DNA of 64,000 bases from Haloferula helveola. Lineage in GTDB: Bacteria; Verrucomicrobiota; Verrucomicrobiia; Verrucomicrobiales; Akkermansiaceae. The stretch is from positions 1 to 64,000 of the forward strand of contig NZ_AP024702.1 of NCBI RefSeq assembly GCF_037076345.1. Direction: 5' to 3'. How positions within the stretch are numbered: the stretch's first letter is position 1; each line of letters begins with the position of its first letter. Below, piece after piece: positions 1 to 64,000 of this stretch. The position numbers and the translations under genes were made by a program. The notes beneath the pieces are model-generated. The model was given only the letters and a program-made list of their open reading frames with translations, had not been told where the DNA came from and did not search any database.

Positions 1-344
1 AGCCTTACCTCGACTGGGCCGCAGGCTATCCGCTCACGGGGACCGGCCCGGATGACGATGATGATCGTGACGGACTCCCGAACCTGGTCGAGATGACCTT
101 GGGCACGCGCCCGGACCAGTTTTCCTCACCTTTGACAGGAGATTGGAAGACCGGCCTGAGCTGGACCCCCGACCCGGTCGGCATACGCTATGCGAGCCTT
201 TTTGCCGAAGAGTCGTCGAATCTCACCGGATGGACGCCGGTTCCGGAAGCGCGACTTTCGGAAAGCGGCGGAACGATCACCGCCTATCCGGCTCCCGGCC
301 TGCCGGCCTCTTTCGTGCGACTGAATGCCGCACCCCGGCCGTAG
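1..344 (+). CDS. C-terminal fragment of a large secreted protein
   Basis: The reading frame is open from the left edge, so only about the last 113 residues are present and the start lies outside the window. An acidic run, DDDDDRDGLPNLVEMTLGT, resembles the thrombospondin type-3-like calcium-binding segment often found near the C-terminus of large secreted Verrucomicrobia proteins. It is followed by a short beta-rich tail with SSNLTGWTPVP and ending in FVRLNAAPRP. The same architecture closes the large proteins at 31518 and 39957 in this window. No PEP-CTERM anchor is visible. It converges on the response-regulator gene with a gap of 10 bases. The function of the whole protein cannot be judged from this piece. 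Confidence 0.7.
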   Translation, partial: PYLDWAAGYPLTGTGPDDDDDRDGLPNLVEMTLGTRPDQFSSPLTGDWKTGLSWTPDPVGIRYASLFAEESSNLTGWTPVPEARLSESGGTITAYPAPGLPASFVRLNAAPRP

Positions 345-354
345 AGGACTGGAC

Positions 355-1023
355 CTACGAGAGATCCAGTAGTCCGCGGCGGATCGCCTCGCTTACCGCC
401 GCAGGCAGACTCCGGACGTGGAGCTTGTCGAAGCTGCGCCGGATATACTCGGTCACCGAGTGCTGGCTCAGCTTCAGTTCGTCCGCGATTTCCTGGCGCG
501 TAAGCCCCTTCGCGGAAAGCTGAAGCACCTCGCACTCGCGCGCCGACAGCGTTTCCGTATCGGCGATCGGGCTGAGCTTGCGGAAGCTTGAGAGAATCAT
601 GCCGGCAATCTTCGGATCGAGCGGCGTGCCGCCCGCCAGCACTTCCTCGAGGGTTTCGATCAGGCGCGTCGCGCTTCCCGCCTTGACGAGGTAGCCGTGC
701 GCGCCGGCCTCGAGCGCGGCGAAGACCTTCTCCTTGTCGGTGAATGCCGTCAGGACGAGGACCTGCGACAGCGGCAGCAGCTCCCTGACCTTGCGGATGC
801 CATCGATCCCGCTCATTCCCGGAAGCCCGAGATCGGAAAGCACCAGATCCGCCTCCAGGCCGCCGCGAATCGCCTCGAGGGCGTCCTCCATGGTGGAGAA
901 ATCTCCGACACATTCGTAGCCGCGCTGCTCGAGAACCATCGAAACCGACTCGCGGAAGTCGGCATGGTCCTCGACCAGGATCAGACGGATCGGCTTGTCG
1001 CCTTCTTTGGATTTGCTCGCCAC
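355..1023 (-). CDS. LuxR/NarL-family response regulator
   Basis: About 222 residues. An N-terminal receiver domain has the acidic pocket in LILVEDHADF, the phospho-acceptor Asp64 in LVLSDLGLPGMSG and a conserved Lys in GYLVKAG. A C-terminal LuxR-type helix-turn-helix lies at about residues 155-215 (LSARECEVLQL, GLTRQEIADEL, SVTEYIRRSFDKL). It is the cognate output of the histidine kinase encoded just upstream. I chose the GTG at 1023, 7 bases past the kinase stop, because it gives a standard receiver start. A TTG at 1059 would add 12 residues and overlap the kinase by 29 bases. Its targets are unknown. Confidence 0.9.
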   Translation of the reverse strand: MASKSKEGDKPIRLILVEDHADFRESVSMVLEQRGYECVGDFSTMEDALEAIRGGLEADLVLSDLGLPGMSGIDGIRKVRELLPLSQVLVLTAFTDKEKVFAALEAGAHGYLVKAGSATRLIETLEEVLAGGTPLDPKIAGMILSSFRKLSPIADTETLSARECEVLQLSAKGLTRQEIADELKLSQHSVTEYIRRSFDKLHVRSLPAAVSEAIRRGLLDLS

Positions 1024-1030
1024 GGCGGCA

Positions 1031-3100
1031 TCATGACCCCGCGGCGGCCGGTTGCGCAATCCCCGGCGTCGGCGACTTCCGGCGCCGCTTCTCCAGAGGG
1101 ATGCTCAGAACGAGTCCGGTGCCTTTGCCGGGTTCGGTATCGACCTCAAGCTTGGCCCCGAGTGCCTCGGTTCGCTGGTGCAAGGCCCGCAAGGTTGAAG
1201 GACGCGCCATTTTCTCCGGCGGGATCCCCTTTCCGTCGTCACGGATTTTCAAGATGAAGCGTCCGTCCGTCTCCTCCGCCCTCATGGTCACCACCGATGC
1301 CTCGGCGTGACGCAGGATGTTGTGCAGGGCCTCGCGAAAGAACAGGAACAGGTGGCGGCTCGCCTCGTCCTCAAGCTCGCACTGCCACGCGGGTTCGTTG
1401 GCGGTGAACTTCCATTCGACCGGCTCGAGCATGATCGAGGCGGTCTCGCGCATGTGCTCGACCGTCCCGATCCGATGTCCGCCCTGCGGTCGGAGTAGCC
1501 AAACGATGTCGCGCACGGCACTCACCGTCTCGGCGGCGATCCGCTGGATCCGCTTCAGCTCCTTGGTTGGCCCGATCCGACCCTCCGCCAAGTCGGCGAA
1601 CATCTGGATGCTGCCGAGATTGCTTCCGACCTCGTCGTGCAGGTCCCCCGCGATCCGCTCGCGGACCTTTTTCAGTTCCTTACGTGCCCGCACCCGGTAG
1701 CGCAGCGGCAGCACGATCAGCGCGAAGGCACCGGCCAGCCCGATCAGGCCGAAAGCGGTGAGTCCCATCCGCCGCCAATGATTCACAATCGCCCCGGCCT
1801 CTTCGCGCAACTCGTGCCGCTCGGTCTCGAGCGCAAGCCGACGGTCCAGCTCAACCAGCCAGTCCCGTGGCGAGACCAACTTGCCGTCGGGTCCGAATCC
1901 GTCGCAGAGACTGACGGTGCTCCAAAAACGTGCTCCCGAAGCGATCACGTTTCCCATGCCATCGGGAGACCGGACCGCGGCTCCGAGGGCGAGATTCTCG
2001 GGACCGGATAGGACCTCAACCTCGCTTAGTGCGAAGAATGCGGGAAAGCTGTCAAAGGGCTTCCAGAGCTGGGTCGCCTCGATCCGGACGTACCGCCCCG
2101 TCTGCTCCCCAAGCGGAACCGCAACCGGATTGTGCCCGGGATTGCGCATCGAAAGCACGACAGCATCCCCGGCGGGAGCGCCGCTTCCGGACCCGCTCCG
2201 CTCCTCGGAAACACTGACCCGTAGCTCGCGCGGAAATCCGAACCCGCTGGGAAGGTCGGACGTCGGACGCTTGGCCGGGATGAGCCGCAGGGCATCGAAC
2301 GACTTCGACTCGCCCAGATCCAGCTCCAGCCATGCCGCTTTGTCCGCCCGGTCGCGACCATTCGAAAGCCAGCCGATGTTCCGGTGTTCGCCGGCCGGCA
2401 ACTCCGGCAATCCCAGCGGGGTCTGCCCGTCGGCGAGAAACTCGCGATTCCAATGCCACGGCGCCGATGGCGTCAGGACGTTGTCCTTCTCCGACGGAAT
2501 CACCTCGGTCGCGCTCGGAGCAAGATTCCGGTCGCCCGCATAGACGAACCACTCGGCCCACGCGTGAACGAACTTCTCGCCGTCGATCGGGAGGCGGGTG
2601 GCGACGACCCGCATGCCCGAGGCCTCAACAGGAGAAGGCAGCGGAAACACAAACGGATGCCCGTCCCGGACCGGATGCGCCCAGACCCGGTCGACCTCCG
2701 CAACCGTCGAAACCACCTCCCCGTCCGGTCCGAGCAATTCGACCCGGAAGGCGTCCGGCGTCCCATACTGCGACTCAAGCCCCTCGACCCCGTAGCGGCG
2801 TGGCGGGACCAGCGCGACGAAGTCGACAGCTTCACTCCCTTCCCACATCAGGCTGATCGGAAACTCCCCAACCGGCTCCGGATAAAGTGTGGCGAATCCG
2901 CCGGTCCCCCCTTGATCATCGACCGGCAGCGACGGCAGATCCGGCAGCACGGCCTCGACCTTCTCGATCTCAAGATCGATCTCCGAAAGCCGCCCCGAGA
3001 AGGCGTTTGCGAGATCCTGCTCCCATGTTTCCCCACTCGCCATCTGGGCGGAAAAAACGAGCGGTAGCGCGATGCGCACCATAAGGCGGCCGGGAGTCAT
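1031..3100 (-). CDS. Sensor histidine kinase, NarX type, with discoidin-like sensor region
   Basis: 689 residues. A signal peptide (residues 1-22) is followed by a long extracytoplasmic region of about 420 residues. Within it, residues 190-365 look like an F5/8 type C (discoidin) galactose-binding fold: AAWLELDLGESKSFDALRL, then RYVRIEATQLW. A single transmembrane segment lies at about 446-468. A HisKA_3 dimerisation domain follows with His488 in GDLHDEVGSNLGSIQ, then an HATPase with N box FREALHNILRHAEAS, G1 DDGKGIPPE and G2 GKGTGLVLSIP. The pairing with the NarL-type regulator is typical. A sugar or glycan ligand is inferred from the discoidin fold and is not shown. It starts at ATG 3100. 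Confidence 0.88.
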   Translation of the reverse strand: MTPGRLMVRIALPLVFSAQMASGETWEQDLANAFSGRLSEIDLEIEKVEAVLPDLPSLPVDDQGGTGGFATLYPEPVGEFPISLMWEGSEAVDFVALVPPRRYGVEGLESQYGTPDAFRVELLGPDGEVVSTVAEVDRVWAHPVRDGHPFVFPLPSPVEASGMRVVATRLPIDGEKFVHAWAEWFVYAGDRNLAPSATEVIPSEKDNVLTPSAPWHWNREFLADGQTPLGLPELPAGEHRNIGWLSNGRDRADKAAWLELDLGESKSFDALRLIPAKRPTSDLPSGFGFPRELRVSVSEERSGSGSGAPAGDAVVLSMRNPGHNPVAVPLGEQTGRYVRIEATQLWKPFDSFPAFFALSEVEVLSGPENLALGAAVRSPDGMGNVIASGARFWSTVSLCDGFGPDGKLVSPRDWLVELDRRLALETERHELREEAGAIVNHWRRMGLTAFGLIGLAGAFALIVLPLRYRVRARKELKKVRERIAGDLHDEVGSNLGSIQMFADLAEGRIGPTKELKRIQRIAAETVSAVRDIVWLLRPQGGHRIGTVEHMRETASIMLEPVEWKFTANEPAWQCELEDEASRHLFLFFREALHNILRHAEASVVTMRAEETDGRFILKIRDDGKGIPPEKMARPSTLRALHQRTEALGAKLEVDTEPGKGTGLVLSIPLEKRRRKSPTPGIAQPAAAGS

Positions 3101-3226
3101 CGGGCCGGACCCTAGCGACTCGCCCCCCGCCGCGGGAGTCCGGATTGTGACGAATCTTCAATTCCCGACGAAATCGGCGCCATCCGGAGATTGCGTCGAT
3201 TCCCTGCCTCTGTTCCACTGCAGGCC

Positions 3227-3859
3227 ATGAGGTGCTTCATCGCTGTCCTGCTCGGCTTGGTCGTTCCGCTCGTCGCCGGAGAAAAACCGCGGGAATGGAC
3301 GGATTCCCAGGGCCGCAAGATGACCGGCACCCTCGTCGAGAAGAACCAGACGCACGTCGAGATTCTCGTCAAAAGCAAGCGCTACAAGCTGCCGATCGAG
3401 TCGCTTTCCGAAGACGACCAGGAATACATCAAGAACGCCGACGTTTACCCCGACGTCGAACTGGACGTTCGAACGGTGAAGGTGGAATCGAGCGGAACCA
3501 GCAGCTTCACTGACGTCGACGCCCGCAAGATCGAGGTCTCGGTGAAGAATGTCTCCGGCCGCAAGCTGACCGTTCGCTGCGTCTGGATCGGCGATGGCGG
3601 AAAAGCGGTCGGCTTCCACACCATGGACGAGCACACGCTCACCGAGGACAGCACCCTGGAGTTTTCCACCACCTATGACTTCAAGGGAGGCAAGCTCCGC
3701 GAATACCGGGGCTACGCCGTCGGCGTGAAACACAACGGCATCTGGAAGGCGGTTCAGGCGAGCATGAAGCCCTACGAGCGCTTCATCTACAATAACATCG
3801 ACGGCGAGGAGCCCGAGAGCCCCGAGGAACCCGAGCGGGTTCGGGTCGTTCCGAAGTGA
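3227..3859 (+). CDS. Secreted SHD1-domain protein
   Basis: 210 residues from ATG 3227. The start was chosen because it begins the signal peptide MRCFIAVLLGLVVPLVAGE directly. An upstream ATG at 3191 would put 12 unlikely residues before it. Residues about 20-75 (REWTDSQGRKMTGTLVEKN, KRYKLPIESLSEDDQEYI) match the SHD1-like domain common in Planctomycetes and Verrucomicrobia, in which a Tyr/Leu strand precedes the L-S-x-x-D motif. The rest is a beta-rich domain of unknown function with an acidic, proline-rich tail. It is transcribed alone, divergent from the kinase, and its stop lies 3 bases from the 3' CCA of the opposing tRNA gene. The precise role is unknown. Confidence 0.82.
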   Translation: MRCFIAVLLGLVVPLVAGEKPREWTDSQGRKMTGTLVEKNQTHVEILVKSKRYKLPIESLSEDDQEYIKNADVYPDVELDVRTVKVESSGTSSFTDVDARKIEVSVKNVSGRKLTVRCVWIGDGGKAVGFHTMDEHTLTEDSTLEFSTTYDFKGGKLREYRGYAVGVKHNGIWKAVQASMKPYERFIYNNIDGEEPESPEEPERVRVVPK

Positions 3860-3862
3860 GGA

Positions 3863-3938
3863 TGGAGCCCGTTGCCGGATTCGAACCAGCGACCTGATGT
3901 TTACAAAACACCTGCTCTACCAACTGAGCTAAACGGGC
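3863..3938 (-). tRNA. tRNA-Thr (anticodon UGU)
   Basis: Read on the minus strand, a 7-bp acceptor stem (GCCCGTT with AACGGGC), a D arm GCTC-AGTTGGTA-GAGC, an anticodon stem GGTGT/ACATC with loop TTTGTAA and a T arm with loop TTCGAAT fold into a complete cloverleaf. The central TGT of the anticodon loop gives Thr(UGU), which reads ACA and probably other ACN codons. The 3' CCA is encoded at 3863-3865. It lies between an SHD1 gene and a glycosidase gene. No integrase lies next to it, so it does not obviously act as an attachment site. Confidence 0.95.
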
Positions 3939-4182
3939 ATTTCCTCGCCGGGCGAAAGCTTATGGACCGGCAGCGGCTGCGCAAGGAATTCCACTCCCCT
4001 AACTGCCCAACGAGGATTCGAGTCCGCTCCTGCCGATGGGTTGGGTGCCTGCGAACGCAAACCCGCGGGATGATCCGCCTTCCGTCGGAGATCGGAATCG
4101 GTTCTAGGCGCGAGAATGCGGATGATACGGTCGGGAGATTCCTCCTGTGCAAAGGGCCCAATCTGTCTATTCCATACGGAAA

Positions 4183-5940
4183 ATGAACCCTCTCATGAAA
4201 ACCGCAGCGCGGGTCGGAATCGCCGCTCTGATCGTCAAACTCGCCGGCGGAGCTCCCGTCCATCTCGTCGAAGAACCGCCGGCCAAAATCAGCACCCCGG
4301 AACCCGGCGTGATTCTTGTGGATTTCGGCAAGGTGGCCTTTGGCAATCTCGAGCTGTCACCGCCCGAAGGAGCGAAGGGACGCCTGAAGGTGCATTTCGG
4401 CGAGGCCGAGGAGAACGGACGCATCAACCGCAAGCCTCCCGGAACGGTCCGCTACGCCGTGGCGGAAACCGATTTCACCGGAGGCACTCCGCTCATCGCC
4501 GCGCCGCCCGCGGACGCCCGCAACACCAAGCAGCCGGCCGCGATCCTCACACCGAGCGACTGGGGTGTGGTGCTCCCGTTCCGCTGGGTGGAGATTGAGG
4601 GCTGGCCGGGTCAACTGGAGCCCGACCAGATCCTCCGGCGCTCGGCATTTGCTTCGACGTGGAACGACGACTCCGCGGCCTTCGACTCTTCCGACGAAAC
4701 GCTCGACCGGATCTGGGAGCTTTGCCGCTACTCGATCAAGGCGACGACCTTTGCCGGAGTGTATGTCGACGGGGACCGCGAGCGGATCCCCTACGAGGCT
4801 GATGCCTATCTCAACCAACTCAGCCACTACGCCGTCGACAACGACATCCAGATGGCCCGCGACACCTACGACCGGCTGATGGCGCACCCGACGTGGCCGA
4901 CCGAATGGGCGCCCCACATGGTCTTCATGGCCCACGCCGACTGGATGCACACCGGAGATGCCGAATGGCTCAAGCCGCGCTACGAGGCATTGAAGTCGAA
5001 GCTTCTGATGGACCGGGTCCGCGAGGACGGATTGGTGACCAGCAATGACCGCCAGCAGAAGCGGGATGACATCGTCGATTGGCCCAAAGGAGAACGCGAC
5101 GGCTACGTCTTCCGCGAGATCAACACCGTGGTGAACGCCTTCCACATCGCTGCCGTCCGGAGGATGGCCGACATCGCCGACGCCGTGGGCAAGACCGATG
5201 AGGCCGACTCCTACCGCCAACGAGCGGAGAAGACCGGAAAGCGGTTCAACGAACTGCTCTTCAACAAGCGGACCGGTGTCTATCGCGACGGCATCGGAAC
5301 CGACCATGCCTCAGCGCACGCCAGCCTTTTCCCCCTCGCTTTCGGACTGGTCCCGCAAGAACACATCGGCACCGTCACCACCCACCTCAAAAAGCGCGGC
5401 ATGGCCTGCTCGGTCTACGCGGCCCAGTACCTCATGGAAGCGCTCTTCGAGAATGGCGCGGACAAGGCGGCACTCGACCTCATCCTCGCCAAAGGCGACC
5501 GCAGCTGGCGGCACATGCTCGAGAGCGGCACTACCATCAGCTGGGAGGCGTGGGACCAGCGCTACAAGCCGAACCAAGATTGGAACCATGCGTGGGGCGC
5601 CGCTCCCGCGAACCTGCTCCCCCGCTACGTCATCGGTGCCCAGCCGTTGACCCCGGGGTGGAAGACCACCCGCATCCGTCCCTGCCTGTCGGGCCTGACC
5701 GAGACGAAGGGCAAGGTTCCGACGCCGCACGGACCCATCCATGTCCACTGGAGCAAACGTGGTGCGGTTCTCGGGCTTCGGCTCGAACTGCCCGAAGGAA
5801 TCGAAGCCAAGGTCGAACTCCCCGCGATCGGCGGCAACAAGGTGACCGCCGACGGTCATGATGTGCCGGTCACCAAGGAAGGTTCCGTTCTGAAACTTGA
5901 AGAGAAGTTCACGGGATCGACCGAGTTCACGGTTCGCTGA
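4183..5940 (+). CDS. GH78-family alpha-L-rhamnosidase-like glycosidase
   Basis: 585 residues from ATG 4183; ATG 4195 is an alternative. A short hydrophobic N-terminus suggests export. A beta-sandwich domain covers about residues 25-165. The (alpha/alpha)6 catalytic barrel has VDGDRERIPYEADAYLNQ (Glu200, Glu205, Asp207), corresponding to the general-acid region of GH78, and GTTISWEAWD with Glu455, corresponding to the general base. A C-terminal beta domain begins near residue 490. These place it in the six-hairpin bacterial rhamnosidase family. Rhamnose as the released sugar is inferred from the family. It has no polysaccharide-utilisation neighbours apart from the discoidin-sensor kinase about 1 kb upstream. 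Confidence 0.85.
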   Translation: MNPLMKTAARVGIAALIVKLAGGAPVHLVEEPPAKISTPEPGVILVDFGKVAFGNLELSPPEGAKGRLKVHFGEAEENGRINRKPPGTVRYAVAETDFTGGTPLIAAPPADARNTKQPAAILTPSDWGVVLPFRWVEIEGWPGQLEPDQILRRSAFASTWNDDSAAFDSSDETLDRIWELCRYSIKATTFAGVYVDGDRERIPYEADAYLNQLSHYAVDNDIQMARDTYDRLMAHPTWPTEWAPHMVFMAHADWMHTGDAEWLKPRYEALKSKLLMDRVREDGLVTSNDRQQKRDDIVDWPKGERDGYVFREINTVVNAFHIAAVRRMADIADAVGKTDEADSYRQRAEKTGKRFNELLFNKRTGVYRDGIGTDHASAHASLFPLAFGLVPQEHIGTVTTHLKKRGMACSVYAAQYLMEALFENGADKAALDLILAKGDRSWRHMLESGTTISWEAWDQRYKPNQDWNHAWGAAPANLLPRYVIGAQPLTPGWKTTRIRPCLSGLTETKGKVPTPHGPIHVHWSKRGAVLGLRLELPEGIEAKVELPAIGGNKVTADGHDVPVTKEGSVLKLEEKFTGSTEFTVR

Positions 5941-6027
5941 CGAAAGCACTCATTTGACCCGAAAGGGTCGGCATCGCCCCGGTTTCGGACAAGACGGCGA
6001 CTGAGATCGGCGGCTAGCCTCCCGGTC

Positions 6028-7143
6028 GTGAAAATCGGCATTCCTAAGGAGATCAAGGCTCAGGAGGCGCGGATCGCAATGATCCCCGGAGTCGTTGGCG
6101 AACTGGTCCGACGCGGCCACGAAGTCTTTGTCCAGCAATCGTCCGGCGAGGGTTCGAGCTACACCGACGAGCAGTATGTCGCCCAAGGCGCGACGATGGT
6201 TCCGGACGCCGCCGCGGTCTTCGGCAGCGCCGACATGATCGTGAAGGTCAAAGAACCGCAGCCTGAGGAAATCGCACTCCTTGAACCGCGCCACATTCTA
6301 TTCACCTACCTGCACCTCGCGGCATCGAAGAAGCTCACGGAAGATCTGGTTGCGACCGGCTGCACCGCGATCGCCTACGAGACGGTCGAGGTCAAAGGCC
6401 GGCTGCCCCTGCTTGAGCCGATGAGCGAGATCGCCGGGCGGATGTCATCCATCGTCGGTTCCTACCACCTCGCCAAGCACGCCGGCGGACGCGGCATTCT
6501 CCTCGGCGGAGTGCCCGGAGTCGCACCCGGAAGGGTCGTCGTTATCGGCGGCGGCACCGCGGGCGTGAACGCTGCCCGCGTCGCAACGGGCATCGGCGCC
6601 GACGTCACCATTCTCGAGGTCGATTTCGACCGGATGCGGTTCCTCGACATCACCATGGATGGCGCGCGCACCGTCTACTCCAGCGAAACGAACCTCGCCG
6701 AACTGCTGCCGCGCGTTGATCTCGTCATCGGGGCGGTGCTCGTCCCGGGCGCCGCCGCACCGAAGCTGATCACTCGGGAAATGCTCCGCATGATGCCTTC
6801 CGGCAGTGTGTTCGTCGACATCGCGGTCGATCAGGGCGGCTGCGCCGAGACCACCCGGCCGACAACTCACCACGCCCCGACTTTCGTCGAGGAAGATGTC
6901 ATCCACTACTGCGTAGCCAACATGCCCGGTGCCTATGCCCGCACCGCCACCCAGGCGCTGTGCAATGTGACCCAGCGCTGGGTCGGCCTGCTTGCCGACG
7001 AGGGAGTCCAAGGCGCCTGCACCCGCCAGCCCGACCTGATCGGCGGCATCAACTGCCACGGCGGCCAACTGACCTGCGAACCGGTCGGCAGCGCACACGG
7101 CCTGCCCGTCACGCCAGCCCGAGAAGCCCTCGGAATGTCGTAG
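6028..7143 (+). CDS. ald: Alanine dehydrogenase
   Basis: 371 residues, the usual length for the family, from GTG 6028. It catalyses the reversible NAD-dependent oxidative deamination of L-alanine to pyruvate and ammonium in the cytoplasm. The N-terminal MKIGIPKEIKAQEARIAMIP, the substrate Lys in VKVKEPQPEE, the catalytic His in TYLHLAAS, and the dinucleotide-binding VVIGGGTAGVNAARVA at about residues 170-186 are all present. The later stretch GAAAPKLITREML is also characteristic. It is transcribed alone and converges on the membrane hydrolase gene. Nothing unusual was seen. Confidence 0.97.
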   Translation: MKIGIPKEIKAQEARIAMIPGVVGELVRRGHEVFVQQSSGEGSSYTDEQYVAQGATMVPDAAAVFGSADMIVKVKEPQPEEIALLEPRHILFTYLHLAASKKLTEDLVATGCTAIAYETVEVKGRLPLLEPMSEIAGRMSSIVGSYHLAKHAGGRGILLGGVPGVAPGRVVVIGGGTAGVNAARVATGIGADVTILEVDFDRMRFLDITMDGARTVYSSETNLAELLPRVDLVIGAVLVPGAAAPKLITREMLRMMPSGSVFVDIAVDQGGCAETTRPTTHHAPTFVEEDVIHYCVANMPGAYARTATQALCNVTQRWVGLLADEGVQGACTRQPDLIGGINCHGGQLTCEPVGSAHGLPVTPAREALGMS

Positions 7144-7150
7144 CCCCGAC

Positions 7151-7169
7151 CACGCGGCTCCAACCGCGC
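7151..7169. repeat. Dispersed hairpin repeat, copy 1
   Basis: GACCACGCGGCTCCAACCGCGC just after the ald stop forms a 5-bp stem CGCGG/CCGCG around a CTCCAA loop. It is closely related to the copies at 26657 and 43824 and more distantly to the one at 17957. Confidence 0.6.
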
Positions 7170-7182
7170 ATCAGGAAGGTAG

Positions 7183-7204
7183 GGTCGACCGCCCTCGGTC
7201 GACC
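7183..7204. terminator. Hairpin between converging genes
   Basis: GGTCGACC at 7183-7190 and again at 7197-7204 can pair around GCCCTC to form an 8-bp stem. It sits between the convergent ald and membrane hydrolase genes. No T tract follows on either strand, so intrinsic termination is doubtful and it may simply be part of an intergenic repeat. Confidence 0.35.
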
Positions 7205-7241
7205 GCGAGGCCGCCTGCCACGCCGTAATCACCCTCCTTCC

Positions 7242-9458
7242 TCAACGCTCCGGCCCGGCAGGCTCTCCATCCGGAAAAATCCCATCGATCTGCGTCTCGG
7301 CGTGATCATCGATCCACGCCTCCAACGCCCTGCGCATCGGCGCCACGACCTCCGGCCGTTCCTCGGCGAGGTCTTCCAGACTGTCCGGATCCGTTCGTGT
7401 GTGGAAGAGACCGAAGTGCCGCTTCCCATCGACATCGGGCGTGCAAACCAATTTCCAATCCCGCGTCCGGAGACAACGTTGCTTGGCATCGATCAGCGGC
7501 TGGAGGTACTCCGGGCGTAGTACGAACTGATGGTTGAACTCCGGGGCCACCCGGGTCAGGCCGTCCATCGGAGGAAGCTCAGGGCGATCGACTCCCGGGA
7601 CCTTGAAATGGATGAACGGGAACTGGGTTTCGCCGTAATAGGCCCGGTCCGCCGCAGCCTCCGGGTCATCCAGCCAAGGCTTCAGGCTGCGCCCCTCCCA
7701 TTCTTCCGGAATCGGGACATCGAGCAACCCGGCCAAAGTCGGAGCCAGATCGATCGTCCTAACCTGCTCGTCGAACCGTTGGCCATCGTTTCCAGGCACA
7801 CGGATTGCCAAAGGAACGTGATACGACGCATCGGCGCCATTGAATCCGAGTCCGTGCCCGAGGGTCACTCCCGGCTCGTAGAGATCATCGCCGTGATCGG
7901 CCGTGAGCACCACGATCGTGTTCTCGAGCAAACCGTTTTCCTCCAGCGAATCGATGATCCGGCCGAAACAATGGTCGAACTGGCGCGTGCATCCGTCATA
8001 CAGCGCCCGGATCTGCTTCGCCTCCTTCTCGGGCAGCGCCGACCACTTCGACTCGACATCGGTGCCGCCGATGAACGCATCGATGTCGAAGTCGACCCCG
8101 GTCGCATTCGGTCCACGATAGTCGGGGTCCCCGAACATTCGACAGTATGGCTCGGCCGCCCGATACGGGAGATGGTTGCACGAGTAGAAAACGGACCAGA
8201 AGAACGGCCTCCCGCTCGAAGCCTGGCTACGGATCCGTTCCTCGACCCGACGCGTCACCACTTCCGGAGTCACAAATTGCGCGAACGAGCGGATCTGAGG
8301 AAACAGATGGTAGCCAAGCGCGTTGTCGAAATACAGAGGCACGACGAAGTGCGCCATGACCACGGCCTGGCTGACGTAAATCTGGAAGCTGTCGAAACTG
8401 GAGACATCGATGTCCTCAAATCCGAGCGGGGTCAGTTCGTAAAAGCCGGCACACCAGTCACCAATCGCGGCGGTGTCATAGCCCCGTTGGCTCAGTAGCG
8501 AGGCAATCGGCGTAACTCCGTCCCTAACCGCCTCGATCTGCTCACGGCTGGCGAACATCTGCCGCAGTCCGTGGGTATGCGGATAGGTCGAGGACATCAC
8601 CGAAACACCGGACTCGAGAGTCGATCCGATCGGTGTCCGGCAAACCTCGAATACCGCCGCGCTCTCCGACCACGTGTCGATCTCCGGTGACACACCGGCC
8701 GCTGCCGGGCCGTCAGTCCGCCCCGGCCGATATCCCGCATAACCCAGTCGATCTCCGCGCAGGGAATCAGAACCGATGATGATCACATTCGGCGGCTGGC
8801 CCTCACTCGTCGCCGTCGCCGATGCGGCCGCACGCCAGCCTCTCTCGTTGACGAACCCGGTAACAGCCAACGCGATGATCATGGACCCGACAGCAAGCCG
8901 CCCGCGATTGCCCATCCGGCTGAACCACCAGAAGATCACCCCCAACAACATGGCCCATGGCAGGGCGTCGAACAGAAGCCCGTTCACCAACGGTCTCCAC
9001 GAAACGGGCGGAAGCTCGAGCACTCCGTAGTACCAGCTCCCGAACGCCGCGTCTCCGGTAAAGTAGGGTCGCGAGTGGACGAGCCGGAACATGAAATACC
9101 CGTGCAAGAGGGACGCACCGACCAAGCCCGCTCCGAACGCAGACCAACCGCTTTTCCATCGGTTGCGCACCCGGTCGACCAACGGCATCAGGAGCAGCCA
9201 TGCAGCCATTCCGACCAGAACATAAGCGATGAGCACCATCAGGTTCTGACCGATCAGGTAACTGCGGTAATCGTCGATCGCCACGCGACTGAACTTGCTG
9301 TCCATGCTTCCCGAACCGTTCGCCAGACGCCACAGCGCGTGGCCATACTGATAGGCGAGGAACACGCCGATCCCCAGCGCGGCTCCGAGACGGCCACGCG
9401 GCTTGGGTATGACTTCCGCTCCGCTCACGACGGCGGGAACGTGGCAGGCACCGGTCAA
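7242..9458 (-). CDS. Membrane-anchored sulfatase-fold (alkaline phosphatase superfamily) protein
   Basis: 738 residues. About five transmembrane segments occupy residues 24-202 (for example 70-94, 165-180 and 188-205). A sulfatase-fold domain then starts at PPNVIIIGSDSLRGDRLGY (metal-ligand Asp231). Later metal-binding residues are seen in LTADHGDDLYE and LGHGLGFNG. The sulfatase signature C/S-x-P-x-R is absent. Aligning backwards from TYPHTHG places Thr280 of STLESG at the nucleophile, with Glu and Gly where Pro and Arg are expected. A Thr nucleophile suggests a phospho-group transferase or hydrolase, as in LtaS or EptA-type enzymes, rather than a sulfatase; that is inference. It overlaps the upstream gene by 4 bases (ATGA), so the two are co-translated. 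Confidence 0.8.
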   Translation of the reverse strand: MTGACHVPAVVSGAEVIPKPRGRLGAALGIGVFLAYQYGHALWRLANGSGSMDSKFSRVAIDDYRSYLIGQNLMVLIAYVLVGMAAWLLLMPLVDRVRNRWKSGWSAFGAGLVGASLLHGYFMFRLVHSRPYFTGDAAFGSWYYGVLELPPVSWRPLVNGLLFDALPWAMLLGVIFWWFSRMGNRGRLAVGSMIIALAVTGFVNERGWRAAASATATSEGQPPNVIIIGSDSLRGDRLGYAGYRPGRTDGPAAAGVSPEIDTWSESAAVFEVCRTPIGSTLESGVSVMSSTYPHTHGLRQMFASREQIEAVRDGVTPIASLLSQRGYDTAAIGDWCAGFYELTPLGFEDIDVSSFDSFQIYVSQAVVMAHFVVPLYFDNALGYHLFPQIRSFAQFVTPEVVTRRVEERIRSQASSGRPFFWSVFYSCNHLPYRAAEPYCRMFGDPDYRGPNATGVDFDIDAFIGGTDVESKWSALPEKEAKQIRALYDGCTRQFDHCFGRIIDSLEENGLLENTIVVLTADHGDDLYEPGVTLGHGLGFNGADASYHVPLAIRVPGNDGQRFDEQVRTIDLAPTLAGLLDVPIPEEWEGRSLKPWLDDPEAAADRAYYGETQFPFIHFKVPGVDRPELPPMDGLTRVAPEFNHQFVLRPEYLQPLIDAKQRCLRTRDWKLVCTPDVDGKRHFGLFHTRTDPDSLEDLAEERPEVVAPMRRALEAWIDDHAETQIDGIFPDGEPAGPER

Positions 9459-10600
9459 GGGTTCAAGCGATCGGTCGGGGAACCGCCCGAGACCAGCCAG
9501 TGCTTGCTCAAGAGCGTCTCGATCCTCACCCCCCGTGGAGAAAGACTCCCCTCCGGACGCAGCAACTCCAGCTGCAAGGCCACCGGATTCCGCCGGTTTT
9601 CAAACCATAGATCCAGCAACTCGCCTTCCAAGGCACTGCCGCGCTCGACGTACCCGACGAGATACTCGTCCGAATCCAAGGCGGTCAGATTGAAGCCCCG
9701 CCAGTTCGATTCGTCCGCATATTCGTGACTGTAGAGCCCCGCGATGTCCGGATTGAGATACACCCGAAAGGCCATCAAATCTCCCTCGGGGCGATCGAGG
9801 ACATACTCATCCCAATCCATCGGCTGGTAGCAAACCGAGGTCTCCCAGTCCACTTTCAACTCTCCGTTCGGATACTCTTCCAAAAGCAATTGCACGATGG
9901 GGATCGAGGTGGACCCGGAGGAGACTTCCGATGAAGCCCGCCAAAAGGTTCGGCCGTCGATCACATAGGGACTGAAGTTTCTCAGGCTTGCAAACTCGCG
10001 GGAAACCAAGCCCCGATCGCGATACCAGTTCCGGATCAGTGGTTCGACCCGCTCCCGATCACGCACCAGCGGCAGCAGCGCCTCAACCGTGTCGGCCCGC
10101 AGGTAGGCCGCCAACAAACGCTCTGCCGACTCAACCAATCGAACGGCCTCGGCCGTCTCCGCCTCCTCCTCCTCGAGACGATCGGTCGCGGCCTTCTTCG
10201 AGATCTCCGTGACCCTCTCCTCCGGTTTGGAGAGAATTGCGACAGAGACCACCACGGCTACCGCCAGAAAAAGCACGATCAGAACAAACCAGCCGTACGG
10301 CACCGGCTTGCGGGTGGCCGTTTTCCAATCCTCTTCGGGATCCACCACCGTGTCCGCCTCGTCGAGGATCGCGTCGATGTCCGGCTCGTGCGAGCGCCGC
10401 TCCAGATCAGGGTCCGCGCCCGCCAGCCGGGTCGGCATCTCCGGAGCGGGAGCCACCGGCAACCGCGCCACGGATCTTGCGGGCTCCTCGTCCTTTCCGA
10501 GGCGCAGCACCTCCTCCGAGGAAACCTTCTCCTCGATCACCCGCAGATGCTGGTCCGCTGTATCGTCGTCCTTGGACACGCCTGCCCACAAAAACCCCAT
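9455..10600 (-). CDS. Single-pass membrane protein of unknown function
   Basis: 381 residues from ATG 10600. An acidic, proline-containing cytoplasmic N-terminus of about 100 residues precedes one transmembrane segment at about 102-123 (VLIVLFLAVAVVVSVAIL). A charged helix likely to form a coiled coil follows at about 127-165. The remaining extracytoplasmic part is soluble, with aromatic-rich stretches (RNFSPYVIDGRTFWRAS, CYQPMDWDEYVLDRPEG). I do not recognise the family. The 4-base overlap with the membrane hydrolase gene downstream suggests the two products act together at the membrane. It is divergent from a glycosyltransferase gene with 56 bases between them. Confidence 0.75.
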   Translation of the reverse strand: MGFLWAGVSKDDDTADQHLRVIEEKVSSEEVLRLGKDEEPARSVARLPVAPAPEMPTRLAGADPDLERRSHEPDIDAILDEADTVVDPEEDWKTATRKPVPYGWFVLIVLFLAVAVVVSVAILSKPEERVTEISKKAATDRLEEEEAETAEAVRLVESAERLLAAYLRADTVEALLPLVRDRERVEPLIRNWYRDRGLVSREFASLRNFSPYVIDGRTFWRASSEVSSGSTSIPIVQLLLEEYPNGELKVDWETSVCYQPMDWDEYVLDRPEGDLMAFRVYLNPDIAGLYSHEYADESNWRGFNLTALDSDEYLVGYVERGSALEGELLDLWFENRRNPVALQLELLRPEGSLSPRGVRIETLLSKHWLVSGGSPTDRLNP

Positions 10601-10656
10601 TTGCGGTTCGACGCAATCCCGTCCTCCGCCCTAAAAACGATGAACTTCCGCGCCGC

Positions 10657-11781
10657 ATGCCTCCCCGGATCCTGATCGTCACCGCCGCCTTCGGAGAAGG
10701 ACACAACAGCGCCGCCCGGAATCTGTCCCTCGCCTTGGACGAACTTGGCGCGGAAACCAAGGTCGCCGACCCCTGCATGCTCGCCGTCCCGCGAGCCACC
10801 GGCACCCTGAGCAAGGCCTACCGGCTGGTCACAACCTACTCGCCGAAACTCTGGCACCAGATCTACGAAACGACGGGCAAGGTCGACTTCTCCCGGCAGC
10901 GGATCCCGCTGATGCGCCAGCCGGAACGCTTCCTCGCCGACCTGATCCGCGACTTCCAACCGCATGCCGTCGTCAGCACCTACCCGCTCTACCCGTATTT
11001 CCTTGAGCGCATCTTTGCCGAGTCGGGCGAACCGGTGCCGGTGTTCACCGTGGTTACCGACTCCATCGAGGTGAATTCCGCGTGGCTCGATGCCCCCGAA
11101 ACCCGCTGGCTGGTGACCGACGAGTTCACCCGCCAGTCGATGATCGATCACGGCCTTCCCGCCGACCGGATCGTCGAGACCGGCTTCGCGGTGAACCCGG
11201 ACTTCTCCCGACTCAGCCCGCTGCGCTCCGACGCCCCGGTTTCGCCTTTCGACGTCCTCTACTTCGCCACCCCAAAGCTACCCCACGTCCGCCGCATCAC
11301 CAAGGCAGTGCTCAATGCCCATCCGGACACCCGCGTCACGATCGTGCTCGGGAAAAACGTCAGGCTCCTCTATCAGCGCGCCCACGAAATCAAGGAGCGC
11401 TTCCCGGGCCGCGTCCGGATCAAAGGCTGGACCCGCAAGGTCCCGCAACTCCTTGCCAGCCACCACCTTGTCATCGGCAAGGCCGGCGGGGCCACAGTGC
11501 ATGAAGCCATCGCCGCCTGTTGCCCGATGCTCGTCCACCACCTCGTTCCCGGACAGGAGGAGGGAAACCTCGAACTCCTCAAGCGCATCGGTGGCGGCAG
11601 CCTGGCGGCAGGCCCCGACGCCATCGCCCGCCAGACCGCCGAGATGCTCGCCGACGGCGCCGCAGGCTGGCGCCGCATGAAGTCCGCCCTCTCGCGTCAT
11701 GGCCGCAACGCCGGCGCCCTCACCTCGGCGCACTACATCCTCGGAACCATCGATCACGAAACATCGGGCATTGATCAATGA
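10657..11781 (+). CDS. MGDG-synthase/MurG-like glycosyltransferase
   Basis: 374 residues from ATG 10657, chosen because MPPRILIVTAAFGEGHNSAA is the standard start of this family. The open frame extends further 5' but without homology. Residues about 5-170 resemble the MGDG synthase N-terminal domain, with the G-x-G-H-x-x-A-A motif. Residues about 200-350 resemble a GT28 C-terminal UDP-sugar domain, with the donor-site stretch GKAGGATVHEAIAACCPML and HHLVPGQEEGN. Members transfer a sugar from UDP-sugars to diacylglycerol or related lipids at the inner membrane. Acceptor and sugar cannot be told from sequence. A HAD-family gene follows after 24 bases. Confidence 0.87.
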   Translation: MPPRILIVTAAFGEGHNSAARNLSLALDELGAETKVADPCMLAVPRATGTLSKAYRLVTTYSPKLWHQIYETTGKVDFSRQRIPLMRQPERFLADLIRDFQPHAVVSTYPLYPYFLERIFAESGEPVPVFTVVTDSIEVNSAWLDAPETRWLVTDEFTRQSMIDHGLPADRIVETGFAVNPDFSRLSPLRSDAPVSPFDVLYFATPKLPHVRRITKAVLNAHPDTRVTIVLGKNVRLLYQRAHEIKERFPGRVRIKGWTRKVPQLLASHHLVIGKAGGATVHEAIAACCPMLVHHLVPGQEEGNLELLKRIGGGSLAAGPDAIARQTAEMLADGAAGWRRMKSALSRHGRNAGALTSAHYILGTIDHETSGIDQ

Positions 11782-11805
11782 TCCCTCATCCCCGATCGAT
11801 GCCCC

Positions 11806-12426
11806 GTGACCTTTCTGTTCGACATTGGCAAAGTCATTCTCGACTTCGACTTCGAGACCTCGCTCGCCCGCCTGCTTTCCCCCGGCGTCCCGGCCGAGAA
11901 CCTTCACGAACTGCTCGGCGACAAGGACGCTTTCGAGCGCGGTGATATTCCGCTCGACGACTACATCGACCAGGCCCTTGCCGCCCTCGGCCCCGACGTG
12001 ACGCGCGAAGCGTTCGAACATGCGTGGCGCGACATCTTCACGCCCAACCGCCCCATGTGGGCGGAAATCGAGCGCCTCTCGGAAGCCGGACACCGTCTCC
12101 TTCTTTTCTCCAACACCAACGCAATCCACACCCCCTGGATGCTGGAGAACTACGAGATCTTCGCCCGCTTCGAAGCCGGCACGTATTCCTTCGAGGCGAA
12201 CTCGATGAAACCGGAGGAGTCAATCTACCGGCAGGCGATCGCCAACCATGACCTCGAGCCCGCGGAAACCCTCTACATCGACGACCTCCCGGCCAACATC
12301 GAAACTGGCCGGCGACTCGGCTTTCGTGCCCACCAGTACCGTCTCGACGATCACCCCGCCTTCGAATCCTGGTTGGCCAGCGAACTCGAAAGCGCCGCAA
12401 GGAGCGGCACCTTCCAGGTGCCGTAA
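11806..12426 (+). CDS. HAD-superfamily hydrolase, subfamily IA
   Basis: 206 residues from GTG 11806. Motif I is FDIGKVILDFD (Asp at residue 6), the variant with Gly two residues after the nucleophile that is seen in YihX-like members. Motif II is LLLFSNTNA, the motif III lysine is in SMKPEES and motif IV is LYIDDLPANIETGR. The cap is alpha-helical. The substrate is unknown; sugar phosphates or FMN-type substrates are handled by close relatives. It lies 24 bases after the glycosyltransferase gene and probably shares its transcript. Confidence 0.88.
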   Translation: MTFLFDIGKVILDFDFETSLARLLSPGVPAENLHELLGDKDAFERGDIPLDDYIDQALAALGPDVTREAFEHAWRDIFTPNRPMWAEIERLSEAGHRLLLFSNTNAIHTPWMLENYEIFARFEAGTYSFEANSMKPEESIYRQAIANHDLEPAETLYIDDLPANIETGRRLGFRAHQYRLDDHPAFESWLASELESAARSGTFQVP

Positions 12427-12431
12427 GTCGC

Positions 12432-12492
12432 CAAGCGTCACCAGCGCTTGAGCCCCCTGCCGAACCATCCTTCGCGCTACTCGCTGCGAAGG
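12432..12492. terminator. Two adjacent hairpins between converging genes
   Basis: CAAGCG at 12433-12438 pairs with CGCTTG about 7 bases downstream. CCTTCGC (12469-12475) pairs with GCGAAGG (12486-12492) around a 10-base loop. They lie between the convergent HAD and ABC-transporter genes. Neither is followed by a clear T run, so a role in termination or mRNA 3'-end protection is possible but unproven. Confidence 0.35.
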
Positions 12493-12504
12493 AAACCGAT
12501 CCCC

Positions 12505-14385
12505 TCAATGCCGCTGGTTCTCCAGCAAGCTCCGGAACAGGTCGTGGCCTTGCTCCAGCTCCTCAAACGTCCCGTCACCCACGATCCGCCCCTTCTCGAA
12601 CACCAGGATCCGATCGGCAATCCGGATCGTGCTGAAGCGGTGGGCGATGATCAGCGTCGTGCGCCCCTTCGCCAGATCCGCGAGCTCCTTCTGAATCTGC
12701 GACTCGCTGTCACCGTCGAGCGCCGCGGTCGCCTCATCGAGAATCAGCACCGGAGCGTTCTTCAGAAACGCACGCGCGATCGAAATCCGCTGCTTCTGTC
12801 CGCCCGATAGCTGAGCACCACGCTCACCGACCTGCGTCGCGTAGCCATCCGAGAAGCCGCTGATGAAGTCATGCGCGTTCGCCAACCGGGCCGCCTGCTC
12901 GATTTCCTCACGACTCGCGGACAAGCGCCCGAGCCGGATGTTCTCCTCAATGGTTCCCGAGAACAACACGGCCTCCTGCGGCACCAGCGTGATGAAGTCG
13001 CGCAGCTCCTTCAGCCGCAGAGTCTTCAGATCGACCCCGTCGAGCCGGATGATTCCATCGACCGGATCGTAGAAGCGCGGAATCATCGAAGCGAAGGTCG
13101 TCTTGCCCGCACCGGACGGACCCACGAGCGCCACGATCTGGCCCGCGGGAATCACCGTATCAACCTCCTTCAATGCCGGTGCCTTGCCATAGGCGAAGTT
13201 AACTCCCTCGAAACGGATCTCCCCCTTCACCTTCTGGATCCTCACCGGATCCGGCGGATCGGTAACACCTTCCTCGGCATTCAGGATCACCTCGAGCCGG
13301 TCAAGCGATGCCTCACCCTGCTTGAGCCGGTTGTGCACCTCGCCGAGCTTCTTGATCGGGTCGTAGCACATGTAGAGCGCGATCACGAGGGGCAGGAACT
13401 GCTCCAAGGTCATTCCCTGAACCGAGCCGAAGGTCAGCGCCGCCGCCACCGCACCGGCGGCGAGCATTTCGATGATCGGCGGGACGAAGTAGCGATACTT
13501 GACCACCTTGAGGTGCAGATGGGTCCAGCGGGCGACTCCGTCGAGGAAGCGCTTCGCCAGCATGTCCTCCAAATTGAAGGCACGAACCTCCCGCGTGGCA
13601 CCCAAAGTCTCGGCGAGGATCGCGGTGTTGTTGCCCGCTTCCTTCTGCATGTTGCCCGCGCGACGCATCAAACGTTTGCCTAAAACGCGTATTGGAAGCA
13701 CCGCGATGGGAATCGTCAAAAGGCAGAGCAGAACAAAGAAAGCGCTCTGATTCTCAATGCTTTTGTAGACCAGATAACCCAATGCAAACAGCAGAGTGAA
13801 CGGCTGTTTGATAAGATCGTTTGAAATGGTTGTTACGACTCCTTGGAGAATTCCCGAGTCGCCGTTGACGCGAGCGATGAGATCTCCGGTTTGCCGCCCG
13901 CTGAAGAATCCGAGCGGCAGGCGCTGGAGCTTGTCGAAAACCGACTGCTGGATGCGTCGCAGCACGTGGAGACCCGCCGAAGTGATCCAGTAGACATTGA
14001 AGAAGCCCGCCATCCCCCGCAGCAGTGCCGTGATCGGGACCAGCATGGCAGCGGCGACCAGCATCGCGGTGCGCCCCTTGTCGTCGCCGAATTTCTCGTT
14101 GAACCAGAGCTGGACCTGCGCGGTCTCCTCACGGCTCTTCATGTCCCCCGGGAAGGCCTCCTGCAGCAGCCGGTCCGCCTCCTCCGGACCTTCCGCCTCA
14201 ACCAAGCGGTCGATCACCGCCTCGATCTCAGGCCTGGAACCGAAAATGACCGGGAAGACCTTCTCCACCATGAACGGCATCCCGAAGCCGCTGAAGGCCG
14301 CGAAGAGCAGCCCGGACAGAATACCGGCCAGAAACCGGCCCTTCGCCTCGGCGAGGTAGGCGAAGTATGGATAGAAGCGCTTCAT
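12505..14385 (-). CDS. MsbA-like ABC exporter (fused permease and ATPase)
   Basis: 626 residues from ATG 14385. A GGAGG lies about 15 bases upstream. A GTG at 14442 would add 19 weakly supported residues. The N-terminal half (about 1-330) is a six-helix type-1 exporter domain, with a periplasmic insertion of about 90 charged residues between the first two helices. The ATPase has Walker A GPSGAGKTTF at about 423, signature LSGGQKQRISIARAFL at about 525 and Walker B VLILDEATAAL at about 545. It probably flips a lipid such as lipid A or a glycolipid across the inner membrane. Being flanked by glycosyltransferase genes fits that, but the substrate is inferred. Confidence 0.9.
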   Translation of the reverse strand: MKRFYPYFAYLAEAKGRFLAGILSGLLFAAFSGFGMPFMVEKVFPVIFGSRPEIEAVIDRLVEAEGPEEADRLLQEAFPGDMKSREETAQVQLWFNEKFGDDKGRTAMLVAAAMLVPITALLRGMAGFFNVYWITSAGLHVLRRIQQSVFDKLQRLPLGFFSGRQTGDLIARVNGDSGILQGVVTTISNDLIKQPFTLLFALGYLVYKSIENQSAFFVLLCLLTIPIAVLPIRVLGKRLMRRAGNMQKEAGNNTAILAETLGATREVRAFNLEDMLAKRFLDGVARWTHLHLKVVKYRYFVPPIIEMLAAGAVAAALTFGSVQGMTLEQFLPLVIALYMCYDPIKKLGEVHNRLKQGEASLDRLEVILNAEEGVTDPPDPVRIQKVKGEIRFEGVNFAYGKAPALKEVDTVIPAGQIVALVGPSGAGKTTFASMIPRFYDPVDGIIRLDGVDLKTLRLKELRDFITLVPQEAVLFSGTIEENIRLGRLSASREEIEQAARLANAHDFISGFSDGYATQVGERGAQLSGGQKQRISIARAFLKNAPVLILDEATAALDGDSESQIQKELADLAKGRTTLIIAHRFSTIRIADRILVFEKGRIVGDGTFEELEQGHDLFRSLLENQRH

Positions 14386-14461
14386 GCGGTGGCGGAAAGC
14401 CTCCCCGCCTAACCCGCCCCCGGCAAGTCCGGATGCGAACACGCCGGGAACCCCGAAACGG

Positions 14462-15490
14462 TCAGCCGGTGATCCGTTCGTAGACGCGCAGCACCTTGTG
14501 AGTCATGGCGTTTAGCGTGACCTCCTTCGCCACCAGATCGAAGGAGGCCTGCAGGTGCTGGCGCAGACCTTCCGGATCGTCGAGAGCCAGCTGCAACCCG
14601 CGCTCCAACTCGTCCACCGAGTGCGTTTCCATCAGCGCCTCGTCGGGCAGGAACTCCGGCGCGAATCCCACCCGGGTGGAAATGCACGGCACCTTCATGT
14701 GCAGCGCCTCGGCCAGTGTGTAAGGTCCACCCTCGTTGCGCGATGCCACGACGAAAAGATCGGAGCATCCCATCAGCCCCACCGCATCGTCCCGATGCCC
14801 CGCCATCCACACGCGCTCCTCAAGCTCATAGCGTTTGATAATCGCCTGCAGTTCCTTCCGTTGGCTCCCCTCACCCACCAACCAGAGTTTGAAGCCCGGC
14901 ACCTTGGCCATCGCCTCAAGCAGCAGATCCATCCCTTTCGCCGGCACGAGCCGTCCGACCGTGCAGAAAACCGGCTCACCTTCGCCGAGGAACGGAGGAT
15001 CGGTCGCCAACGCGGCCTCCTTGGTTCCGGGCGGCGGCGGCTCGATGGAATTCCAGATCACGGTGGCATCGATCCCACCGAGCGAGTCGCGCACCTGGGC
15101 CGAGGCGGTGATCACCGCGTGGTAGTCGCGGAACGGCCTCGAGCTGCGCTTGATGTTCTGCACCGTGGCCACCCGCTTCATTCGTCCGAGCCCTTTCCGG
15201 ATCGACCGCACCAATGCCCCGGCCTTGTTGGCATGGGCATGGACGATTTGCGCGCGGGTCGAGAGGATGCGCTTCAACAGCGCGGCGCGGTTCAAGGGGT
15301 TGAGGCGCCCGGCACGCATCGGATGGGCGATGAACCTCACGGCCTTCGAAAAGTGGGGACGCATCGTTTCATCGGCGACCGCGCTGACCTCGTGACCGAG
15401 CGAGGCCTGGCGGTTGGCGAGCTCGATCACGTTCTTCTCCAGACCGCCCTTTTCCCCGACGCTGGCCAGCACATGACAAACCCTGAACAC
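14462..15490 (-). CDS. GT4-family glycosyltransferase
   Basis: 342 residues from GTG 15490. An N-terminal Rossmann domain begins FRVCHVLASVGEKGGLEKNV, with the glycine-rich acceptor loop. The C-terminal half has the nucleotide-sugar site of GT4 retaining enzymes: FCTVGRLVPAKGMDLLLEAM, KLWLVGEGSQ and RNEGGPYTLAEALHMKVPCI with the E-x7-E pattern. It probably builds a lipopolysaccharide core or other surface glycan. It lies upstream of the MsbA-like exporter gene on the same strand with a gap of 76 bases, consistent with one transcript. It is divergent from another glycosyltransferase gene, with a heptad repeat in the space between. Confidence 0.9.
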   Translation of the reverse strand: MFRVCHVLASVGEKGGLEKNVIELANRQASLGHEVSAVADETMRPHFSKAVRFIAHPMRAGRLNPLNRAALLKRILSTRAQIVHAHANKAGALVRSIRKGLGRMKRVATVQNIKRSSRPFRDYHAVITASAQVRDSLGGIDATVIWNSIEPPPPGTKEAALATDPPFLGEGEPVFCTVGRLVPAKGMDLLLEAMAKVPGFKLWLVGEGSQRKELQAIIKRYELEERVWMAGHRDDAVGLMGCSDLFVVASRNEGGPYTLAEALHMKVPCISTRVGFAPEFLPDEALMETHSVDELERGLQLALDDPEGLRQHLQASFDLVAKEVTLNAMTHKVLRVYERITG

Positions 15491-15516
15491 GGGCCGATTT
15501 CAAGGCTCCGGGATGG

Positions 15517-15575
15517 AAGTTCCAAGTTCCAAGTTCCAAGTTCGGGCCCCGCACGGCACTTGACCCTTGGAACTT
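15517..15575. repeat. Heptad tandem repeat (AAGTTCC)4 with an inverted partner
   Basis: Four consecutive copies of AAGTTCC (the last one AAGTTCG) occupy 15517-15544. At 15566-15575 the sequence CTTGGAACTT is the exact reverse complement of AAGTTCCAAG, so it can pair with any of three registers of the repeat. The element fills the space between two divergent glycosyltransferase genes, where both promoters should lie. Confidence 0.85.
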
Positions 15576-15601
15576 CGAACCTCGGAGGCCTAGCCTTCGC
15601 C

Positions 15602-16606
15602 ATGCGCATCGTCCACGCCTGCAACCTCCAGTTCGACAAGGATGGGGCGCACCTTTGGAATCAGGACCAGAAGATCCATCACGGTCTGGTCCGGCTCGGG
15701 CATTTCGTCTACCCGTTCTCGATCAACGACCGCGCCAGGATGTTTTCGCCGACGGGCAGCAAGTCGTTCGGCAAGGGCAAGACCAACAAGGCGCTGGTCG
15801 AGACCTGCATCAATATCCACCCCGACCTCCTGATCCTCGGCCACGCCCAGTGGATCTCCGCCGATACGCTGCGACAGATCCGGGAAGCGCTGCCTGAGAT
15901 CCGGATCGGGCTCTGGTATGTCGACCCGCTCTGGGACGAGGAACCGACCCGACACCTCCGCGAACGGGCGCCTTTGCTCGACGGACTCTTCTGCTCCACC
16001 GGCGGCCCCTTGCTGGAATCCTTCGCCACTCCGAATTGCCCCGCCCGTTTCATCCCGAGCGCGGTCGACGCGGGAATCGAGTGCCATCGGGCGTTCGAAA
16101 CTCCCGAAGGGGAGTTCGTGCACGACCTGTTGTTCTTCGGTCGCGACAAAGGACAGCCGGAGCGCCGGGCGTTCCTGAGCGATCTGCGCGACCGGCTCAC
16201 CGGACTCGATGTCGGCTACTATGGCTGCCTCGACCAGCCGCTCATCATGGGGTGGGAAAAGGAGCAGATCATCCGTCGCTCGAAGATGGCGCTCAATCTG
16301 AGCCGGAGGAACGACGTCGAGCTCTACTCATCGTCCAGGATCGCCGAGCTGATGGGCAACGGGATCCTGACGCTCACCTCGCGCGGCGCGGGGCTTGAGA
16401 CGCTCTACGGAGAAGACGAGATCGTCTACTACGACGGCATCGATGAACTCGCGGAGAGGATCCGTCACTACGCCAACGACCGTAGCTCGCGGGTGGCCAT
16501 CGCCAAGAAGGGCTGGGAGCGGAATCACCGTGACTACTCCGGCACCGAGATCGCGCGGACCATCGTCGATGCGCTGACCTCGCCAGTCGACCGGAATACC
16601 CCCTGA
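15602..16606 (+). CDS. CgeB-like glycosyltransferase family 1 protein
   Basis: 334 residues from ATG 15602. The frame is open for another kilobase upstream, but that part is antisense to the neighbouring glycosyltransferase gene. MRIVHACNLQFDKDG opens the N-terminal domain. The C-terminal half has LLFFGRDKGQPERRAFL, KMALNLSRRNDVELYSSSRI and ELMGNGILTLTSRGAGLETL, matching the Glyco_trans_1_2 (CgeB-type) domain that carries the donor site. It probably modifies a surface glycan. It starts 111 bases from the divergent GT4 gene. The stop codon lies in the loop of a small GC hairpin. Confidence 0.82.
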   Translation: MRIVHACNLQFDKDGAHLWNQDQKIHHGLVRLGHFVYPFSINDRARMFSPTGSKSFGKGKTNKALVETCINIHPDLLILGHAQWISADTLRQIREALPEIRIGLWYVDPLWDEEPTRHLRERAPLLDGLFCSTGGPLLESFATPNCPARFIPSAVDAGIECHRAFETPEGEFVHDLLFFGRDKGQPERRAFLSDLRDRLTGLDVGYYGCLDQPLIMGWEKEQIIRRSKMALNLSRRNDVELYSSSRIAELMGNGILTLTSRGAGLETLYGEDEIVYYDGIDELAERIRHYANDRSSRVAIAKKGWERNHRDYSGTEIARTIVDALTSPVDRNTP

Positions 16607-16666
16607 AGGGGGAGCTACAAACCCCACGAGTCGGCTCCAAGGGTATGTAGTTCCCCGTTTACGGGG
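16599..16666. other. Structured intergenic region with three inverted repeats
   Basis: CCCCC-TGAA-GGGGG (16599-16612) places the stop codon TGA in its loop. GGAGCTACA (16611-16619) pairs with TGTAGTTCC (16646-16654) with one mismatch. CCCCG-TTTA-CGGGG lies at 16653-16666. No T tract follows. The rest of the space up to 16731 shows nothing recognisable. Confidence 0.55.
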
Positions 16667-16731
16667 TCCACGGGGCCACCAGCCCGCATTTTCCGCATTC
16701 ACAGCCGCCGCTCCCCCTCTAGACTCCATCC

Positions 16732-17940
16732 GTGCGCCCTTTCCTGCTGCTTCTCGCCCTCGTCCCCACCGTCGCTCCGGGACAACCGACTCCGCCCGAC
16801 CCTGACGAAGCCGCCTACCCGGCGATCGAGCGCTTTGTCGAAGTCCTCGAGCAAGTCCGCCAGCGCCACCCTGATGTCGACAGACTGGCCTACGAACGTC
16901 TCGTGAACCACGCGCTCGAAGGCATGCTGGCGTCACTTGATCCGCACTCGTCATTCATCCACCCGGAGATGGCCGCGATGATGAAAAGCCACCCGGATCT
17001 CGATCCCCACGTGGCATCGCTGGGACTGACTCTCGGGTGGCGCGACGACGGTCCCTACATCGCCAACGTCCTCCCGGGCTCCGCCTCCGCCGATCTGCTT
17101 CCGGGCTCGTCGCTGTTGGAAGTCGACGGCCGGGCGACGAAGGATGTCGGCCTCCCGCTGATGCTTTCGTGGCTCTCCGGCGAGGCGGGAAAACCAGTCA
17201 CCCTCAAGCTCAAGTCGCCGGCCGAACCCAAGCCCGTGGAAATCAAACTCGTCCACCGCGCGGTCGACCAACGGGCAGTGACCGATTCGCGGATCCTCGA
17301 AGACACGGACGCCGGCTACATCCGGCTCTCATCCTTCACCGATGCCTCACCGCGTGAGATCGAAGCAGCGCTCGACGAACTCGAAGACGCCGGCATGAAG
17401 CGCCTGATCCTCGACCTCCGTGGAAATCCCGGCGGCTCACTTCCCGCCACCGTGAAGATCCTCGGCTACTTTCTTCCGCCCGAGACCGCGGTGGTGACCA
17501 CCCGCGGCCGAGAGGGCGAAAGCGATCCGCTGAAGACTCCGGAACGCCAGCGCCGGAAGCGGGAGTATCCGATGGCCGTCCTGATCGACCGGATGTCGGC
17601 TTCGGCTTCGGAACTCACCTCGGGCGCGCTCCAGGACCTCAAGCGTGCGACCGTCGTCGGCGAAGTTTCCTACGGCAAGGGCTCGGTCCAGAACATCATC
17701 CCTATGGGTGGTGGCACCGCCCTGCGCCTTACGATCGCCACCTACCACACGCCTAGCGGCCGGACCCCTCACCTGACCGGAATCACTCCGGACATCGAGG
17801 TGGAAATCGATGACGACCTGCGGGAAAAGACCGCGCTTTCGTTTCGGCGGGACGCGCTGACGCCGGACGAGGCCGCCAAACTCGAGGATTGGACTGACCC
17901 GGTGATCGAGGCGGCTCTCGCAGCGCCCGGGATGCAATGA
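16732..17940 (+). CDS. S41-family C-terminal processing peptidase
   Basis: 402 residues from GTG 16732. A signal peptide of about 17 residues is present. The MLASLDPHSSFIHPEM segment typical of CtpA-like enzymes comes next, then a PDZ-like domain at about 88-175. The catalytic domain has GYIRLSSFTD, LILDLRGNPGGSLPATVKI, the Ser in DRMSASASELTSGALQD (about 289-293) and the Lys in GEVSYGKGSVQ (Lys316), giving the Ser/Lys dyad. It cleaves near the C-termini of periplasmic or envelope proteins. The substrate is unknown. A TlpA-like gene follows 115 bases later. Confidence 0.93.
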   Translation: MRPFLLLLALVPTVAPGQPTPPDPDEAAYPAIERFVEVLEQVRQRHPDVDRLAYERLVNHALEGMLASLDPHSSFIHPEMAAMMKSHPDLDPHVASLGLTLGWRDDGPYIANVLPGSASADLLPGSSLLEVDGRATKDVGLPLMLSWLSGEAGKPVTLKLKSPAEPKPVEIKLVHRAVDQRAVTDSRILEDTDAGYIRLSSFTDASPREIEAALDELEDAGMKRLILDLRGNPGGSLPATVKILGYFLPPETAVVTTRGREGESDPLKTPERQRRKREYPMAVLIDRMSASASELTSGALQDLKRATVVGEVSYGKGSVQNIIPMGGGTALRLTIATYHTPSGRTPHLTGITPDIEVEIDDDLREKTALSFRRDALTPDEAAKLEDWTDPVIEAALAAPGMQ

Positions 17941-17956
17941 TCCGCCGGGACGGACC

Positions 17957-17972
17957 GCGAGCTTCAGCTCGC
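17957..17972. repeat. Dispersed hairpin repeat, copy 2 (variant)
   Basis: GCGAGC-TTCA-GCTCGC forms a perfect 6-bp stem. The flanks GGACCGCG and CCCCGGAGCC match those of the copy at 43824, although the loop differs. Confidence 0.55.
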
Positions 17973-18055
17973 CCCGGAGCCAAAGCCACGCGAACCGCAG
18001 CCCGGAATCCATTTCCAACTGGCGGACCGCGGATCATTCCGCGAGGCTCCACCTC

Positions 18056-18580
18056 ATGAAAACAATCCTCACCTCCCTCGTGCTCGTCTCCCTCGGTCTG
18101 GCCCAAGCCGCCGATCTCTCGAAATTCGGTGAAGGCGACGCCAAGCTCCGCGAGCGGCTCGCCAAGATTCAGGACAATCCGGCGCCGGAGATCTCGCTCG
18201 ACAACTGGATCAACTCCGACGCCAAGACCCTCGCCGACCTCAAGGGCAAGGTGGTGGTGCTCGACTTCTGGGCGACGTGGTGCGGCCCGTGCATCGCGAG
18301 CATTCCCCACACCAACGAGATGATGGAGAAGTATGGCGATGACGTCGTGATCATCGGCGTGTGCCATCCCCGCGGCGCCGAAAAGATGAAGGCGATGGTC
18401 GAGTCGAAGAAGATCCAGTATCCGGTCGCGGTCGACACCGACGGAGCGGCCGCGAAGGCCTATGCCGTGAACGGATTCCCCGACTACTATATCATCGGCC
18501 GCGACGGCAAAGTCCTGCTCGCCGACTGCGGCAACGGCAACGTCGAGAAGGCTATCGACGCTCTTCTTGAAAGCGAGTGA
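18056..18580 (+). CDS. TlpA-like periplasmic thioredoxin-fold protein
   Basis: 174 residues. A signal peptide MKTILTSLVLVSLGLAQAA precedes an AhpC/TSA-Redoxin type thioredoxin fold. The redox-active WCGPC is at residues 75-79 and the cis-Pro loop is NGFPDYYIIG. It probably reduces disulfides of exported proteins or cytochromes outside the cytoplasm. The DsbD-like protein at 59355 could supply electrons, but that link is inference. The last 29 bases overlap tail-to-tail with the apbE gene on the other strand. An inverted repeat, CGCGG-ATCATT-CCGCG (about 18028-18043), lies just upstream of the start. Confidence 0.93.
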   Translation: MKTILTSLVLVSLGLAQAADLSKFGEGDAKLRERLAKIQDNPAPEISLDNWINSDAKTLADLKGKVVVLDFWATWCGPCIASIPHTNEMMEKYGDDVVIIGVCHPRGAEKMKAMVESKKIQYPVAVDTDGAAAKAYAVNGFPDYYIIGRDGKVLLADCGNGNVEKAIDALLESE

Positions 18581-19430
18581 CGTCGGCTTCGGCCTCGGCC
18601 ACAAATCCTGCCGTCGCCAGCGCGTCCGCCCTGGCACACGACTCCGCTCTCACGGTCACCGGTTCCCCGGGCGGCAACGCCCAGCCGGTTCGGGGGTTGA
18701 TGATGTGTGACCAGAACCCGCGGCTCTGATGCTCCGATCCACTGGTGGCGACCGCCTCGTCCGTTAGAACGATCCCGGATTCCAGCGATCCCCCACCGAC
18801 GACCCAGCCCTCCGCTCCCGGCGCAGCCCCGCTGGCATAGATCTCCCCGCCGAACTCGACGACGAAGTTCCGATAGCCCGAATCACGGAACAGATCGGCC
18901 ATCCGGTCGACCGTGTAGCCTTTCGCGATCGCGGAGAAATCCAGCATCAGATCCCCGTTCCGCTTCGCGACCCTTGCCCCTTCGATCACGAGATTTCGAA
19001 ACCCGCAGGCGCCAAGGGCCGCATCGACCTCCTCCTGCGTGGGTTTCTCCCATCCTTCGCGCCGGTTTGGTCCGAATCCCCACAGCTTCACGAGCGCTCC
19101 GATGGTCGGATCGAAGCGTCCTTCGGTCTCTTCCGACAACCGGGAGGAAAGCTCCAGCAACTCCGCGACCGAGTCGGGCATTTCATGGCCGGACCCGGCC
19201 GCCGCGGCGTTGAATCGGGAGACCCAACTGTCATCGCGCCAGGTCGAGAGATCGCGATCCAAGCCGTCGCACAACACTTCGATCCGGGAGACATCGAACT
19301 CGGCATCACCGACATACTTGATCCGGTAGGTCGTCCCCATCGCCTCACCGGTCAGCACACGGACGCGCTCAGGGTCCCGACAGGCGGTGAGAAGCAGCAA
19401 CGCCACCGGGAAAACAAACGCCGCCTTCAT
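18552..19430 (-). CDS. apbE: FAD:protein FMN transferase (ApbE lipoprotein)
   Basis: 292 residues from ATG 19430. A lipoprotein signal ends at the lipobox LLTAC (Cys17), so it acts at the outer face of the inner membrane. It transfers FMN from FAD to a Thr or Ser of extracytoplasmic target proteins. Family features include EAMGTTYRIKY, LMLDFSAIAKGYTVDRM, FVVEFGGEIYASG, and the late HIINPRTGWAL that helps hold FAD and Mg2+. It overlaps the DUF2271-like gene by 4 bases (ATGA), and that protein contains a candidate flavinylation motif. This strongly suggests that the neighbour is its substrate. Confidence 0.95.
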   Translation of the reverse strand: MKAAFVFPVALLLLTACRDPERVRVLTGEAMGTTYRIKYVGDAEFDVSRIEVLCDGLDRDLSTWRDDSWVSRFNAAAAGSGHEMPDSVAELLELSSRLSEETEGRFDPTIGALVKLWGFGPNRREGWEKPTQEEVDAALGACGFRNLVIEGARVAKRNGDLMLDFSAIAKGYTVDRMADLFRDSGYRNFVVEFGGEIYASGAAPGAEGWVVGGGSLESGIVLTDEAVATSGSEHQSRGFWSHIINPRTGWALPPGEPVTVRAESCARADALATAGFVAEAEADVTRFQEERR

Positions 19431-20407
19431 TCCGCCGCTGGAGCGACCTTCACCAGCAACAGATCGACGAGGCGCTTGGCACTGTCGATGCCCTCGAAAT
19501 CATAGGCAAGCGTTCCACCCTTCTCCGCCTCGCCACCGTGTGCCGTCAATTCGAGCAAGGCATACGCCGCACCCTCCTCCGGCTTGAGATACGCCGTGTA
19601 TAGTAGCGAAGGCTGGCCCACCTCCGAATTAGGAAACGCCTCGTTGCTGTCACCCGCCGCATTGACCTCCACGCAGATCACCATCTCCTCGCCCTCGGCG
19701 AGCTTGAGATACTTGTCGAGGCTGAACGAATGCGAAGGCGTCGAGCCGGTGAAGGCATCGACCTCTCCATTCGGATCGATTCCGGAAACCATCGTGTAGC
19801 GATGACGCCAGATCGGCAGGACCCGGTGACGGCGTGTCTTGACCCCCTGCCACTCCACCTCTTCTCCGTAGGCCAGCGACTCGTCGAGGTAGAGTGTCTC
19901 GATCATTGTCCCGGTCGTCGTCTCCGCCCACACAGCGACCGCCGGCGCCTGCTCCAGGCCATCACGGAAACGCACCAGCAATGAGACCGCCGCGGACCCG
20001 GGCTCGGCCGGTTCGCGGGCGACGAAGCGCTCCGTGTCCTCGGTTTCGAGGAAACCGGCCATCGGGGAAGACCGGACGATCTCGGCGCGATGACGCGCCT
20101 CGTAGCCGGCATCGATGACCTGCTTCGACGGCCAGACTCCACCCACCGCGAGCGCGGCCAGCCCGCAGGCCGACGCCGCGACCAGCGCGACCATCCCCCT
20201 CGACGACTGCTTGCCCTTAAGCTTGCCGGAAAAGTAGCGGGTCCGGGAAACGAGATGCAGGACGACGAGGACGATTGTGAGGAACCCGAAGAAGACGTGA
20301 ACCCGGGTCGTCGCGATCGAGAACGGACGCGTGAACGCCATCACGCCGCTAACCATCAGCGTGAGGAAACTGAAGAGCAGGCCGAAGTTGACCCAGTGGC
20401 GCATCAC
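19427..20407 (-). CDS. Membrane b-heme-like/DUF2271-like protein, probable flavinylation target
   Basis: 326 residues. Two N-terminal transmembrane helices (about 7-25 and 35-53) carry His4, His37 and His51, which could bind heme b as in DUF4405-type membrane domains. A third helix lies at 71-91. The extracytoplasmic domain (about 135-325) resembles DUF2271. It contains DAFTGST at residues 217-223, matching the ApbE target pattern D-x-x-[S/T]-G-[A/S]-T, with Thr220 as the possible FMN attachment site. It overlaps the FAD oxidoreductase gene upstream and apbE downstream by 4 bases each. It would pass electrons between an extracytoplasmic flavin and the membrane. The family call is by recognition and not tested. 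Confidence 0.75.
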   Translation of the reverse strand: MMRHWVNFGLLFSFLTLMVSGVMAFTRPFSIATTRVHVFFGFLTIVLVVLHLVSRTRYFSGKLKGKQSSRGMVALVAASACGLAALAVGGVWPSKQVIDAGYEARHRAEIVRSSPMAGFLETEDTERFVAREPAEPGSAAVSLLVRFRDGLEQAPAVAVWAETTTGTMIETLYLDESLAYGEEVEWQGVKTRRHRVLPIWRHRYTMVSGIDPNGEVDAFTGSTPSHSFSLDKYLKLAEGEEMVICVEVNAAGDSNEAFPNSEVGQPSLLYTAYLKPEEGAAYALLELTAHGGEAEKGGTLAYDFEGIDSAKRLVDLLLVKVAPAAE

Positions 20408-22224
20408 GCTTCGTAGCCAACCAGCTTCTTGAGCTCGGCGACATGTTTTTCACCGACCTCCCGCGGCAGCGCGCCGTGTTTCTTGCAAAGCGCCGCCGCA
20501 TAGCCGGTCGCGAGACCCATCTGGCCGCAGGTCAGCATGACGCGCGGGCCCGACAGCCCGATGTGCGAGCAACTGAAGCAACGTCCCGCCATCATCAGGT
20601 TCGGAATGTTCTTCGAATAGAAACAGCGGAACGGGATGTAGTAGAGTCCACCAGTCTTGCGGAAGATCGCCTTGGACAGGAAGTCGGTCGGGGCACCGGT
20701 CTCCTTCAGCTGGTAGTGGGTGTCCAACTCCCGCTTCTCCTCGACCACCACGTCTTCGAAGGTCCGGCGCTCCGTCGCATCCTTCATCGTGTAAACATAG
20801 TCGCCCATCAGACGGCGCGACTCGCGTTTGCCGCCGACGTAGGCGACCCACTCGAGCGCGACCGTCGCGTTCTTCGGCTGCTTCTTGGCATTGGCGAACG
20901 ACCCGAAGATCGCGCGCAGCATGTGGTCGCGGATCCGCTCGGCATCCTTGACCTGATCGAGGTCGGGCGATGAATACTCCCAGTACCACTCGCCGTTGAT
21001 CGCCGCGTGCTTGCCCGCGACCGGCATCGCCCACGGCACTTCCGGGAAACGCGAGGGGGTCGTCCCCTTCGTCGAATTCCACAAAACGCTGGTGCCCATC
21101 ACCTTGGCATCCGGCTTCTCCGGACTCCAGAGGTCGCCGTGCTTGTCCCAGCCCTCATCGAACTCGCTGCTCGCCTCGCGACCTTCACGGTACTCCGCCC
21201 CGGCCCAGAAGCCGAGCCAACCGTCACCGGTGGCGTCGATGAACACGGGCGCCTTGAAGCGACGGATCTGCCCACTTGTCACCTCGCGGGCCTCGACACT
21301 GGTGATGCGCTCACCCTCCTGTCCGAGCCCGATCGCAATGTGATGGGCGAAAATCTCGACGCCCGACTCCTTCATCGTGCGCTCGCGCTTGTCCTGGTCG
21401 AGCTTCGCCTTGGCGTCGCCGTTCGGGTAATGCTCGGTGTCGATCTTCTTCAGGAGCCCCGCGCCCTTGCCGTGGATTCCGATGGTGTGCACCCGGATCT
21501 CGGCGCTGGCATTGCCGCCGAGCATCGGGCGGTCCTGGATCAGGGCGACGCGAAGCCCTTGCGTCCTCGCCGCCAGAGCGGCACCGCAACCGGACATGCC
21601 GGCACCGACAATCACGACGTCGAATTCATCCTCCTCAATCACCTGGCCGGTGCGACCACTCAGCCGATCCTTCCAGGCCGCGAGCTCCGGCAGATCCATA
21701 TTCGGCAGCTCCGGCTTCTCCTCACGGGTGAAAAACACCGCGTCGCAGCGGCCGTCGAAACCGGTCAGGTCCTCAAGCTCCAAGGCGTGTTCGCCCGCGG
21801 CGTCCACCTCGATCGCGCCGCCCGCCTGCCATGCCCAGCCTTCCTCGGTCCCGAAAACCGGCTCGAGCGCCTTGCCGTCGACCTTGACTCGGAACCGGCC
21901 CGGGGCCTCCCACTCCCCAGGGCACCAGTCGCGCGTCCTTACCCAGACGTACCACTTCCCACCTTCCGGCAGCTTGAACTTCGTCTTGGCATTGGCAACC
22001 GGCTTGCCCATCCCGTGGGCCAGCAGAAACGAGCCGCCCATCTGCTGGTAGAACTGGGTATCGATCACCCAGCCGCCGGGTTCGTCGAAACCACAGGCTT
22101 CGACGAGAACACCCGCCGACCCTTTTCCTTCGGCACCGAATCCGTAGCGCGGTGCGGTGGCGGCGGTGAAGGCAAGGCCTCCGATGATACGGACGAAGCG
22201 GCGGCGGTCGATGGTGTCAGGCAT
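20404..22224 (-). CDS. Tat-exported FAD-dependent oxidoreductase
   Basis: 606 residues from ATG 22224. The N-terminus has a twin-arginine signal RRRFVRIIGGLAF, implying export of the folded flavoprotein. Residues about 35-170 look like a beta-sandwich that may bind carbohydrate (WYVWVRTRDWCPGEW, GEHALELEDL). The FAD domain begins FDVVIVGAGMSGCGAALAA (G207-x-G-x-x-G), followed by MLGGNASAEIRVHTIG, characteristic of the PF12831 FAD-dependent oxidoreductases. It ends with SCSHIGLSGPRVMLTCGQMG. The substrate is unknown; sugars or glycans are a guess from the N-terminal domain. It is the first gene of a three-gene overlapping operon with the DUF2271-like protein and apbE. Confidence 0.87.
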   Translation of the reverse strand: MPDTIDRRRFVRIIGGLAFTAATAPRYGFGAEGKGSAGVLVEACGFDEPGGWVIDTQFYQQMGGSFLLAHGMGKPVANAKTKFKLPEGGKWYVWVRTRDWCPGEWEAPGRFRVKVDGKALEPVFGTEEGWAWQAGGAIEVDAAGEHALELEDLTGFDGRCDAVFFTREEKPELPNMDLPELAAWKDRLSGRTGQVIEEDEFDVVIVGAGMSGCGAALAARTQGLRVALIQDRPMLGGNASAEIRVHTIGIHGKGAGLLKKIDTEHYPNGDAKAKLDQDKRERTMKESGVEIFAHHIAIGLGQEGERITSVEAREVTSGQIRRFKAPVFIDATGDGWLGFWAGAEYREGREASSEFDEGWDKHGDLWSPEKPDAKVMGTSVLWNSTKGTTPSRFPEVPWAMPVAGKHAAINGEWYWEYSSPDLDQVKDAERIRDHMLRAIFGSFANAKKQPKNATVALEWVAYVGGKRESRRLMGDYVYTMKDATERRTFEDVVVEEKRELDTHYQLKETGAPTDFLSKAIFRKTGGLYYIPFRCFYSKNIPNLMMAGRCFSCSHIGLSGPRVMLTCGQMGLATGYAAALCKKHGALPREVGEKHVAELKKLVGYEA

Positions 22225-22338
22225 GTCGCGGGAAGGGGTGGGTTCGTAGATTTGGATCGCCGCCCTACGCGACCGATCCCGGGTCTCTTTCCACCAGCCA
22301 CTTGCCAATTCAAGCCGGATCCGCCACACCGGCGGCCC

Positions 22339-23370
22339 GTGCCGACGCTTCTTGCCATCGAAAGCTCCTGCGACGAAACCGCCGTCGCGATCCTGTCGGG
22401 CGAGCCGGGCCAACCGGCAAGAATCCTTTCCTCCGAGATCGCCAGCCAGATCGAGCTTCACCGGCAGTACGGCGGCGTGGTTCCGGAACTCGCCTCACGC
22501 AACCACTCGCTGCACCTCCGGCCGCTGGTCGAGACCGCCCTGCGGAATGCTGACACGGATCTCTGTTCGATCGACGCCTTCGCCGCCACCTCCGGCCCGG
22601 GGTTGTCCTCATCCCTCCTGATCGGCTCGACCGCCGCCAAGGCGCTCGCTGTTTCCACCGGGCGACCGTTCCTCGCCATCAACCACCTCGAGGGCCACCT
22701 GCTCTCTCCCTTCGTAGGACTGGGAGAGGTTCCTCCCCATGTCGCGCTGATCGTATCTGGTGGCCACACGCTGCTGCTCGATGTCGAGATGCCCGGCCGC
22801 TACCGCAAACTCGGCTCGACCCTCGACGACGCCGCCGGCGAGGCCTTCGACAAGGTCGCGAAGATGCTCGGGCTGCCCTATCCCGGCGGGCCCGAGATCG
22901 AGAAGACCGCGATGGGCGGAAATCCGGAGGCCTTCGAGTTCCCCCGCTCGATGATGAAGGACAAGAGCCTCGATTTCTCCTTCGCCGGGCTGAAAACGGC
23001 GGTGCTCTACACCCTGACCGACCGCAATCCCGAGACCGGCCAGCCGAAGACGGAGGATCTGCCGGACCTCTGCGCATCGTTCCAGCAGGCGGTGATCGAC
23101 GTCCTGGTCGCCAAAACCGTGAGGGCCGCGCGGGGTCGGGGTCGCGATACGATCGCGCTCTCCGGCGGTGTGTCGCTCAATCGGACACTCCGAAACGCCT
23201 TCCAGAAGCGCTGCGATGCCGACGGCATCCGGTTCCTCACCGCCGAACCCGGGCTATGCACCGACAATGCCGCGATGATCGGCTTTGCGGGCCTGCTGCA
23301 TCATTTCGCGGGACAGGAGTCCCCGTTGGACGAGGACATCCATCCCAATCTGCCGCTGCCGACCCTCTAA
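22339..23370 (+). CDS. tsaD: tRNA N6-adenosine threonylcarbamoyltransferase
   Basis: 343 residues from GTG 22339, chosen because PTLLAIESSCDETAVAIL is the conserved start. The long open frame before it is antisense to the oxidoreductase gene. With TsaB, TsaE and TsaC it makes t6A37 in tRNAs reading ANN codons. The metal-binding HLEGH is in AINHLEGHLLSPF. Other landmarks are VSGGHTLLL, LDDAAGEAFDKVAKMLGLPYPGGP, LDFSFAGLKTAVLYTL and the C-terminal CTDNAAMIGFAG. It is followed 63 bases later by a HAD phosphatase gene. The gene is ordinary for the family. Confidence 0.97.
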   Translation: MPTLLAIESSCDETAVAILSGEPGQPARILSSEIASQIELHRQYGGVVPELASRNHSLHLRPLVETALRNADTDLCSIDAFAATSGPGLSSSLLIGSTAAKALAVSTGRPFLAINHLEGHLLSPFVGLGEVPPHVALIVSGGHTLLLDVEMPGRYRKLGSTLDDAAGEAFDKVAKMLGLPYPGGPEIEKTAMGGNPEAFEFPRSMMKDKSLDFSFAGLKTAVLYTLTDRNPETGQPKTEDLPDLCASFQQAVIDVLVAKTVRAARGRGRDTIALSGGVSLNRTLRNAFQKRCDADGIRFLTAEPGLCTDNAAMIGFAGLLHHFAGQESPLDEDIHPNLPLPTL

Positions 23371-23433
23371 CCGCCCTCGGACGATTTCTTCCTTGGCGTT
23401 GCCGGGAAGATCACGGTTCTTTGCCTCGCCTCC

Positions 23434-24069
23434 ATGGCCTACCGCACGATCATCTTCGATTTCGACGGCACCCTCGCGGACACGCTTGAGGAGAGCCGGC
23501 GCATTTTCAATGCGATCGCGCCCGATTACGGAATCCGCGAGGTCACGGCGGAAGAACTCCCGTCGCTTCGGCACATGTCGATCAAGGAGCTCATCGGCCA
23601 CCTCAAGATCCCCAAACGTCGCGTGCCCGCCTTCATCGCGAAAGGCACCGCGATGATGCGCGGCAACATCGTCCGGTTGCAGCTCATCGAAGGCATCGGC
23701 GAGATTCTCCCCGTGCTGCGTTCCCGGTGCCAGTCCTTCGGCGTGCTGACCTCAAATGCCCCGACCAATGTCGACCTGTTCTTGCGGGCCCACGGTCTGC
23801 GCGGGTTGTTCAACTTCATCTCGTCGACCTCCAAGCTCACCGGCAAGGCCAAGCACCTGAAGGCGATCCGCAAGACCTTCTCGCTGAAGTCGGAGGAGAT
23901 GCTCTACGTCGGCGACGAAATCCGCGACATCAAGGCCTCGCAGAAGGCCTCGATCCCAGTCGCTGCCGTGACCTGGGGGTTCAACTCGCCCGAGACCCTG
24001 GCGGCGGAAAAGCCCGACCACCTGCTCACCTCGCCGAACGATTTTCTCGAGATCGTGCCGCAGGCATGA
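23434..24069 (+). CDS. HAD-superfamily phosphatase, phosphoglycolate-phosphatase-like
   Basis: 211 residues from ATG 23434. Motif I is IFDFDGTLADTLE (Asp9 and Asp11), motif II is FGVLTSNAPTN, motif III Lys is in KLTGKAKHLK and motif IV is LYVGDEIRDIKAS. A four-helix cap lies at about 20-85. The sequence is closest in style to Gph/PpaX-like enzymes that dephosphorylate phosphoglycolate or pyrophosphate. The substrate is not determined. It is probably transcribed with tsaD. Confidence 0.88.
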   Translation: MAYRTIIFDFDGTLADTLEESRRIFNAIAPDYGIREVTAEELPSLRHMSIKELIGHLKIPKRRVPAFIAKGTAMMRGNIVRLQLIEGIGEILPVLRSRCQSFGVLTSNAPTNVDLFLRAHGLRGLFNFISSTSKLTGKAKHLKAIRKTFSLKSEEMLYVGDEIRDIKASQKASIPVAAVTWGFNSPETLAAEKPDHLLTSPNDFLEIVPQA

Positions 24070-24174
24070 TCGACCCGGAAGCGTGGTTCCTCGGATGCGG
24101 GACCCCATTCCCCGGGTGACGGAGGGCTAAATCGAGGTTCGACAACTCCCGCCGAACCCATTCCATTTCCTACC

Positions 24175-25359
24175 ATGCAAGACGAAACGCCAGCCCCCGA
24201 CGAGTCGTCGGCTACCGAAACCCCGGCCACGGAGACCAAAACGGAGTCGACGAACGAGTCCGCCACGCCCGCAAGCCGCCAGGTTTCGCCGATCGTGCTG
24301 ACGATCAGCTTCATCATCATCACGCTGCTCGGGATCGTGATTTTCCAGAACCTCTTCCCCCGCGGCGGCGGAGGAGGCGGCAGCAGCAAGGGCAACGCGA
24401 CGGTCGATGTCCTGCGTGCCGACATCGAGACCCAGCGTGCGGAAATCAACCGCCAGCGGATCGCGCTCGGCATGGAGCCGCTCGAAGGCACCAGCGGCAT
24501 CGAGACCGCCGAGGAGGTCGCCGCCCGCCTGAAGGCTGACGCAGACACTTTGGCATCGCTCACCAGCAGCTATCAGGACCTGCTCGAACGTAAAGAGGCC
24601 CAACTCGACGAACTCCGCGCGGAATCGATCAAGGCGCTCAAGGACCAGCAGTTGCTGCGCGAGCAGTTGAACCGGGTGAACCAGGACCTGCGGGCCGCGA
24701 TGGTCGACGCCTCACTCGCCACCACGCTGAAGGGTGACCTCGACAAGGCCAACGCCCAGATCAAGGCGCTGCAGGAGGAACTCCAGCGCTCGCGCGACGA
24801 GCCATCCGAGCTGCGGGCCCAACTCATCCAGTGCAACACGGAGCGCAACCGCCTGCTCGCGCAAGTCGCCGAGCTTGAACAGCAACTCCGCAAGGTGACG
24901 CTCTTCGCCAGCTCCGAGGACGAATTGATCAAGGAAGCGGTCGCGCTTTTCCGCGCCCTCCGCGAACTGCAGGGAGCCACCAAGTCGGAACTGGCATCGG
25001 CCTACAGCCGATTCGGCGCCGAACTCGGAGCGACCGTGCTCCAGACCTGCGACTTCGCCACCGGCTCGGCCGAAGTGCGGGCCGACCTCGAAGCCCAACT
25101 GCGGATGCTTCCCTCCGAGATTCCCGAGAACGCGATGATTTTTGTTGTCGGCTACGCCTCGGAGACCGGCAACGTCGACAGCAACCAGACGCTCTCGTCG
25201 GACCGCGCCACAGCCGTCGCCCGCGTCCTCGACACCATCAAGCGCCCGACCCAGCGGGTTCAGGCGGTCTACCTTGGTCAGACCAAGCGCTTCAGCCGCG
25301 AGGTTCCCGAGGAAAACCAACGGGTCGAGGTCTGGCAAATCGTCCCGCAGGGGCTCTGA
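24175..25359 (+). CDS. Membrane-anchored coiled-coil protein with OmpA-like C-terminal domain
   Basis: 394 residues from ATG 24175. A Thr/Glu-rich cytoplasmic tail of about 38 residues precedes one transmembrane segment at about 40-62 (IVLTISFIIITLLGIVIF) and a Gly-rich linker. Long heptad-like helices at about 75-260 suggest a coiled coil (QIKALQEELQRSRDEPSEL, QVAELEQQLRKV). The C-terminal part (about 285-394) resembles an OmpA/MotB peptidoglycan-binding domain: FATGSAEVRADLEAQL, FVVGYASETGNVDSNQTLSS and DRATAVARVLD. It may link inner membrane and cell wall. There are no clear motor or Tol partners nearby. Confidence 0.8.
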   Translation: MQDETPAPDESSATETPATETKTESTNESATPASRQVSPIVLTISFIIITLLGIVIFQNLFPRGGGGGGSSKGNATVDVLRADIETQRAEINRQRIALGMEPLEGTSGIETAEEVAARLKADADTLASLTSSYQDLLERKEAQLDELRAESIKALKDQQLLREQLNRVNQDLRAAMVDASLATTLKGDLDKANAQIKALQEELQRSRDEPSELRAQLIQCNTERNRLLAQVAELEQQLRKVTLFASSEDELIKEAVALFRALRELQGATKSELASAYSRFGAELGATVLQTCDFATGSAEVRADLEAQLRMLPSEIPENAMIFVVGYASETGNVDSNQTLSSDRATAVARVLDTIKRPTQRVQAVYLGQTKRFSREVPEENQRVEVWQIVPQGL

Positions 25360-25437
25360 TCCGGACCGCGCGAACCCAGTCGCGCACTCGCATGTCGAAC
25401 CGGGACGCGAGTCACACGGTGCGATTTTCGGCAGCCT

Positions 25438-26613
25438 CTACCGCATGAAATCCAGGTAGAGGACCGCGAGCTTCCACCCGCCGAAGAACCACGCCAGGGC
25501 GCCGAGCACAAGGAACGGGCCGAATGGCAGCCGGACTCCGAAACCGATTCTCCCCAGCACGGCGGCGAGGATCGCGAAAAGCGAGCTCGCCATCAGCGAG
25601 AAAAATACGCCGATCGGACCGAAGAACGCGCCGATGACACCCATCAGGTGGACATCGCCCATGCCCATCGCCTCACGCGGCACTACGGCCTTTGAGGATG
25701 TGCCGCTCAAGGCCTTCAGCTCTTCGATCTGAATCACCTTTCCGTCCGGCAGGGTCACGGTCAGCTCACTGATGGTCACCAGACCGGGGTCAGTCTTCTC
25801 GCCGTCCACTTCAAGCGACTGCGCCTCGATGATCAGCCGGTCGGTCTTGCGAAAGAAGATATCCCACCACTCGATGCTCTCCTCTCCCATGTGGAAGAGA
25901 ATCGGATCCTCATCGCCCTTGGGTTCCTCCAGCCGCCAGTCCACCGGCTCATCGTGCTTCAGCTCGAAGCGTCCGAACGCCAGCTTGCCGAGCAGGACGA
26001 TCGCCCACAGCCCGAAGTAGCCGAGAATGAATCCGAGCAGGGACTGCCAGAGCCCGCCTTTCCACGTCGGATCCGGCGAGTTCCATGCGACGAGGTCGGG
26101 CATCACCGGCAACAGAGCCGCCGTCAGGAAACCCGCCACCGTTCCGCTGACCGTCAGCTCGAGCGGGATGATCATGTGCTCGGCGTCGATGAACACGATC
26201 GCCACGAAAGCCGCCAACATGAACCAAATCGGGATCAGTGCGAGGAGACCGATCTCGAACTGTGTCGTGCTGACATGACCAATCAGCACCCAGTAGCCCG
26301 CGACGAACAGAATCCCGGTCAGAAGCTCGACCACGAAGTAGCGGACCGAGATCGGAGTCTTGCACTCCTTGCATCGCCCTCTCAGCCACAGCCAGCTGAT
26401 CAGCGGGACGTTCAGCCTCAGCGGGATCTCCTTCTTGCAGTTCGGGCAGAACGAGCGTTTCGGATCATTGACCGACAGCCCGAGGGGCAGGCGGTAGATC
26501 ACCACATTGAGGAAAGACCCGATGCAGGAACCGACCAGAAACGCGATCACGAGCCACAGCGGATGATCAAGAGGAGGATAGATCACCCCGCCAGTGAACC
26601 TCATCCCGATCAT
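25438..26613 (-). CDS. Prepilin peptidase (A24 family) with a large insertion
   Basis: 391 residues from ATG 26613 (ATG 26604 is also possible). It cleaves and N-methylates type IV prepilins and pseudopilins at the inner membrane. The cytoplasmic CPNCKKEI and CKECKTPIS carry the four zinc-binding cysteines. The catalytic aspartates are in FIDAEHMIIP and in GMGDVHLMGVIGAFFGP. The N-terminal LVGSCIGSFLNVVIYRLP is diagnostic. Between the two Asp sites lies an extra soluble stretch of roughly 100 residues, containing EESIEWWDIFFRKTDRL and a small beta region, not found in the compact E. coli enzyme. Possible substrates include the Verru_Chthon A-type protein at 50510. Confidence 0.92.
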   Translation of the reverse strand: MIGMRFTGGVIYPPLDHPLWLVIAFLVGSCIGSFLNVVIYRLPLGLSVNDPKRSFCPNCKKEIPLRLNVPLISWLWLRGRCKECKTPISVRYFVVELLTGILFVAGYWVLIGHVSTTQFEIGLLALIPIWFMLAAFVAIVFIDAEHMIIPLELTVSGTVAGFLTAALLPVMPDLVAWNSPDPTWKGGLWQSLLGFILGYFGLWAIVLLGKLAFGRFELKHDEPVDWRLEEPKGDEDPILFHMGEESIEWWDIFFRKTDRLIIEAQSLEVDGEKTDPGLVTISELTVTLPDGKVIQIEELKALSGTSSKAVVPREAMGMGDVHLMGVIGAFFGPIGVFFSLMASSLFAILAAVLGRIGFGVRLPFGPFLVLGALAWFFGGWKLAVLYLDFMR

Positions 26614-26629
26614 TTCGGAAATCCGAAAT
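26612..26629. promoter_or_regulatory. Inverted repeat at the prepilin peptidase start codon
   Basis: ATTTCGGA-AA-TCCGAAAT has perfect 8-bp arms and overlaps the ATG at 26613. It could be an operator, or an RNA hairpin that limits translation. If the start is 26604, it lies in the ribosome-binding region instead. Confidence 0.4.
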
Positions 26630-26656
26630 TTCTCGCCGAATGCCGACAGGCGGACC

Positions 26657-26674
26657 GCGTGGCTCCGACCGCGC
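26657..26674. repeat. Dispersed hairpin repeat, copy 3
   Basis: GCGTGG-CTCCGA-CCGCGC folds into a 6-bp stem with one G-U pair. The stretch from GGACCGCG to CCGCG closely matches the copy at 43824. It lies between the divergent prepilin peptidase and CCA transferase genes. Confidence 0.65.
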
Positions 26675-26768
26675 CGCGGAAACCAAGTCTTCTTCGGCCG
26701 GAACCTGTCAACAGACCTCCCCGCGATCCGGAATCGACCTTTCCCCCGCCCCGCTCCAGTTTTTCCCC

Positions 26769-28082
26769 GTGACCGCACGCGACGCCGCCGCCGATCTTGC
26801 CGCCCGGCTATCCCGGGCCGGGCACACGGCGTACTTCGCCGGCGGCTGCGTCCGCGACCGGCTCCTCGGCCGTGAACCGAAGGACTACGACATCGCGACC
26901 TCGGCGACGCCCCGCCAGATCCTCGAGCTCTTCCCCGGCTCGAACGAGGTCGGCGCGCACTTCGGCGTGATCATCGTCCGCCACCACGGCTTCCACACCG
27001 AGATCGCAACTTTCCGAACCGATGGATCCTACGGTGACGGCCGCCGCCCCGACTCGGTCGAATTCTCGACACCCGAAGAGGACGCGCGCCGCCGTGACTT
27101 CACCATCAACGGCCTGTTCGAGGATCCTCCGAGCGGCGAGATCATCGACTACGTCGGCGGCCGTAGCGACCTTCAGGCGAAAACCCTTCGGGCAATCGGC
27201 GAAGCGGCCGACCGTTTCGAGGAAGACGCGCTGCGGCTGCTGCGGGCGATCCGTTTCGCGACCACGCTCGATTTCGATATCGAACCCACGACTTGGCAGG
27301 CGATCGTCCTTCACGCCGAAGGCCTACGACGCATCTCGCCCGAAAGAATCCGCGATGAGTTCTCCCGGCTCATCGTCGCCCCGAAACGAGCTCGAGGCCT
27401 CGAACTCCTCGTCGACTCGGGACTCGCCAAGGTTTTCTTCCCCGAAGTCCTCGATCTCATCGGCTGCGACCAGCCCCCCGAGTGGCACCCGGAGGGCGAC
27501 GTTTACATCCACACCCGGATCATGCTCGACCTGCTGCCGGACGATGCGCCGCTCGAGCTGTGCCTCTCGGTACTGCTGCACGACATCGCGAAGCCGCCGA
27601 CCCGCACCTTCGACGAGGGGGCCGACCGGATCCGCTTCAATGGCCACGACGCGCTGGGTGCGCGAATGGCTCACGACATCCTGCGCCGCCTGAAGTATCC
27701 GAACCAGGTCATCGAGGACGTCGAGTTCATGGTCTCGCGCCACATGCAGTTCATGAACGTCCAGCAGATGCGCACGGCGAAGCTGAAACGTTTCATGGCC
27801 GCGCCGACCTTCCCTCTCGAACTCGAGCTCCACCGGGTCGACTGCGCGTCGTCCAACGGCTTCACCGACAATCTGGAATTCCTGATCGAGAAAGGCGAGG
27901 AGTTCGCCTCCGAGCCGCTGGTGCCGCCCCCGCTGGTCAATGGCCGCGACCTGATTGACCTCGGGCTCAAGCCGGGACCGCGCTTCAAGGAGCTGCTGGA
28001 AGCCGCGCAAACCGAGCAACTGGAAGGCCGCCTGACGACCCGGGAGGCCGCGCTGGACTGGCTGCGCGAGGCCGCGCGCTAG
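26769..28082 (+). CDS. cca: CCA tRNA nucleotidyltransferase
   Basis: 437 residues from GTG 26769, chosen because the homologous sequence begins just after it. It adds or repairs the 3' CCA of tRNAs. The class II nucleotidyltransferase head has YFAGGCVRDRLLGREPKDYD, with the DxD metal site at KDYDIA, and RRRDFTINGLF. Next is LRLLRAIRFATTLDFDI, the RNA-binding segment, then ERIRDEF. An HD domain (SVLLHDIAKPPTR) follows, so the protein may also have phosphohydrolase activity, as in the HD-containing subgroup. The one tRNA gene in this window already encodes CCA, so a repair role is likely for it. Confidence 0.94.
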   Translation: MTARDAAADLAARLSRAGHTAYFAGGCVRDRLLGREPKDYDIATSATPRQILELFPGSNEVGAHFGVIIVRHHGFHTEIATFRTDGSYGDGRRPDSVEFSTPEEDARRRDFTINGLFEDPPSGEIIDYVGGRSDLQAKTLRAIGEAADRFEEDALRLLRAIRFATTLDFDIEPTTWQAIVLHAEGLRRISPERIRDEFSRLIVAPKRARGLELLVDSGLAKVFFPEVLDLIGCDQPPEWHPEGDVYIHTRIMLDLLPDDAPLELCLSVLLHDIAKPPTRTFDEGADRIRFNGHDALGARMAHDILRRLKYPNQVIEDVEFMVSRHMQFMNVQQMRTAKLKRFMAAPTFPLELELHRVDCASSNGFTDNLEFLIEKGEEFASEPLVPPPLVNGRDLIDLGLKPGPRFKELLEAAQTEQLEGRLTTREAALDWLREAAR

Positions 28083-28151
28083 TGTCGGGAGCGCGGAGAT
28101 TCGCGCAATTTCCGCGTGGCGACCCTGCAATCCTGCCCTTAGCGTCCCGGC

Positions 28152-29255
28152 ATGCCTACGGTTCCTGTCGAACACACCGACCCGATCAACGCCCGCATCC
28201 TCTCGATTTCCGAAGACCTCGTCGCCGGCTTCCACGAGCACCCTTTCCACCTGATCGCGGAAAAGAGCGACACCGACCTCGAGACCGTGCTGGAGCGGAT
28301 CCGCGCGATGCTCGAAGCGGGCGTGATCCGTCGCGTACGGCAAACGATGCTCGCCACCAAACTGGCCCACGGCGCCCTCGTGGCGTGGCGACTGCCGGAA
28401 GAGAAGCTCAACGACGCGTTCGAGTTCATGGCCAAGGAAGACCCGTTCTCCGGACACGTCGTGATTCGGTCGACTGACACCGAGGTCTCCGGCTCCGGCT
28501 ACCGGCTCTGGACGACCCTCAAGGTGCCGGTTGGCGAGTCACTCGACGACCATGCCACCGTACTCAAGCGCATCGTCGGTGCCGACGAATACCTGCTCAT
28601 GCCCGCCAATGGCGTCTTTGCTCTCGGCGTCGGCCACGTCCGCCGCAAGGGCCTGCCGCCCGGGGAGAAGGCCGACAGCCCGGCGGTCATGATGACGACC
28701 ACTCCGGTCGATCTGACGGACGAGGAGTGGAAGGTGCTTCTGATTCTCAAGGAGGAGCTCGAGCCGGACGAGATCGTCGCCAATCCCTGGAACGGCCGTG
28801 CCGCCAAGGCGGAGATGAGTGTCGAGCGCTTTTGCGAGATCGCGCGAACCCTCAACGAGAAGAAGGTCATTGGCCGCTTCTCGACTTTCCTTGAGCACGT
28901 CAAGCCGTCCGCCACCGGCGAGAGGGTCACCCGTTTCAACGGACTCTTCCACTGGGCCGTACCGAAGGGCCGCGAGATCGAGGCCGGCGGCGAAGTCGGA
29001 CGTCACTACTGCATGACCCACTGCTACTGGCGCGAAGGCGGACCGCAGTTCGGAGACGTCAATGTCATGGGCGTGGTCCACGGCACTGAGAAGGAAACCG
29101 TGCTCGCGCACAAGGCGGCGATCGACGCCCACCTCGAGGCCCAAGGCATTCCGGTCAGCTACACCAATGTCTTCTGGGGCGGGCGGTCGGAAATCAAGCC
29201 GTCCGAAATCTCGCCCGCGGTGTATCGCGACTGGCACCGCCGGCACGCGACCTGA
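28152..29255 (+). CDS. Fused AhbA/AhbB-like (NirD/L-type) Lrp-fold protein, putative siroheme decarboxylase
   Basis: 367 residues from ATG 28152. Two Lrp/AsnC-like units lie in tandem. The first (about 8-175) has an HTH-like segment (HLIAEKSDTDLETVLERI, MLEAGVIRRVRQ) and the core SGYRLWTTLKVPV. The second (about 190-350) has VERFCEIARTLNEKKVIGRF and HCYWREGGPQFGDVNVM followed by GVVHG. The THCYxR...MGVVHG pattern resembles AhbB/NirH proteins, which with AhbA decarboxylate siroheme to didecarboxysiroheme. Those are normally two subunits; here both halves are in one chain. The enzymatic role is inferred. No other heme d1 or alternative-heme genes lie beside it. Confidence 0.7.
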   Translation: MPTVPVEHTDPINARILSISEDLVAGFHEHPFHLIAEKSDTDLETVLERIRAMLEAGVIRRVRQTMLATKLAHGALVAWRLPEEKLNDAFEFMAKEDPFSGHVVIRSTDTEVSGSGYRLWTTLKVPVGESLDDHATVLKRIVGADEYLLMPANGVFALGVGHVRRKGLPPGEKADSPAVMMTTTPVDLTDEEWKVLLILKEELEPDEIVANPWNGRAAKAEMSVERFCEIARTLNEKKVIGRFSTFLEHVKPSATGERVTRFNGLFHWAVPKGREIEAGGEVGRHYCMTHCYWREGGPQFGDVNVMGVVHGTEKETVLAHKAAIDAHLEAQGIPVSYTNVFWGGRSEIKPSEISPAVYRDWHRRHAT

Positions 29256-29278
29256 CACGGCTTCCGACCGGACGGGAC

Positions 29279-29296
29279 AGGTCACGATTTTGTCAC
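29279..29296 (+). promoter_or_regulatory. Pho-box-like direct repeat upstream of phoB
   Basis: AGGTCAC-GATT-TTGTCAC is two 7-bp repeats separated by 4 bp, the layout of the enterobacterial Pho box (CTGTCAT-N4-CTGTCAT). It lies 50 bases before the phoB start, so the system may autoregulate. The similarity is partial. Confidence 0.35.
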
Positions 29297-29345
29297 CCGC
29301 CTCCGGTTCTTAAGGTGACCAAAACGAACTACCCCCCACCTCAAC

Positions 29346-30032
29346 ATGCAGCGCATTCTGATTGTCGAGGACGAGCGGGACATCACCGACCTGATCGGAT
29401 TCAATCTCGAGCGGGCAGGATACTCCGTCCTGAAAGCCCATGACGGGATCACCGGCGCGAGCATGGCGATCCATGAACAACCCGACCTCGTGGTGCTCGA
29501 CCTGATGCTTCCGGGCAAGGACGGCTACGCGGTATTCAAGGAGATCCGGCGCGACGCCCGCAGCCGCGACATCCCGGTCATCATGCTTACCGCCCGGGCG
29601 CAGACCGAGGACCGCATTCAGGGACTCGAGGCAGGGGCCGACGACTACCTCACCAAACCCTTCTCCCCCAAGGAACTCATGCTCCGCGTGCAGGCTGTGC
29701 TCAAGCGGTCGGACGGCACCCCGGGAGCCGTCACCGTCCAGCACGGCCCCTTCAAGTTCAACAAGAACGACCTCAAGTTCTACCTCGATGGCGAGCCCGT
29801 CGACCTGACCTCCACCGAGTTCAAACTCCTCCTCTACCTCACCGAGCGGGCCGGCAAGGCCCAGGACCGCAACGACCTGCTGCGCACGGTCTGGGGATAC
29901 AGCGACGACGTGCACTCCCGCACGCTCGACACCCACATGAAGCGTCTCCGACAGAAGCTCGGAACCCACGCAGACCGGGTTGAAACGGTCCGCGGCATTG
30001 GCTACCGTGTGACACCGACGGAGAATGTCTGA
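29346..30032 (+). CDS. phoB: PhoB-like OmpR-family response regulator
   Basis: 228 residues from ATG 29346. The receiver domain has VEDERDITDLIG, phospho-acceptor Asp52 in LVVLDLMLPGKDGY, and Lys104 in DDYLTKPFSPKEL. A winged-helix DNA-binding domain follows at about 130-225, with DLTSTEFKLLLYLTERAG, the recognition region SRTLDTHMKRLRQKLG and the wing VRGIGYRV. It is the phosphate-response regulator type and binds Pho-box repeats. The stop overlaps the start of the kinase gene by 8 bases, so the two are translationally coupled. Assignment to phosphate control is by similarity; no pst or phoU gene is in the window. Confidence 0.85.
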   Translation: MQRILIVEDERDITDLIGFNLERAGYSVLKAHDGITGASMAIHEQPDLVVLDLMLPGKDGYAVFKEIRRDARSRDIPVIMLTARAQTEDRIQGLEAGADDYLTKPFSPKELMLRVQAVLKRSDGTPGAVTVQHGPFKFNKNDLKFYLDGEPVDLTSTEFKLLLYLTERAGKAQDRNDLLRTVWGYSDDVHSRTLDTHMKRLRQKLGTHADRVETVRGIGYRVTPTENV

Positions 30033-31299
30033 CCCCTTTGTCACCCTCGCGGTCCTTGCCGCCGCCGCCGCCCTCGTCGCCCTCACCCTGGTCGCCCTCC
30101 GACTCCGCCGTGCACGTCAGGATTTCCAACAGGAAGTGGCAGCCTGGAAACTCAGGCTCGACCTCGACCTCCAGCAGGCCCGCAAGGAGCGCAACCAGCT
30201 TCTCGACGCGCTGGCCGAAGCCTTCCTCCTCGTCGATTCCGAGTCCCGCATCATCTTCGCCAACAAGTCCGCCTCCGCGATGTTCCCCGACCGGACCATC
30301 CTCAACCGGACCGTTTCGGAGGTCTTCCTCGACCGACGCCTGGCGAGTTCGGTTCTCGATTGCCTTGAAACGGGAAACCCAGTTACGGCACGTGTCGTAC
30401 TCCCGCAGCAGTCGTCCCCGCTCGGCCGCCTCGAGCAGCGCGGCGTCAACGCTTGGGTGGTCGACGCCGCCCGCATTTCGGAAACCCCTGACGACGATCC
30501 GGAAATCCGGGTCGTGATCCGCGACGTGACCAGCGAACACAAAGCCGAGCAGATCCGGAAAGACTTCGTGGCCAACGCGTCGCACGAGCTTCGGACGCCA
30601 CTGGCCATCATCAACGGCTACCTCGAAAACCTGCTCGACGATGAACTGGTCAGCGACCCCGAACTGACCCGGCGATTCCTCAAGATTATGAGGAAGCACA
30701 CCGAACGGATCGCCCGGATCGTGGAGGACATGCTGGTCATCTCGCGACTCGAATCCGGTGAGGCCGCCGCCCTCAAGGTGAAGCCGTTCCGTATCCGCTC
30801 GTGCATCCAGGATGTGCTCGAACGTCTGGAGTCGATGATCAGCAGCCAGGAAGCGACCATCAAGGTCGAGATGCCTGATGAGGAACTAAGCCTCAACGGC
30901 GACCGCTTCTACTGGACGCAGGTCCTGTTCAACCTCGTCGAAAACGCCCTCAAGCAGAACCCCCGGAAGGGGCTGAAGGTCACCATCGGATGCACCCGCA
31001 ACGACGGAGGAACAACCCTATGGGTTTCCGACGACGGCATCGGCATCCCGAGCAATGACCTGCCGCACATCTTCCGGCGTTTTTACCGGGTCGAGAAGCA
31101 CCACTCCCAAGAGGAAATCAAGGGTACCGGCCTCGGGCTCTCGATCGTCAAGCGCGCGATCGAGGCTCACGGTGGATCGATCCGAGTGACCTCGATCCCG
31201 GGTGAGGATACCCGGTTCACCATCGAGATTCCGAAGGACGCCGAGAAGCTCATAGGGCTGGAAACCTCGCCGGAAAACCACGAGCAAGCGTCGGCTTGA
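30025..31299 (+). CDS. phoR: PhoR-like sensor histidine kinase
   Basis: 424 residues from ATG 30025. One N-terminal membrane helix (about 5-26) is followed by a basic/coiled segment and a PAS domain at about 58-170 (LAEAFLLVDSESRIIFANKSA). The HisKA domain has His187 in FVANASHELRTPLAIINGYLE. The HATPase has N box LFNLVENALKQNP, G1 VSDDGIGIP, F box HIFRRFYRV and G2 GTGLGLSIVKRAIEAHGG. There is no large periplasmic sensor, as in PhoR kinases that sense through the Pst-PhoU complex. It probably phosphorylates the PhoB-like protein encoded by the overlapping upstream gene. Confidence 0.88.
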   Translation: MSDPFVTLAVLAAAAALVALTLVALRLRRARQDFQQEVAAWKLRLDLDLQQARKERNQLLDALAEAFLLVDSESRIIFANKSASAMFPDRTILNRTVSEVFLDRRLASSVLDCLETGNPVTARVVLPQQSSPLGRLEQRGVNAWVVDAARISETPDDDPEIRVVIRDVTSEHKAEQIRKDFVANASHELRTPLAIINGYLENLLDDELVSDPELTRRFLKIMRKHTERIARIVEDMLVISRLESGEAAALKVKPFRIRSCIQDVLERLESMISSQEATIKVEMPDEELSLNGDRFYWTQVLFNLVENALKQNPRKGLKVTIGCTRNDGGTTLWVSDDGIGIPSNDLPHIFRRFYRVEKHHSQEEIKGTGLGLSIVKRAIEAHGGSIRVTSIPGEDTRFTIEIPKDAEKLIGLETSPENHEQASA

Positions 31300-31517
31300 C
31301 GCCATTGCCTCGGCCAACCGCCGAGCGGCAGACAGCATCCTCTGATGTCATCGAAGCGCGCCTTTTGCGTAATATTACGGACTCAGGCCACGGGACTGCT
31401 GACCGAGATCTGCATGGCAGTTGCGGTTTGACACATTGCGTTTCATGGGACTTTTTGTAGTTCCCCTACTGCCCCCGGCGGTAGATTTCACTGCTCAAAA
31501 GAACCCTGCCAAAACCC
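31300..31517 (+). promoter_or_regulatory. Intergenic region upstream of the giant LamG protein
   Basis: These 218 bases hold a perfect 12-bp palindrome CGTAATATTACG at 31368-31379, notable in so GC-rich a region. A consensus -35 hexamer TTGACA lies at 31428-31433, although the -10 position 17 bases later (CTTTTT) is poor. An inverted repeat CTACTGCC/GGCGGTAG lies near 31466-31484, which could fold in the leader RNA 34 bases before the start. No small gene was recognised. Confidence 0.4.
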
Positions 31518-34500
31518 ATGAAAAACCCTCAGGGGAGGTGTGCCCGCACCTCTCGCCCAAGCGCCTACCTGCCTCTCTGTTTCGCTGCTCTCGCCCTTGC
31601 CCCTGCAACCGCGTTCGGCCAAATCGTTGCCAACGACGACGGCTCGCCAGGAAGTCCGTTCGAGACCACAGATGAGGACACAGCGACCGTTTCCGGAACA
31701 CCCGCGACCTCGAACGACACCGGCACCTTCGATGTGCTTCCGGGCATCATCATCTCCGGAGACGGCGTGCTGGTGCCGATGCAGGATCTTACGGGAACGC
31801 TGGGAGAGTTCACCTACGACCCGACCACCAGCGGCGATGCGCAGGCGCTCGCATCCGGCGAGTCGCTCGAGGATACCTTCGACTACAGCATCTTCGAATT
31901 GCCGGCGACCGCCGTCGCACCAAGCCAGCAGTTCGCCGCCAACACCGGCGTCAACACGCTGAGCTGGACGGCCCTGCCGTCGCTCGACGCAGCGACTGGA
32001 ACCAGTCGACCGCTACCGATCCAGAAGGCCTACACTTTCGCCGGAACCAACGCGACCCGTAGCTCCTTCAGCGGCGTCGGAAACACCGCGGACTTCACCT
32101 TCGAGTTCTGGTTCAAGGCGGACGCTCTTGCCGATCAGGTCCTGTTCGAAACAGGAGGCGCCACGATTGGCAGCAGCATCCTTCTGAACAGCGACGGCAC
32201 CATCAGTTACTACTTCTCCGTCACGAATCCGGAATCTATCGAGATCCGGTCGGACGGTCTCATTGCCACCTACGTCGCAGATACCTGGCACCATGTGGTC
32301 GTCACCGGCGACCTCGACACAGCGGGTGGTTCGGCCGACCGAGTCCGGATCTACTTGGACGGAGTTGTCGTTGCCGATGACTCGTCCAACACGGGACTGA
32401 CCAACTGGAGCGGAGGAGACGCCGCCGGCTTGGGCGGAGGAGCAGGTGGCGACATCGGGGGGGACGTTTCGGGAACGGGCCCGATCGAAACCACCTATGT
32501 GCGATTCCAAGGACAAATCGCGACCATGAATTTCTACCAAGGCACCGTTCTCTCCGACGCCGAGGTCATCACCAACCGGGACGCCTACACGACCGCCGCC
32601 ACGGATACCGCAACCGTAACCGTCGGTGTCGACGGAGCAAATGACGCTCCGGATGCGACCGGCGACTTCATCGGAGACGGCCCGTTCGAGGATGGTCCCG
32701 CCTACGTCAGCACGGTGGACCTGACGCTCAACGACGGAATCTTCACCACCATCGAACTTCCTTCCGGTAGCGATCTTACCCGTGCGGGCCTCGCGACCGT
32801 CACGGCATCGCAATCGCCAAGCGTCGGAACACCGCCGGGCAACGGCTTTCCAGAAAACGCCTTCGATGGCGACCCATCGACCTTCACCCACACCGAGTCC
32901 TTCAACAATTCCGTCAACCATTCGTGGGAAATCGATTTTGGAACGGCAGTCTCTCTTGAGAACATCACTCTTTATAACCGACCCGACTGCTGCGGCGAGC
33001 GCCTCCGGGACATCACCGTAACCGTCGAGGATGCAGGTGGCGCCACCGTTTTCACCTCAGCTCTTCTCAACCCCGCCAATGCCGAAGGTTTCTCGGGCAA
33101 CTCCGGCGGCATCCTCTTCGTCGACTTCGTGGCCGGCAATAGCGGAAGTCCCGTTGCGGGACAGACCGTCGTGGTCACCCGGACCGCCGATCTTGCGGAT
33201 GCGAACGCTTCCGACGGCAGCGTGCTCTCGCTCGGAGAAGTGACCATCATCGGCAGCACCGATACCAGGGTCGATGCCCGCCCGCTCTTCAATCACGACG
33301 CGCGCGAGTCCAGTAGCGATGACGTCTGGAGCAACCTCGGCACCGGTGGAGGCGAGGAGGCGGACTGGATCCTCGGCAGTGGCGTGACCCACAACCCGTC
33401 GGTCACCAGCACCCGGGCCCAGATCACGCAAGCCTACGAATGGGACGGCACGACGAATGCCACCGCCGTGCTGCGCAACGACAGCCCCAACGACATCTTC
33501 GGCAACGGAACGGTCGACTCGAACGATGCCACGATCGAGATCTGGACCAAGCTCGGCGCCTCCTACAACACCCAGAACAACACCCTTTTCGAAACCGGTG
33601 GCGGCACCGGAGTCGGCATCGTCGTCGACAGCGCCGGCATCCTTCGCGCCGCCAACGGCAACAACCTTTTTGAGATCACCTACGATCTCGTCAACGACCC
33701 GGCCGGCGTCATGGGCGGCTTTGCTCCCGATGCCGAGTTCTTCCAGGTCGCGCTGACCCACGACATCGGAAACCAACGCAGTTACCTGTTCGTGAACGGC
33801 CAGATGGTCGCCACCACCGCCAACACGACCACCGACTGGGACGGCGGCGACGATGCCGGCCTCGGCCACTTCGAAGGCGCCAATCATGCCGGCTTTGCCA
33901 ACCCCGGATCGGGAACCGCCTATGACACCCACCTCAACGGCTCGGTGTTCGCCTTCCGTCTCTATGACCGCGCGCTCGGTGAAGCCGAGATCCGCCAGAA
34001 CTTCGAGGCGGTCGCGAATGATACGGATGTCGACGGCGACCCGATCGCGGTGACCGGCGCCATCGACGGAACCGGATCGCTCGTCACCCTAGGCAACCCC
34101 GCCACGCTCGCTTCGGGCGCGATCGTGACCATCACCTCCGCCACCGGAGACTTCACCTACGATCCGAACGGCAGTTTCGAGAGCCTGGTCGGTGGCCAGA
34201 CCACGACCGACACGTTCGAGTATCAGGTCACCGACGGCAACGGCGCGACCAACACCGCGACGGTTGAAGTCGTCGTCGAGGGCGTGACCGACGCCATCGA
34301 TGACACGGTGGCGGCGACCGAACTGATCGTGACGGAGATCCCGGCGAACTTCATTGTTGGCAATGACCAGCCGCCCTTGGGAACACCCGGCGCCTATTTC
34401 ACCATCGATCCCGCAACCGCCTCGGGAGCGACCATCCCCAATACCGGCTCCGGCGGCTCGACCTACGACCTTGCCTTGTCCGGCGGAGTGATCGTCAGCC

Positions 34501-37500
34501 CGCCCAACCTCGCATCGAACTTCGGTGCGGTGGGCGCGGCGCTCCAGAACGGCGCCGGTGTCTTCGCCTCGCTCGATCCGATCTCCACCGATGACGCGAC
34601 CTTCGAGATCTGGTTCCAGCCCCAGCCGCTGCAGACAGGCAACCAGATCCTGGTCGACTCGGGCGGCAGCGGAAACGGGCTGTCCATCATCTACAACGCC
34701 GACCTCAATGAACTGGTCTTCACTGTCGACGGAGGCGATGACACCACCGCGCGAATTCAAGCGACCGCGACCGGTGTCGTGCCCGGCGAGTTCAACCAGC
34801 TGGTTGCCGTCTATGACAAGGACAGCTCCGGCAACAACGACAGCATCGAGCTCTACCTGAACAGCAATCCGGCCAGCTTCGACAACAGCGTCAAAGCCAG
34901 CGACACCAACACGAACGGCTCCGCCAATGACTGGGCGGGAACCGACAATTCAGGCATCGGCGAATACACCGGCACCGCTGCGCTCGGGGAAGATCCGGAT
35001 CCGTTCATCGGCCAGATCGGCATCACCCGGATCTACCCGATCAAACTCAGCCTCGCGCAAATCGAAGCGAACTACGACGCCGTCGTGCGCCCGATCCTGA
35101 GCATCGGCGCCGGCAGCCCGGTCACCACCGCTCTCGGCGCGACCGTGACACTCAACGCCGACCGCTCGATCTCCTATGACGCGACATCCCTCAACTCGGA
35201 CATCCCCGACGGAAATGTCGTTCAGGACACCTTCACCTACACCATCAGCGACGATAACGGCGGCACCACAACCGCAACTGTGACCGTCGATGTGACCGGC
35301 GTCGGAAGCTTCCTCGCCGTCGATGATGACTTCACGCTTTCGGAAGACGACGGCGCCACCTCGCTCGACGTGCGTGCGAACGATCTCGATGCCGGATCCG
35401 CAACGGTCCTCTTCCAAGAGGTCAAGGGGACCTTCACCGATGTCATGACGACTGCCGCGGCATCGGCGACCCCCGGTGACCCCGCCGACTTCACCGATGT
35501 GAACGGCTACGGCTGGCGTCTGATGTGGAATGCGCCGACGGACTGGGATCTTCTTAACGATCCGGCATCCACCACGGCCACCGGGGGTGCGCTCGGATCC
35601 ATCGCTGACTACGAATTGCTGGTCTGGACCGACAGCGAGTGGTCACCCGACGGCGACGAGGACAACACCAACAACAGTCCGGCAGCCTACGGCACCCTCC
35701 TCCCTTCGGGCCTCGGCCATCCGGGGGCAGGCGCGACCAATGATGGCGGAAACGGCAACGATGAAGACCGCGCGGTCATTGTCGCCTACACCGTTCCCAG
35801 CACCGGCTACTACGGCATTGCGAACTCGGTGGTCCATCCGACCACAGGCACCGGCGTCCGAGCCCTGGTGTTTGTCGAAGCCTCCGAAGTGATCAACGTC
35901 CCGGTCGCTGGAGGGGCAACCAGCGACTTCGACGGCGCCATCGGCCTCGTCAACCAAGGCGAAACGATCTACATCGCGCTCTCGCCCGACGGAACCGCCA
36001 CCAGCGACTCGTTCAATTGGGACTTTGACGTCGTCGAACTTCCCGGTCCCGACGCTGTTCCGACGGTCACCTTCGGAACCGTGACGACCGATGGCACGAC
36101 CCTCAGCTACACCCCGGCGCCCGCCTTCCAGGCGCTGAAGAACGGCGAATCGATCACCGAAACGATCAGCTACACGATCGACGACGGGGGCACCCTTTCG
36201 ACCGCCACGGTCACCGTCACGATCGAAGGAGCCAACGACCTGCCGGTCGGGCTTGCCGACAACGGCGGCACTACCAACGAGAACCGTCCCCTTGAGGGCA
36301 GCAGCGTGCTGGCCAACGATACGGATGCCGACGCCGGAGAAACCGCGACCCTTGTCGTCTCGGAAGTCCAGGGGGCCGGGGCGAATGTCGGCATTTCCGT
36401 TGCCACCGACCTCGGAGGAACGGTGACGATGCAAGCCGACGGAACCTTCGCCTACGATCCGACCGGAGCCTTCGAGGCGTTGACCCTCAACGACCCCGAT
36501 CTTGTCGATACATTCACCTACCTGGTGCAGGACATCAACGGCGTCGATGCCGCCTCACCGACCACCGTCTCCATCACGGTGGTTGGCTTGGAGTCGAACC
36601 AGCAGGTCGTCGGGACGGGACTGACCCAGACCTTCGAATACCTCGCGGGTTCCGCCGAAGCCGGCATGTTCACGCCGCCGTCGGTGGCCGACCCGAACGG
36701 AGACTCCCCGGTAGCGTCTACGGTGGCATCCGAATACTCGACGACGGGAGCGGTCTCGGCCACCATCTCCGACCCGGCGAACCACAACAACGGCTTCTCG
36801 GTCGCGCTCGTCTTCACACCCGATGCCGCCGATCTGGCGCCGGGAGCGAGGGTTTCGGTTTACGAAAACGGCGGCACCTCCAACGGCAATGGAATCTACC
36901 TCCTCGACGGGATCCCGCACTTCGTCGCTTCGATGAACGGCAGCGGTTCCACCGCTCCGGACAGCCGCAACGACATCAGTTGGCTCGGCAAGAAAATCTG
37001 CGTTCCCTTGTCCGGATCCGCGCTACCAGCCGACGTCCCGACCGAGATCGGCATCGTGTTCTCCCTCGATGCGGTTGACTTCACGATCAACGGGTCGGCA
37101 GCGACGATCGTGCTGCTTACCGACCGCGTCGCGGAGAACAATTGGAGCGGAAGCGACACGGTGACCTTCGGAGAAATCAATTCCGCAGGAAATCGCGGAG
37201 CCCTTCAAGACACCGGAACCAACGCCGATTTCGAGGCCGGGCTGTTCACCGCGTTGGCCGGCACGGTCGAATACGGCGAGCTCTGGTTCGAAGGGCGCCC
37301 GCAGGGAAGCGGTCTGACACCCGAATCCCTCACCGCCACACTGACCGTCAACATCGCGGAAGGCGACCTGACCGCACCCGATGGCGCGAGCTACGACGGC
37401 GGCACCGGCGTCTGGACGGCGACCGGAAGCGAAGACCGGATCAACGGGTTGATCGCCAACACAACCTTCGTGCCCAACGGCACCAGCCCGGTCGATGTCG

Positions 37501-37967
37501 CCATCGGCATCGAAGACGGAGGCGAGTCGGGCACGGTCCCGGTCGCAGGAACGCTGACCTTCGTCGGCATCGTTGCGGACGAGGGCACCGACACCGATAG
37601 CGACAACCTGAGCGACTTCCTTGAGCGCGCCTTCGGCACCGATCCCGGAACTCCGGACAATGTCGACCTCGCCTTGGACGGCACGGTCAACGGTCGCCCG
37701 ATTATCAACATCGAGTTCTCGCCCAGCCTGACCTTCGAAGCGGTTTACATGCGTCGCGACGACCATGGCGTGCCGGGGAGCTTCATCTACACGGCACAAT
37801 TCAGTTCGGACCTCAACACTTGGTATGACAGCACCGACACGCCGACCGTGCTCGCCGATTCCACCGTTGATGGAGACTACGAGGTTGTGTCCGTCCCCTA
37901 CCCCTTCCTGCTTCCGGATGGCAAGAAGGCGCGATTCTTCCGACTCAAAGTGGATCCGGCAAGCTGA
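31518..37967 (+). CDS. Giant secreted LamG/discoidin/VCBS-type protein
   Basis: 2149 residues. After a signal peptide (about 1-35, ending near ATAFGQ) come alternating modules. VCBS/cadherin-like repeats lie at about 40-130, 830-918, 1204-1261 and 1480-1694 (for example VDGDPIAVTGAIDGTGSL and GSFLAVDDDFTLSEDDGA). LamG-type concanavalin-like domains lie at about 170-370, 610-824, 954-1187 and perhaps 1695-1924 (DFTFEFWFKADAL, DATIEIWTKLGA, DATFEIWFQPQPL). A discoidin-like domain lies at about 421-577 (NAFDGDPSTFTHTESF). Near the C-terminus DTDSDNLSDFLERAFGTDPG is thrombospondin type-3-like. It is probably a surface adhesin or glycan-binding protein that folds with calcium. Its stop overlaps the start of the PEP-CTERM gene by one base. 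Confidence 0.85.
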   Translation: MKNPQGRCARTSRPSAYLPLCFAALALAPATAFGQIVANDDGSPGSPFETTDEDTATVSGTPATSNDTGTFDVLPGIIISGDGVLVPMQDLTGTLGEFTYDPTTSGDAQALASGESLEDTFDYSIFELPATAVAPSQQFAANTGVNTLSWTALPSLDAATGTSRPLPIQKAYTFAGTNATRSSFSGVGNTADFTFEFWFKADALADQVLFETGGATIGSSILLNSDGTISYYFSVTNPESIEIRSDGLIATYVADTWHHVVVTGDLDTAGGSADRVRIYLDGVVVADDSSNTGLTNWSGGDAAGLGGGAGGDIGGDVSGTGPIETTYVRFQGQIATMNFYQGTVLSDAEVITNRDAYTTAATDTATVTVGVDGANDAPDATGDFIGDGPFEDGPAYVSTVDLTLNDGIFTTIELPSGSDLTRAGLATVTASQSPSVGTPPGNGFPENAFDGDPSTFTHTESFNNSVNHSWEIDFGTAVSLENITLYNRPDCCGERLRDITVTVEDAGGATVFTSALLNPANAEGFSGNSGGILFVDFVAGNSGSPVAGQTVVVTRTADLADANASDGSVLSLGEVTIIGSTDTRVDARPLFNHDARESSSDDVWSNLGTGGGEEADWILGSGVTHNPSVTSTRAQITQAYEWDGTTNATAVLRNDSPNDIFGNGTVDSNDATIEIWTKLGASYNTQNNTLFETGGGTGVGIVVDSAGILRAANGNNLFEITYDLVNDPAGVMGGFAPDAEFFQVALTHDIGNQRSYLFVNGQMVATTANTTTDWDGGDDAGLGHFEGANHAGFANPGSGTAYDTHLNGSVFAFRLYDRALGEAEIRQNFEAVANDTDVDGDPIAVTGAIDGTGSLVTLGNPATLASGAIVTITSATGDFTYDPNGSFESLVGGQTTTDTFEYQVTDGNGATNTATVEVVVEGVTDAIDDTVAATELIVTEIPANFIVGNDQPPLGTPGAYFTIDPATASGATIPNTGSGGSTYDLALSGGVIVSPPNLASNFGAVGAALQNGAGVFASLDPISTDDATFEIWFQPQPLQTGNQILVDSGGSGNGLSIIYNADLNELVFTVDGGDDTTARIQATATGVVPGEFNQLVAVYDKDSSGNNDSIELYLNSNPASFDNSVKASDTNTNGSANDWAGTDNSGIGEYTGTAALGEDPDPFIGQIGITRIYPIKLSLAQIEANYDAVVRPILSIGAGSPVTTALGATVTLNADRSISYDATSLNSDIPDGNVVQDTFTYTISDDNGGTTTATVTVDVTGVGSFLAVDDDFTLSEDDGATSLDVRANDLDAGSATVLFQEVKGTFTDVMTTAAASATPGDPADFTDVNGYGWRLMWNAPTDWDLLNDPASTTATGGALGSIADYELLVWTDSEWSPDGDEDNTNNSPAAYGTLLPSGLGHPGAGATNDGGNGNDEDRAVIVAYTVPSTGYYGIANSVVHPTTGTGVRALVFVEASEVINVPVAGGATSDFDGAIGLVNQGETIYIALSPDGTATSDSFNWDFDVVELPGPDAVPTVTFGTVTTDGTTLSYTPAPAFQALKNGESITETISYTIDDGGTLSTATVTVTIEGANDLPVGLADNGGTTNENRPLEGSSVLANDTDADAGETATLVVSEVQGAGANVGISVATDLGGTVTMQADGTFAYDPTGAFEALTLNDPDLVDTFTYLVQDINGVDAASPTTVSITVVGLESNQQVVGTGLTQTFEYLAGSAEAGMFTPPSVADPNGDSPVASTVASEYSTTGAVSATISDPANHNNGFSVALVFTPDAADLAPGARVSVYENGGTSNGNGIYLLDGIPHFVASMNGSGSTAPDSRNDISWLGKKICVPLSGSALPADVPTEIGIVFSLDAVDFTINGSAATIVLLTDRVAENNWSGSDTVTFGEINSAGNRGALQDTGTNADFEAGLFTALAGTVEYGELWFEGRPQGSGLTPESLTATLTVNIAEGDLTAPDGASYDGGTGVWTATGSEDRINGLIANTTFVPNGTSPVDVAIGIEDGGESGTVPVAGTLTFVGIVADEGTDTDSDNLSDFLERAFGTDPGTPDNVDLALDGTVNGRPIINIEFSPSLTFEAVYMRRDDHGVPGSFIYTAQFSSDLNTWYDSTDTPTVLADSTVDGDYEVVSVPYPFLLPDGKKARFFRLKVDPAS

Positions 37968-38731
37968 TGCAACCACCGATGAAATCCTCCATCATCCATT
38001 CGGCGCGGCTTCTGCCGATGATATTGGCTCTCGCCACCAAGGCGTGGGCGGCCGTGGTCTACAGCGGCATCCAGGACATCCCGATACCGACGACTTTCGA
38101 CGGTGTGTATCTGGATATCATCACGGAAACCGCCACCGAGCCGTCACCCTCGAGTGGCACCGCCGACCCTGCCGGAGACACCTTCACCATCAGCTACAGC
38201 GAACCCGCCGAGTGGGATGTGAACTTCTTCTTCGGCGGTCTCGGCATCGCCCACAGCCCGACGTTCAACCCCTACCGTGACGACGCCGCGGACATCCTCT
38301 CGCCGATCCACAATCTCGGACTGAACACTTACATCGACGGCGGCACGGCAACCGCACCGGCACCTGGCGATCCACCGCTTCCGGCCGGCGGCTCCAATCC
38401 GCTGACTACCCCGAGCTACGGTGGATCGGGAGACAGCAGCGGCAGTTCGGCAACCAACCATGTCGGTTCCAACGCCTTCCAGTTCCAAAGCGGCACCGAG
38501 GGCTACATCGCCTTCGTCCTCGACAATGGCGGGACCACCTACAACGGCTGGATGAGGGTCACGCTCACCGACGACGGCACCCCGGGCACCATCCACGACT
38601 GGGCCTACGACACCGACCCGATCCTTATCGGCGCGATCCCCGAACCGGGGGTCGCCTCGCTTGCCCTCGTCGGTGCCTTGTTCGCCGTCACACGCCGACG
38701 CCGGTCAACCGGCCGCCCCCGAACCTCCTGA
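37967..38731 (+). CDS. PEP-CTERM sorting-domain protein
   Basis: 254 residues. A signal peptide ends near ALATKAWA. A beta-rich Gly/Ser/Thr/Pro body of about 200 residues ends in PEPGVASLALVGALFAVT followed by an Arg cluster. This is the PEP-CTERM sorting signal: a PEP motif, a hydrophobic helix and a basic tail, recognised by exosortase. The ATG at 37967 overlaps the stop TGA of the giant LamG gene. ATG 37979 is an alternative start. The two are therefore co-expressed, and this small protein may be a surface partner of the giant one. No exosortase gene lies in this window. Confidence 0.88.
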   Translation: MQPPMKSSIIHSARLLPMILALATKAWAAVVYSGIQDIPIPTTFDGVYLDIITETATEPSPSSGTADPAGDTFTISYSEPAEWDVNFFFGGLGIAHSPTFNPYRDDAADILSPIHNLGLNTYIDGGTATAPAPGDPPLPAGGSNPLTTPSYGGSGDSSGSSATNHVGSNAFQFQSGTEGYIAFVLDNGGTTYNGWMRVTLTDDGTPGTIHDWAYDTDPILIGAIPEPGVASLALVGALFAVTRRRRSTGRPRTS

Positions 38732-39847
38732 GCCACCGGCACCCGTCCGCCGAATACTGCCCGGCGTGACACCCCGCTCCCGCTTGTAAGCGGAGGAGAA
38801 GTAATGGACCGATGAGAACCCGCAGGCGTCGGCCACTTCGCTGACCGTCATGTCTCCGGCGATCAGCAGACGGGTCGCATCGTCCATCTGCCGGTTGAGG
38901 ATCGCCTGGTGCAAGGTCGTGCGGGTTTCCCTCTTGAAACGCTGCTCAAGCGTTCGGCGCGAGACGCCAACGTAGCGCACCACCGCGTCCACCGACAGGA
39001 TCGAAAGATCGCTCTCCTGAATCCCGTGAAGCGCTTTCACCACGGCTGGATCCTTTGTCGTGAGACTTCCGGTACTCTCCCTCCGCACCAGCTGGCAGAA
39101 CTTCGAACGAACCACTTTGCGGCGACCGGGTTCGAGACGCCCTTCGAGCATCTCGTAAGCCAAGCGCGCCGCCTCGTAACCTTGCTGCCAGAAATCCGGG
39201 ACCACGGCGGTGAGCGGAATCGGCGACATCTCCGCTGTCCTCTGCACGTCCTTGTCGATCACGATCACCGGAATTCGCAGGTCGCGGCGGTCCATCACCT
39301 TCATCATTGAATAGACCAACCCCGCATGGGCGCAGAAAAACCCGACACCTTCGCCCAGAGAGCCCAAAGCATCCACCAACCGCTCCGCCGACTCGCCGAG
39401 CTTGTAACCCGACACCCAGCCCTCGATCGGAACCACGGTCAGCGCACTTTTTCTCGCTTCCACGAGGAGCCCTTTCCGGGCGTGACGCTCGACGGGATCC
39501 GTCGGCCAGTCGACGACAGCAACCCTCTCCAACCCAAGGCGGACAAATTCCTCGACCACCGGTGCGGCACATGACGCATAGTCGAAAAGCGCTTTCGGGA
39601 AGATATGCTCGGTCCTCTGGTTCATATTCACCATTGGGATCCGCAGGCTCGCCACCCGGCCCAAAGACTCGTCGTGATCGACGATATTCACGAGCACCGC
39701 ATCCCAGCCGGGTTGATCAGGCATCCAATCCGCACGCACGGCCCAACGGGGATCGATGATCAATCCGTGCTCTCTCGCGAAGGCTCCCGCGCCCTCAACC
39801 AGCCCGGGCACAAAGAAATCCATCAAAACCCCAATCGTCCGTTTCAT
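38705..39847 (-). CDS. XylR-like transcriptional regulator (periplasmic-binding fold plus AraC HTH)
   Basis: 380 residues from ATG 39847. Upstream in-frame starts exist but add a Cys-rich stretch without homology. The N-terminal part (about 3-265) is a LacI/periplasmic-binding-like sensor: GVLMDFFVPGLVEGAGAFA, RVAVVDWPTDPVERHARKG and FWQQGYEAARLAYEMLEGR. The C-terminal part is an AraC-type double HTH (about 275-370): VDAVVRYVGVSRRTLEQRFK and VSEVADACGFSSVHYFSSAY. XylR-like proteins sense sugars and activate nearby genes. It is divergent from the large secreted protein at 39957, a likely target. The 3' end overlaps the end of the PEP-CTERM gene by 27 bases. Confidence 0.9.
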   Translation of the reverse strand: MKRTIGVLMDFFVPGLVEGAGAFAREHGLIIDPRWAVRADWMPDQPGWDAVLVNIVDHDESLGRVASLRIPMVNMNQRTEHIFPKALFDYASCAAPVVEEFVRLGLERVAVVDWPTDPVERHARKGLLVEARKSALTVVPIEGWVSGYKLGESAERLVDALGSLGEGVGFFCAHAGLVYSMMKVMDRRDLRIPVIVIDKDVQRTAEMSPIPLTAVVPDFWQQGYEAARLAYEMLEGRLEPGRRKVVRSKFCQLVRRESTGSLTTKDPAVVKALHGIQESDLSILSVDAVVRYVGVSRRTLEQRFKRETRTTLHQAILNRQMDDATRLLIAGDMTVSEVADACGFSSVHYFSSAYKRERGVTPGSIRRTGAGGSGGSGAAG

Positions 39848-39863
39848 TAGCACTTTGCGGATT

Positions 39864-39889
39864 GCGTAGCGATTGCTCAGCCGCTGCGC
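39864..39889. promoter_or_regulatory. Candidate operator between divergent genes
   Basis: GCGTAGCG and CGCTGCGC are inverted with one mismatch and a 10-base spacer. They lie in the 109-base gap between the XylR-like gene and the secreted-protein gene, a natural place for autoregulation. The assignment rests on position and symmetry only. Confidence 0.3.
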
Positions 39890-39956
39890 GATATCCAAAA
39901 CAAACAACGCAAGAGTGCAAAGACAAACCGGGCACCGGTTGCTCCCATGCCCATGC

Positions 39957-42308
39957 ATGAAAAACACCGCTGCCCTCCTTCTTGCGTGGCCCCTCGCCAA
40001 CGCGGAGATCGTCGCGAACTACGATCTCGCGACCATCACCGACGACAATCCCGAAGTCGCTGAGACCTTCCTCAGCCCCAGCATCGACGCCGAACCCAAC
40101 AGCGTTGCCTCCGACCTCACGAGTCCGTCGACCCATGGCGACGACGCCAGTGTTCCCGTTGGCACGATCAATCCGGAGTTTGGTGACCCGTTGAACAACG
40201 GCGGCAACCCGGCGATCGGGTGGAGCGGCCGCGGCATCAATCCGGCCGCCGGATTCTCGATCTACTCGCCCGTTGATACCGATTTCACTTTCGATCTGAC
40301 ACCGAACGCACTGAGTGACCTTGAATTCACGTCGCTGAGCCTCACCGCGGGCGTCTTCTCCGGGATCGGTGGTACGACGGCCTACGACTACACGCTTCTC
40401 TACAGCCTCGACGGATCCGTCTTCACGCCGGTTGCGACCGTCGCGGCAGGCACCAATCCCGGAGACGCTCCGATCATCACCACTTCGACCACCGCCACCG
40501 CCACCATCAGTTTCGATCTGACCGGCGTTGTCGACCTGCAGTCCCAAGCGGGACAGGTCTACTTCAAACTGGACGTCGAACCCGCGGCAGGAGCCAGCAC
40601 CAACGGCGTACAGTCGCAGCGTGCCGGCTTCATCGACGATCTCACGGTCGAAGCGACCGTAAACACCACCCGCGATCCAATCATCAACGATCCGGGAGAC
40701 ACGGACTTCACCGACGACGGCTCGGGAGTCGCCATCATGATCCCGATCACCAATGACGGCAGCACCCAGAACCTGAGCATCAGCGCGGTCAATCTCACGG
40801 GTCCGGACGCGGCCGACTTCGGCCCCGCGATCCTGCCGTCCGACATTTCACCAGGAAACACCGACACGATCGAACTCCCCTTCACTCCAAACGGATCCGG
40901 CACCTATGAGGTGGATCTCGAGATCGTTTCGAACGATCCGCTCGAACCGAGCGTCACGCTGACCCTGACCGGAGAGGTCACCGACCCACTCATCGACGTC
41001 GACACCAGCGTCGTCAATTTCGGTTCTTTCCCGGCATCTCCCGGCCTGCAAACGACCACCCTCACGATCGGCAACCTCGGAGGAGGAGCGGCCGGCCTGA
41101 CCCTCGCCGATACCAGTGAGATTCTCGGCGACGCCGGCTTTTCGATTGTTACTCCGCTGCCACTCACCATTACCGCGGGCGGCAGTACCGATATCGAGAT
41201 CGGCTTCGATCCCAGCAGTGACGTCGGACGTTTCAACGCCACCCTGTTCCTTGATTCCGACGACTACTTCACTCCGACCCAACTGATTCCCCTCACCGCC
41301 AGAGTGGAACCATCGGGAACCATCGTTGCCCGTTTCGACTTCGATCCTGCCGAGCTCTCCGGCAGCACCCTCGACCTCGACGGCTCGGCAGCCACGGACT
41401 GGACGACCGGCGACCTCACCGATGCCGCCACCGGCAACGGCGCTCTCGGCGCTTCGAATCAGGCTGCCGCCAACCGGGACCTCACTGGCGGACTTGAAGG
41501 AAACTTCCTCCGGCTGTCCTCGAACCGCGAAGGCGATGCCCAGACACCTCTTGCCGCGGGGGGGAACGATGAATCGACGTGGAGCACGACGACGGTCGCA
41601 GCATTCGGCAGCGGAGGCTCGATCGACTTCACGGGCGGGATCGCCCTCGTGGACACCTATGCGTTCACCAATCTCGGTTCGAACACGGCTGCCGATTGGA
41701 CGCTCTACTATTCGACCGATGGTGGAGCGACTTGGACCTCGCTCGGCACAAGCAGCGGAGCGGCGACCAGCGATGGCCTCAGCCTGCCAATCGGTCTGTC
41801 TTGGGACCTGAGCACCATCGGCAATGCGACCGTTCCCGTGACATTCCTTCTCGACCCCGTCTCTACTGGCGGTACCAATGGCTCGGCAGCCCAGCGAAGC
41901 ATCGGCTTCGACAATTTCCTGATCTCGGCGGCTTCCGTCACCGCCGGCACCGCCGGCTTTGCGGATTGGGCGACGGGTGAAGGCATCCCGAACGATCCGA
42001 CCTACGACGCAACCGACAAGGACGGCATCCCGGCGCTCGTCGAATACGCGCTCGGCCTGAGCCCGAGCGTTACCGAGACTCTCGCCGACACCTTCGACCC
42101 GGCGACCGGCACCCTGAGCTTCGACCTCGATGCGACCGCCCTGGCGAATGGCGACATCACGGTGGTAATCGAAGAGTCCGACGATCTTGGAGTGACCGAC
42201 CCCTGGGCCACGGTGGCGACCGACACCGCGGGCAACATAATCGAATACACGCTGCCGACAGGCCAACCGAAGGTCTTCGCCCGACTGAACGTGACTCAGA
42301 ATCCCTGA
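39957..42308 (+). CDS. Large secreted protein with choice-of-anchor-D (HYDIN-like) repeats
   Basis: 783 residues from ATG 39957, which directly begins the signal peptide KNTAALLLAWPLANA. An N-terminal beta-rich domain (about 20-235) precedes two Ig-like ASH/HYDIN repeats at about 238-341 and 341-451: DFGPAILPSDISPGNTDTI, EIVSNDPLEPSVTLTLTGEV, NFGSFPASPGLQTTTLTIGN and IEIGFDPSSDVGRFNATLFL. A second beta domain (about 455-665) resembles the first (NGSAAQRSIGFDNFLIS against GVQSQRAGFIDDLTVEA). The C-terminus DKDGIPALVEYALGLSPS is the usual Verrucomicrobia C-terminal segment. No PEP-CTERM was seen. It is likely surface-exposed or secreted, and is probably controlled by the divergent XylR-like regulator. 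Confidence 0.8.
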   Translation: MKNTAALLLAWPLANAEIVANYDLATITDDNPEVAETFLSPSIDAEPNSVASDLTSPSTHGDDASVPVGTINPEFGDPLNNGGNPAIGWSGRGINPAAGFSIYSPVDTDFTFDLTPNALSDLEFTSLSLTAGVFSGIGGTTAYDYTLLYSLDGSVFTPVATVAAGTNPGDAPIITTSTTATATISFDLTGVVDLQSQAGQVYFKLDVEPAAGASTNGVQSQRAGFIDDLTVEATVNTTRDPIINDPGDTDFTDDGSGVAIMIPITNDGSTQNLSISAVNLTGPDAADFGPAILPSDISPGNTDTIELPFTPNGSGTYEVDLEIVSNDPLEPSVTLTLTGEVTDPLIDVDTSVVNFGSFPASPGLQTTTLTIGNLGGGAAGLTLADTSEILGDAGFSIVTPLPLTITAGGSTDIEIGFDPSSDVGRFNATLFLDSDDYFTPTQLIPLTARVEPSGTIVARFDFDPAELSGSTLDLDGSAATDWTTGDLTDAATGNGALGASNQAAANRDLTGGLEGNFLRLSSNREGDAQTPLAAGGNDESTWSTTTVAAFGSGGSIDFTGGIALVDTYAFTNLGSNTAADWTLYYSTDGGATWTSLGTSSGAATSDGLSLPIGLSWDLSTIGNATVPVTFLLDPVSTGGTNGSAAQRSIGFDNFLISAASVTAGTAGFADWATGEGIPNDPTYDATDKDGIPALVEYALGLSPSVTETLADTFDPATGTLSFDLDATALANGDITVVIEESDDLGVTDPWATVATDTAGNIIEYTLPTGQPKVFARLNVTQNP

Positions 42309-42327
42309 GCGGCAACGAAGCTTTCCG

Positions 42328-42365
42328 ACCCGCCCCGGCAGCGTGCCGCGGCGGGTTTCCTTTTG
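42328..42365 (+). terminator. Rho-independent terminator
   Basis: ACCCGCC (42328-42334) pairs with GGCGGGT (42350-42356). An inner stem CGGCA/TGCCG with a GCG loop extends the hairpin. It is followed by TTCCTTTTG. It lies between the convergent secreted-protein and WYL regulator genes and would stop transcription of the plus-strand gene. Confidence 0.75.
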
Positions 42366-42368
42366 TCT

Positions 42369-43385
42369 TCAGCCCGCCATCTTTTTGACCTCGTCGCGGA
42401 CCAGGCTCTTCAGTTCACGCGGAGCGATCACCTTCGCCTTGCTCCCGAAACTCAGGACCCACCGCACCACTTCCTGGAGCGCTCCCGCTTCGAAGCTCAC
42501 CTCCACCCGGTCGCCCTTGGCATCGAGCACTTTCACCTCCTGGGTCGGATGCCACCGACGCTCCTGCGCCAGTCGCGCCGCGTAATCGCTCAGTATCACC
42601 CGGACCACGCTCGACTCCCCCTCGCCGCTCCAGATTCCGAAGCTTCGTCGCAGGTGCTCCCGCCCGTCGAAACCCGGCGGCCGGTCAAAATGCTTCGTCC
42701 CGACCTTGAGCCGGGTGATGCGTGGCAGGGCAAAGGTCCGTAGCGCCTCCCTGACTTCGTCGAACGCGATGAGATACCAGCCGCCGTCGACTTCTCCGAG
42801 ATGCAGCGGGCGCACCTTTCTCGTCTCCGCGGCGTCTCCACCGAGCTTGCGGTAATGGAAACCGATCCCCAGCTGACGGACCACCGCGTCGGCCAGCTCG
42901 CCGAAGAGCTTCACCTCGCGTGCGGGCATGTTCGGCACCTTGCGGGAGAACGCCTCGTCGAGGTCCGCCCAATCCAGCGCCACCCGGTCACCGATCGACC
43001 GCGTCAGCTTCCCAAAGGCTTCGCGCAACCGCCCGGCAAGCTCCGTGCCGCGGATCGACTCCAGCGCCGTACGGGTGAAGAACAGCGCGGCGATCTCCTC
43101 GGCACCGATTTCGAAACTCGGGAAATCCGAGACATCTCCCTCATAACGGTATCCGTGACGCTCGGCGTCATACACCAAGGGTAGTCGGAAGTTGTCGCGC
43201 ATGAAGGTGATGTCCCTCATCACCGTTTTCGGGGTCACCTCGAGTTCCTCGGCGAGACTGCTGCAATTGGGAAGGCGGCCATCGCGAATCGCCTGATGGA
43301 TCCGGTGCATCCGCTCGAAAGGCCGCCGCGTGTGCTTCACCGGAGGGCCGCTTGATGGGCTGAAATCTTGCACCGCTCCTTCCAT
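42369..43385 (-). CDS. WYL-domain transcriptional regulator
   Basis: 338 residues from ATG 43385. An ATG at 43451 would add 22 residues. An N-terminal winged helix (about 22-80) has RMHRIHQAIRDGRLPNCSSL and VTPKTVMRDITFMRD. The WYL domain at about 145-225 contains RKVRPLHLGEVDGGWYLIAF and DEVREALRTFALPRITRL, with the conserved Arg residues thought to bind nucleotides or oligonucleotide ligands. A C-terminal WCX-like extension follows. Such proteins control DNA-damage, defence or other stress genes. It is divergent from a stand-alone WYL-like protein with a 42-base gap, so a shared promoter region is likely. Confidence 0.9.
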   Translation of the reverse strand: MEGAVQDFSPSSGPPVKHTRRPFERMHRIHQAIRDGRLPNCSSLAEELEVTPKTVMRDITFMRDNFRLPLVYDAERHGYRYEGDVSDFPSFEIGAEEIAALFFTRTALESIRGTELAGRLREAFGKLTRSIGDRVALDWADLDEAFSRKVPNMPAREVKLFGELADAVVRQLGIGFHYRKLGGDAAETRKVRPLHLGEVDGGWYLIAFDEVREALRTFALPRITRLKVGTKHFDRPPGFDGREHLRRSFGIWSGEGESSVVRVILSDYAARLAQERRWHPTQEVKVLDAKGDRVEVSFEAGALQEVVRWVLSFGSKAKVIAPRELKSLVRDEVKKMAG

Positions 43386-43427
43386 CAAAAACGGTTCAAT
43401 CGATCCAGAACCAATGTCACCCCACCG

Positions 43428-43802
43428 ATGTCCGACCCCCTCGTTCACCATGGCTTAATGATCCTGCTTCACCCGATCCACAACCTCACCCGCATCCTTC
43501 CCTCCTGCCCCAAGCTCCGCGGTCGGAGATCCGCCCCGGAAACCAAGGCCCTGCCCCTCGCGCCGGTACTTCCGGTCGGTCCGACCCGGGATCCGGTGGT
43601 GGCATCTTTCCAAACGGCCATCCACGAATGCCGGACCCTCGCGTTCTTCTACCAAGGCGGGAGCACTCCGGGAATTCTCCGCCGGTTCCTTCCGGTATCA
43701 CTCTACCGCCTCGAGTCCGGCGGACCGGTGTATGCCGTCGGCCGCTGCGCCTTGCGCAACGAAACCCGCACGATCCGCCTCGACCGAGTGAGACTCGGAT
43801 AG
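43428..43802 (+). CDS. Stand-alone mini-WYL domain protein
   Basis: 124 residues from ATG 43428; ATG 43458 would give 114. After a proline-rich N-terminus, the last 65 residues resemble the core of a WYL domain without any DNA-binding domain: FQTAIHECRTLAFFYQGG, RRFLPVSLYRLESG, then VYAVGRCALRNETRTIRLD. The arginine in the RTIRLDR-type strand is the one usually involved in ligand binding. It is divergent from the full-length WYL regulator, and could share its ligand or pair with it. It may therefore act as a ligand sink or a co-regulator, which is inference. Confidence 0.65.
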   Translation: MSDPLVHHGLMILLHPIHNLTRILPSCPKLRGRRSAPETKALPLAPVLPVGPTRDPVVASFQTAIHECRTLAFFYQGGSTPGILRRFLPVSLYRLESGGPVYAVGRCALRNETRTIRLDRVRLG

Positions 43803-43823
43803 GCGCCGTGAGCACAAAGGACC

Positions 43824-43841
43824 GCGCGGCTCCGACCGCGC
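43824..43841. repeat. Dispersed hairpin repeat, copy 4
   Basis: GCGCGG-CTCCGA-CCGCGC is a perfect 6-bp stem, flanked by GGACC and CCCGGAGCC. It lies between the mini-WYL and recF stops. Confidence 0.7.
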
Positions 43842-43892
43842 CCCGGAGCCCACGCCATTGCCTCACCCGGACGCACTTCACCTTGCTGTGGG

Positions 43893-44963
43893 CTACCCTT
43901 CCGCCGCGACCGTTCCCGCCTTCACCGCGAACCGTGCGAGCTCCTGGAACTCGGGAGACGCCTCGAGCCAATCCAAGTGGGTGGTCGTGATCCACTTCTG
44001 GGCATTTGGCGGCAAGGCCCGCAGCACCGCATTGCGCCGGCCGACATCGAGCTCACCGAAGATGTCATCGATCAGCCAAACCGGCTGCGTCCCCCGACGA
44101 TCCGCGAGCACCTGCCCTTGGGCCAGCTTCAATGCCAGCGCGAGCGTCCGTTGCTGGCCTTCACTGGCAAAGCTGTCCGCGGCGAGACCGTTGATCTTGA
44201 GCACCAATTCATCGCGGTGGGGTCCCACCAGCGTTCTCCTCTGCTTTCGCTCGCGTTCGGCAGCCTGCTCGATGGCAACGCCGAGATCCATGCCGCCCGC
44301 CGGCTCATAGACCACTTCGATTCCCTCCTCATGCCCGGCGATCGACGACTGATACCGTGCAACCTCAGGAGCGAGCCGAGCCACCAAATCCGAGCGAACC
44401 GGTCTCAGCACTGCCGCCGACTCGATCATCACCGATTCGTAGGAACGGATCTCCGCCTCCCGCGGTCGCGCGTCCTTGAGAAGGAAATTCTTCGCCTTCA
44501 CGGCCCTCCGGTAACGACCCAACGCCCTCCGGTAGGCCGGCTCCACCTGCATCCCGATGAAGTCGAGGTAGCGGCGCCGCAACTCACCACCGCCCCGCAC
44601 CAGATCGAGATCCTCGTTCCCCATCCAAACCAACAGACCACCGTCTTCGAGATAAGCCCCCTGGGTGCTCCGTTCCTCCCCATCCGAACGATATCCCATC
44701 GGCCTCCGTGGCGCCCAATCGACCCGCCGCTCGGCTCCCCACGCTTCGCCCGCGACTCCGAACCCGCCCGCACCACCGACGCGGGCCAGGGTTGCCATCC
44801 GACTCGTCCTTGGCGACTGGAGCCGGACCAGCAGGCAGACCGCCTCCAGCACTGACGTCTTGCCCTGCGCGTTCCGGCCGGTGAAAACCGCGCCCGAATC
44901 CGGCACTTCGAGGCCAAGGCCCGGGAAGCAGCGGAAATCGACCACACGCAGACTGCGAAGCAT
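43893..44963 (-). CDS. recF: DNA replication and repair protein RecF
   Basis: 356 residues from ATG 44963. It is an SMC-like ATPase that loads RecA at single-stranded gaps with RecO and RecR. It begins LRSLRVVDFRCFPGLGLEV. Walker A is GRNAQGKTSVLEAV (Lys35), the signature is FASEGQQRTLALALKLAQ and Walker B is VWLIDDIFGELD. TLVGPHRDELVLKING is a further RecF landmark. It is encoded away from dnaA and dnaN, at least within this window, and is divergent from hisS with 128 bases between them. Confidence 0.95.
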   Translation of the reverse strand: MLRSLRVVDFRCFPGLGLEVPDSGAVFTGRNAQGKTSVLEAVCLLVRLQSPRTSRMATLARVGGAGGFGVAGEAWGAERRVDWAPRRPMGYRSDGEERSTQGAYLEDGGLLVWMGNEDLDLVRGGGELRRRYLDFIGMQVEPAYRRALGRYRRAVKAKNFLLKDARPREAEIRSYESVMIESAAVLRPVRSDLVARLAPEVARYQSSIAGHEEGIEVVYEPAGGMDLGVAIEQAAERERKQRRTLVGPHRDELVLKINGLAADSFASEGQQRTLALALKLAQGQVLADRRGTQPVWLIDDIFGELDVGRRNAVLRALPPNAQKWITTTHLDWLEASPEFQELARFAVKAGTVAAEG

Positions 44964-45091
44964 TGCTGCCCCCTACACTGCCCGCGGCCGACGGCAAGCG
45001 GCAATGCCCAATCCCGCGGCCAATCCCGCCTTGAAATGCCTGCGGCGGCATGCATCCTCCCCGCCCGCTCCCGGCAACCGCCCCCGGATCC

Positions 45092-46387
45092 ATGGCAGCC
45101 CCACGTTTTCAAGCACTTCCCGGCTTCCGCGACTTCCCTCCGAGGGAGTGCGCGGTACGGAACTATCTCTTCGAAACATGGCGGTCGGTCGCCCGGACCT
45201 ACGGCTTCGTCGAGTATGACACTCCGGTGCTCGAGGACACCGCCCTCTACCTGAAGAAGTCCGGTGGCGAACTTTCTTCGCAGCTGTTCCGCTTCGAGGA
45301 CCAGGGTGGCCGCGACGTCTGCCTGCGCCCGGAGGTCACGGCTTCGCTCGCCCGCCTGGCCGCCGCCTCCCAGCGCGAGTTCCCCAAGCCGCTGAAGTGG
45401 TTCGAGATCGGCCAGTGCTTCCGCTATGAGAAGCCGCAAAAGGGACGCGGCCGGGAGTTCTACCAGTTCAATGTCGATATCCTCGGTGAAGCCGGACCAC
45501 GCGCCGACGCCGAACTGATCGCGCTGTCGATCGACACGATGCGGGCATTCGGTTTCCGCACCGGCGACTTCGTTGTGCGTGTGTCCGACCGCCAGGCCTG
45601 GCTCGACTTCGCCGGCCGCCACGCGATCGACGAGGAACGCATCCCCGACTTTCTCCAGATCATCGACAAGCTCGAACGCGAGAAGCCGGAAGTCACCGCC
45701 GAAAAGCTCGCCTCGTTCGGACTAGAGACCGCTCAGATCACCTCGTTCATCGCCGATCCGAAGAGCGCATCATTGGCGTTCGAAACGATCCGTGAGGATC
45801 TCGAGGCCCGCGGACTCGCCGGGTTCGTCGAACTCGATCTCTCGATCGTCCGCGGACTGGCCTACTACACCGGTGTCGTCTTCGAAGTCTTCGACAGCGG
45901 TAAGTCGATGCGCGCCGTCGCCGGCGGCGGCCGCTACGACACGCTGGTGTCCACGATCGCCGACGGCAACGTCGACCTCCCCGCCACCGGCTTCGCGATG
46001 GGCGACTACGTGATCCGCAACTTCATCGAGGAAACCACCGACGCGCTGATGCAGATGGAAGTCTGGCTCCAGCGCCAGCAAGCCGGTTGCGACGTCTACC
46101 TTGTCCTTGCCGACGACTCGAAGCGCAATGACGCGCTCGGCATCATGACCGAACTCCGCGAGGCAGGCATCTCCTGCGACATGCCTTTCGGCAGCCTGAA
46201 GATCAACAAGCAGTTCCAGCGGGCCGAGCAGACCGGCGCCCGCTTCGCGCTGGTGATCGGCAGCGAACTTCCCGAGCTCAAGCTCAAGGTACTGGCCTCC
46301 CGCACCGAAGAGAACTGCCATGTGCTCGGTCTCGCCGACTGGCTGACCGACCGCCTCCAGCAACCCGACGGCCCACTGCTCGCCTGA
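45092..46387 (+). CDS. hisS: Histidine--tRNA ligase
   Basis: 431 residues from ATG 45092, preferred because AAPRFQALPGFRDFPPRE is the usual start; an in-frame GTG or ATG further up adds a Pro-rich stretch. Class II synthetase motif 1 surrounds GFVEYDTPVLEDTALYLKKS, motif 2 is KWFEIGQCFRYEKPQKGRGR with EFYQFN, and the histidine-A box is DLSIVRGLAYYTGVVFEVF followed by AGGGRYD. The C-terminal anticodon-binding domain covers about 335-425. aspS follows after 30 bases, so the two are in one operon, a pairing also found in other bacteria. Confidence 0.96.
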   Translation: MAAPRFQALPGFRDFPPRECAVRNYLFETWRSVARTYGFVEYDTPVLEDTALYLKKSGGELSSQLFRFEDQGGRDVCLRPEVTASLARLAAASQREFPKPLKWFEIGQCFRYEKPQKGRGREFYQFNVDILGEAGPRADAELIALSIDTMRAFGFRTGDFVVRVSDRQAWLDFAGRHAIDEERIPDFLQIIDKLEREKPEVTAEKLASFGLETAQITSFIADPKSASLAFETIREDLEARGLAGFVELDLSIVRGLAYYTGVVFEVFDSGKSMRAVAGGGRYDTLVSTIADGNVDLPATGFAMGDYVIRNFIEETTDALMQMEVWLQRQQAGCDVYLVLADDSKRNDALGIMTELREAGISCDMPFGSLKINKQFQRAEQTGARFALVIGSELPELKLKVLASRTEENCHVLGLADWLTDRLQQPDGPLLA

Positions 46388-46417
46388 GACAGGGACCGCA
46401 CGAATTTTTTCACGAGA

Positions 46418-48223
46418 ATGAGAACGCACCACTGCAACCAACTCCGCGCATCCGACACCGGTGAAACCGTCACCCTGATCGGCTGGGTCAATTCGGCCCG
46501 TGACCACGGAGGCGTGATCTTCATCGATCTGCGCGACCGCGAGGGGCTCACCCAGTGTGTGTTCCGGCCGGAGGAGAGCGCGGACGCCGCCAAGCTCTCC
46601 CACCAATTGCGCGAGGAAGACGTGGTCCTCGTCACCGGCAAGGTCTCCAAGCGACTTGAAGGCACGGTCAACGAGAAGATCGGCACCGGCGAGATCGAGA
46701 TCGTCGCGACCTCGCTGACCATCGTCAACAAGGCCGAGGTGCTGCCGTTCCAACTCGACAAGGAGCTTTCCAACGAGGACCTGCGGATGAAGTACCGCTA
46801 CCTCGACCTGCGCAGGCCGCGGATGACCCGCAACCTGCGAACCCGCCACCGGATCACCAAGTCGGCGCGCGACTTCCTCGACGAGCACGGATTCTGCGAG
46901 ATCGAGACTCCGATCCTTTCCAAGTCCACCCCGGAAGGCGCACGTGACTTCCTGGTTCCTTCGCGCCTCCAGAGCGGACACTTCTACGCCCTGCCGCAGG
47001 CACCTCAGCAGTACAAGCAGCTGCTGATGGTCGGCGGTATCGAGAAGTATTTCCAGGTCGCCAAGTGCTTCCGTGACGAAGACCTGCGCGCCGACCGCCA
47101 GCCGGAATTCACACAAATCGACATCGAGAGTTCGTTCGTCGGACAGGATGACATCATCGAGCTCGTCGAAGGACTTCTCGTCCGCGTTTTCAAGGAAGCG
47201 ATCGACGCCGACGTGGCGCCGGGCTTCGACCGCATGACCTGGCGCGATGCGATGGACCTCTACGGCTCCGACAAGCCCGACCGACGTTTCGACCTGAAAT
47301 TCGTCGATCTGACCGAAGAGTTGCGCAACTGCGAGTTCCGCGTCTTCTCGGGTGCTGTCGCGGCAGGCGGTGTGGTCAAGGCGATCAACGCCAAGGGCTT
47401 CGCCGACATCTCAACCGGCCAAATCGACAAGCTGACCAAGCTCGCGCAGGACGCGGGCGCCAAGGGGCTCGCCTACATCCAGGCGCGTGGTGAGGAGCGC
47501 GAATCCTGGCGCTCCCCGTTCGTCAAGCGCATGACCGACGAGGAGGTCGAGGCGCTGCGCACCAAACTCAACATCGAGCCCGGCGACCTGATTCTCTTCG
47601 CCGCCGACCAGTGGGAAAGCGCCTGCGACGTACTCGGTCGGGTGCGCCTCGCCTGCGCCGACATGCAGAAGCTGACCGAAGGCAGCACCGAACTCGACTT
47701 TCTGTGGGTTACCGAATTCCCGCTTCTCGCCTTCGACGAGGAGGAGGGCCGCTACGTCGCCGTTCACCACCCGTTCACCCGTCCGCACCCGGACGACGAG
47801 CAGAAGCTCCTTGCCGGCGAGCTTTCCACCGACATCCGGGCCCTCGCCTACGACGTAGTGCTGAACGGCCACGAACTCGGCGGTGGCTCGATCCGGATTC
47901 ATGAAGCGACCCTGCAGAGCGCGATGTTCAAGGCTCTCGGCATCAGCGAGGAGCAGGCTGCCGAAGAATTCGGCCATATCCTCGACGCCTTCCGCTTCGG
48001 AGCCCCTCCCCACGGCGGCGTCGCACTGGGCCTCGACCGGCTGGTGATGCTCGTTTGCGGTGAACACTCGATCCGCGAGGTCATCGCATTCCCGAAGAAC
48101 AACAAGGGTAGCGACCTGATGTCGCAATCGCCTGCCGAGGTCGACCCGAAGCAGCTGCGCGACCTGCGGATTCAGTCGACGGCACGCAAGCCAGCTCCCG
48201 GTTCGACTCCCGAAGCATCCTGA
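46418..48223 (+). CDS. aspS: Aspartate--tRNA ligase
   Basis: 601 residues from ATG 46418, the normal bacterial length. An N-terminal OB fold (GETVTLIGWVNSARDHGG, FIDLRDREGLTQCVF) binds the anticodon. The class II core has RYRYLDLRRPRM, ETPILSKSTPEGARDFLVP, motif 2 CFRDEDLRADRQPEFTQID and motif 3 HGGVALGLDRLVMLVCG. A GAD insertion domain lies at about 290-420. The gene follows hisS with a 30-base gap. Whether it is discriminating or non-discriminating cannot be judged without knowing whether gatCAB is present. Confidence 0.97.
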   Translation: MRTHHCNQLRASDTGETVTLIGWVNSARDHGGVIFIDLRDREGLTQCVFRPEESADAAKLSHQLREEDVVLVTGKVSKRLEGTVNEKIGTGEIEIVATSLTIVNKAEVLPFQLDKELSNEDLRMKYRYLDLRRPRMTRNLRTRHRITKSARDFLDEHGFCEIETPILSKSTPEGARDFLVPSRLQSGHFYALPQAPQQYKQLLMVGGIEKYFQVAKCFRDEDLRADRQPEFTQIDIESSFVGQDDIIELVEGLLVRVFKEAIDADVAPGFDRMTWRDAMDLYGSDKPDRRFDLKFVDLTEELRNCEFRVFSGAVAAGGVVKAINAKGFADISTGQIDKLTKLAQDAGAKGLAYIQARGEERESWRSPFVKRMTDEEVEALRTKLNIEPGDLILFAADQWESACDVLGRVRLACADMQKLTEGSTELDFLWVTEFPLLAFDEEEGRYVAVHHPFTRPHPDDEQKLLAGELSTDIRALAYDVVLNGHELGGGSIRIHEATLQSAMFKALGISEEQAAEEFGHILDAFRFGAPPHGGVALGLDRLVMLVCGEHSIREVIAFPKNNKGSDLMSQSPAEVDPKQLRDLRIQSTARKPAPGSTPEAS

Positions 48224-48274
48224 TACCGGATACGGACTTCAACATTCCCGATCGCCGGGCGTGTACACGGAAAT

Positions 48275-48303
48275 CGGCTCACCCCGGTGATGTGGGTGAG
48301 CCG
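48275..48303. terminator. 10-bp perfect hairpin between aspS and a small gene
   Basis: CGGCTCACCC (48275-48284) pairs perfectly with GGGTGAGCCG (48294-48303) around CGGTGATGT. It lies between the stops of aspS and the minus-strand small gene and could serve either. The downstream T run is short on both strands. Confidence 0.5.
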
Positions 48304-48342
48304 GGTTGGTTCGAGTTGCCTGAAGCAACCCGGAGAAGCCGA

Positions 48343-48567
48343 TCAGGCTGCGATCTCGTAGTGCTCGGCGATCTGGCGGAAGATCCGGTCGCGACGTTCG
48401 CGGGCTTGTTCGACGTCGCGGGTCTTCAGCGAGAAGCGGAGGCGCTCGGCAGTGGCGTCCGGCTTGTGGACAGTGAGGTGGCACCACCACACTCCACGAT
48501 TGTTCCAGAGATGGTGGTTGGGGTTGTCATGATTCACCCTGAGGGCGAGTTTGGGCTTACGTTTCAT
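48343..48567 (-). CDS. Small integrase-arm-like protein
   Basis: 74 residues from ATG 48567; a longer frame up to 48726 is less likely. The sequence has NRGVWWCHLTVHKP, a beta hairpin, then LRFSLKTRDVEQARERRDRI and IFRQIAEHY, a helix. The pattern of a short sheet, S-L-K-T-R-D and a charged helix resembles the N-terminal arm-binding domain of phage-type integrases (SLKTRDLEEARRRRD-like). No catalytic domain follows on either side. It may be a domesticated DNA-binding fragment or the remnant of an integrase. It has its own start and an intact frame, so I treat it as a gene. Confidence 0.6.
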   Translation of the reverse strand: MKRKPKLALRVNHDNPNHHLWNNRGVWWCHLTVHKPDATAERLRFSLKTRDVEQARERRDRIFRQIAEHYEIAA

Positions 48568-48735
48568 GCGGATTGGTGACGATGCTGGGTATACGGGCAC
48601 CTGAAACACGGGCAGTCCAATAAGGTATTGGCGGTTTCCGGCACCGCCATTCCAGCGGATTTCGGACGCCACGCAAGCCATTTTACCCAGACCCGAGTGT
48701 TGCGTCGGTTTTCCGCCTAAAACCAAGCAGGAGCC

Positions 48736-50205
48736 TCAACCGTGGCGCAGCGCCTCGGAAAACACCTGTTCAAGATGCCCGGGGTCCTCCTCCCCCACGG
48801 AAACCCGAAGCAAATGGGCCGGAACCCCACATCCCTCCGCCCAATCAAGCTCCTGATAATGAGCGAGCAGCGTGTACGGGCACGCCAGCGTGAAGCGGGT
48901 GCCGAAGCTGGGACCTTTCGAGACATTGAGCGCGTCATAAACCTTCGGCGCCTTGCGTGGAGACTTGAGAACGAAGGAAAAAAGCGCCCCGAAACCACCA
49001 TCAGGTGACATCACCTTCTCGTAGCGAGCGCGATGCACCCGCGACGGGTGCCAGACTTCCGCGACCGCCGGGTGTTCCGCGAGGAACTCGACCAAACGCA
49101 GCGCGGTGGCATTCGGCTTCGCCATCCGGGCACGGTAGCCTTTCAGATTCGACAGAAGGACCTGCACATCTCCGAGATACATCGGCGATGTCTCCACCGC
49201 CTCGACCTCAAGCGCCGCATGCAGATCAGTCGCGAACGGAGAATCGCTACGGACCACCGCGGCGCCACCCATCACGTCGCCCGCCCCCGACAGCCACTTC
49301 GTCAGGCTGCAGGTCACCACGTCCGCAAACGGCAGCACCCGCACATTGAAGGGCCCTACCGACGAGTCGTCGACAATCAGCGGCGTCCCTCCCTCGGCAC
49401 ATGCCGATGCGACCCGCTCGAGATCGATTGTCCGCAGCAGCGGATTGCTCGGCACTTCCGTGAAGACTCCGGCGAATTCTCCGCGCCCGATGCGCTGGAG
49501 AGCCTCTTCGAACGACTCACCCTCCGCTTCGTTGAGAAACACGACGCCACTGCCGAAAAACTCCTGAACCTTCAGCGAGTCGACATAGGGAAACTCAAGC
49601 TGCAGCGTCTTCCGCCCCTCGGCCACTCCGGGCAGGGAGCGCAGTAGCGCCGTCACGGCCGACATCCCGCTTGAGAACACGCTCACGTTCGATGACTCCG
49701 TGCCGTAGAGCGTGGCGAGCCGCCGCTTCAGCAAATGCAGCTTGGAGCCCTCCTTGAGTCCCCCGTTCAGCCAATCTTCCGCCATGCGGCTGCTCACCAA
49801 CTCTCCGGTGAACCTTTGGTACTCGTTGGCGACCGATCCGGCCTTCGCCGGAACCACCACCGCCTGGAAGCCATGGAATCCGGAAGAACGCGCGGCGATC
49901 TGAGCCTTCTTCTCAATCCAGCGCTGGGCCCGTTGGGCCGAACCCTTGGTTGGGAAGAGAAACACCTTCTCTCCATCTCCTGCGAGTTCCTCCTCCGCCC
50001 TCAGGGTCAGTCTTCCAAGGAGCGGGTTCCGGACAAACCGGGGATAGCCCGATTTCAGCCGCCGCATGATCTTGTCGCGGCCCTCTTCATAGCCGGTCAC
50101 CGACGCCCATGTCGGTAAGCACACCGAGCAGGCATGCGGAGAGTCCGGAAGCGGGACACCAAGGTCACTTTCCGAGCACGCCGGCTGGTCGACAAAGTTT
50201 CGCAT
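48736..50205 (-). CDS. Cystathionine gamma-synthase-like PLP enzyme with fungal-type N-terminal extension
   Basis: 489 residues from ATG 50205; an AGGAGG lies 6 bases upstream, which fixes the start. The C-terminal ~380 residues are a Cys/Met-metabolism PLP fold: FSSGMSAVTALLRSL, GVFTEVPSNPLLRTIDL, LIVDDSSVGPF and the PLP lysine in VTCSLTKWLSGAGDVMGG. The N-terminal ~110 residues include HACSVCLPTWASVTGYEEG and LKSGYPRFVRNP. They resemble the extension of fungal Str2-type cystathionine gamma-synthases rather than bacterial MetB. Its likely reaction is cystathionine formation from an acylhomoserine and cysteine, in transsulfuration toward methionine. The exact substrate is inferred. Confidence 0.82.
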   Translation of the reverse strand: MRNFVDQPACSESDLGVPLPDSPHACSVCLPTWASVTGYEEGRDKIMRRLKSGYPRFVRNPLLGRLTLRAEEELAGDGEKVFLFPTKGSAQRAQRWIEKKAQIAARSSGFHGFQAVVVPAKAGSVANEYQRFTGELVSSRMAEDWLNGGLKEGSKLHLLKRRLATLYGTESSNVSVFSSGMSAVTALLRSLPGVAEGRKTLQLEFPYVDSLKVQEFFGSGVVFLNEAEGESFEEALQRIGRGEFAGVFTEVPSNPLLRTIDLERVASACAEGGTPLIVDDSSVGPFNVRVLPFADVVTCSLTKWLSGAGDVMGGAAVVRSDSPFATDLHAALEVEAVETSPMYLGDVQVLLSNLKGYRARMAKPNATALRLVEFLAEHPAVAEVWHPSRVHRARYEKVMSPDGGFGALFSFVLKSPRKAPKVYDALNVSKGPSFGTRFTLACPYTLLAHYQELDWAEGCGVPAHLLRVSVGEEDPGHLEQVFSEALRHG

Positions 50206-50509
50206 GCGCGCCTCCTGCTTGGGACCGAATGCCTTGATTGCGCAAGCGGTTTTCGAGCCCGACCAGAAATCAGCCCCGCTTCCCTTCCCTTGTGAATCGG
50301 AGCCTCCGTCAGGATTCGCGATCAAGGATGCTAACGAGACAACCCAATCGGGTCATAGCGGAGCACCCCGGTTCTGCGCCATGATCCGAGGCAAGTATTC
50401 AACGGGCTGCATCTCGAGTTTTATCTCAATCTGCTATGTAGTTGCTTTCCGGGCAACCCTATTTGTATTTACAACCCGTATCACTGGCTATACTGTGTCC
50501 ATGAATTAA
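50206..50509. promoter_or_regulatory. 304-base divergent intergenic region with a candidate promoter
   Basis: It separates the cystathionine gamma-synthase-like gene (minus) from the Verru_Chthon A gene (plus). The right third is clearly more AT-rich than the surroundings. TTTACA (50468-50473) and TATACT (50489-50494) could be -35 and -10 boxes for the plus gene. Their 15-base spacing is short, and the leader would be only about 10 bases. I looked for a SAM or cobalamin riboswitch on the minus strand and recognised none. Confidence 0.4.
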
Positions 50510-53500
50510 ATGAAAAGCACTTTAAACCCATCTTTTCGTGCCACCCAACACCATCGAAGGCAGCCCGGCTTCGCTTTGGTGATCACTGTGACGCTGATGG
50601 TCCTGCTCGCTCTGCTGGCGGTCGGACTGCTTAGCCTCTCCACGATTTCCCTCCGAGCGTCGTCCCAAGGCGACGCCATGCAGCAGGCCCAAGCCAACGC
50701 CCGTCTCGGTCTGACTTTGGCAATCGGGGAAATCCAGAAGCGCCTCGGCGACGACCGCCGCATCACCGCGCCCGCCACTTTCGAAGATCCCAATGCCCCC
50801 GCCCATCTTGCGGGCGTCTGGGAGGGGGTGCCGCAGAACGTTGAGCAGCCGTCGGCTGAAGCTGCCGACCGCTTTCTCGGTTACATCTCGTCCGGGATCG
50901 AGGAGAACCCGAGGGCTTTGCCTGCCAAGGACGGCATTCCGCTCTTGGATGAAGGGTCCCTCGGACCGAATCCCGATCCGGAAGATATCGTCCTCGCGCC
51001 GACCGTCGATATGGCGATCGGAGGAAACCGGACCGACGGGCGCTTCGCATGGACTGCGTTCGACGAAAGCCTGAAGGCCAAGGCGGACCTCGTGCGCGAG
51101 GAGCCGCGCCTGCCGATCGCATCCCAAGCCTTGCTCGGGGCCGCGCCGCGTTTCGGCATGGAGCAGTTCCCCGAAGTCGAAAGCTTCAATTGGTCCCGCG
51201 AGACGTCCCAGAACAAGCTCGTGAGTCTCCAGAGCTCCGACCTGCTCCCGGGATTGGCCGAACTGGGTGACCTCCAGCATGACGTCACCGTGTTCAGCCA
51301 CGGCGTGATCTCCGACCCGGGCAATGGCGGTCTGAAGCGCGACCTCAGCCGGATCGCCGACGACCTGCCGTCGGACATGCGCCGGGAGCCCATCTATGAC
51401 GACCGCTCCCTCGTCCGAGCGGAGAACAATCCGCTGTGGTCGCACCTCGCCGACTACGCGTCGCTCTACAAGGAAACGATCCGCTCCAGCAACGGAGGCT
51501 ACGAGATCGAAGCCGCCGCGCCGAGGGATGGCGAACCCCGCCTCAACCGTCGCGACAACGCCTACACCGATCCGCAGACTCCCAGCGAGACGCCGCTGAC
51601 CCCGGTGGTCTCGAAGGTCGAGCTCCAGTTCACGCTCATCGCCAAGGACGCGCACGGTCACTGGCCGGGAACGATCCGCAACAAGACCGGCGACAGCCGC
51701 CGGACTTACATGCTCTACCTGATCTACACGCCGATCGTCACTTTGTACAACCCTTACAACGTGCCGATCGAAACGCAGGGCATGCGCATTGATTTCGCGG
51801 ACGTGCCGATCGGCTTCCGCTTCTATCGCGGCGACAGCCAGCGCGCCCTCCAGCCGCAGACGACCGACCTCGCCCACTTCAATCAGCTCTACCTTTACCA
51901 CGACTCCAACAGCAGCACCGCGAAGGCGTTCGGATTGAATGTCCGCGGCGCCTACGGTTCGGGCAGTAGTTCCGTTCCGATCCGTTTGCTTCCGGGTGAG
52001 TCGAAGGTCTTCGGCGAGTCGGTCGACGGCAATTGGTCGTGGAACAACAACGGCGGTGTCTTCGACTGGGCCGACCGCGACGGCAAAGGGCTGACCGCCG
52101 ATGTCACCCTCGGCCCGGGTTACGCCCGCGGCATGGGCTTCTGGGTCGACTGGCTGACGCCCGACCACATGCTCACCGCCTACGACGACGGCATGGGCAT
52201 CTACTCGATGCGCTCGACCGACTTCATCGACGTCGAGTTTGCCCCGATGCCCTCCCAGGCATCCGGTAACAAGCTCTCGATCGACGTCTCGCTGGTGACC
52301 ACCGACCGCCGCCGGGAGACGACGACCCGCGTCGGAACCTACTTCCTCAGCTTCAATGACCGGCGCGACCCCGCAGGCCTCCTCACCAAGGCGATGTCCA
52401 CCGGGCAGGAACGGGTGCGTTATCCCGCCCGACTCCAGCGTCCCTACCGCACGACCGAGATCTACCAGAGCCCGGCCGACCGGATTAAGGATTACTCGCG
52501 GGTGAAGCCGTTCGCGACCTTCAGTTTCGAAGCAAAGACCACACTCGACGCGAAGACACCGTCGAAACCGTGGGTCCAAGGTGCCCAAGCGAGCAACATG
52601 AGCGTGATCCGTCTCGAAAGCGAGAAGGCCGACCACGCGACCCATGATGTCGCGATGCGCCAGATCGGACCCAACGACGAGTATCCGTGGGATCCGCTCA
52701 CCGACCGCGCCTTCTTCTTCACCGCGAAGGACGCCGACATGGGCATCACCTCGGCACCGCAGTTCGAGATCCCCGCCCTTCCCCTTCAGTCTCCGGCCCA
52801 GCTGCGCCACGCCCGTCTCGCGCCGCAAGGCTTCCTCGGATCGCCGAACTACACCGTCGGCGAATCGTGGGCGAGCCCGCTAATGCCTCCGAACCGCGTC
52901 ACCTATGATGCCGGCCAGGGTTACGAGCTGCTCGACCACTCGTGGCTTCTGAACAGCAAGCTGTGGGACGGCTACTTCTTCTCGACCATCTGCCAGCACG
53001 GCGGAGCGGCGATGGATTCACGGCGCGGCGCCGCGGACGTGGCCAAAGGCTTCTTCGATGGTTCGGAGCGCCTGCTCAATTCGCGACTGATCAGCTACAC
53101 CGACCGCCCCACCGAAGAACTGGTGGCGGACGTTGTGGACGAGACCGGTTATCTGCACACGGCCGCCCACCTCATGATCGACGGACCGTTTAACGTGAAC
53201 ACGCTGTCGATCGATGCATGGAAGACCTTGCTCGCCTCGCTGAACGAGGAGGACGTCACCTACTACGACGGCACCGGAGGCCCGGCCGGCATCGGTGAGG
53301 AAGACACCATCTCAAGGGCGGACAATCCGCTGAGCAGGATGCGCCGTCCCACCGGCCGACCGGTCGAGGATTCCATCGGCGCTCCTCCGGAAGTTGCCCG
53401 CGAAGGGCGCTGGAAGGGCTTCCGCACGCTCGACGACGACCAGATCGAGCGACTGGCCGAAGAAATTGTCGATGAAGTCCGCGAACGTGGCCCGTTCCTC

Positions 53501-53974
53501 TCGCTGGCCGACTTCGTTAACCGCCGCGTCGGCAACGACAAGGATCTCGCCCTGAAGGGTGCCCTTCAGGCGGCCATCGACCGGACCGACATCAATGCCG
53601 AGTTCGATGAGGACTCGATCATTTACGGTGCGGCTGAGACCGCCGATTCCGACTTCCCGTTCGAGGAGGCGATGCACGGCCCGAGTGCCACCGGAGCTCC
53701 CGGTTTCCTCACCCAGGGCGATATCCTGTCGACTGTCGGCCAAGTCATGACGGTCCGCTCGGACACCTTCCGCATCCGCTCCTATGGTGAGGCGGTGGAC
53801 AGCTCCGGCCGCGTCTCTGCCCGTGCCTGGTGCGAAGCGGTGATCCAGCGGACTCCCGACTACCTCGACCCGACGGACGAGGCTTTCGACGAGCCGACGA
53901 CCGCAGCGAACGAGACCTTCGGTCGCCGCTTTGTGGTGACCGCCTTCCGTTGGCTGGCTCCCGAGGAGGTTTGA
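50510..53974 (+). CDS. Verru_Chthon cassette protein A-like pseudopilin-type protein
   Basis: 1154 residues from ATG 50510. A basic leader of about 19 residues ends RRQPG, followed by FALVITVTLMVLLALLAVG, a prepilin-like cleavage site and hydrophobic helix. Position +5 lacks the usual Glu, as in GspK-type minor pseudopilins. The large body (about 60-1150) is that of the Verru_Chthon cassette A family. Near the C-terminus, QIERLAEEIVDEVRERG followed by PFLSLADFVNRR resembles the helix-hairpin-helix region of GspK. The usual cassette proteins B, C and D do not follow it here. It probably sits at the inner membrane after processing by a prepilin peptidase such as that at 25438-26613. Its function is unknown. 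Confidence 0.8.
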   Translation: MKSTLNPSFRATQHHRRQPGFALVITVTLMVLLALLAVGLLSLSTISLRASSQGDAMQQAQANARLGLTLAIGEIQKRLGDDRRITAPATFEDPNAPAHLAGVWEGVPQNVEQPSAEAADRFLGYISSGIEENPRALPAKDGIPLLDEGSLGPNPDPEDIVLAPTVDMAIGGNRTDGRFAWTAFDESLKAKADLVREEPRLPIASQALLGAAPRFGMEQFPEVESFNWSRETSQNKLVSLQSSDLLPGLAELGDLQHDVTVFSHGVISDPGNGGLKRDLSRIADDLPSDMRREPIYDDRSLVRAENNPLWSHLADYASLYKETIRSSNGGYEIEAAAPRDGEPRLNRRDNAYTDPQTPSETPLTPVVSKVELQFTLIAKDAHGHWPGTIRNKTGDSRRTYMLYLIYTPIVTLYNPYNVPIETQGMRIDFADVPIGFRFYRGDSQRALQPQTTDLAHFNQLYLYHDSNSSTAKAFGLNVRGAYGSGSSSVPIRLLPGESKVFGESVDGNWSWNNNGGVFDWADRDGKGLTADVTLGPGYARGMGFWVDWLTPDHMLTAYDDGMGIYSMRSTDFIDVEFAPMPSQASGNKLSIDVSLVTTDRRRETTTRVGTYFLSFNDRRDPAGLLTKAMSTGQERVRYPARLQRPYRTTEIYQSPADRIKDYSRVKPFATFSFEAKTTLDAKTPSKPWVQGAQASNMSVIRLESEKADHATHDVAMRQIGPNDEYPWDPLTDRAFFFTAKDADMGITSAPQFEIPALPLQSPAQLRHARLAPQGFLGSPNYTVGESWASPLMPPNRVTYDAGQGYELLDHSWLLNSKLWDGYFFSTICQHGGAAMDSRRGAADVAKGFFDGSERLLNSRLISYTDRPTEELVADVVDETGYLHTAAHLMIDGPFNVNTLSIDAWKTLLASLNEEDVTYYDGTGGPAGIGEEDTISRADNPLSRMRRPTGRPVEDSIGAPPEVAREGRWKGFRTLDDDQIERLAEEIVDEVRERGPFLSLADFVNRRVGNDKDLALKGALQAAIDRTDINAEFDEDSIIYGAAETADSDFPFEEAMHGPSATGAPGFLTQGDILSTVGQVMTVRSDTFRIRSYGEAVDSSGRVSARAWCEAVIQRTPDYLDPTDEAFDEPTTAANETFGRRFVVTAFRWLAPEEV

Positions 53975-53979
53975 TTCGG

Positions 53980-54738
53980 ATGCCACTTGTCCCGATGACC
54001 CAACGGCAGCAACTTCCCGGCATGCTTCGCACGTTCGCATTTCTCATTGCCGCACTGGTTCTGCCCGTTGCCGGGCAGAGCGAGGAGCGCCTGCTCAACG
54101 TCCGCACCCTCTGCTTTTCCTACATCGATGACGTCAAAAGCGTCTTCGTGCCGGGTGAGCGGAAGGGCGAGATGCTCGAGCAGGAGCTCTACACCGCGGT
54201 CTACTCGCTTCCGTTTCAGATGAGGGCCACGGGGGGCAAGGGTGTCTTCTTCCTCCCCAACGACGATCCGGAGAAGCCCTACAAGGCGCTACCGGCGGTC
54301 GAGCTTCCCGCGACCTCGGAGATCCTCTTCCTGTTCCTGCCCTCACCCGACAAGGCGAAGTCACCGTACCGGATCGTCGCGCTGCCGGACGACACGCGCA
54401 GCTTCCCCTACGGCTCGGTGCGCCTGATGAACCTTTCGAACCACAACGTGCGCATCCACATGGGTGAACATAGCGGCGGCAAGGCCGTCAACCTGACCCC
54501 CGGGAAATCCAGACTCGTCGATTCCGTCCGCAAGGTCGACGGGCTGAACCGTTATCCGGTTCTGTCCGAGTATGAGACCGACAAGGGATTCGCCCGTTTC
54601 CACAACACTGCATGGCGGTCGATCAAGGACAAGCGGGACCTCGCGATCATCTACACCGAGCCCAAGTCCGGACACCCCCGGATCAAGCACTACGAGGACG
54701 CGGCGCCCGCCGACCTCGGCTCGGGTGACCCGGGCTGA
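53980..54738 (+). CDS. Secreted protein of unknown function in the Verru_Chthon A operon
   Basis: 252 residues from ATG 53980; GAGGAGGT (53961-53970) upstream supports it, and ATG 54022 would begin exactly at the hydrophobic signal. A signal peptide (LRTFAFLIAALVLPVAGQ) precedes a beta-rich body with VRTLCFSYIDDVKSVFVPG, then ATSEILFLFLPSPDKAKSPY and VRLMNLSNHNVRIHMGEHSG. It starts 5 bases after the Verru_Chthon A stop and is surely co-transcribed with it. I do not recognise the family. It may be a periplasmic partner of the pilin-like protein. Confidence 0.75.
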   Translation: MPLVPMTQRQQLPGMLRTFAFLIAALVLPVAGQSEERLLNVRTLCFSYIDDVKSVFVPGERKGEMLEQELYTAVYSLPFQMRATGGKGVFFLPNDDPEKPYKALPAVELPATSEILFLFLPSPDKAKSPYRIVALPDDTRSFPYGSVRLMNLSNHNVRIHMGEHSGGKAVNLTPGKSRLVDSVRKVDGLNRYPVLSEYETDKGFARFHNTAWRSIKDKRDLAIIYTEPKSGHPRIKHYEDAAPADLGSGDPG

Positions 54739-54783
54739 AGAATTTCCGCTACCCAACGGGCGGATTCGGGTTCTACTTGGGGT

Positions 54784-56367
54784 ATGAAAGGTTGGAAGCC
54801 GTGGGCCGCCCTCGTCGCAATTGTGGCGATCGGCCTCGGCGTCGGCCGGTGGATCGGTAATTCGGCGACCGGCACGGTGGATCCGGAGCTGCCACCTGTC
54901 ACCAAGCTGCGCGCCCCGAAGACGGAGCGTGACTCGGTGATCCGAACCCCGAAAACGTCGGAGCGCCCCCCGTCCCAGCCGAAGTTCGATCGCGAGGCGT
55001 CCGAACTCGGAGCCCTTCCCGGCCAGCGGACGATCACCTTCCGCGACGCCGAGTCGATGCGCCGGTTCCTCGAGGCGATCGCCGGCAAAGGGATTGCGGT
55101 GCTCGGTTCGATCGATGCCCTTAACACATTGCGGGTCGGCTTCCTAAACGCGGACGAGCTGGCGGCGCTGCTCGACGGAACCGAAGACACGGGCTTCATC
55201 TTTCCGGTTTATGTGCCGGGTGGCGGAAGCATCCAGGACGGAGCTATCGGCTTCGGCGATCAATTCCTCCGCTGGCTCGGAGTCGAGGGAGAAACGATGG
55301 GGCTCGGCAAGGGGCTGAAGATCGCGGTGCTCGACACCGGCATCGCCGCGAATGGACAGTTTACCAACAAGGTCATTTCGACCAACTACGTCGAGCTGCC
55401 GGACAATCCGGCAGACCAGAACGGTCACGGCACCGCTGTTGCCTCCCTGATTGCCAGCGAACTCGGACTCGCTCCGGACGCGACCCTGCTGTCCTACCGG
55501 ATCGCGGACGACGGCGGGTCGTCCGATACCTTCGTGCTGGCGCAGGCGATCATCGCCGCCACCGACGCCGGCGCCGATCTGATCAACATCTCGCTCGGAT
55601 CGATGAGTCGCAGCGCGATTCTCGAGAATGCCGTCAACTACGCGGCAGAAGCCGGAGTGCTGATCGTCGCTTCGGCTGGCAACGACGGGTTCAACCGGAT
55701 CGCGTATCCGGCCGGCTACGATCAGGTGATCGGAGTCGGCGCGGTCGACGCCAAAGGCGAGCACCTCCTTTTCTCCAACTCGGGCGACGTCTCGATCGTT
55801 GCCCCCGGGCTGGCGCTCACCTCGGCGTGGCCCGACGACCAGACGATCAACTTCACCGGCACCTCGGCCAGTTCACCGGTCGTCACCGGTGCCATCGCCG
55901 CCGTCATGACCCAGTTCCGTGTGCCTGCGGCAACCGCATGGCAGATGCTCGTCGACTCGGCCAACGAAGCCGGCCCGCCGGGTGACGACTCAAGCTACGG
56001 TGCCGGAGTCCTGAATGTCGGGCGCACCTTCGACAGCAAGACCACCGGCATCACCGATCTCGCCTTGGCTTCGAACTACGTCACTACCGACGCACAGGGC
56101 CAGACGGTGCTCCAGGTGACCGTTGAGAACCGCGGAACCTCGCGGATCATCAATGCGCCGGTCAGCGTCACCACACCGGCCGGATCCACGCAGTTGAACG
56201 TCACCACGCTTTCGCCGGGAGAGATCCAGACCTTCAACCTTCCGCTGACCCTCGGTTCGGAGGAAATCCAGATCGACTCGGTGGTGAAGGTTTCTGGTGG
56301 CGGCACCGATGCGAATCCGGCAAACAACCGGCGAGTCGATGTTGTCGTTCCCGCGGAAGATCCCTGA
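54784..56367 (+). CDS. Membrane-anchored subtilisin-like (S8) protease with CARDB-type tail
   Basis: 527 residues from ATG 54784. An N-terminal hydrophobic helix (about 5-25) anchors or exports it. A Pro/Lys-rich linker and an inhibitor-like prodomain (about 80-150) come next. The catalytic domain has Asp in KIAVLDTGIAANG, His in NGHGTAVASLIASELGL, Asn in VASAGNDGFNR and Ser in TGTSASSPVVTGAIAAVM, a complete triad. Residues about 425-525 form a CARDB-like beta-sandwich (VTVENRGTSRIINAPVSV). It is the third gene of a same-strand run and overlaps the next protease gene by 29 bases. Its substrate is unknown; the products of the two upstream genes are candidates. Confidence 0.9.
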   Translation: MKGWKPWAALVAIVAIGLGVGRWIGNSATGTVDPELPPVTKLRAPKTERDSVIRTPKTSERPPSQPKFDREASELGALPGQRTITFRDAESMRRFLEAIAGKGIAVLGSIDALNTLRVGFLNADELAALLDGTEDTGFIFPVYVPGGGSIQDGAIGFGDQFLRWLGVEGETMGLGKGLKIAVLDTGIAANGQFTNKVISTNYVELPDNPADQNGHGTAVASLIASELGLAPDATLLSYRIADDGGSSDTFVLAQAIIAATDAGADLINISLGSMSRSAILENAVNYAAEAGVLIVASAGNDGFNRIAYPAGYDQVIGVGAVDAKGEHLLFSNSGDVSIVAPGLALTSAWPDDQTINFTGTSASSPVVTGAIAAVMTQFRVPAATAWQMLVDSANEAGPPGDDSSYGAGVLNVGRTFDSKTTGITDLALASNYVTTDAQGQTVLQVTVENRGTSRIINAPVSVTTPAGSTQLNVTTLSPGEIQTFNLPLTLGSEEIQIDSVVKVSGGGTDANPANNRRVDVVVPAEDP

Positions 56368-57130
56368 ATTGCTCGCCACCCTGCTGCTCGCGGGTTCGGC
56401 CATGGCCGACGAGCGCTGGGCACCCCATGCGGTCGCCGGCCCGGTAGATCAGCTGAGTGTGGCTGGCAATGCCTGTGGCCCCGCCGCGCTGCTGGCGTCG
56501 CTCCGTTGCGGCAGCGAGAAATGGCGGGGCGTTCCGGAGCGCATCCCCGGCAGCAGTGACAAGTCGAAGCTGCTCTACATCATCCGCGCCCACGGCATCC
56601 GCCCCTCCGCCAGCCTCAAGGGGCGCAACCGCTGGACCGGCGCCGGGATCAACGCGGAAGACCTCGCCGACATTGCCGAGGAACTCGCCGCCATCGGTGG
56701 CCTCCCGAATCCCAAGACCGAGAGCATTCTCCTCCAGAAGCGGGAGAAGCCCGACAAACTACTGCGCCGCAGCCACGACCGGCTTCGCGACTCGTTGAAG
56801 GACGGATTTCCACCGGTGCTCAGCCTGCGCCGCTACGTCTGGCGAAATGGAGCATGGCAGGCACTCCAAGGGCACTTCGTGACGGTCGTCATGGTCCCGG
56901 AGAAGCTGGAACGTGGCGCATCGAGTCACGAGTTCGTCTACTTCGATCCATGGGGAGGAAAGAAGGTCCGCGGTTCGTTCCGCATTCCGCCGCTTCCCGT
57001 ACTCAGCACCGACGGCAAGACGTCATCCTGCCTCGAGGCGGTCGTTCCCGACGCCAACATCGGCCGCTCCAAGGTACGGTCAGGCGAGCGGACCGTCGTC
57101 GTTCCCACCGTGATCACCGGCCGTTGGTAG
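56339..57130 (+). CDS. Secreted C39-like cysteine peptidase
   Basis: 263 residues from ATG 56339, which starts a signal peptide (LLATLLLAGSAMA) and overlaps the subtilase gene by 29 bases in another frame. The papain-like triad of C39-type peptidases can be seen: Cys in SVAGNACGPAALLASL, His in LQGHFVTVVMV and Asp in VYFDPWGGKKV. C39 peptidases usually cut after a double-Gly in leader peptides, but this one has no ABC transporter fused or nearby. Tight coupling with a subtilase suggests a two-protease module acting outside the cytoplasm. Its stop is 2 bases from hemW. Confidence 0.8.
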   Translation: MLSFPRKIPELLATLLLAGSAMADERWAPHAVAGPVDQLSVAGNACGPAALLASLRCGSEKWRGVPERIPGSSDKSKLLYIIRAHGIRPSASLKGRNRWTGAGINAEDLADIAEELAAIGGLPNPKTESILLQKREKPDKLLRRSHDRLRDSLKDGFPPVLSLRRYVWRNGAWQALQGHFVTVVMVPEKLERGASSHEFVYFDPWGGKKVRGSFRIPPLPVLSTDGKTSSCLEAVVPDANIGRSKVRSGERTVVVPTVITGRW

Positions 57131-57132
57131 CC

Positions 57133-58218
57133 ATGCTGATCTACCTCCACATCCCGTTCTGCCACCGGATCTGCCCTTACTGCTCGTTCTACAAACACAC
57201 CCCGGGCGCCACTCCGATCCCGAGGTTCATCGACGCCCTCCTCACCGAAGCACGGCAGCGAATGGCGCCCCCTTCTCCCGTTCCACGGACCCTCTATCTC
57301 GGCGGCGGAACCCCATCGATGCTGTCGCCGGGGCATTTGCGCCGCCTCTTCGATGGCCTGGCGGCGATCACGAACCTCGAAGCACTCGACGAGATCACCC
57401 TTGAGGCAAATCCCGCGACCTTCGACCTCGCGAAAGCCCGGCTCTTTCGGGAACTCGGCGTCCGCCGCGTGTCGCTCGGCATCCAATCGTTTCACGGCCC
57501 GACGCTCGGCTCGCTCGGCCGCGAACACACGCCTGAGCAAGCCGCGGAATCGGTCCGGCTGCTTCGCGAGGCAGGCATGCCCTCGGTCAACATCGACCTG
57601 ATGTTCTCGGTTCCCGGGCTCGCTCTCGACGACTGGCGCCGCACGCTGGAGCAGACGCTCCGCCTCGAACCCGACCACGTGTCCGCCTACAACCTGACCT
57701 ACGAGGAGGACACCGACTTCTTCGAAATGCTCGCCAAGGGTGAACTCGACGCCGATGAGGATCGCGATGCTGATCAGTTCCTCCTCGCACGCGAGATGCT
57801 GACCGCCGCCGGCTTCGAGCACTACGAGACATCGAACTACGCCCGCCCCGGGCAACGCTCGTCCCACAATCACGGCTATTGGAACGGCGAAGACTACCTC
57901 GGACTCGGGCCGTCCGCCGTTTCGACCGTATCAGGCATCCGCACCCGCAACGTGCCCGACACCGAGCGCTACGTGAAGATGATCGAAACCGTCGGCAACG
58001 CCGCCACCGAGTCCGAAGCGCTCACTCCGGCCCAACTCCGCATCGAGCGCATCGCGCTGCTGCTCCGCACCTCGGAGGGAGTTCCGGCCGAGCTGCTTGA
58101 GGAGACCGACCCGTCGCGGGTCGTCGACAGCGGTCTCGCCAGCCTGAAGAACGGCCGTCTCGTTCTGACCCCCGAGGGTCTCCCTCTGGTCGATGCCATC
58201 GCTGCCGAGATCATCTGA
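57133..58218 (+). CDS. hemW: HemW-like radical SAM heme chaperone
   Basis: 361 residues from ATG 57133. LIYLHIPFCHRICPYCSFYK carries the CxxxCxxC cluster for the [4Fe-4S] and SAM. Further landmarks are TLYLGGGTPSML, EITLEANP, RVSLGIQSFHGPTLGSLGR, VNIDLMFSVPG, HVSAYNLTYEEDT, and the HemW C-terminal domain HNHGYWNGEDYLGLGPSAVS. Members are often named coproporphyrinogen III oxidase-like but bind heme and deliver it. It follows the C39-like gene by 2 bases. That is probably chance operon structure, since hemW is a housekeeping gene. Confidence 0.93.
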   Translation: MLIYLHIPFCHRICPYCSFYKHTPGATPIPRFIDALLTEARQRMAPPSPVPRTLYLGGGTPSMLSPGHLRRLFDGLAAITNLEALDEITLEANPATFDLAKARLFRELGVRRVSLGIQSFHGPTLGSLGREHTPEQAAESVRLLREAGMPSVNIDLMFSVPGLALDDWRRTLEQTLRLEPDHVSAYNLTYEEDTDFFEMLAKGELDADEDRDADQFLLAREMLTAAGFEHYETSNYARPGQRSSHNHGYWNGEDYLGLGPSAVSTVSGIRTRNVPDTERYVKMIETVGNAATESEALTPAQLRIERIALLLRTSEGVPAELLEETDPSRVVDSGLASLKNGRLVLTPEGLPLVDAIAAEII

Positions 58219-58267
58219 GCGGATGTTCAGCGTTGGACCCCCGGCCAAGGATGTACAATCTCCCCCC

Positions 58268-59305
58268 GTGTCCGCCGCCTACTCCCTCGCCCGTTCCCTG
58301 CTGTTTCGACTCGATGCGGAAAATGCACACCATTTGAGCCTGCGCGCCCTCCGTGCCGCCGAGCGGGCCGGCATCCTTCCCCTGCTCTACCCGCAGCCGG
58401 AGTGCATCGCCCCTGTCGAGGTGATGGGCCTGAGATTTCCCAACCGGATCGGACTGGCCGCCGGCCTCGACAAGGAAGGAAACACGATCGATGCGCTCGG
58501 CCGCCTCGGATTCGGTTTCATCGAGATCGGCACGATCACCCCACGCCCACAGGCGGGAAACCCGAAGCCCCGGCTGTTCCGGCTCGTCGAACACGAGTCG
58601 ATCATCAACCGCATGGGATTCAACAACCCGGGGATCGAAGAAGGCGTGCGCAATGTCCGGGCGTCGCGTCGCTTCGAAGGCGTGATCGGGTTCAACATCG
58701 GCAAGAACAAGGACACGCCCAACGAGCGTGCGGCCGATGACTACCTCATCTGCCTGCGGGAGGCCTACCCGGTCGCCGACTACATCGTGGTGAACCTTTC
58801 CTCCCCCAACACCCCGGGCTTGCGCGACCTCCAGGGAGAAGAGGCTTCGGCGAAACTTCTGGAAACCCTCAAAGCGGAGCAGGCGAAGCTCGAGCAACAA
58901 CACGGCAGACGGGTGCCGCTGCTTTTCAAAGTGGCGCCGGACCTCGACCCGGAGCACATCACCGGATTGTCGCGGGTGTTTCTCGATGGCGGTCTCGACG
59001 GACTCATCGCCACCAACACGACCATCACGCGCGACGCCGTCGCAGGGCATCGCCTCGCCGATGAGGCGGGCGGCCTGTCCGGCCGTGTGCTGCTTGAGCG
59101 CAGCAACGAAGTGATCCGCGCGTTCGCCACGGAACTCGGCGGACAGGTCCCGATCATCGGCGCCGGCGGCGTCTCATCACCCGGCGATGCGGTATCGAAA
59201 CTCCGGGCGGGAGCTTCCCTCGTCCAGATCTACTCGGCCTTCATTTTCCAAGGGCCGGACTTGATCCGAAACTGCGCCGAAAGGCTCGTTTCCGAGCCCC
59301 TTTGA
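58268..59305 (+). CDS. pyrD: Dihydroorotate dehydrogenase (quinone), class 2
   Basis: 345 residues from GTG 58268; the start was chosen because SAAYSLARSLLFRLDAENAH is the usual membrane-facing N-terminus. It oxidises dihydroorotate to orotate with FMN and passes electrons to quinone in the inner membrane. NRIGLAAGLDKEGNTIDAL, FGFIEIGTITPRPQAGNPKP, INRMGFNNPG, and the catalytic Ser in IVVNLSSPNTPGLR are all present. IGAGGVSSPGDAVSKLRAGA holds the FMN phosphate. It lies 49 bases after hemW and 49 bases before dsbD. Confidence 0.95.
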   Translation: MSAAYSLARSLLFRLDAENAHHLSLRALRAAERAGILPLLYPQPECIAPVEVMGLRFPNRIGLAAGLDKEGNTIDALGRLGFGFIEIGTITPRPQAGNPKPRLFRLVEHESIINRMGFNNPGIEEGVRNVRASRRFEGVIGFNIGKNKDTPNERAADDYLICLREAYPVADYIVVNLSSPNTPGLRDLQGEEASAKLLETLKAEQAKLEQQHGRRVPLLFKVAPDLDPEHITGLSRVFLDGGLDGLIATNTTITRDAVAGHRLADEAGGLSGRVLLERSNEVIRAFATELGGQVPIIGAGGVSSPGDAVSKLRAGASLVQIYSAFIFQGPDLIRNCAERLVSEPL

Positions 59306-59354
59306 AAGGTTTTCGGATGATTCCCGCCGCTTCGCCCTCACAATCCCAAGACTC

Positions 59355-61481
59355 ATGAAGCCCCTGAACCGCCTGATCCCGATCTTCTACGCCGCGACCG
59401 CCATCGCGGGCAGCGCCCAAGTCGAGCCGTTCTCGCTGGACGCCTCAGACCCGAAGGAAATCGGCAAGGGCACCATCACCTCCGAGCAGTCGGCCATTTC
59501 TCCCGGTACGCCATTTACCGTAGCGATCCATCTTTCCCACCCGGAAGGCTGGCACAGCTACTACAAGAACTCGGGCGGCATCGAACTCCCTCCGGAGATC
59601 ACGTGGAACCTGCCTGACGGTTTCAAGGCGGCCGCATTGCAGTGGCCCACACCCGAGCTGTTCGCTTCCGACTTCGGAACCAGCATCGGTTACGCCGAAG
59701 GCCCAACCCTGCTCGCCGAGATCACTCCACCGGCCGACCTCAAGCCGGGAACCAACGTCACTTTGGGAGCCGAGGCGACATGGCAGTATTGCCAGCCCGG
59801 CAAGTGCATCAACGACGAGGAATCCCTCAGCCTCGAGCTTCCCGTGGGTGAACAGGCCGTGACTGATCCGGGTCAGGCGGGACTCTTCTCCGAAGCCCGG
59901 GCCGCACTCCCCCAAGCTCTTGCGGCGTCGAGCGGTTCTTCTTTTCCGGGGGCAGCGGGTGATGTGCTTGTCATACGCCAAGGCAAGGAGGTGACACTCC
60001 AGATCTCGGGTCAGACGGCCGAAGCGATCAAGGGCAACATCGCGTTCGCACCTGACCAACCGTTCGTTGCCCCCGTTGATTTCACCGCAGCGTCAGTTGA
60101 GGACGGGACCATTTCCCTCCCGCTGAAGCAGGCCATCGACATCGCCGACAAGCCTGTCCCAATCGAAGGCGATGGAATCAGTGGCATCCTCCTCTTGAAG
60201 GACGGACCTGCGGTCGCCATTCCATTCACGAAGTTCGGCAAAGCGCCGGCACCGCCTGTATCGTTCTCGCAACTGCTCCCCATCTTGGGCGGCATGCTCA
60301 TCGGCGGCCTGATCCTCAACCTCATGCCCTGCGTCTTCCCGGTCATCGGGCTCAAGATCATGGGCTTCGTCCAACAGGCGGGCGAGGACCGGAAAAAGAT
60401 CATTTTCCACGGCCTCGCCTTCACATTGGGCGTGCTCGTTTCCTTCTGGATCCTCAGCGGCATCCTATTCGCCCTGCGTGCCGGCGCTGCGCCGGGACAG
60501 GAGATCGGCTGGGGTTATCAGTTGCAGAATCCATGGACCATCCTCGTCCTGATGCTCCTGATGTTCGTTCTCGGACTGAGCATGTACGGAGTCTTCGAGA
60601 TCGGAGCATCCGCGACCGGATTTGGAGGATCCCTCCAATCCAAGCAGGGGCTGAGTGGCTCGTTCTTCTCCGGCATCCTCGCCACGGTGGTCGCCACACC
60701 CTGCTCCGCTCCATTCCTCGGCGCGGCGATCGGGGCGGCGATCGCACTCCCCGCCCTTCAGTTCTTCCTCGCCTTCACCTTCATGGCCCTGGGGCTCTCC
60801 CTACCCTACCTTATCCTGTCGATTTTCCCCAAGTTGGTAGAGATGCTCCCGCGGCCCGGTCCTTGGATGGAATCCTTCAAGCAGGCGATGTCATTCCTGC
60901 TTTTCGCGACAGCGGGATTCCTTCTCTGGGTCTACACCGCCCAGATCGGATTGGGCAACATGCTCAACGTCGTCGTGGGACTTACGCTAATCGCGATCGC
61001 AGGCTGGATTTTCGGTCGCTGGGATACGCCGGCCAAGAGCCCTGCGGTCCGTTGGGCCGCCAAAGCGCTGGTTGTGGTGTTTGCGGTCTTTGGATTCATC
61101 GCATGCAAGCCTCCGGCTGAGTCATCGATCACCTGGGACACGTGGAGCAGCGACAAGGTCGAGGAACTGCTCGCGGACGGGCAACCGGTTTATGTCGATT
61201 TCACCGCACAATGGTGCGCCACGTGTCAGGTGAACAAGAAGCGGGCCTATCCTGAGGAAGTCGCGACACTGATGAAAGAGCGTGGGATTGTCGCGCTCAA
61301 GGCGGACAAGACCAAAGCCAACCCGGAGATTGACGCTAAGCTGGAAGAGCTCGGCCGCAGTGCAATCCCGGTGAACGTTCTCTACGTTCCCGGCAAGGAG
61401 CCGATCATTACCCCCGAAATCCTGTCGGCCGATTACCTCAAGGACTTGTTCACCAAGGAGGTTCCTGCCCCCACCGAATAG
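59355..61481 (+). CDS. dsbD: DsbD-like thiol:disulfide interchange protein
   Basis: 708 residues from ATG 59355, with a signal peptide. The periplasmic alpha domain (about 25-300) has the Cys pair in WQYCQPGKCINDEESL. The membrane domain (about 310-590) has eight helices, with the two cysteines in LNLMPCVFPVIGLKIMGF and VVATPCSAPFLGAAIGAAI. The C-terminal thioredoxin domain has FTAQWCATCQVNKKRAYP. It transfers electrons from cytoplasmic thioredoxin to extracytoplasmic partners. The alpha domain is of the ScsB-like, DUF255-free type rather than E. coli DsbD. The TlpA-like protein at 18056 is a plausible client. Confidence 0.93.
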   Translation: MKPLNRLIPIFYAATAIAGSAQVEPFSLDASDPKEIGKGTITSEQSAISPGTPFTVAIHLSHPEGWHSYYKNSGGIELPPEITWNLPDGFKAAALQWPTPELFASDFGTSIGYAEGPTLLAEITPPADLKPGTNVTLGAEATWQYCQPGKCINDEESLSLELPVGEQAVTDPGQAGLFSEARAALPQALAASSGSSFPGAAGDVLVIRQGKEVTLQISGQTAEAIKGNIAFAPDQPFVAPVDFTAASVEDGTISLPLKQAIDIADKPVPIEGDGISGILLLKDGPAVAIPFTKFGKAPAPPVSFSQLLPILGGMLIGGLILNLMPCVFPVIGLKIMGFVQQAGEDRKKIIFHGLAFTLGVLVSFWILSGILFALRAGAAPGQEIGWGYQLQNPWTILVLMLLMFVLGLSMYGVFEIGASATGFGGSLQSKQGLSGSFFSGILATVVATPCSAPFLGAAIGAAIALPALQFFLAFTFMALGLSLPYLILSIFPKLVEMLPRPGPWMESFKQAMSFLLFATAGFLLWVYTAQIGLGNMLNVVVGLTLIAIAGWIFGRWDTPAKSPAVRWAAKALVVVFAVFGFIACKPPAESSITWDTWSSDKVEELLADGQPVYVDFTAQWCATCQVNKKRAYPEEVATLMKERGIVALKADKTKANPEIDAKLEELGRSAIPVNVLYVPGKEPIITPEILSADYLKDLFTKEVPAPTE

Positions 61482-61579
61482 CGAAAGCCAACCGGTGGCA
61501 GCCGTTTCCCTTAGCTTCACCTCCCATCCTGACCGACTCCACTCTTTGCGTCGGCCCGGAAGCTGCTCATGGTGTTGCC

Positions 61580-63565
61580 ATGAGCGAGACTCCCGTGTTG
61601 GTGAAGAACGATCCGTGGCTGGAGCCACAGACCCCTCACATCCTCGCCCGGCGCCAGCGGTTCTACGACTCGCTGCCCCACATCGCCGACGCCAACGGCA
61701 AGATCGCCGGCTACGCCAATGGCCATCTGCTCACCGGCCTCCACCTCCAGCCCGACGGCACGTGGCTGGTCCGCGAGTGGCTCCCGGCGGCCCAAGCGGT
61801 CAGCTTGGTCAGCGACTTCAACGACTGGGATGGCGAGGCTTCCCCGCTAACCAAGGGATCCAACGGCATCTGGTCGGCGAAGCTCCCTGCGGATTCGGTC
61901 CGCCACGGGCAGAAATACAAGCTCCGCATCACCGGAGCGGACGGCACGACCCGTGACCGTATTCCAGCCTGTGCCCTGAGGGCGGTGCAGGACCCCACGT
62001 CCCACGATTTCGCCGCCCAAGTCTGGCAGCCCGACGAAAGCTACCAGTGGAAGAACCGGTTCGATCCGTCATCGGTCAAGGTCCCGCTGATCTACGAAGC
62101 CCACGTCGGCATGTCGGGCGAAGAACCCCGCATCCACAGCTACCGCGAGTTTGCCAACACCGTGCTGCCGCGTATCGCCAAGGGCGGCTACAACACGGTC
62201 CAGCTGATGGCCGTTCAGGAGCACCCCTACTACGGCTCGTTCGGCTACCACGTCTCGAACTTCTTCGCGCCCTCGTCCCGCTTCGGCACTCCGGAAGACC
62301 TGAAATACCTCGTCGACACCGCCCACGGCCTCGGGCTGGCGGTGCTGCTCGACATCGTGCACTCTCATTCGGTGAAGAACCTCGCCGAGGGCCTCAATGA
62401 CCTCGACGGCTCGGGCAATCTCTACTTCCACGCCGACGGACGCGGCGAACACCCGCAGTGGGACTCGAAGTGCTTCGACTACGGCCGCCCCGAAGTCCGC
62501 TGCTTCCTGCTTTCGAACATCCGCTATTGGATCGAGGAATTCCACTTCGACGGCTTCCGCTTCGATGGCGTCACCTCGATGCTCTACTGGCACCGCGGAT
62601 CGACCGCCTTCGACCACTACGACAAATACTTCGTCCACGACGTCGACAACGACGCGATCCTCTATCTCCAGCAAGCCACCTCACTGGCCCGCGAACTGCA
62701 ACCCGGCTGCCTGCTGATCGCCGAAGACATGTCCGGGATGCCGGGCCTCTGCCGCCCAATCGAGGAAGGCGGCGTGGGATTCACCCACCGGCTGGCGATG
62801 GGTGTGCCCGACTACTGGATCAAGCTGCTCAAGCACACCCGTGACGAGGATTGGAACCTCGATGAGATGTGGGGAACCCTGATCAACCGCCGCTACGGGG
62901 AGGCCAACATCGCTTACGCCGAAAGCCACGACCAGGCATTGGTCGGCGACAAGACCGTGGCCTTCTGGCTCATGGACAAGGAGATGTACTGGCACATGGG
63001 AGTCGAAGACCCCCATCCCGTCATCGAGCGAGGAATCGCCCTGCACAAGATGATCCGGCTCGTGACCTTCGCTCTAGCCGGCGAAGGCTGGCTGAACTTC
63101 ATGGGCAACGAGTTCGGCCACCCGGAGTGGCTCGACTTCCCACGGGAGGGCAACGACTGGTCCTACCACTACTGCCGCCGGCAATGGTCGCTGGTCGACA
63201 ACCCGGCACTGAAGTACAAGTTCCTCGCCGCCTTCGACCGCAAGATGCTGCAACTCGGCAGGGACTACGGACTGCCGGGCAACGAGGCTGCCGAACTCCT
63301 CAATCTCGACAGCACCAACAAGGTGCTCTGCGTGTCACGCGGCCCTCTGATCTTCGTCTTCAACTGGTCAACCGACCGCTCGGTTCCCGACTACAAGTTC
63401 CACGTAAGTGGCTCGGGAGACTACAGGATCGTCCTCTCAAGCGATGACCCTGAAACCGGCGGCCACGACCGAGTCGACACCTCGTGCATCCACAGCGTCG
63501 ATGCCGACAGCAAACTGAGCGTCTACACTCCGGCTCGCACCGTGATTGTGCTCGCACCGGTCTGA
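61580..63565 (+). CDS. glgB: 1,4-alpha-glucan branching enzyme, eukaryotic-type GBE
   Basis: 661 residues from ATG 61580. A CBM48 domain lies at about 55-145 (VREWLPAAQAVSLVSDFNDW). The GH13 barrel follows: TVQLMAVQEHPYYGSFGYHV, LLDIVHSHSVKN, nucleophile Asp in FHFDGFRFDGVTSMLY, Glu in LLIAEDMSGMPG and ESHDQALVGDK. The C-terminal all-beta domain starts near residue 560. The pattern, particularly GYHVSNFFAPSSRFGTPEDL, is that of eukaryote-like branching enzymes also found in Bacteroidetes and Verrucomicrobia. It makes alpha-1,6 branches in glycogen. It is transcribed alone or after dsbD, with a 98-base gap. Confidence 0.95.
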   Translation: MSETPVLVKNDPWLEPQTPHILARRQRFYDSLPHIADANGKIAGYANGHLLTGLHLQPDGTWLVREWLPAAQAVSLVSDFNDWDGEASPLTKGSNGIWSAKLPADSVRHGQKYKLRITGADGTTRDRIPACALRAVQDPTSHDFAAQVWQPDESYQWKNRFDPSSVKVPLIYEAHVGMSGEEPRIHSYREFANTVLPRIAKGGYNTVQLMAVQEHPYYGSFGYHVSNFFAPSSRFGTPEDLKYLVDTAHGLGLAVLLDIVHSHSVKNLAEGLNDLDGSGNLYFHADGRGEHPQWDSKCFDYGRPEVRCFLLSNIRYWIEEFHFDGFRFDGVTSMLYWHRGSTAFDHYDKYFVHDVDNDAILYLQQATSLARELQPGCLLIAEDMSGMPGLCRPIEEGGVGFTHRLAMGVPDYWIKLLKHTRDEDWNLDEMWGTLINRRYGEANIAYAESHDQALVGDKTVAFWLMDKEMYWHMGVEDPHPVIERGIALHKMIRLVTFALAGEGWLNFMGNEFGHPEWLDFPREGNDWSYHYCRRQWSLVDNPALKYKFLAAFDRKMLQLGRDYGLPGNEAAELLNLDSTNKVLCVSRGPLIFVFNWSTDRSVPDYKFHVSGSGDYRIVLSSDDPETGGHDRVDTSCIHSVDADSKLSVYTPARTVIVLAPV

Positions 63566-63577
63566 CCGGCGCTCCAA

Positions 63578-64000
63578 TCAGAAATCCTTCCTGCAGAAGG
63601 AGAACAGCGCGAGCCCGAGAACGACCGCCTCGAAGACCGCCGAGGTGCCGAAAATGTACCACAGCGAGTGCCTTTGCTCGTATTTCTCGGTGACCTGGCG
63701 AGCCATCGGGTCGCCCGACATGCCGGCCAAGAGCATGTCGAAGGTAACTCCGGAGAGAAGCGACGGCCGTTCCTCGAAGCGGATCAGCTTCTTCATGTAG
63801 ATGGTGCATTCGCGGGTCTTCGGAAACGGGGTGCCGATCGCCTTGAACGTCTCGTTCCAACTACGCGCACCCTCGCCCGCACCCTCGTCGGCGTCGGTGA
63901 CCTGCCCCGACTCCAGACTGATCTCGGCCCCCATCTCGGGGAACATGACACCCATCTTGTAGGATACATCCTCGGCCCACCCCATCAGGAGGGACACGCC
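63578..64000 (-). CDS. C-terminal part of a membrane protein, possibly an ABC-2-type permease
   Basis: The frame runs in from the right edge, so the start is outside the window and about 140 residues are present. A soluble stretch with KTRECTIYMKKLIRFEERPS is followed by a final hydrophobic helix (WYIFGTSAVFEAVVLGLAL) and the end FSFCRKDF. The short basic tail after the last helix resembles the end of ABC-2 permeases, but the match is weak. It converges on glgB with a gap of 12 bases. Confidence 0.5.
   Translation of the reverse strand, partial: GVSLLMGWAEDVSYKMGVMFPEMGAEISLESGQVTDADEGAGEGARSWNETFKAIGTPFPKTRECTIYMKKLIRFEERPSLLSGVTFDMLLAGMSGDPMARQVTEKYEQRHSLWYIFGTSAVFEAVVLGLALFSFCRKDF

Follow-up and report, generated by a model that had tools for sequence, protein, structure and literature searches.

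A predicted flavin-haem electron-transfer operon in Haloferula helveola that pairs a DUF4405/DUF2271-like fusion protein with a PF12831 enzyme

The window analysed here is a stretch of 64,000 nucleotides from Haloferula helveola, whose genome is a single contig of 5.68 Mb. On its minus strand, from 22224 to 18552, three genes lie in one direction, encoding in order a FAD enzyme, a middle protein in which a membrane unit is fused to a second domain, and ApbE. The features are collected in Table 1. Both junctions show a 4-base overlap, provided that the middle gene starts at GTG; the alternative start is an ATG one codon further in, which would shorten the first overlap. The first-pass annotation of this DNA described a three-gene operon with 4-base overlaps throughout and, with the GTG start assumed for the middle gene, the coordinates of the open reading frames bear this out: the operon is real. 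Of the genes that flank it in the window, one encodes a thioredoxin-like protein (Pfam) and the other what we take to be a TsaD-like protein; neither gives a hint to the substrate. A contig scan located relatives of the middle protein, with 61–62% identity, on two contigs of a Haloferula assembly.

Table 1 Features of the operon, with positions in the window and the evidence for each
Feature	Position	Strand	Evidence
FAD_oxidored (PF12831) enzyme, 606 aa, Tat-type N-terminal signal	20404..22224	-	Pfam E 3.1e-66; RRxF invariant in 16 long-type homologues
N-terminal beta domain of the FAD enzyme, approximately residues 33-190, possibly carbohydrate-binding	21655..22128	-	AF2 strands; weak Golvesin_C; CBM35 Foldseek match
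FAD_oxidored domain, residues 202-600	20425..21621	-	Pfam
Fused membrane/periplasmic protein, 326 aa, GTG start (ATG at next codon possible)	19427..20407	-	ORF, Pfam, alignment, AF2
DUF4405 unit, three helices, residues 2-89	20141..20404	-	Pfam match to residues 5-53; AF2 helices 2-26, 31-62, 66-89
Codon of His37, conserved candidate haem ligand	20297..20299	-	His in 48/48
Codon of His51, conserved candidate haem ligand	20255..20257	-	His in 48/48
DUF2271-like periplasmic domain, residues 117-323	19439..20059	-	hhalign probability 95.9, E 6.1e-9; AF2 strands
DAFTGST motif, residues 217-223; predicted FMN acceptor Thr223 (19739-19741)	19739..19759	-	Conservation, motif count
ApbE, 292 aa, lipoprotein-type signal, motifs AIAKG, NPRTG, ADALAT	18552..19430	-	Pfam E 5.8e-63

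The FAD enzyme falls in family PF12831, scoring 224.8 bits against a curated cut-off of 27. Its N-terminus, MPDTIDRRRFVRIIGG, resembles a Tat-type signal (as judged by eye) with the twin-arginine motif RRRF. The earlier description of a Tat-exported FAD oxidoreductase therefore holds for the family, and for predicted export by way of the visible motif. The AF2 model has a mean pLDDT of 65, and among the matches listed it resembles thiazole synthases, geranylgeranyl reductases, dihydrolipoamide dehydrogenases and halogenases (Z 14 to 16). This is a likeness to FAD-fold enzymes in general, and an assignment of the reaction from the fold was dropped. A carbohydrate-binding N-terminus had also been proposed. 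In its favour, 5 of 16 long-type homologues have a weak Golvesin_C match in this domain (best E 0.0015), and the Foldseek matches of the enzyme include a CBM35-bearing mannanase; the window protein itself has no Golvesin_C match. The domain is at most compatible with carbohydrate binding.

The N-terminal part of the middle protein belongs to DUF4405 (PF14358; E 4.2e-7, 30.8 bits against a cut-off of 26.7), which supplies the cytochrome-type profile match that the first-pass annotation had anticipated, and each of the 28 aligned homologues has a match to this family at E<=1. Three histidines had been put forward as haem ligands. Two of these stand: in a set of 52 ORFs, all 48 homologues with a residue at positions 37 and 51 carry His there, and both positions are among the invariant columns of the 28-protein alignment, as are D217 and T223. 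His4 is His in only 12 of 47 homologues of the same set, which rules out three haem histidines. His37 and His51 are 14 residues apart on one helix. With two conserved histidines and not three, a homodimer is probably required to form the haem sites, and by analogy with modelled proteins the middle protein probably fits a homodimer plan with one haem per membrane level. The loop between helices 2 and 3 is positively charged, which together with the three predicted helices indicates that the C-terminal domain would be periplasmic; all three gene products would thus meet in the periplasm.

A DUF4405 protein that binds haem b has been described and modelled with six helices and four central histidines; FezC, a related ferrosome protein, was modelled to form its haem sites as a homodimer (PMC11334425, excerpt). 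The Haloferula protein shares the DUF4405-type helices with conserved histidines. It differs from the six-helix model in that source in having three helices and two conserved histidines, with a fused periplasmic domain, and a homodimer could restore the four. It has no match at E<=1 to the PepSY-like membrane proteins (PF03929/PF16357), and a PepSY_TM match (E 0.095) is present in 1 of its 28 homologues. No solved structure matched the model of the middle protein at E<=0.001. In a second comparison the matches listed were mostly helical ones to residues 1-88, which may reflect common helix packing, and two poor longer ones.

The C-terminal domain had been called DUF2271-like. The window protein gives no Pfam hit to DUF2271 (PF10029) at E<=1, and 16 of the 28 homologues match at that threshold, the best at 7.2e-5. 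A DUF2271 search of 97 family genomes returned 8 fused genes, all below the curated cut-off of 27.3 bits, and 11 canonical DUF2271 genes. The likeness comes from a profile-profile comparison (hhalign) of 9 canonical DUF2271 proteins with 21 C-terminal domains of fused proteins, in which 103 columns were aligned and the acceptor threonines of both profiles coincide. These results support the reading of the domain as a diverged relative of DUF2271 that lies outside the family by Pfam score, and to that extent the earlier label can be kept.

FMN is carried by the last residue of the ApbE target motif. The first-pass annotation named Thr220 as the site, but position 220 is usually Ser (41/49, with Thr in 7/49), and it is rejected as the flavin site. 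The conserved position is 223, with 47 Thr and one Ser among 49 aligned sequences, the remaining one being a gene fragment; D217 is Asp in 43 of the 49. As the last, conserved residue of the motif, Thr223 is the expected FMN site and the likely acceptor. The claim that DAFTGST fits the ApbE target consensus, published as [S/T]GA[S/T] (PMC8238504 and PMC11334425, excerpts), stands: TGST is present, and at the aligned site 47 of 49 homologues have the motif in a loose form. This exceeds chance, since 314 neighbouring ORFs contain the loose motif at a rate of 0.054 per 326 residues. The middle protein has one copy, and the ApbE and FAD enzyme of the window have none. In the AF2 model, the acceptor loop (residues 214-227) has pLDDT below 50.

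Gene order in relatives was surveyed, as the first-pass annotation had suggested. At E<=1e-3, searches detected the fused gene in 25 of 97 same-family genomes; at E<=1e-15 they detected it in 15 of 387 phylum genomes, and the two sets overlap. The surroundings of 51 fused-gene loci were inspected, and two (L003 and L062) were set aside for having too little upstream contig, which leaves 49 assessable. The pairing with a FAD enzyme recurs: a same-strand PF12831-type gene directly adjoins the fused gene in 40 of the 49, within 282 bases and often overlapping, and L121 is the one case among the 40 where it lies downstream of the fused gene. At L065 and L125 a single sulfatase gene sits between the two. 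The seven loci with no FAD partner nearby are L127-L131, from one genus and two of them fragmentary, and L132 and L133, both soluble lipoprotein-like forms. A twin-arginine motif is found near the N-terminus in 36 of 42 FAD partners. Among the others, L052 and L054 are cut by contig ends, L121, L125 and L126 have ordinary secretion-type starts, and the L124 gene is split into two frames with the motif on the first piece. Each of 12 genomes searched has 7 to 44 PF12831 matches (split and generic Rossmann matches included), so that the adjacency is far above chance, though related loci are not independent. Fused proteins are thus recurrently paired with PF12831 enzymes across Verrucomicrobiota-type relatives. 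The host genome itself has a second FAD/fused-gene pair, at approximately 1.22 Mb, with no adjoining apbE.

The third gene was correctly named as ApbE (PF02424; 213.3 bits against a cut-off of 25.6). Its N-terminus, MKAAFVFPVALLLLTAC, has a lipoprotein-type signal with a lipobox-like LTAC (also judged by eye). The host genome encodes two ApbE proteins, and FMN_bind, NqrB/RnfD, DUF3570 and canonical DUF2271 have no match there at E<=0.001. The two DUF2271-like fusions are therefore the sole candidate targets among the published substrate classes tested. In the 97-genome family sample, every one of the 25 genomes that carry the fused gene has ApbE, as do 60 of the 72 that lack the gene (Fisher p 0.03, with no correction for relatedness). 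The apbE gene is contiguous with the pair in 11 of the 49 assessable loci, in six of them after the fused gene and in five before the FAD gene. In the remaining 38 it is not contiguous, which might be taken to mean that ApbE serves another protein, that the DUF2271-like domain is unflavinylated, and that the FAD enzyme passes electrons to haem directly or through a soluble carrier. The score below the Pfam DUF2271 cut-off points the same way. Against this stand the motif at the aligned site in nearly all homologues and a host genome with no match to any other tested substrate class, and we regard an unflavinylated domain as very improbable. The core idea of the first-pass annotation, a fused membrane/DUF2271-type protein working with a Tat FAD enzyme and ApbE, is supported by the profile comparison, the conservation and the gene order.

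Where a genome gave no match to FMN_bind or canonical DUF2271, the product of the fused gene is a candidate target for ApbE, and 9 of 36 such ApbE-bearing genomes in the family sample carry the gene. The corresponding figure for the other ApbE genomes is 16 of 49. There is accordingly no enrichment that would make orphan ApbE the driver of the fused gene, and 27 of the 36 remain unexplained.

The families, the fusion, the topology, the conserved motif and histidines, the linked gene order and the absence of matches to the other tested ApbE substrate classes in the genome are all computational observations. On balance we favour the view that the operon encodes a periplasmic redox module complete in itself, in which the FAD enzyme, FMN on Thr223, haems in a homodimer and the quinone pool would be connected in series. 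Gene content and conserved residues are the basis on which its steps are inferred: the attachment of FMN, the haems, the dimer, the link to quinone, the direction and the substrate. ApbE would attach FMN to Thr223 in the periplasmic DUF2271-like domain. The FAD enzyme would be exported folded via Tat. Its periplasmic substrate would be a small molecule or a carbohydrate, and the enzyme would exchange electrons with the FMN. From there electrons would reach b-haems at His37 and His51, for which a homodimer most likely gives the second axial ligands. The order of the path would be substrate, FAD enzyme, FMN-Thr223, periplasmic haem (His37), cytoplasmic haem (His51) and quinone.

The direction just given is that of substrate oxidation, with electrons entering the membrane, and we judge it about twice as likely as reduction. 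Reverse flow, from quinol through the haems and FMN to the FAD enzyme and a periplasmic substrate, would resemble the flavinylated fumarate and urocanate reductases, which are published ApbE systems (PMC8238504, excerpt). The FAD-binding stretch does match flavocytochrome c fumarate reductases among solved structures, at E 4.5e-5 and over the dinucleotide-binding segment only. That segment is common to many FAD enzymes, glycerophosphate oxidases match better, and the long-type FAD enzymes have a conserved core of their own. We therefore consider reverse flow unlikely, while giving it appreciable weight. Like the fumarate and urocanate reductases, the Haloferula system would have a FAD enzyme outside the cytosol that is wired through FMN attached by ApbE. 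In those systems an FMN_bind domain, located on or beside the enzyme, usually acts as the carrier (same excerpt), whereas the Haloferula carrier is a separate membrane protein, and the best Pfam match of the Haloferula enzyme is PF12831 and not PF00890.

Several points count against the proposed electron path as a whole: the DUF2271 match is below the Pfam cut-off, apbE is mostly non-contiguous and does not adjoin the paralogous pair in the host genome, the fused gene shows no enrichment where ApbE lacks other known substrates, seven of the 49 loci have no FAD partner close by, and the acceptor loop is modelled with low pLDDT.

The oxidative path can also be set beside other known systems. DUF2271 is flavinylated by ApbE, and clusters of PepSY, DUF2271 and ApbE have been described (PMC8238504, excerpt). 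The Haloferula operon is like these in combining ApbE, a DUF2271-type FMN carrier and a haem-type membrane protein. It is unlike them in that the membrane part is DUF4405 and is fused to the carrier, and in that the usual neighbour is a PF12831 enzyme. A modelled MsrQ-FMN_bind fusion (PMC11334425, excerpt) likewise has a membrane cytochrome and a flavinylated domain in a single chain, but both domains are from other families. We found no description of a DUF4405-DUF2271 fusion in the open-access papers searched, among which PMC11334425 alone names both families, nor any report there that brings together flavinylation, DUF4405 and a FAD-dependent oxidoreductase. The Haloferula operon would follow the known scheme of flavinylation-based extracytosolic electron transfer, with a fused carrier and a PF12831 pairing as its own features. 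The fusion would serve as a compact model for FMN-haem electron flow within one chain.

The neighbouring genes were examined by annotating 19 proteins from 12 of the 51 loci, and by checking all fetched loci for sulfatases. The annotated proteins include sulfatases, an ECF-type sigma factor, FecR/LamG proteins, GDSL lipases, a SASA acetylesterase domain, and a Planctomycete-type cytochrome gene with DUF1501. Clusters of the PepSY-like kind that include ApbE and DUF2271 have been tied to iron reduction (PMC8238504, excerpt), and the present cluster could by the same token serve iron reduction and uptake and not carbon metabolism. There is no TonB receptor or iron transporter among the 19 proteins, and the usual partner is a FAD enzyme; we regard an iron role as the least probable of the readings considered here.

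In 9 of the 51 loci (L046, L051, L062, L065, L115, L117, L118, L125 and L133), several of which are close relatives, the fused gene, its FAD partner or apbE has a sulfatase gene in line with it, on the same strand and no more than 260 bases away. In freshwater Verrucomicrobia, sulfatase genes have been noted near PSCyt genes and a role in carbohydrate use suggested (PMC5615132, excerpt). Matches to PF00884 are abundant, numbering 137, 107 and 72 in three genomes, and the 137 are in the host, about one per 41 kb. The nine loci are for this reason no more than a hint; given also the relatedness of the loci, we do not accept the sulfatases as proof of the substrate. Tentatively, and with less than even confidence, we suggest that the fused proteins represent a new class of quinone-linked periplasmic dehydrogenase in Verrucomicrobiota, with flavin carrier and membrane cytochrome in one polypeptide, dedicated to PF12831 sugar-oxidising enzymes that perhaps act on sugars freed from sulfated glycans. 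If so, the class would also supply a substrate for some 'orphan' ApbEs. A recurrent membrane partner to take up their electrons would make the PF12831 enzymes, an anonymous family that is abundant in these bacteria, a testable input to the respiratory chain; among the open-access papers searched, the accession came up in one, on a Brucella flavoproteome.

The fused gene is not always found beside an FAD enzyme. At three loci of genus g85 (L127, L128 and L130) the fused proteins are full-length, with both conserved histidines and a DGLSAAT motif, and no FAD_oxidored gene was found in the fetched 11 kb. This suggests that the proposed electron path through the fused protein can serve partners other than FAD_oxidored enzymes. 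At L124 the FAD partner gene is divided between two frames, either because this copy is broken or because the assembly is wrong there.

The own genome holds a second FAD/fused-gene pair. Its FAD enzyme is of the short type, the locus gene order shows no adjoining apbE, and the annotated neighbours are PSCyt/DUF1549/DUF1553 and DUF1501 genes. The DUF2271-like domain also occurs in soluble form at two loci, where each gene clusters with short-chain dehydrogenase-like and oxidoreductase-like genes (enzymes named by eye); at L133 a sulfatase gene overlaps its end.

Features at the loci discussed.
Feature	Position	Strand	Match
Soluble lipoprotein-like DUF2271-like domain, without membrane helices	L132:5082-5780		
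Soluble lipoprotein-like DUF2271-like domain, without membrane helices	L133:4907-5605		
Second FAD/fused-gene pair, own genome	L058:4676-6902 (G000:C1, about 1.222-1.225 Mb)		
FAD partner gene in two frames	L124:6105-7906		
Second ApbE, own genome	L069:6080-7846 (G000:C1, about 1.696 Mb)		
Thioredoxin/ResA-like gene	window 18056-18580	+	AhpC-TSA, E 9.3e-21

Within the family sample, FMN_bind and DUF2271 above the Pfam cut-off are both absent from 36 of the 85 genomes that carry ApbE, and in 27 of these the fused gene is also missing at the threshold used. There are therefore probably more ApbE substrates still to be discovered.

The genome's second ApbE forms the C-terminal part of a 588-residue frame, and the Phytase-like match to the N-terminal half of that frame is weak (E 0.0046). 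In the window, apbE and the thioredoxin/ResA-like gene lie tail to tail, with a 29-base overlap at the apbE 3' end.
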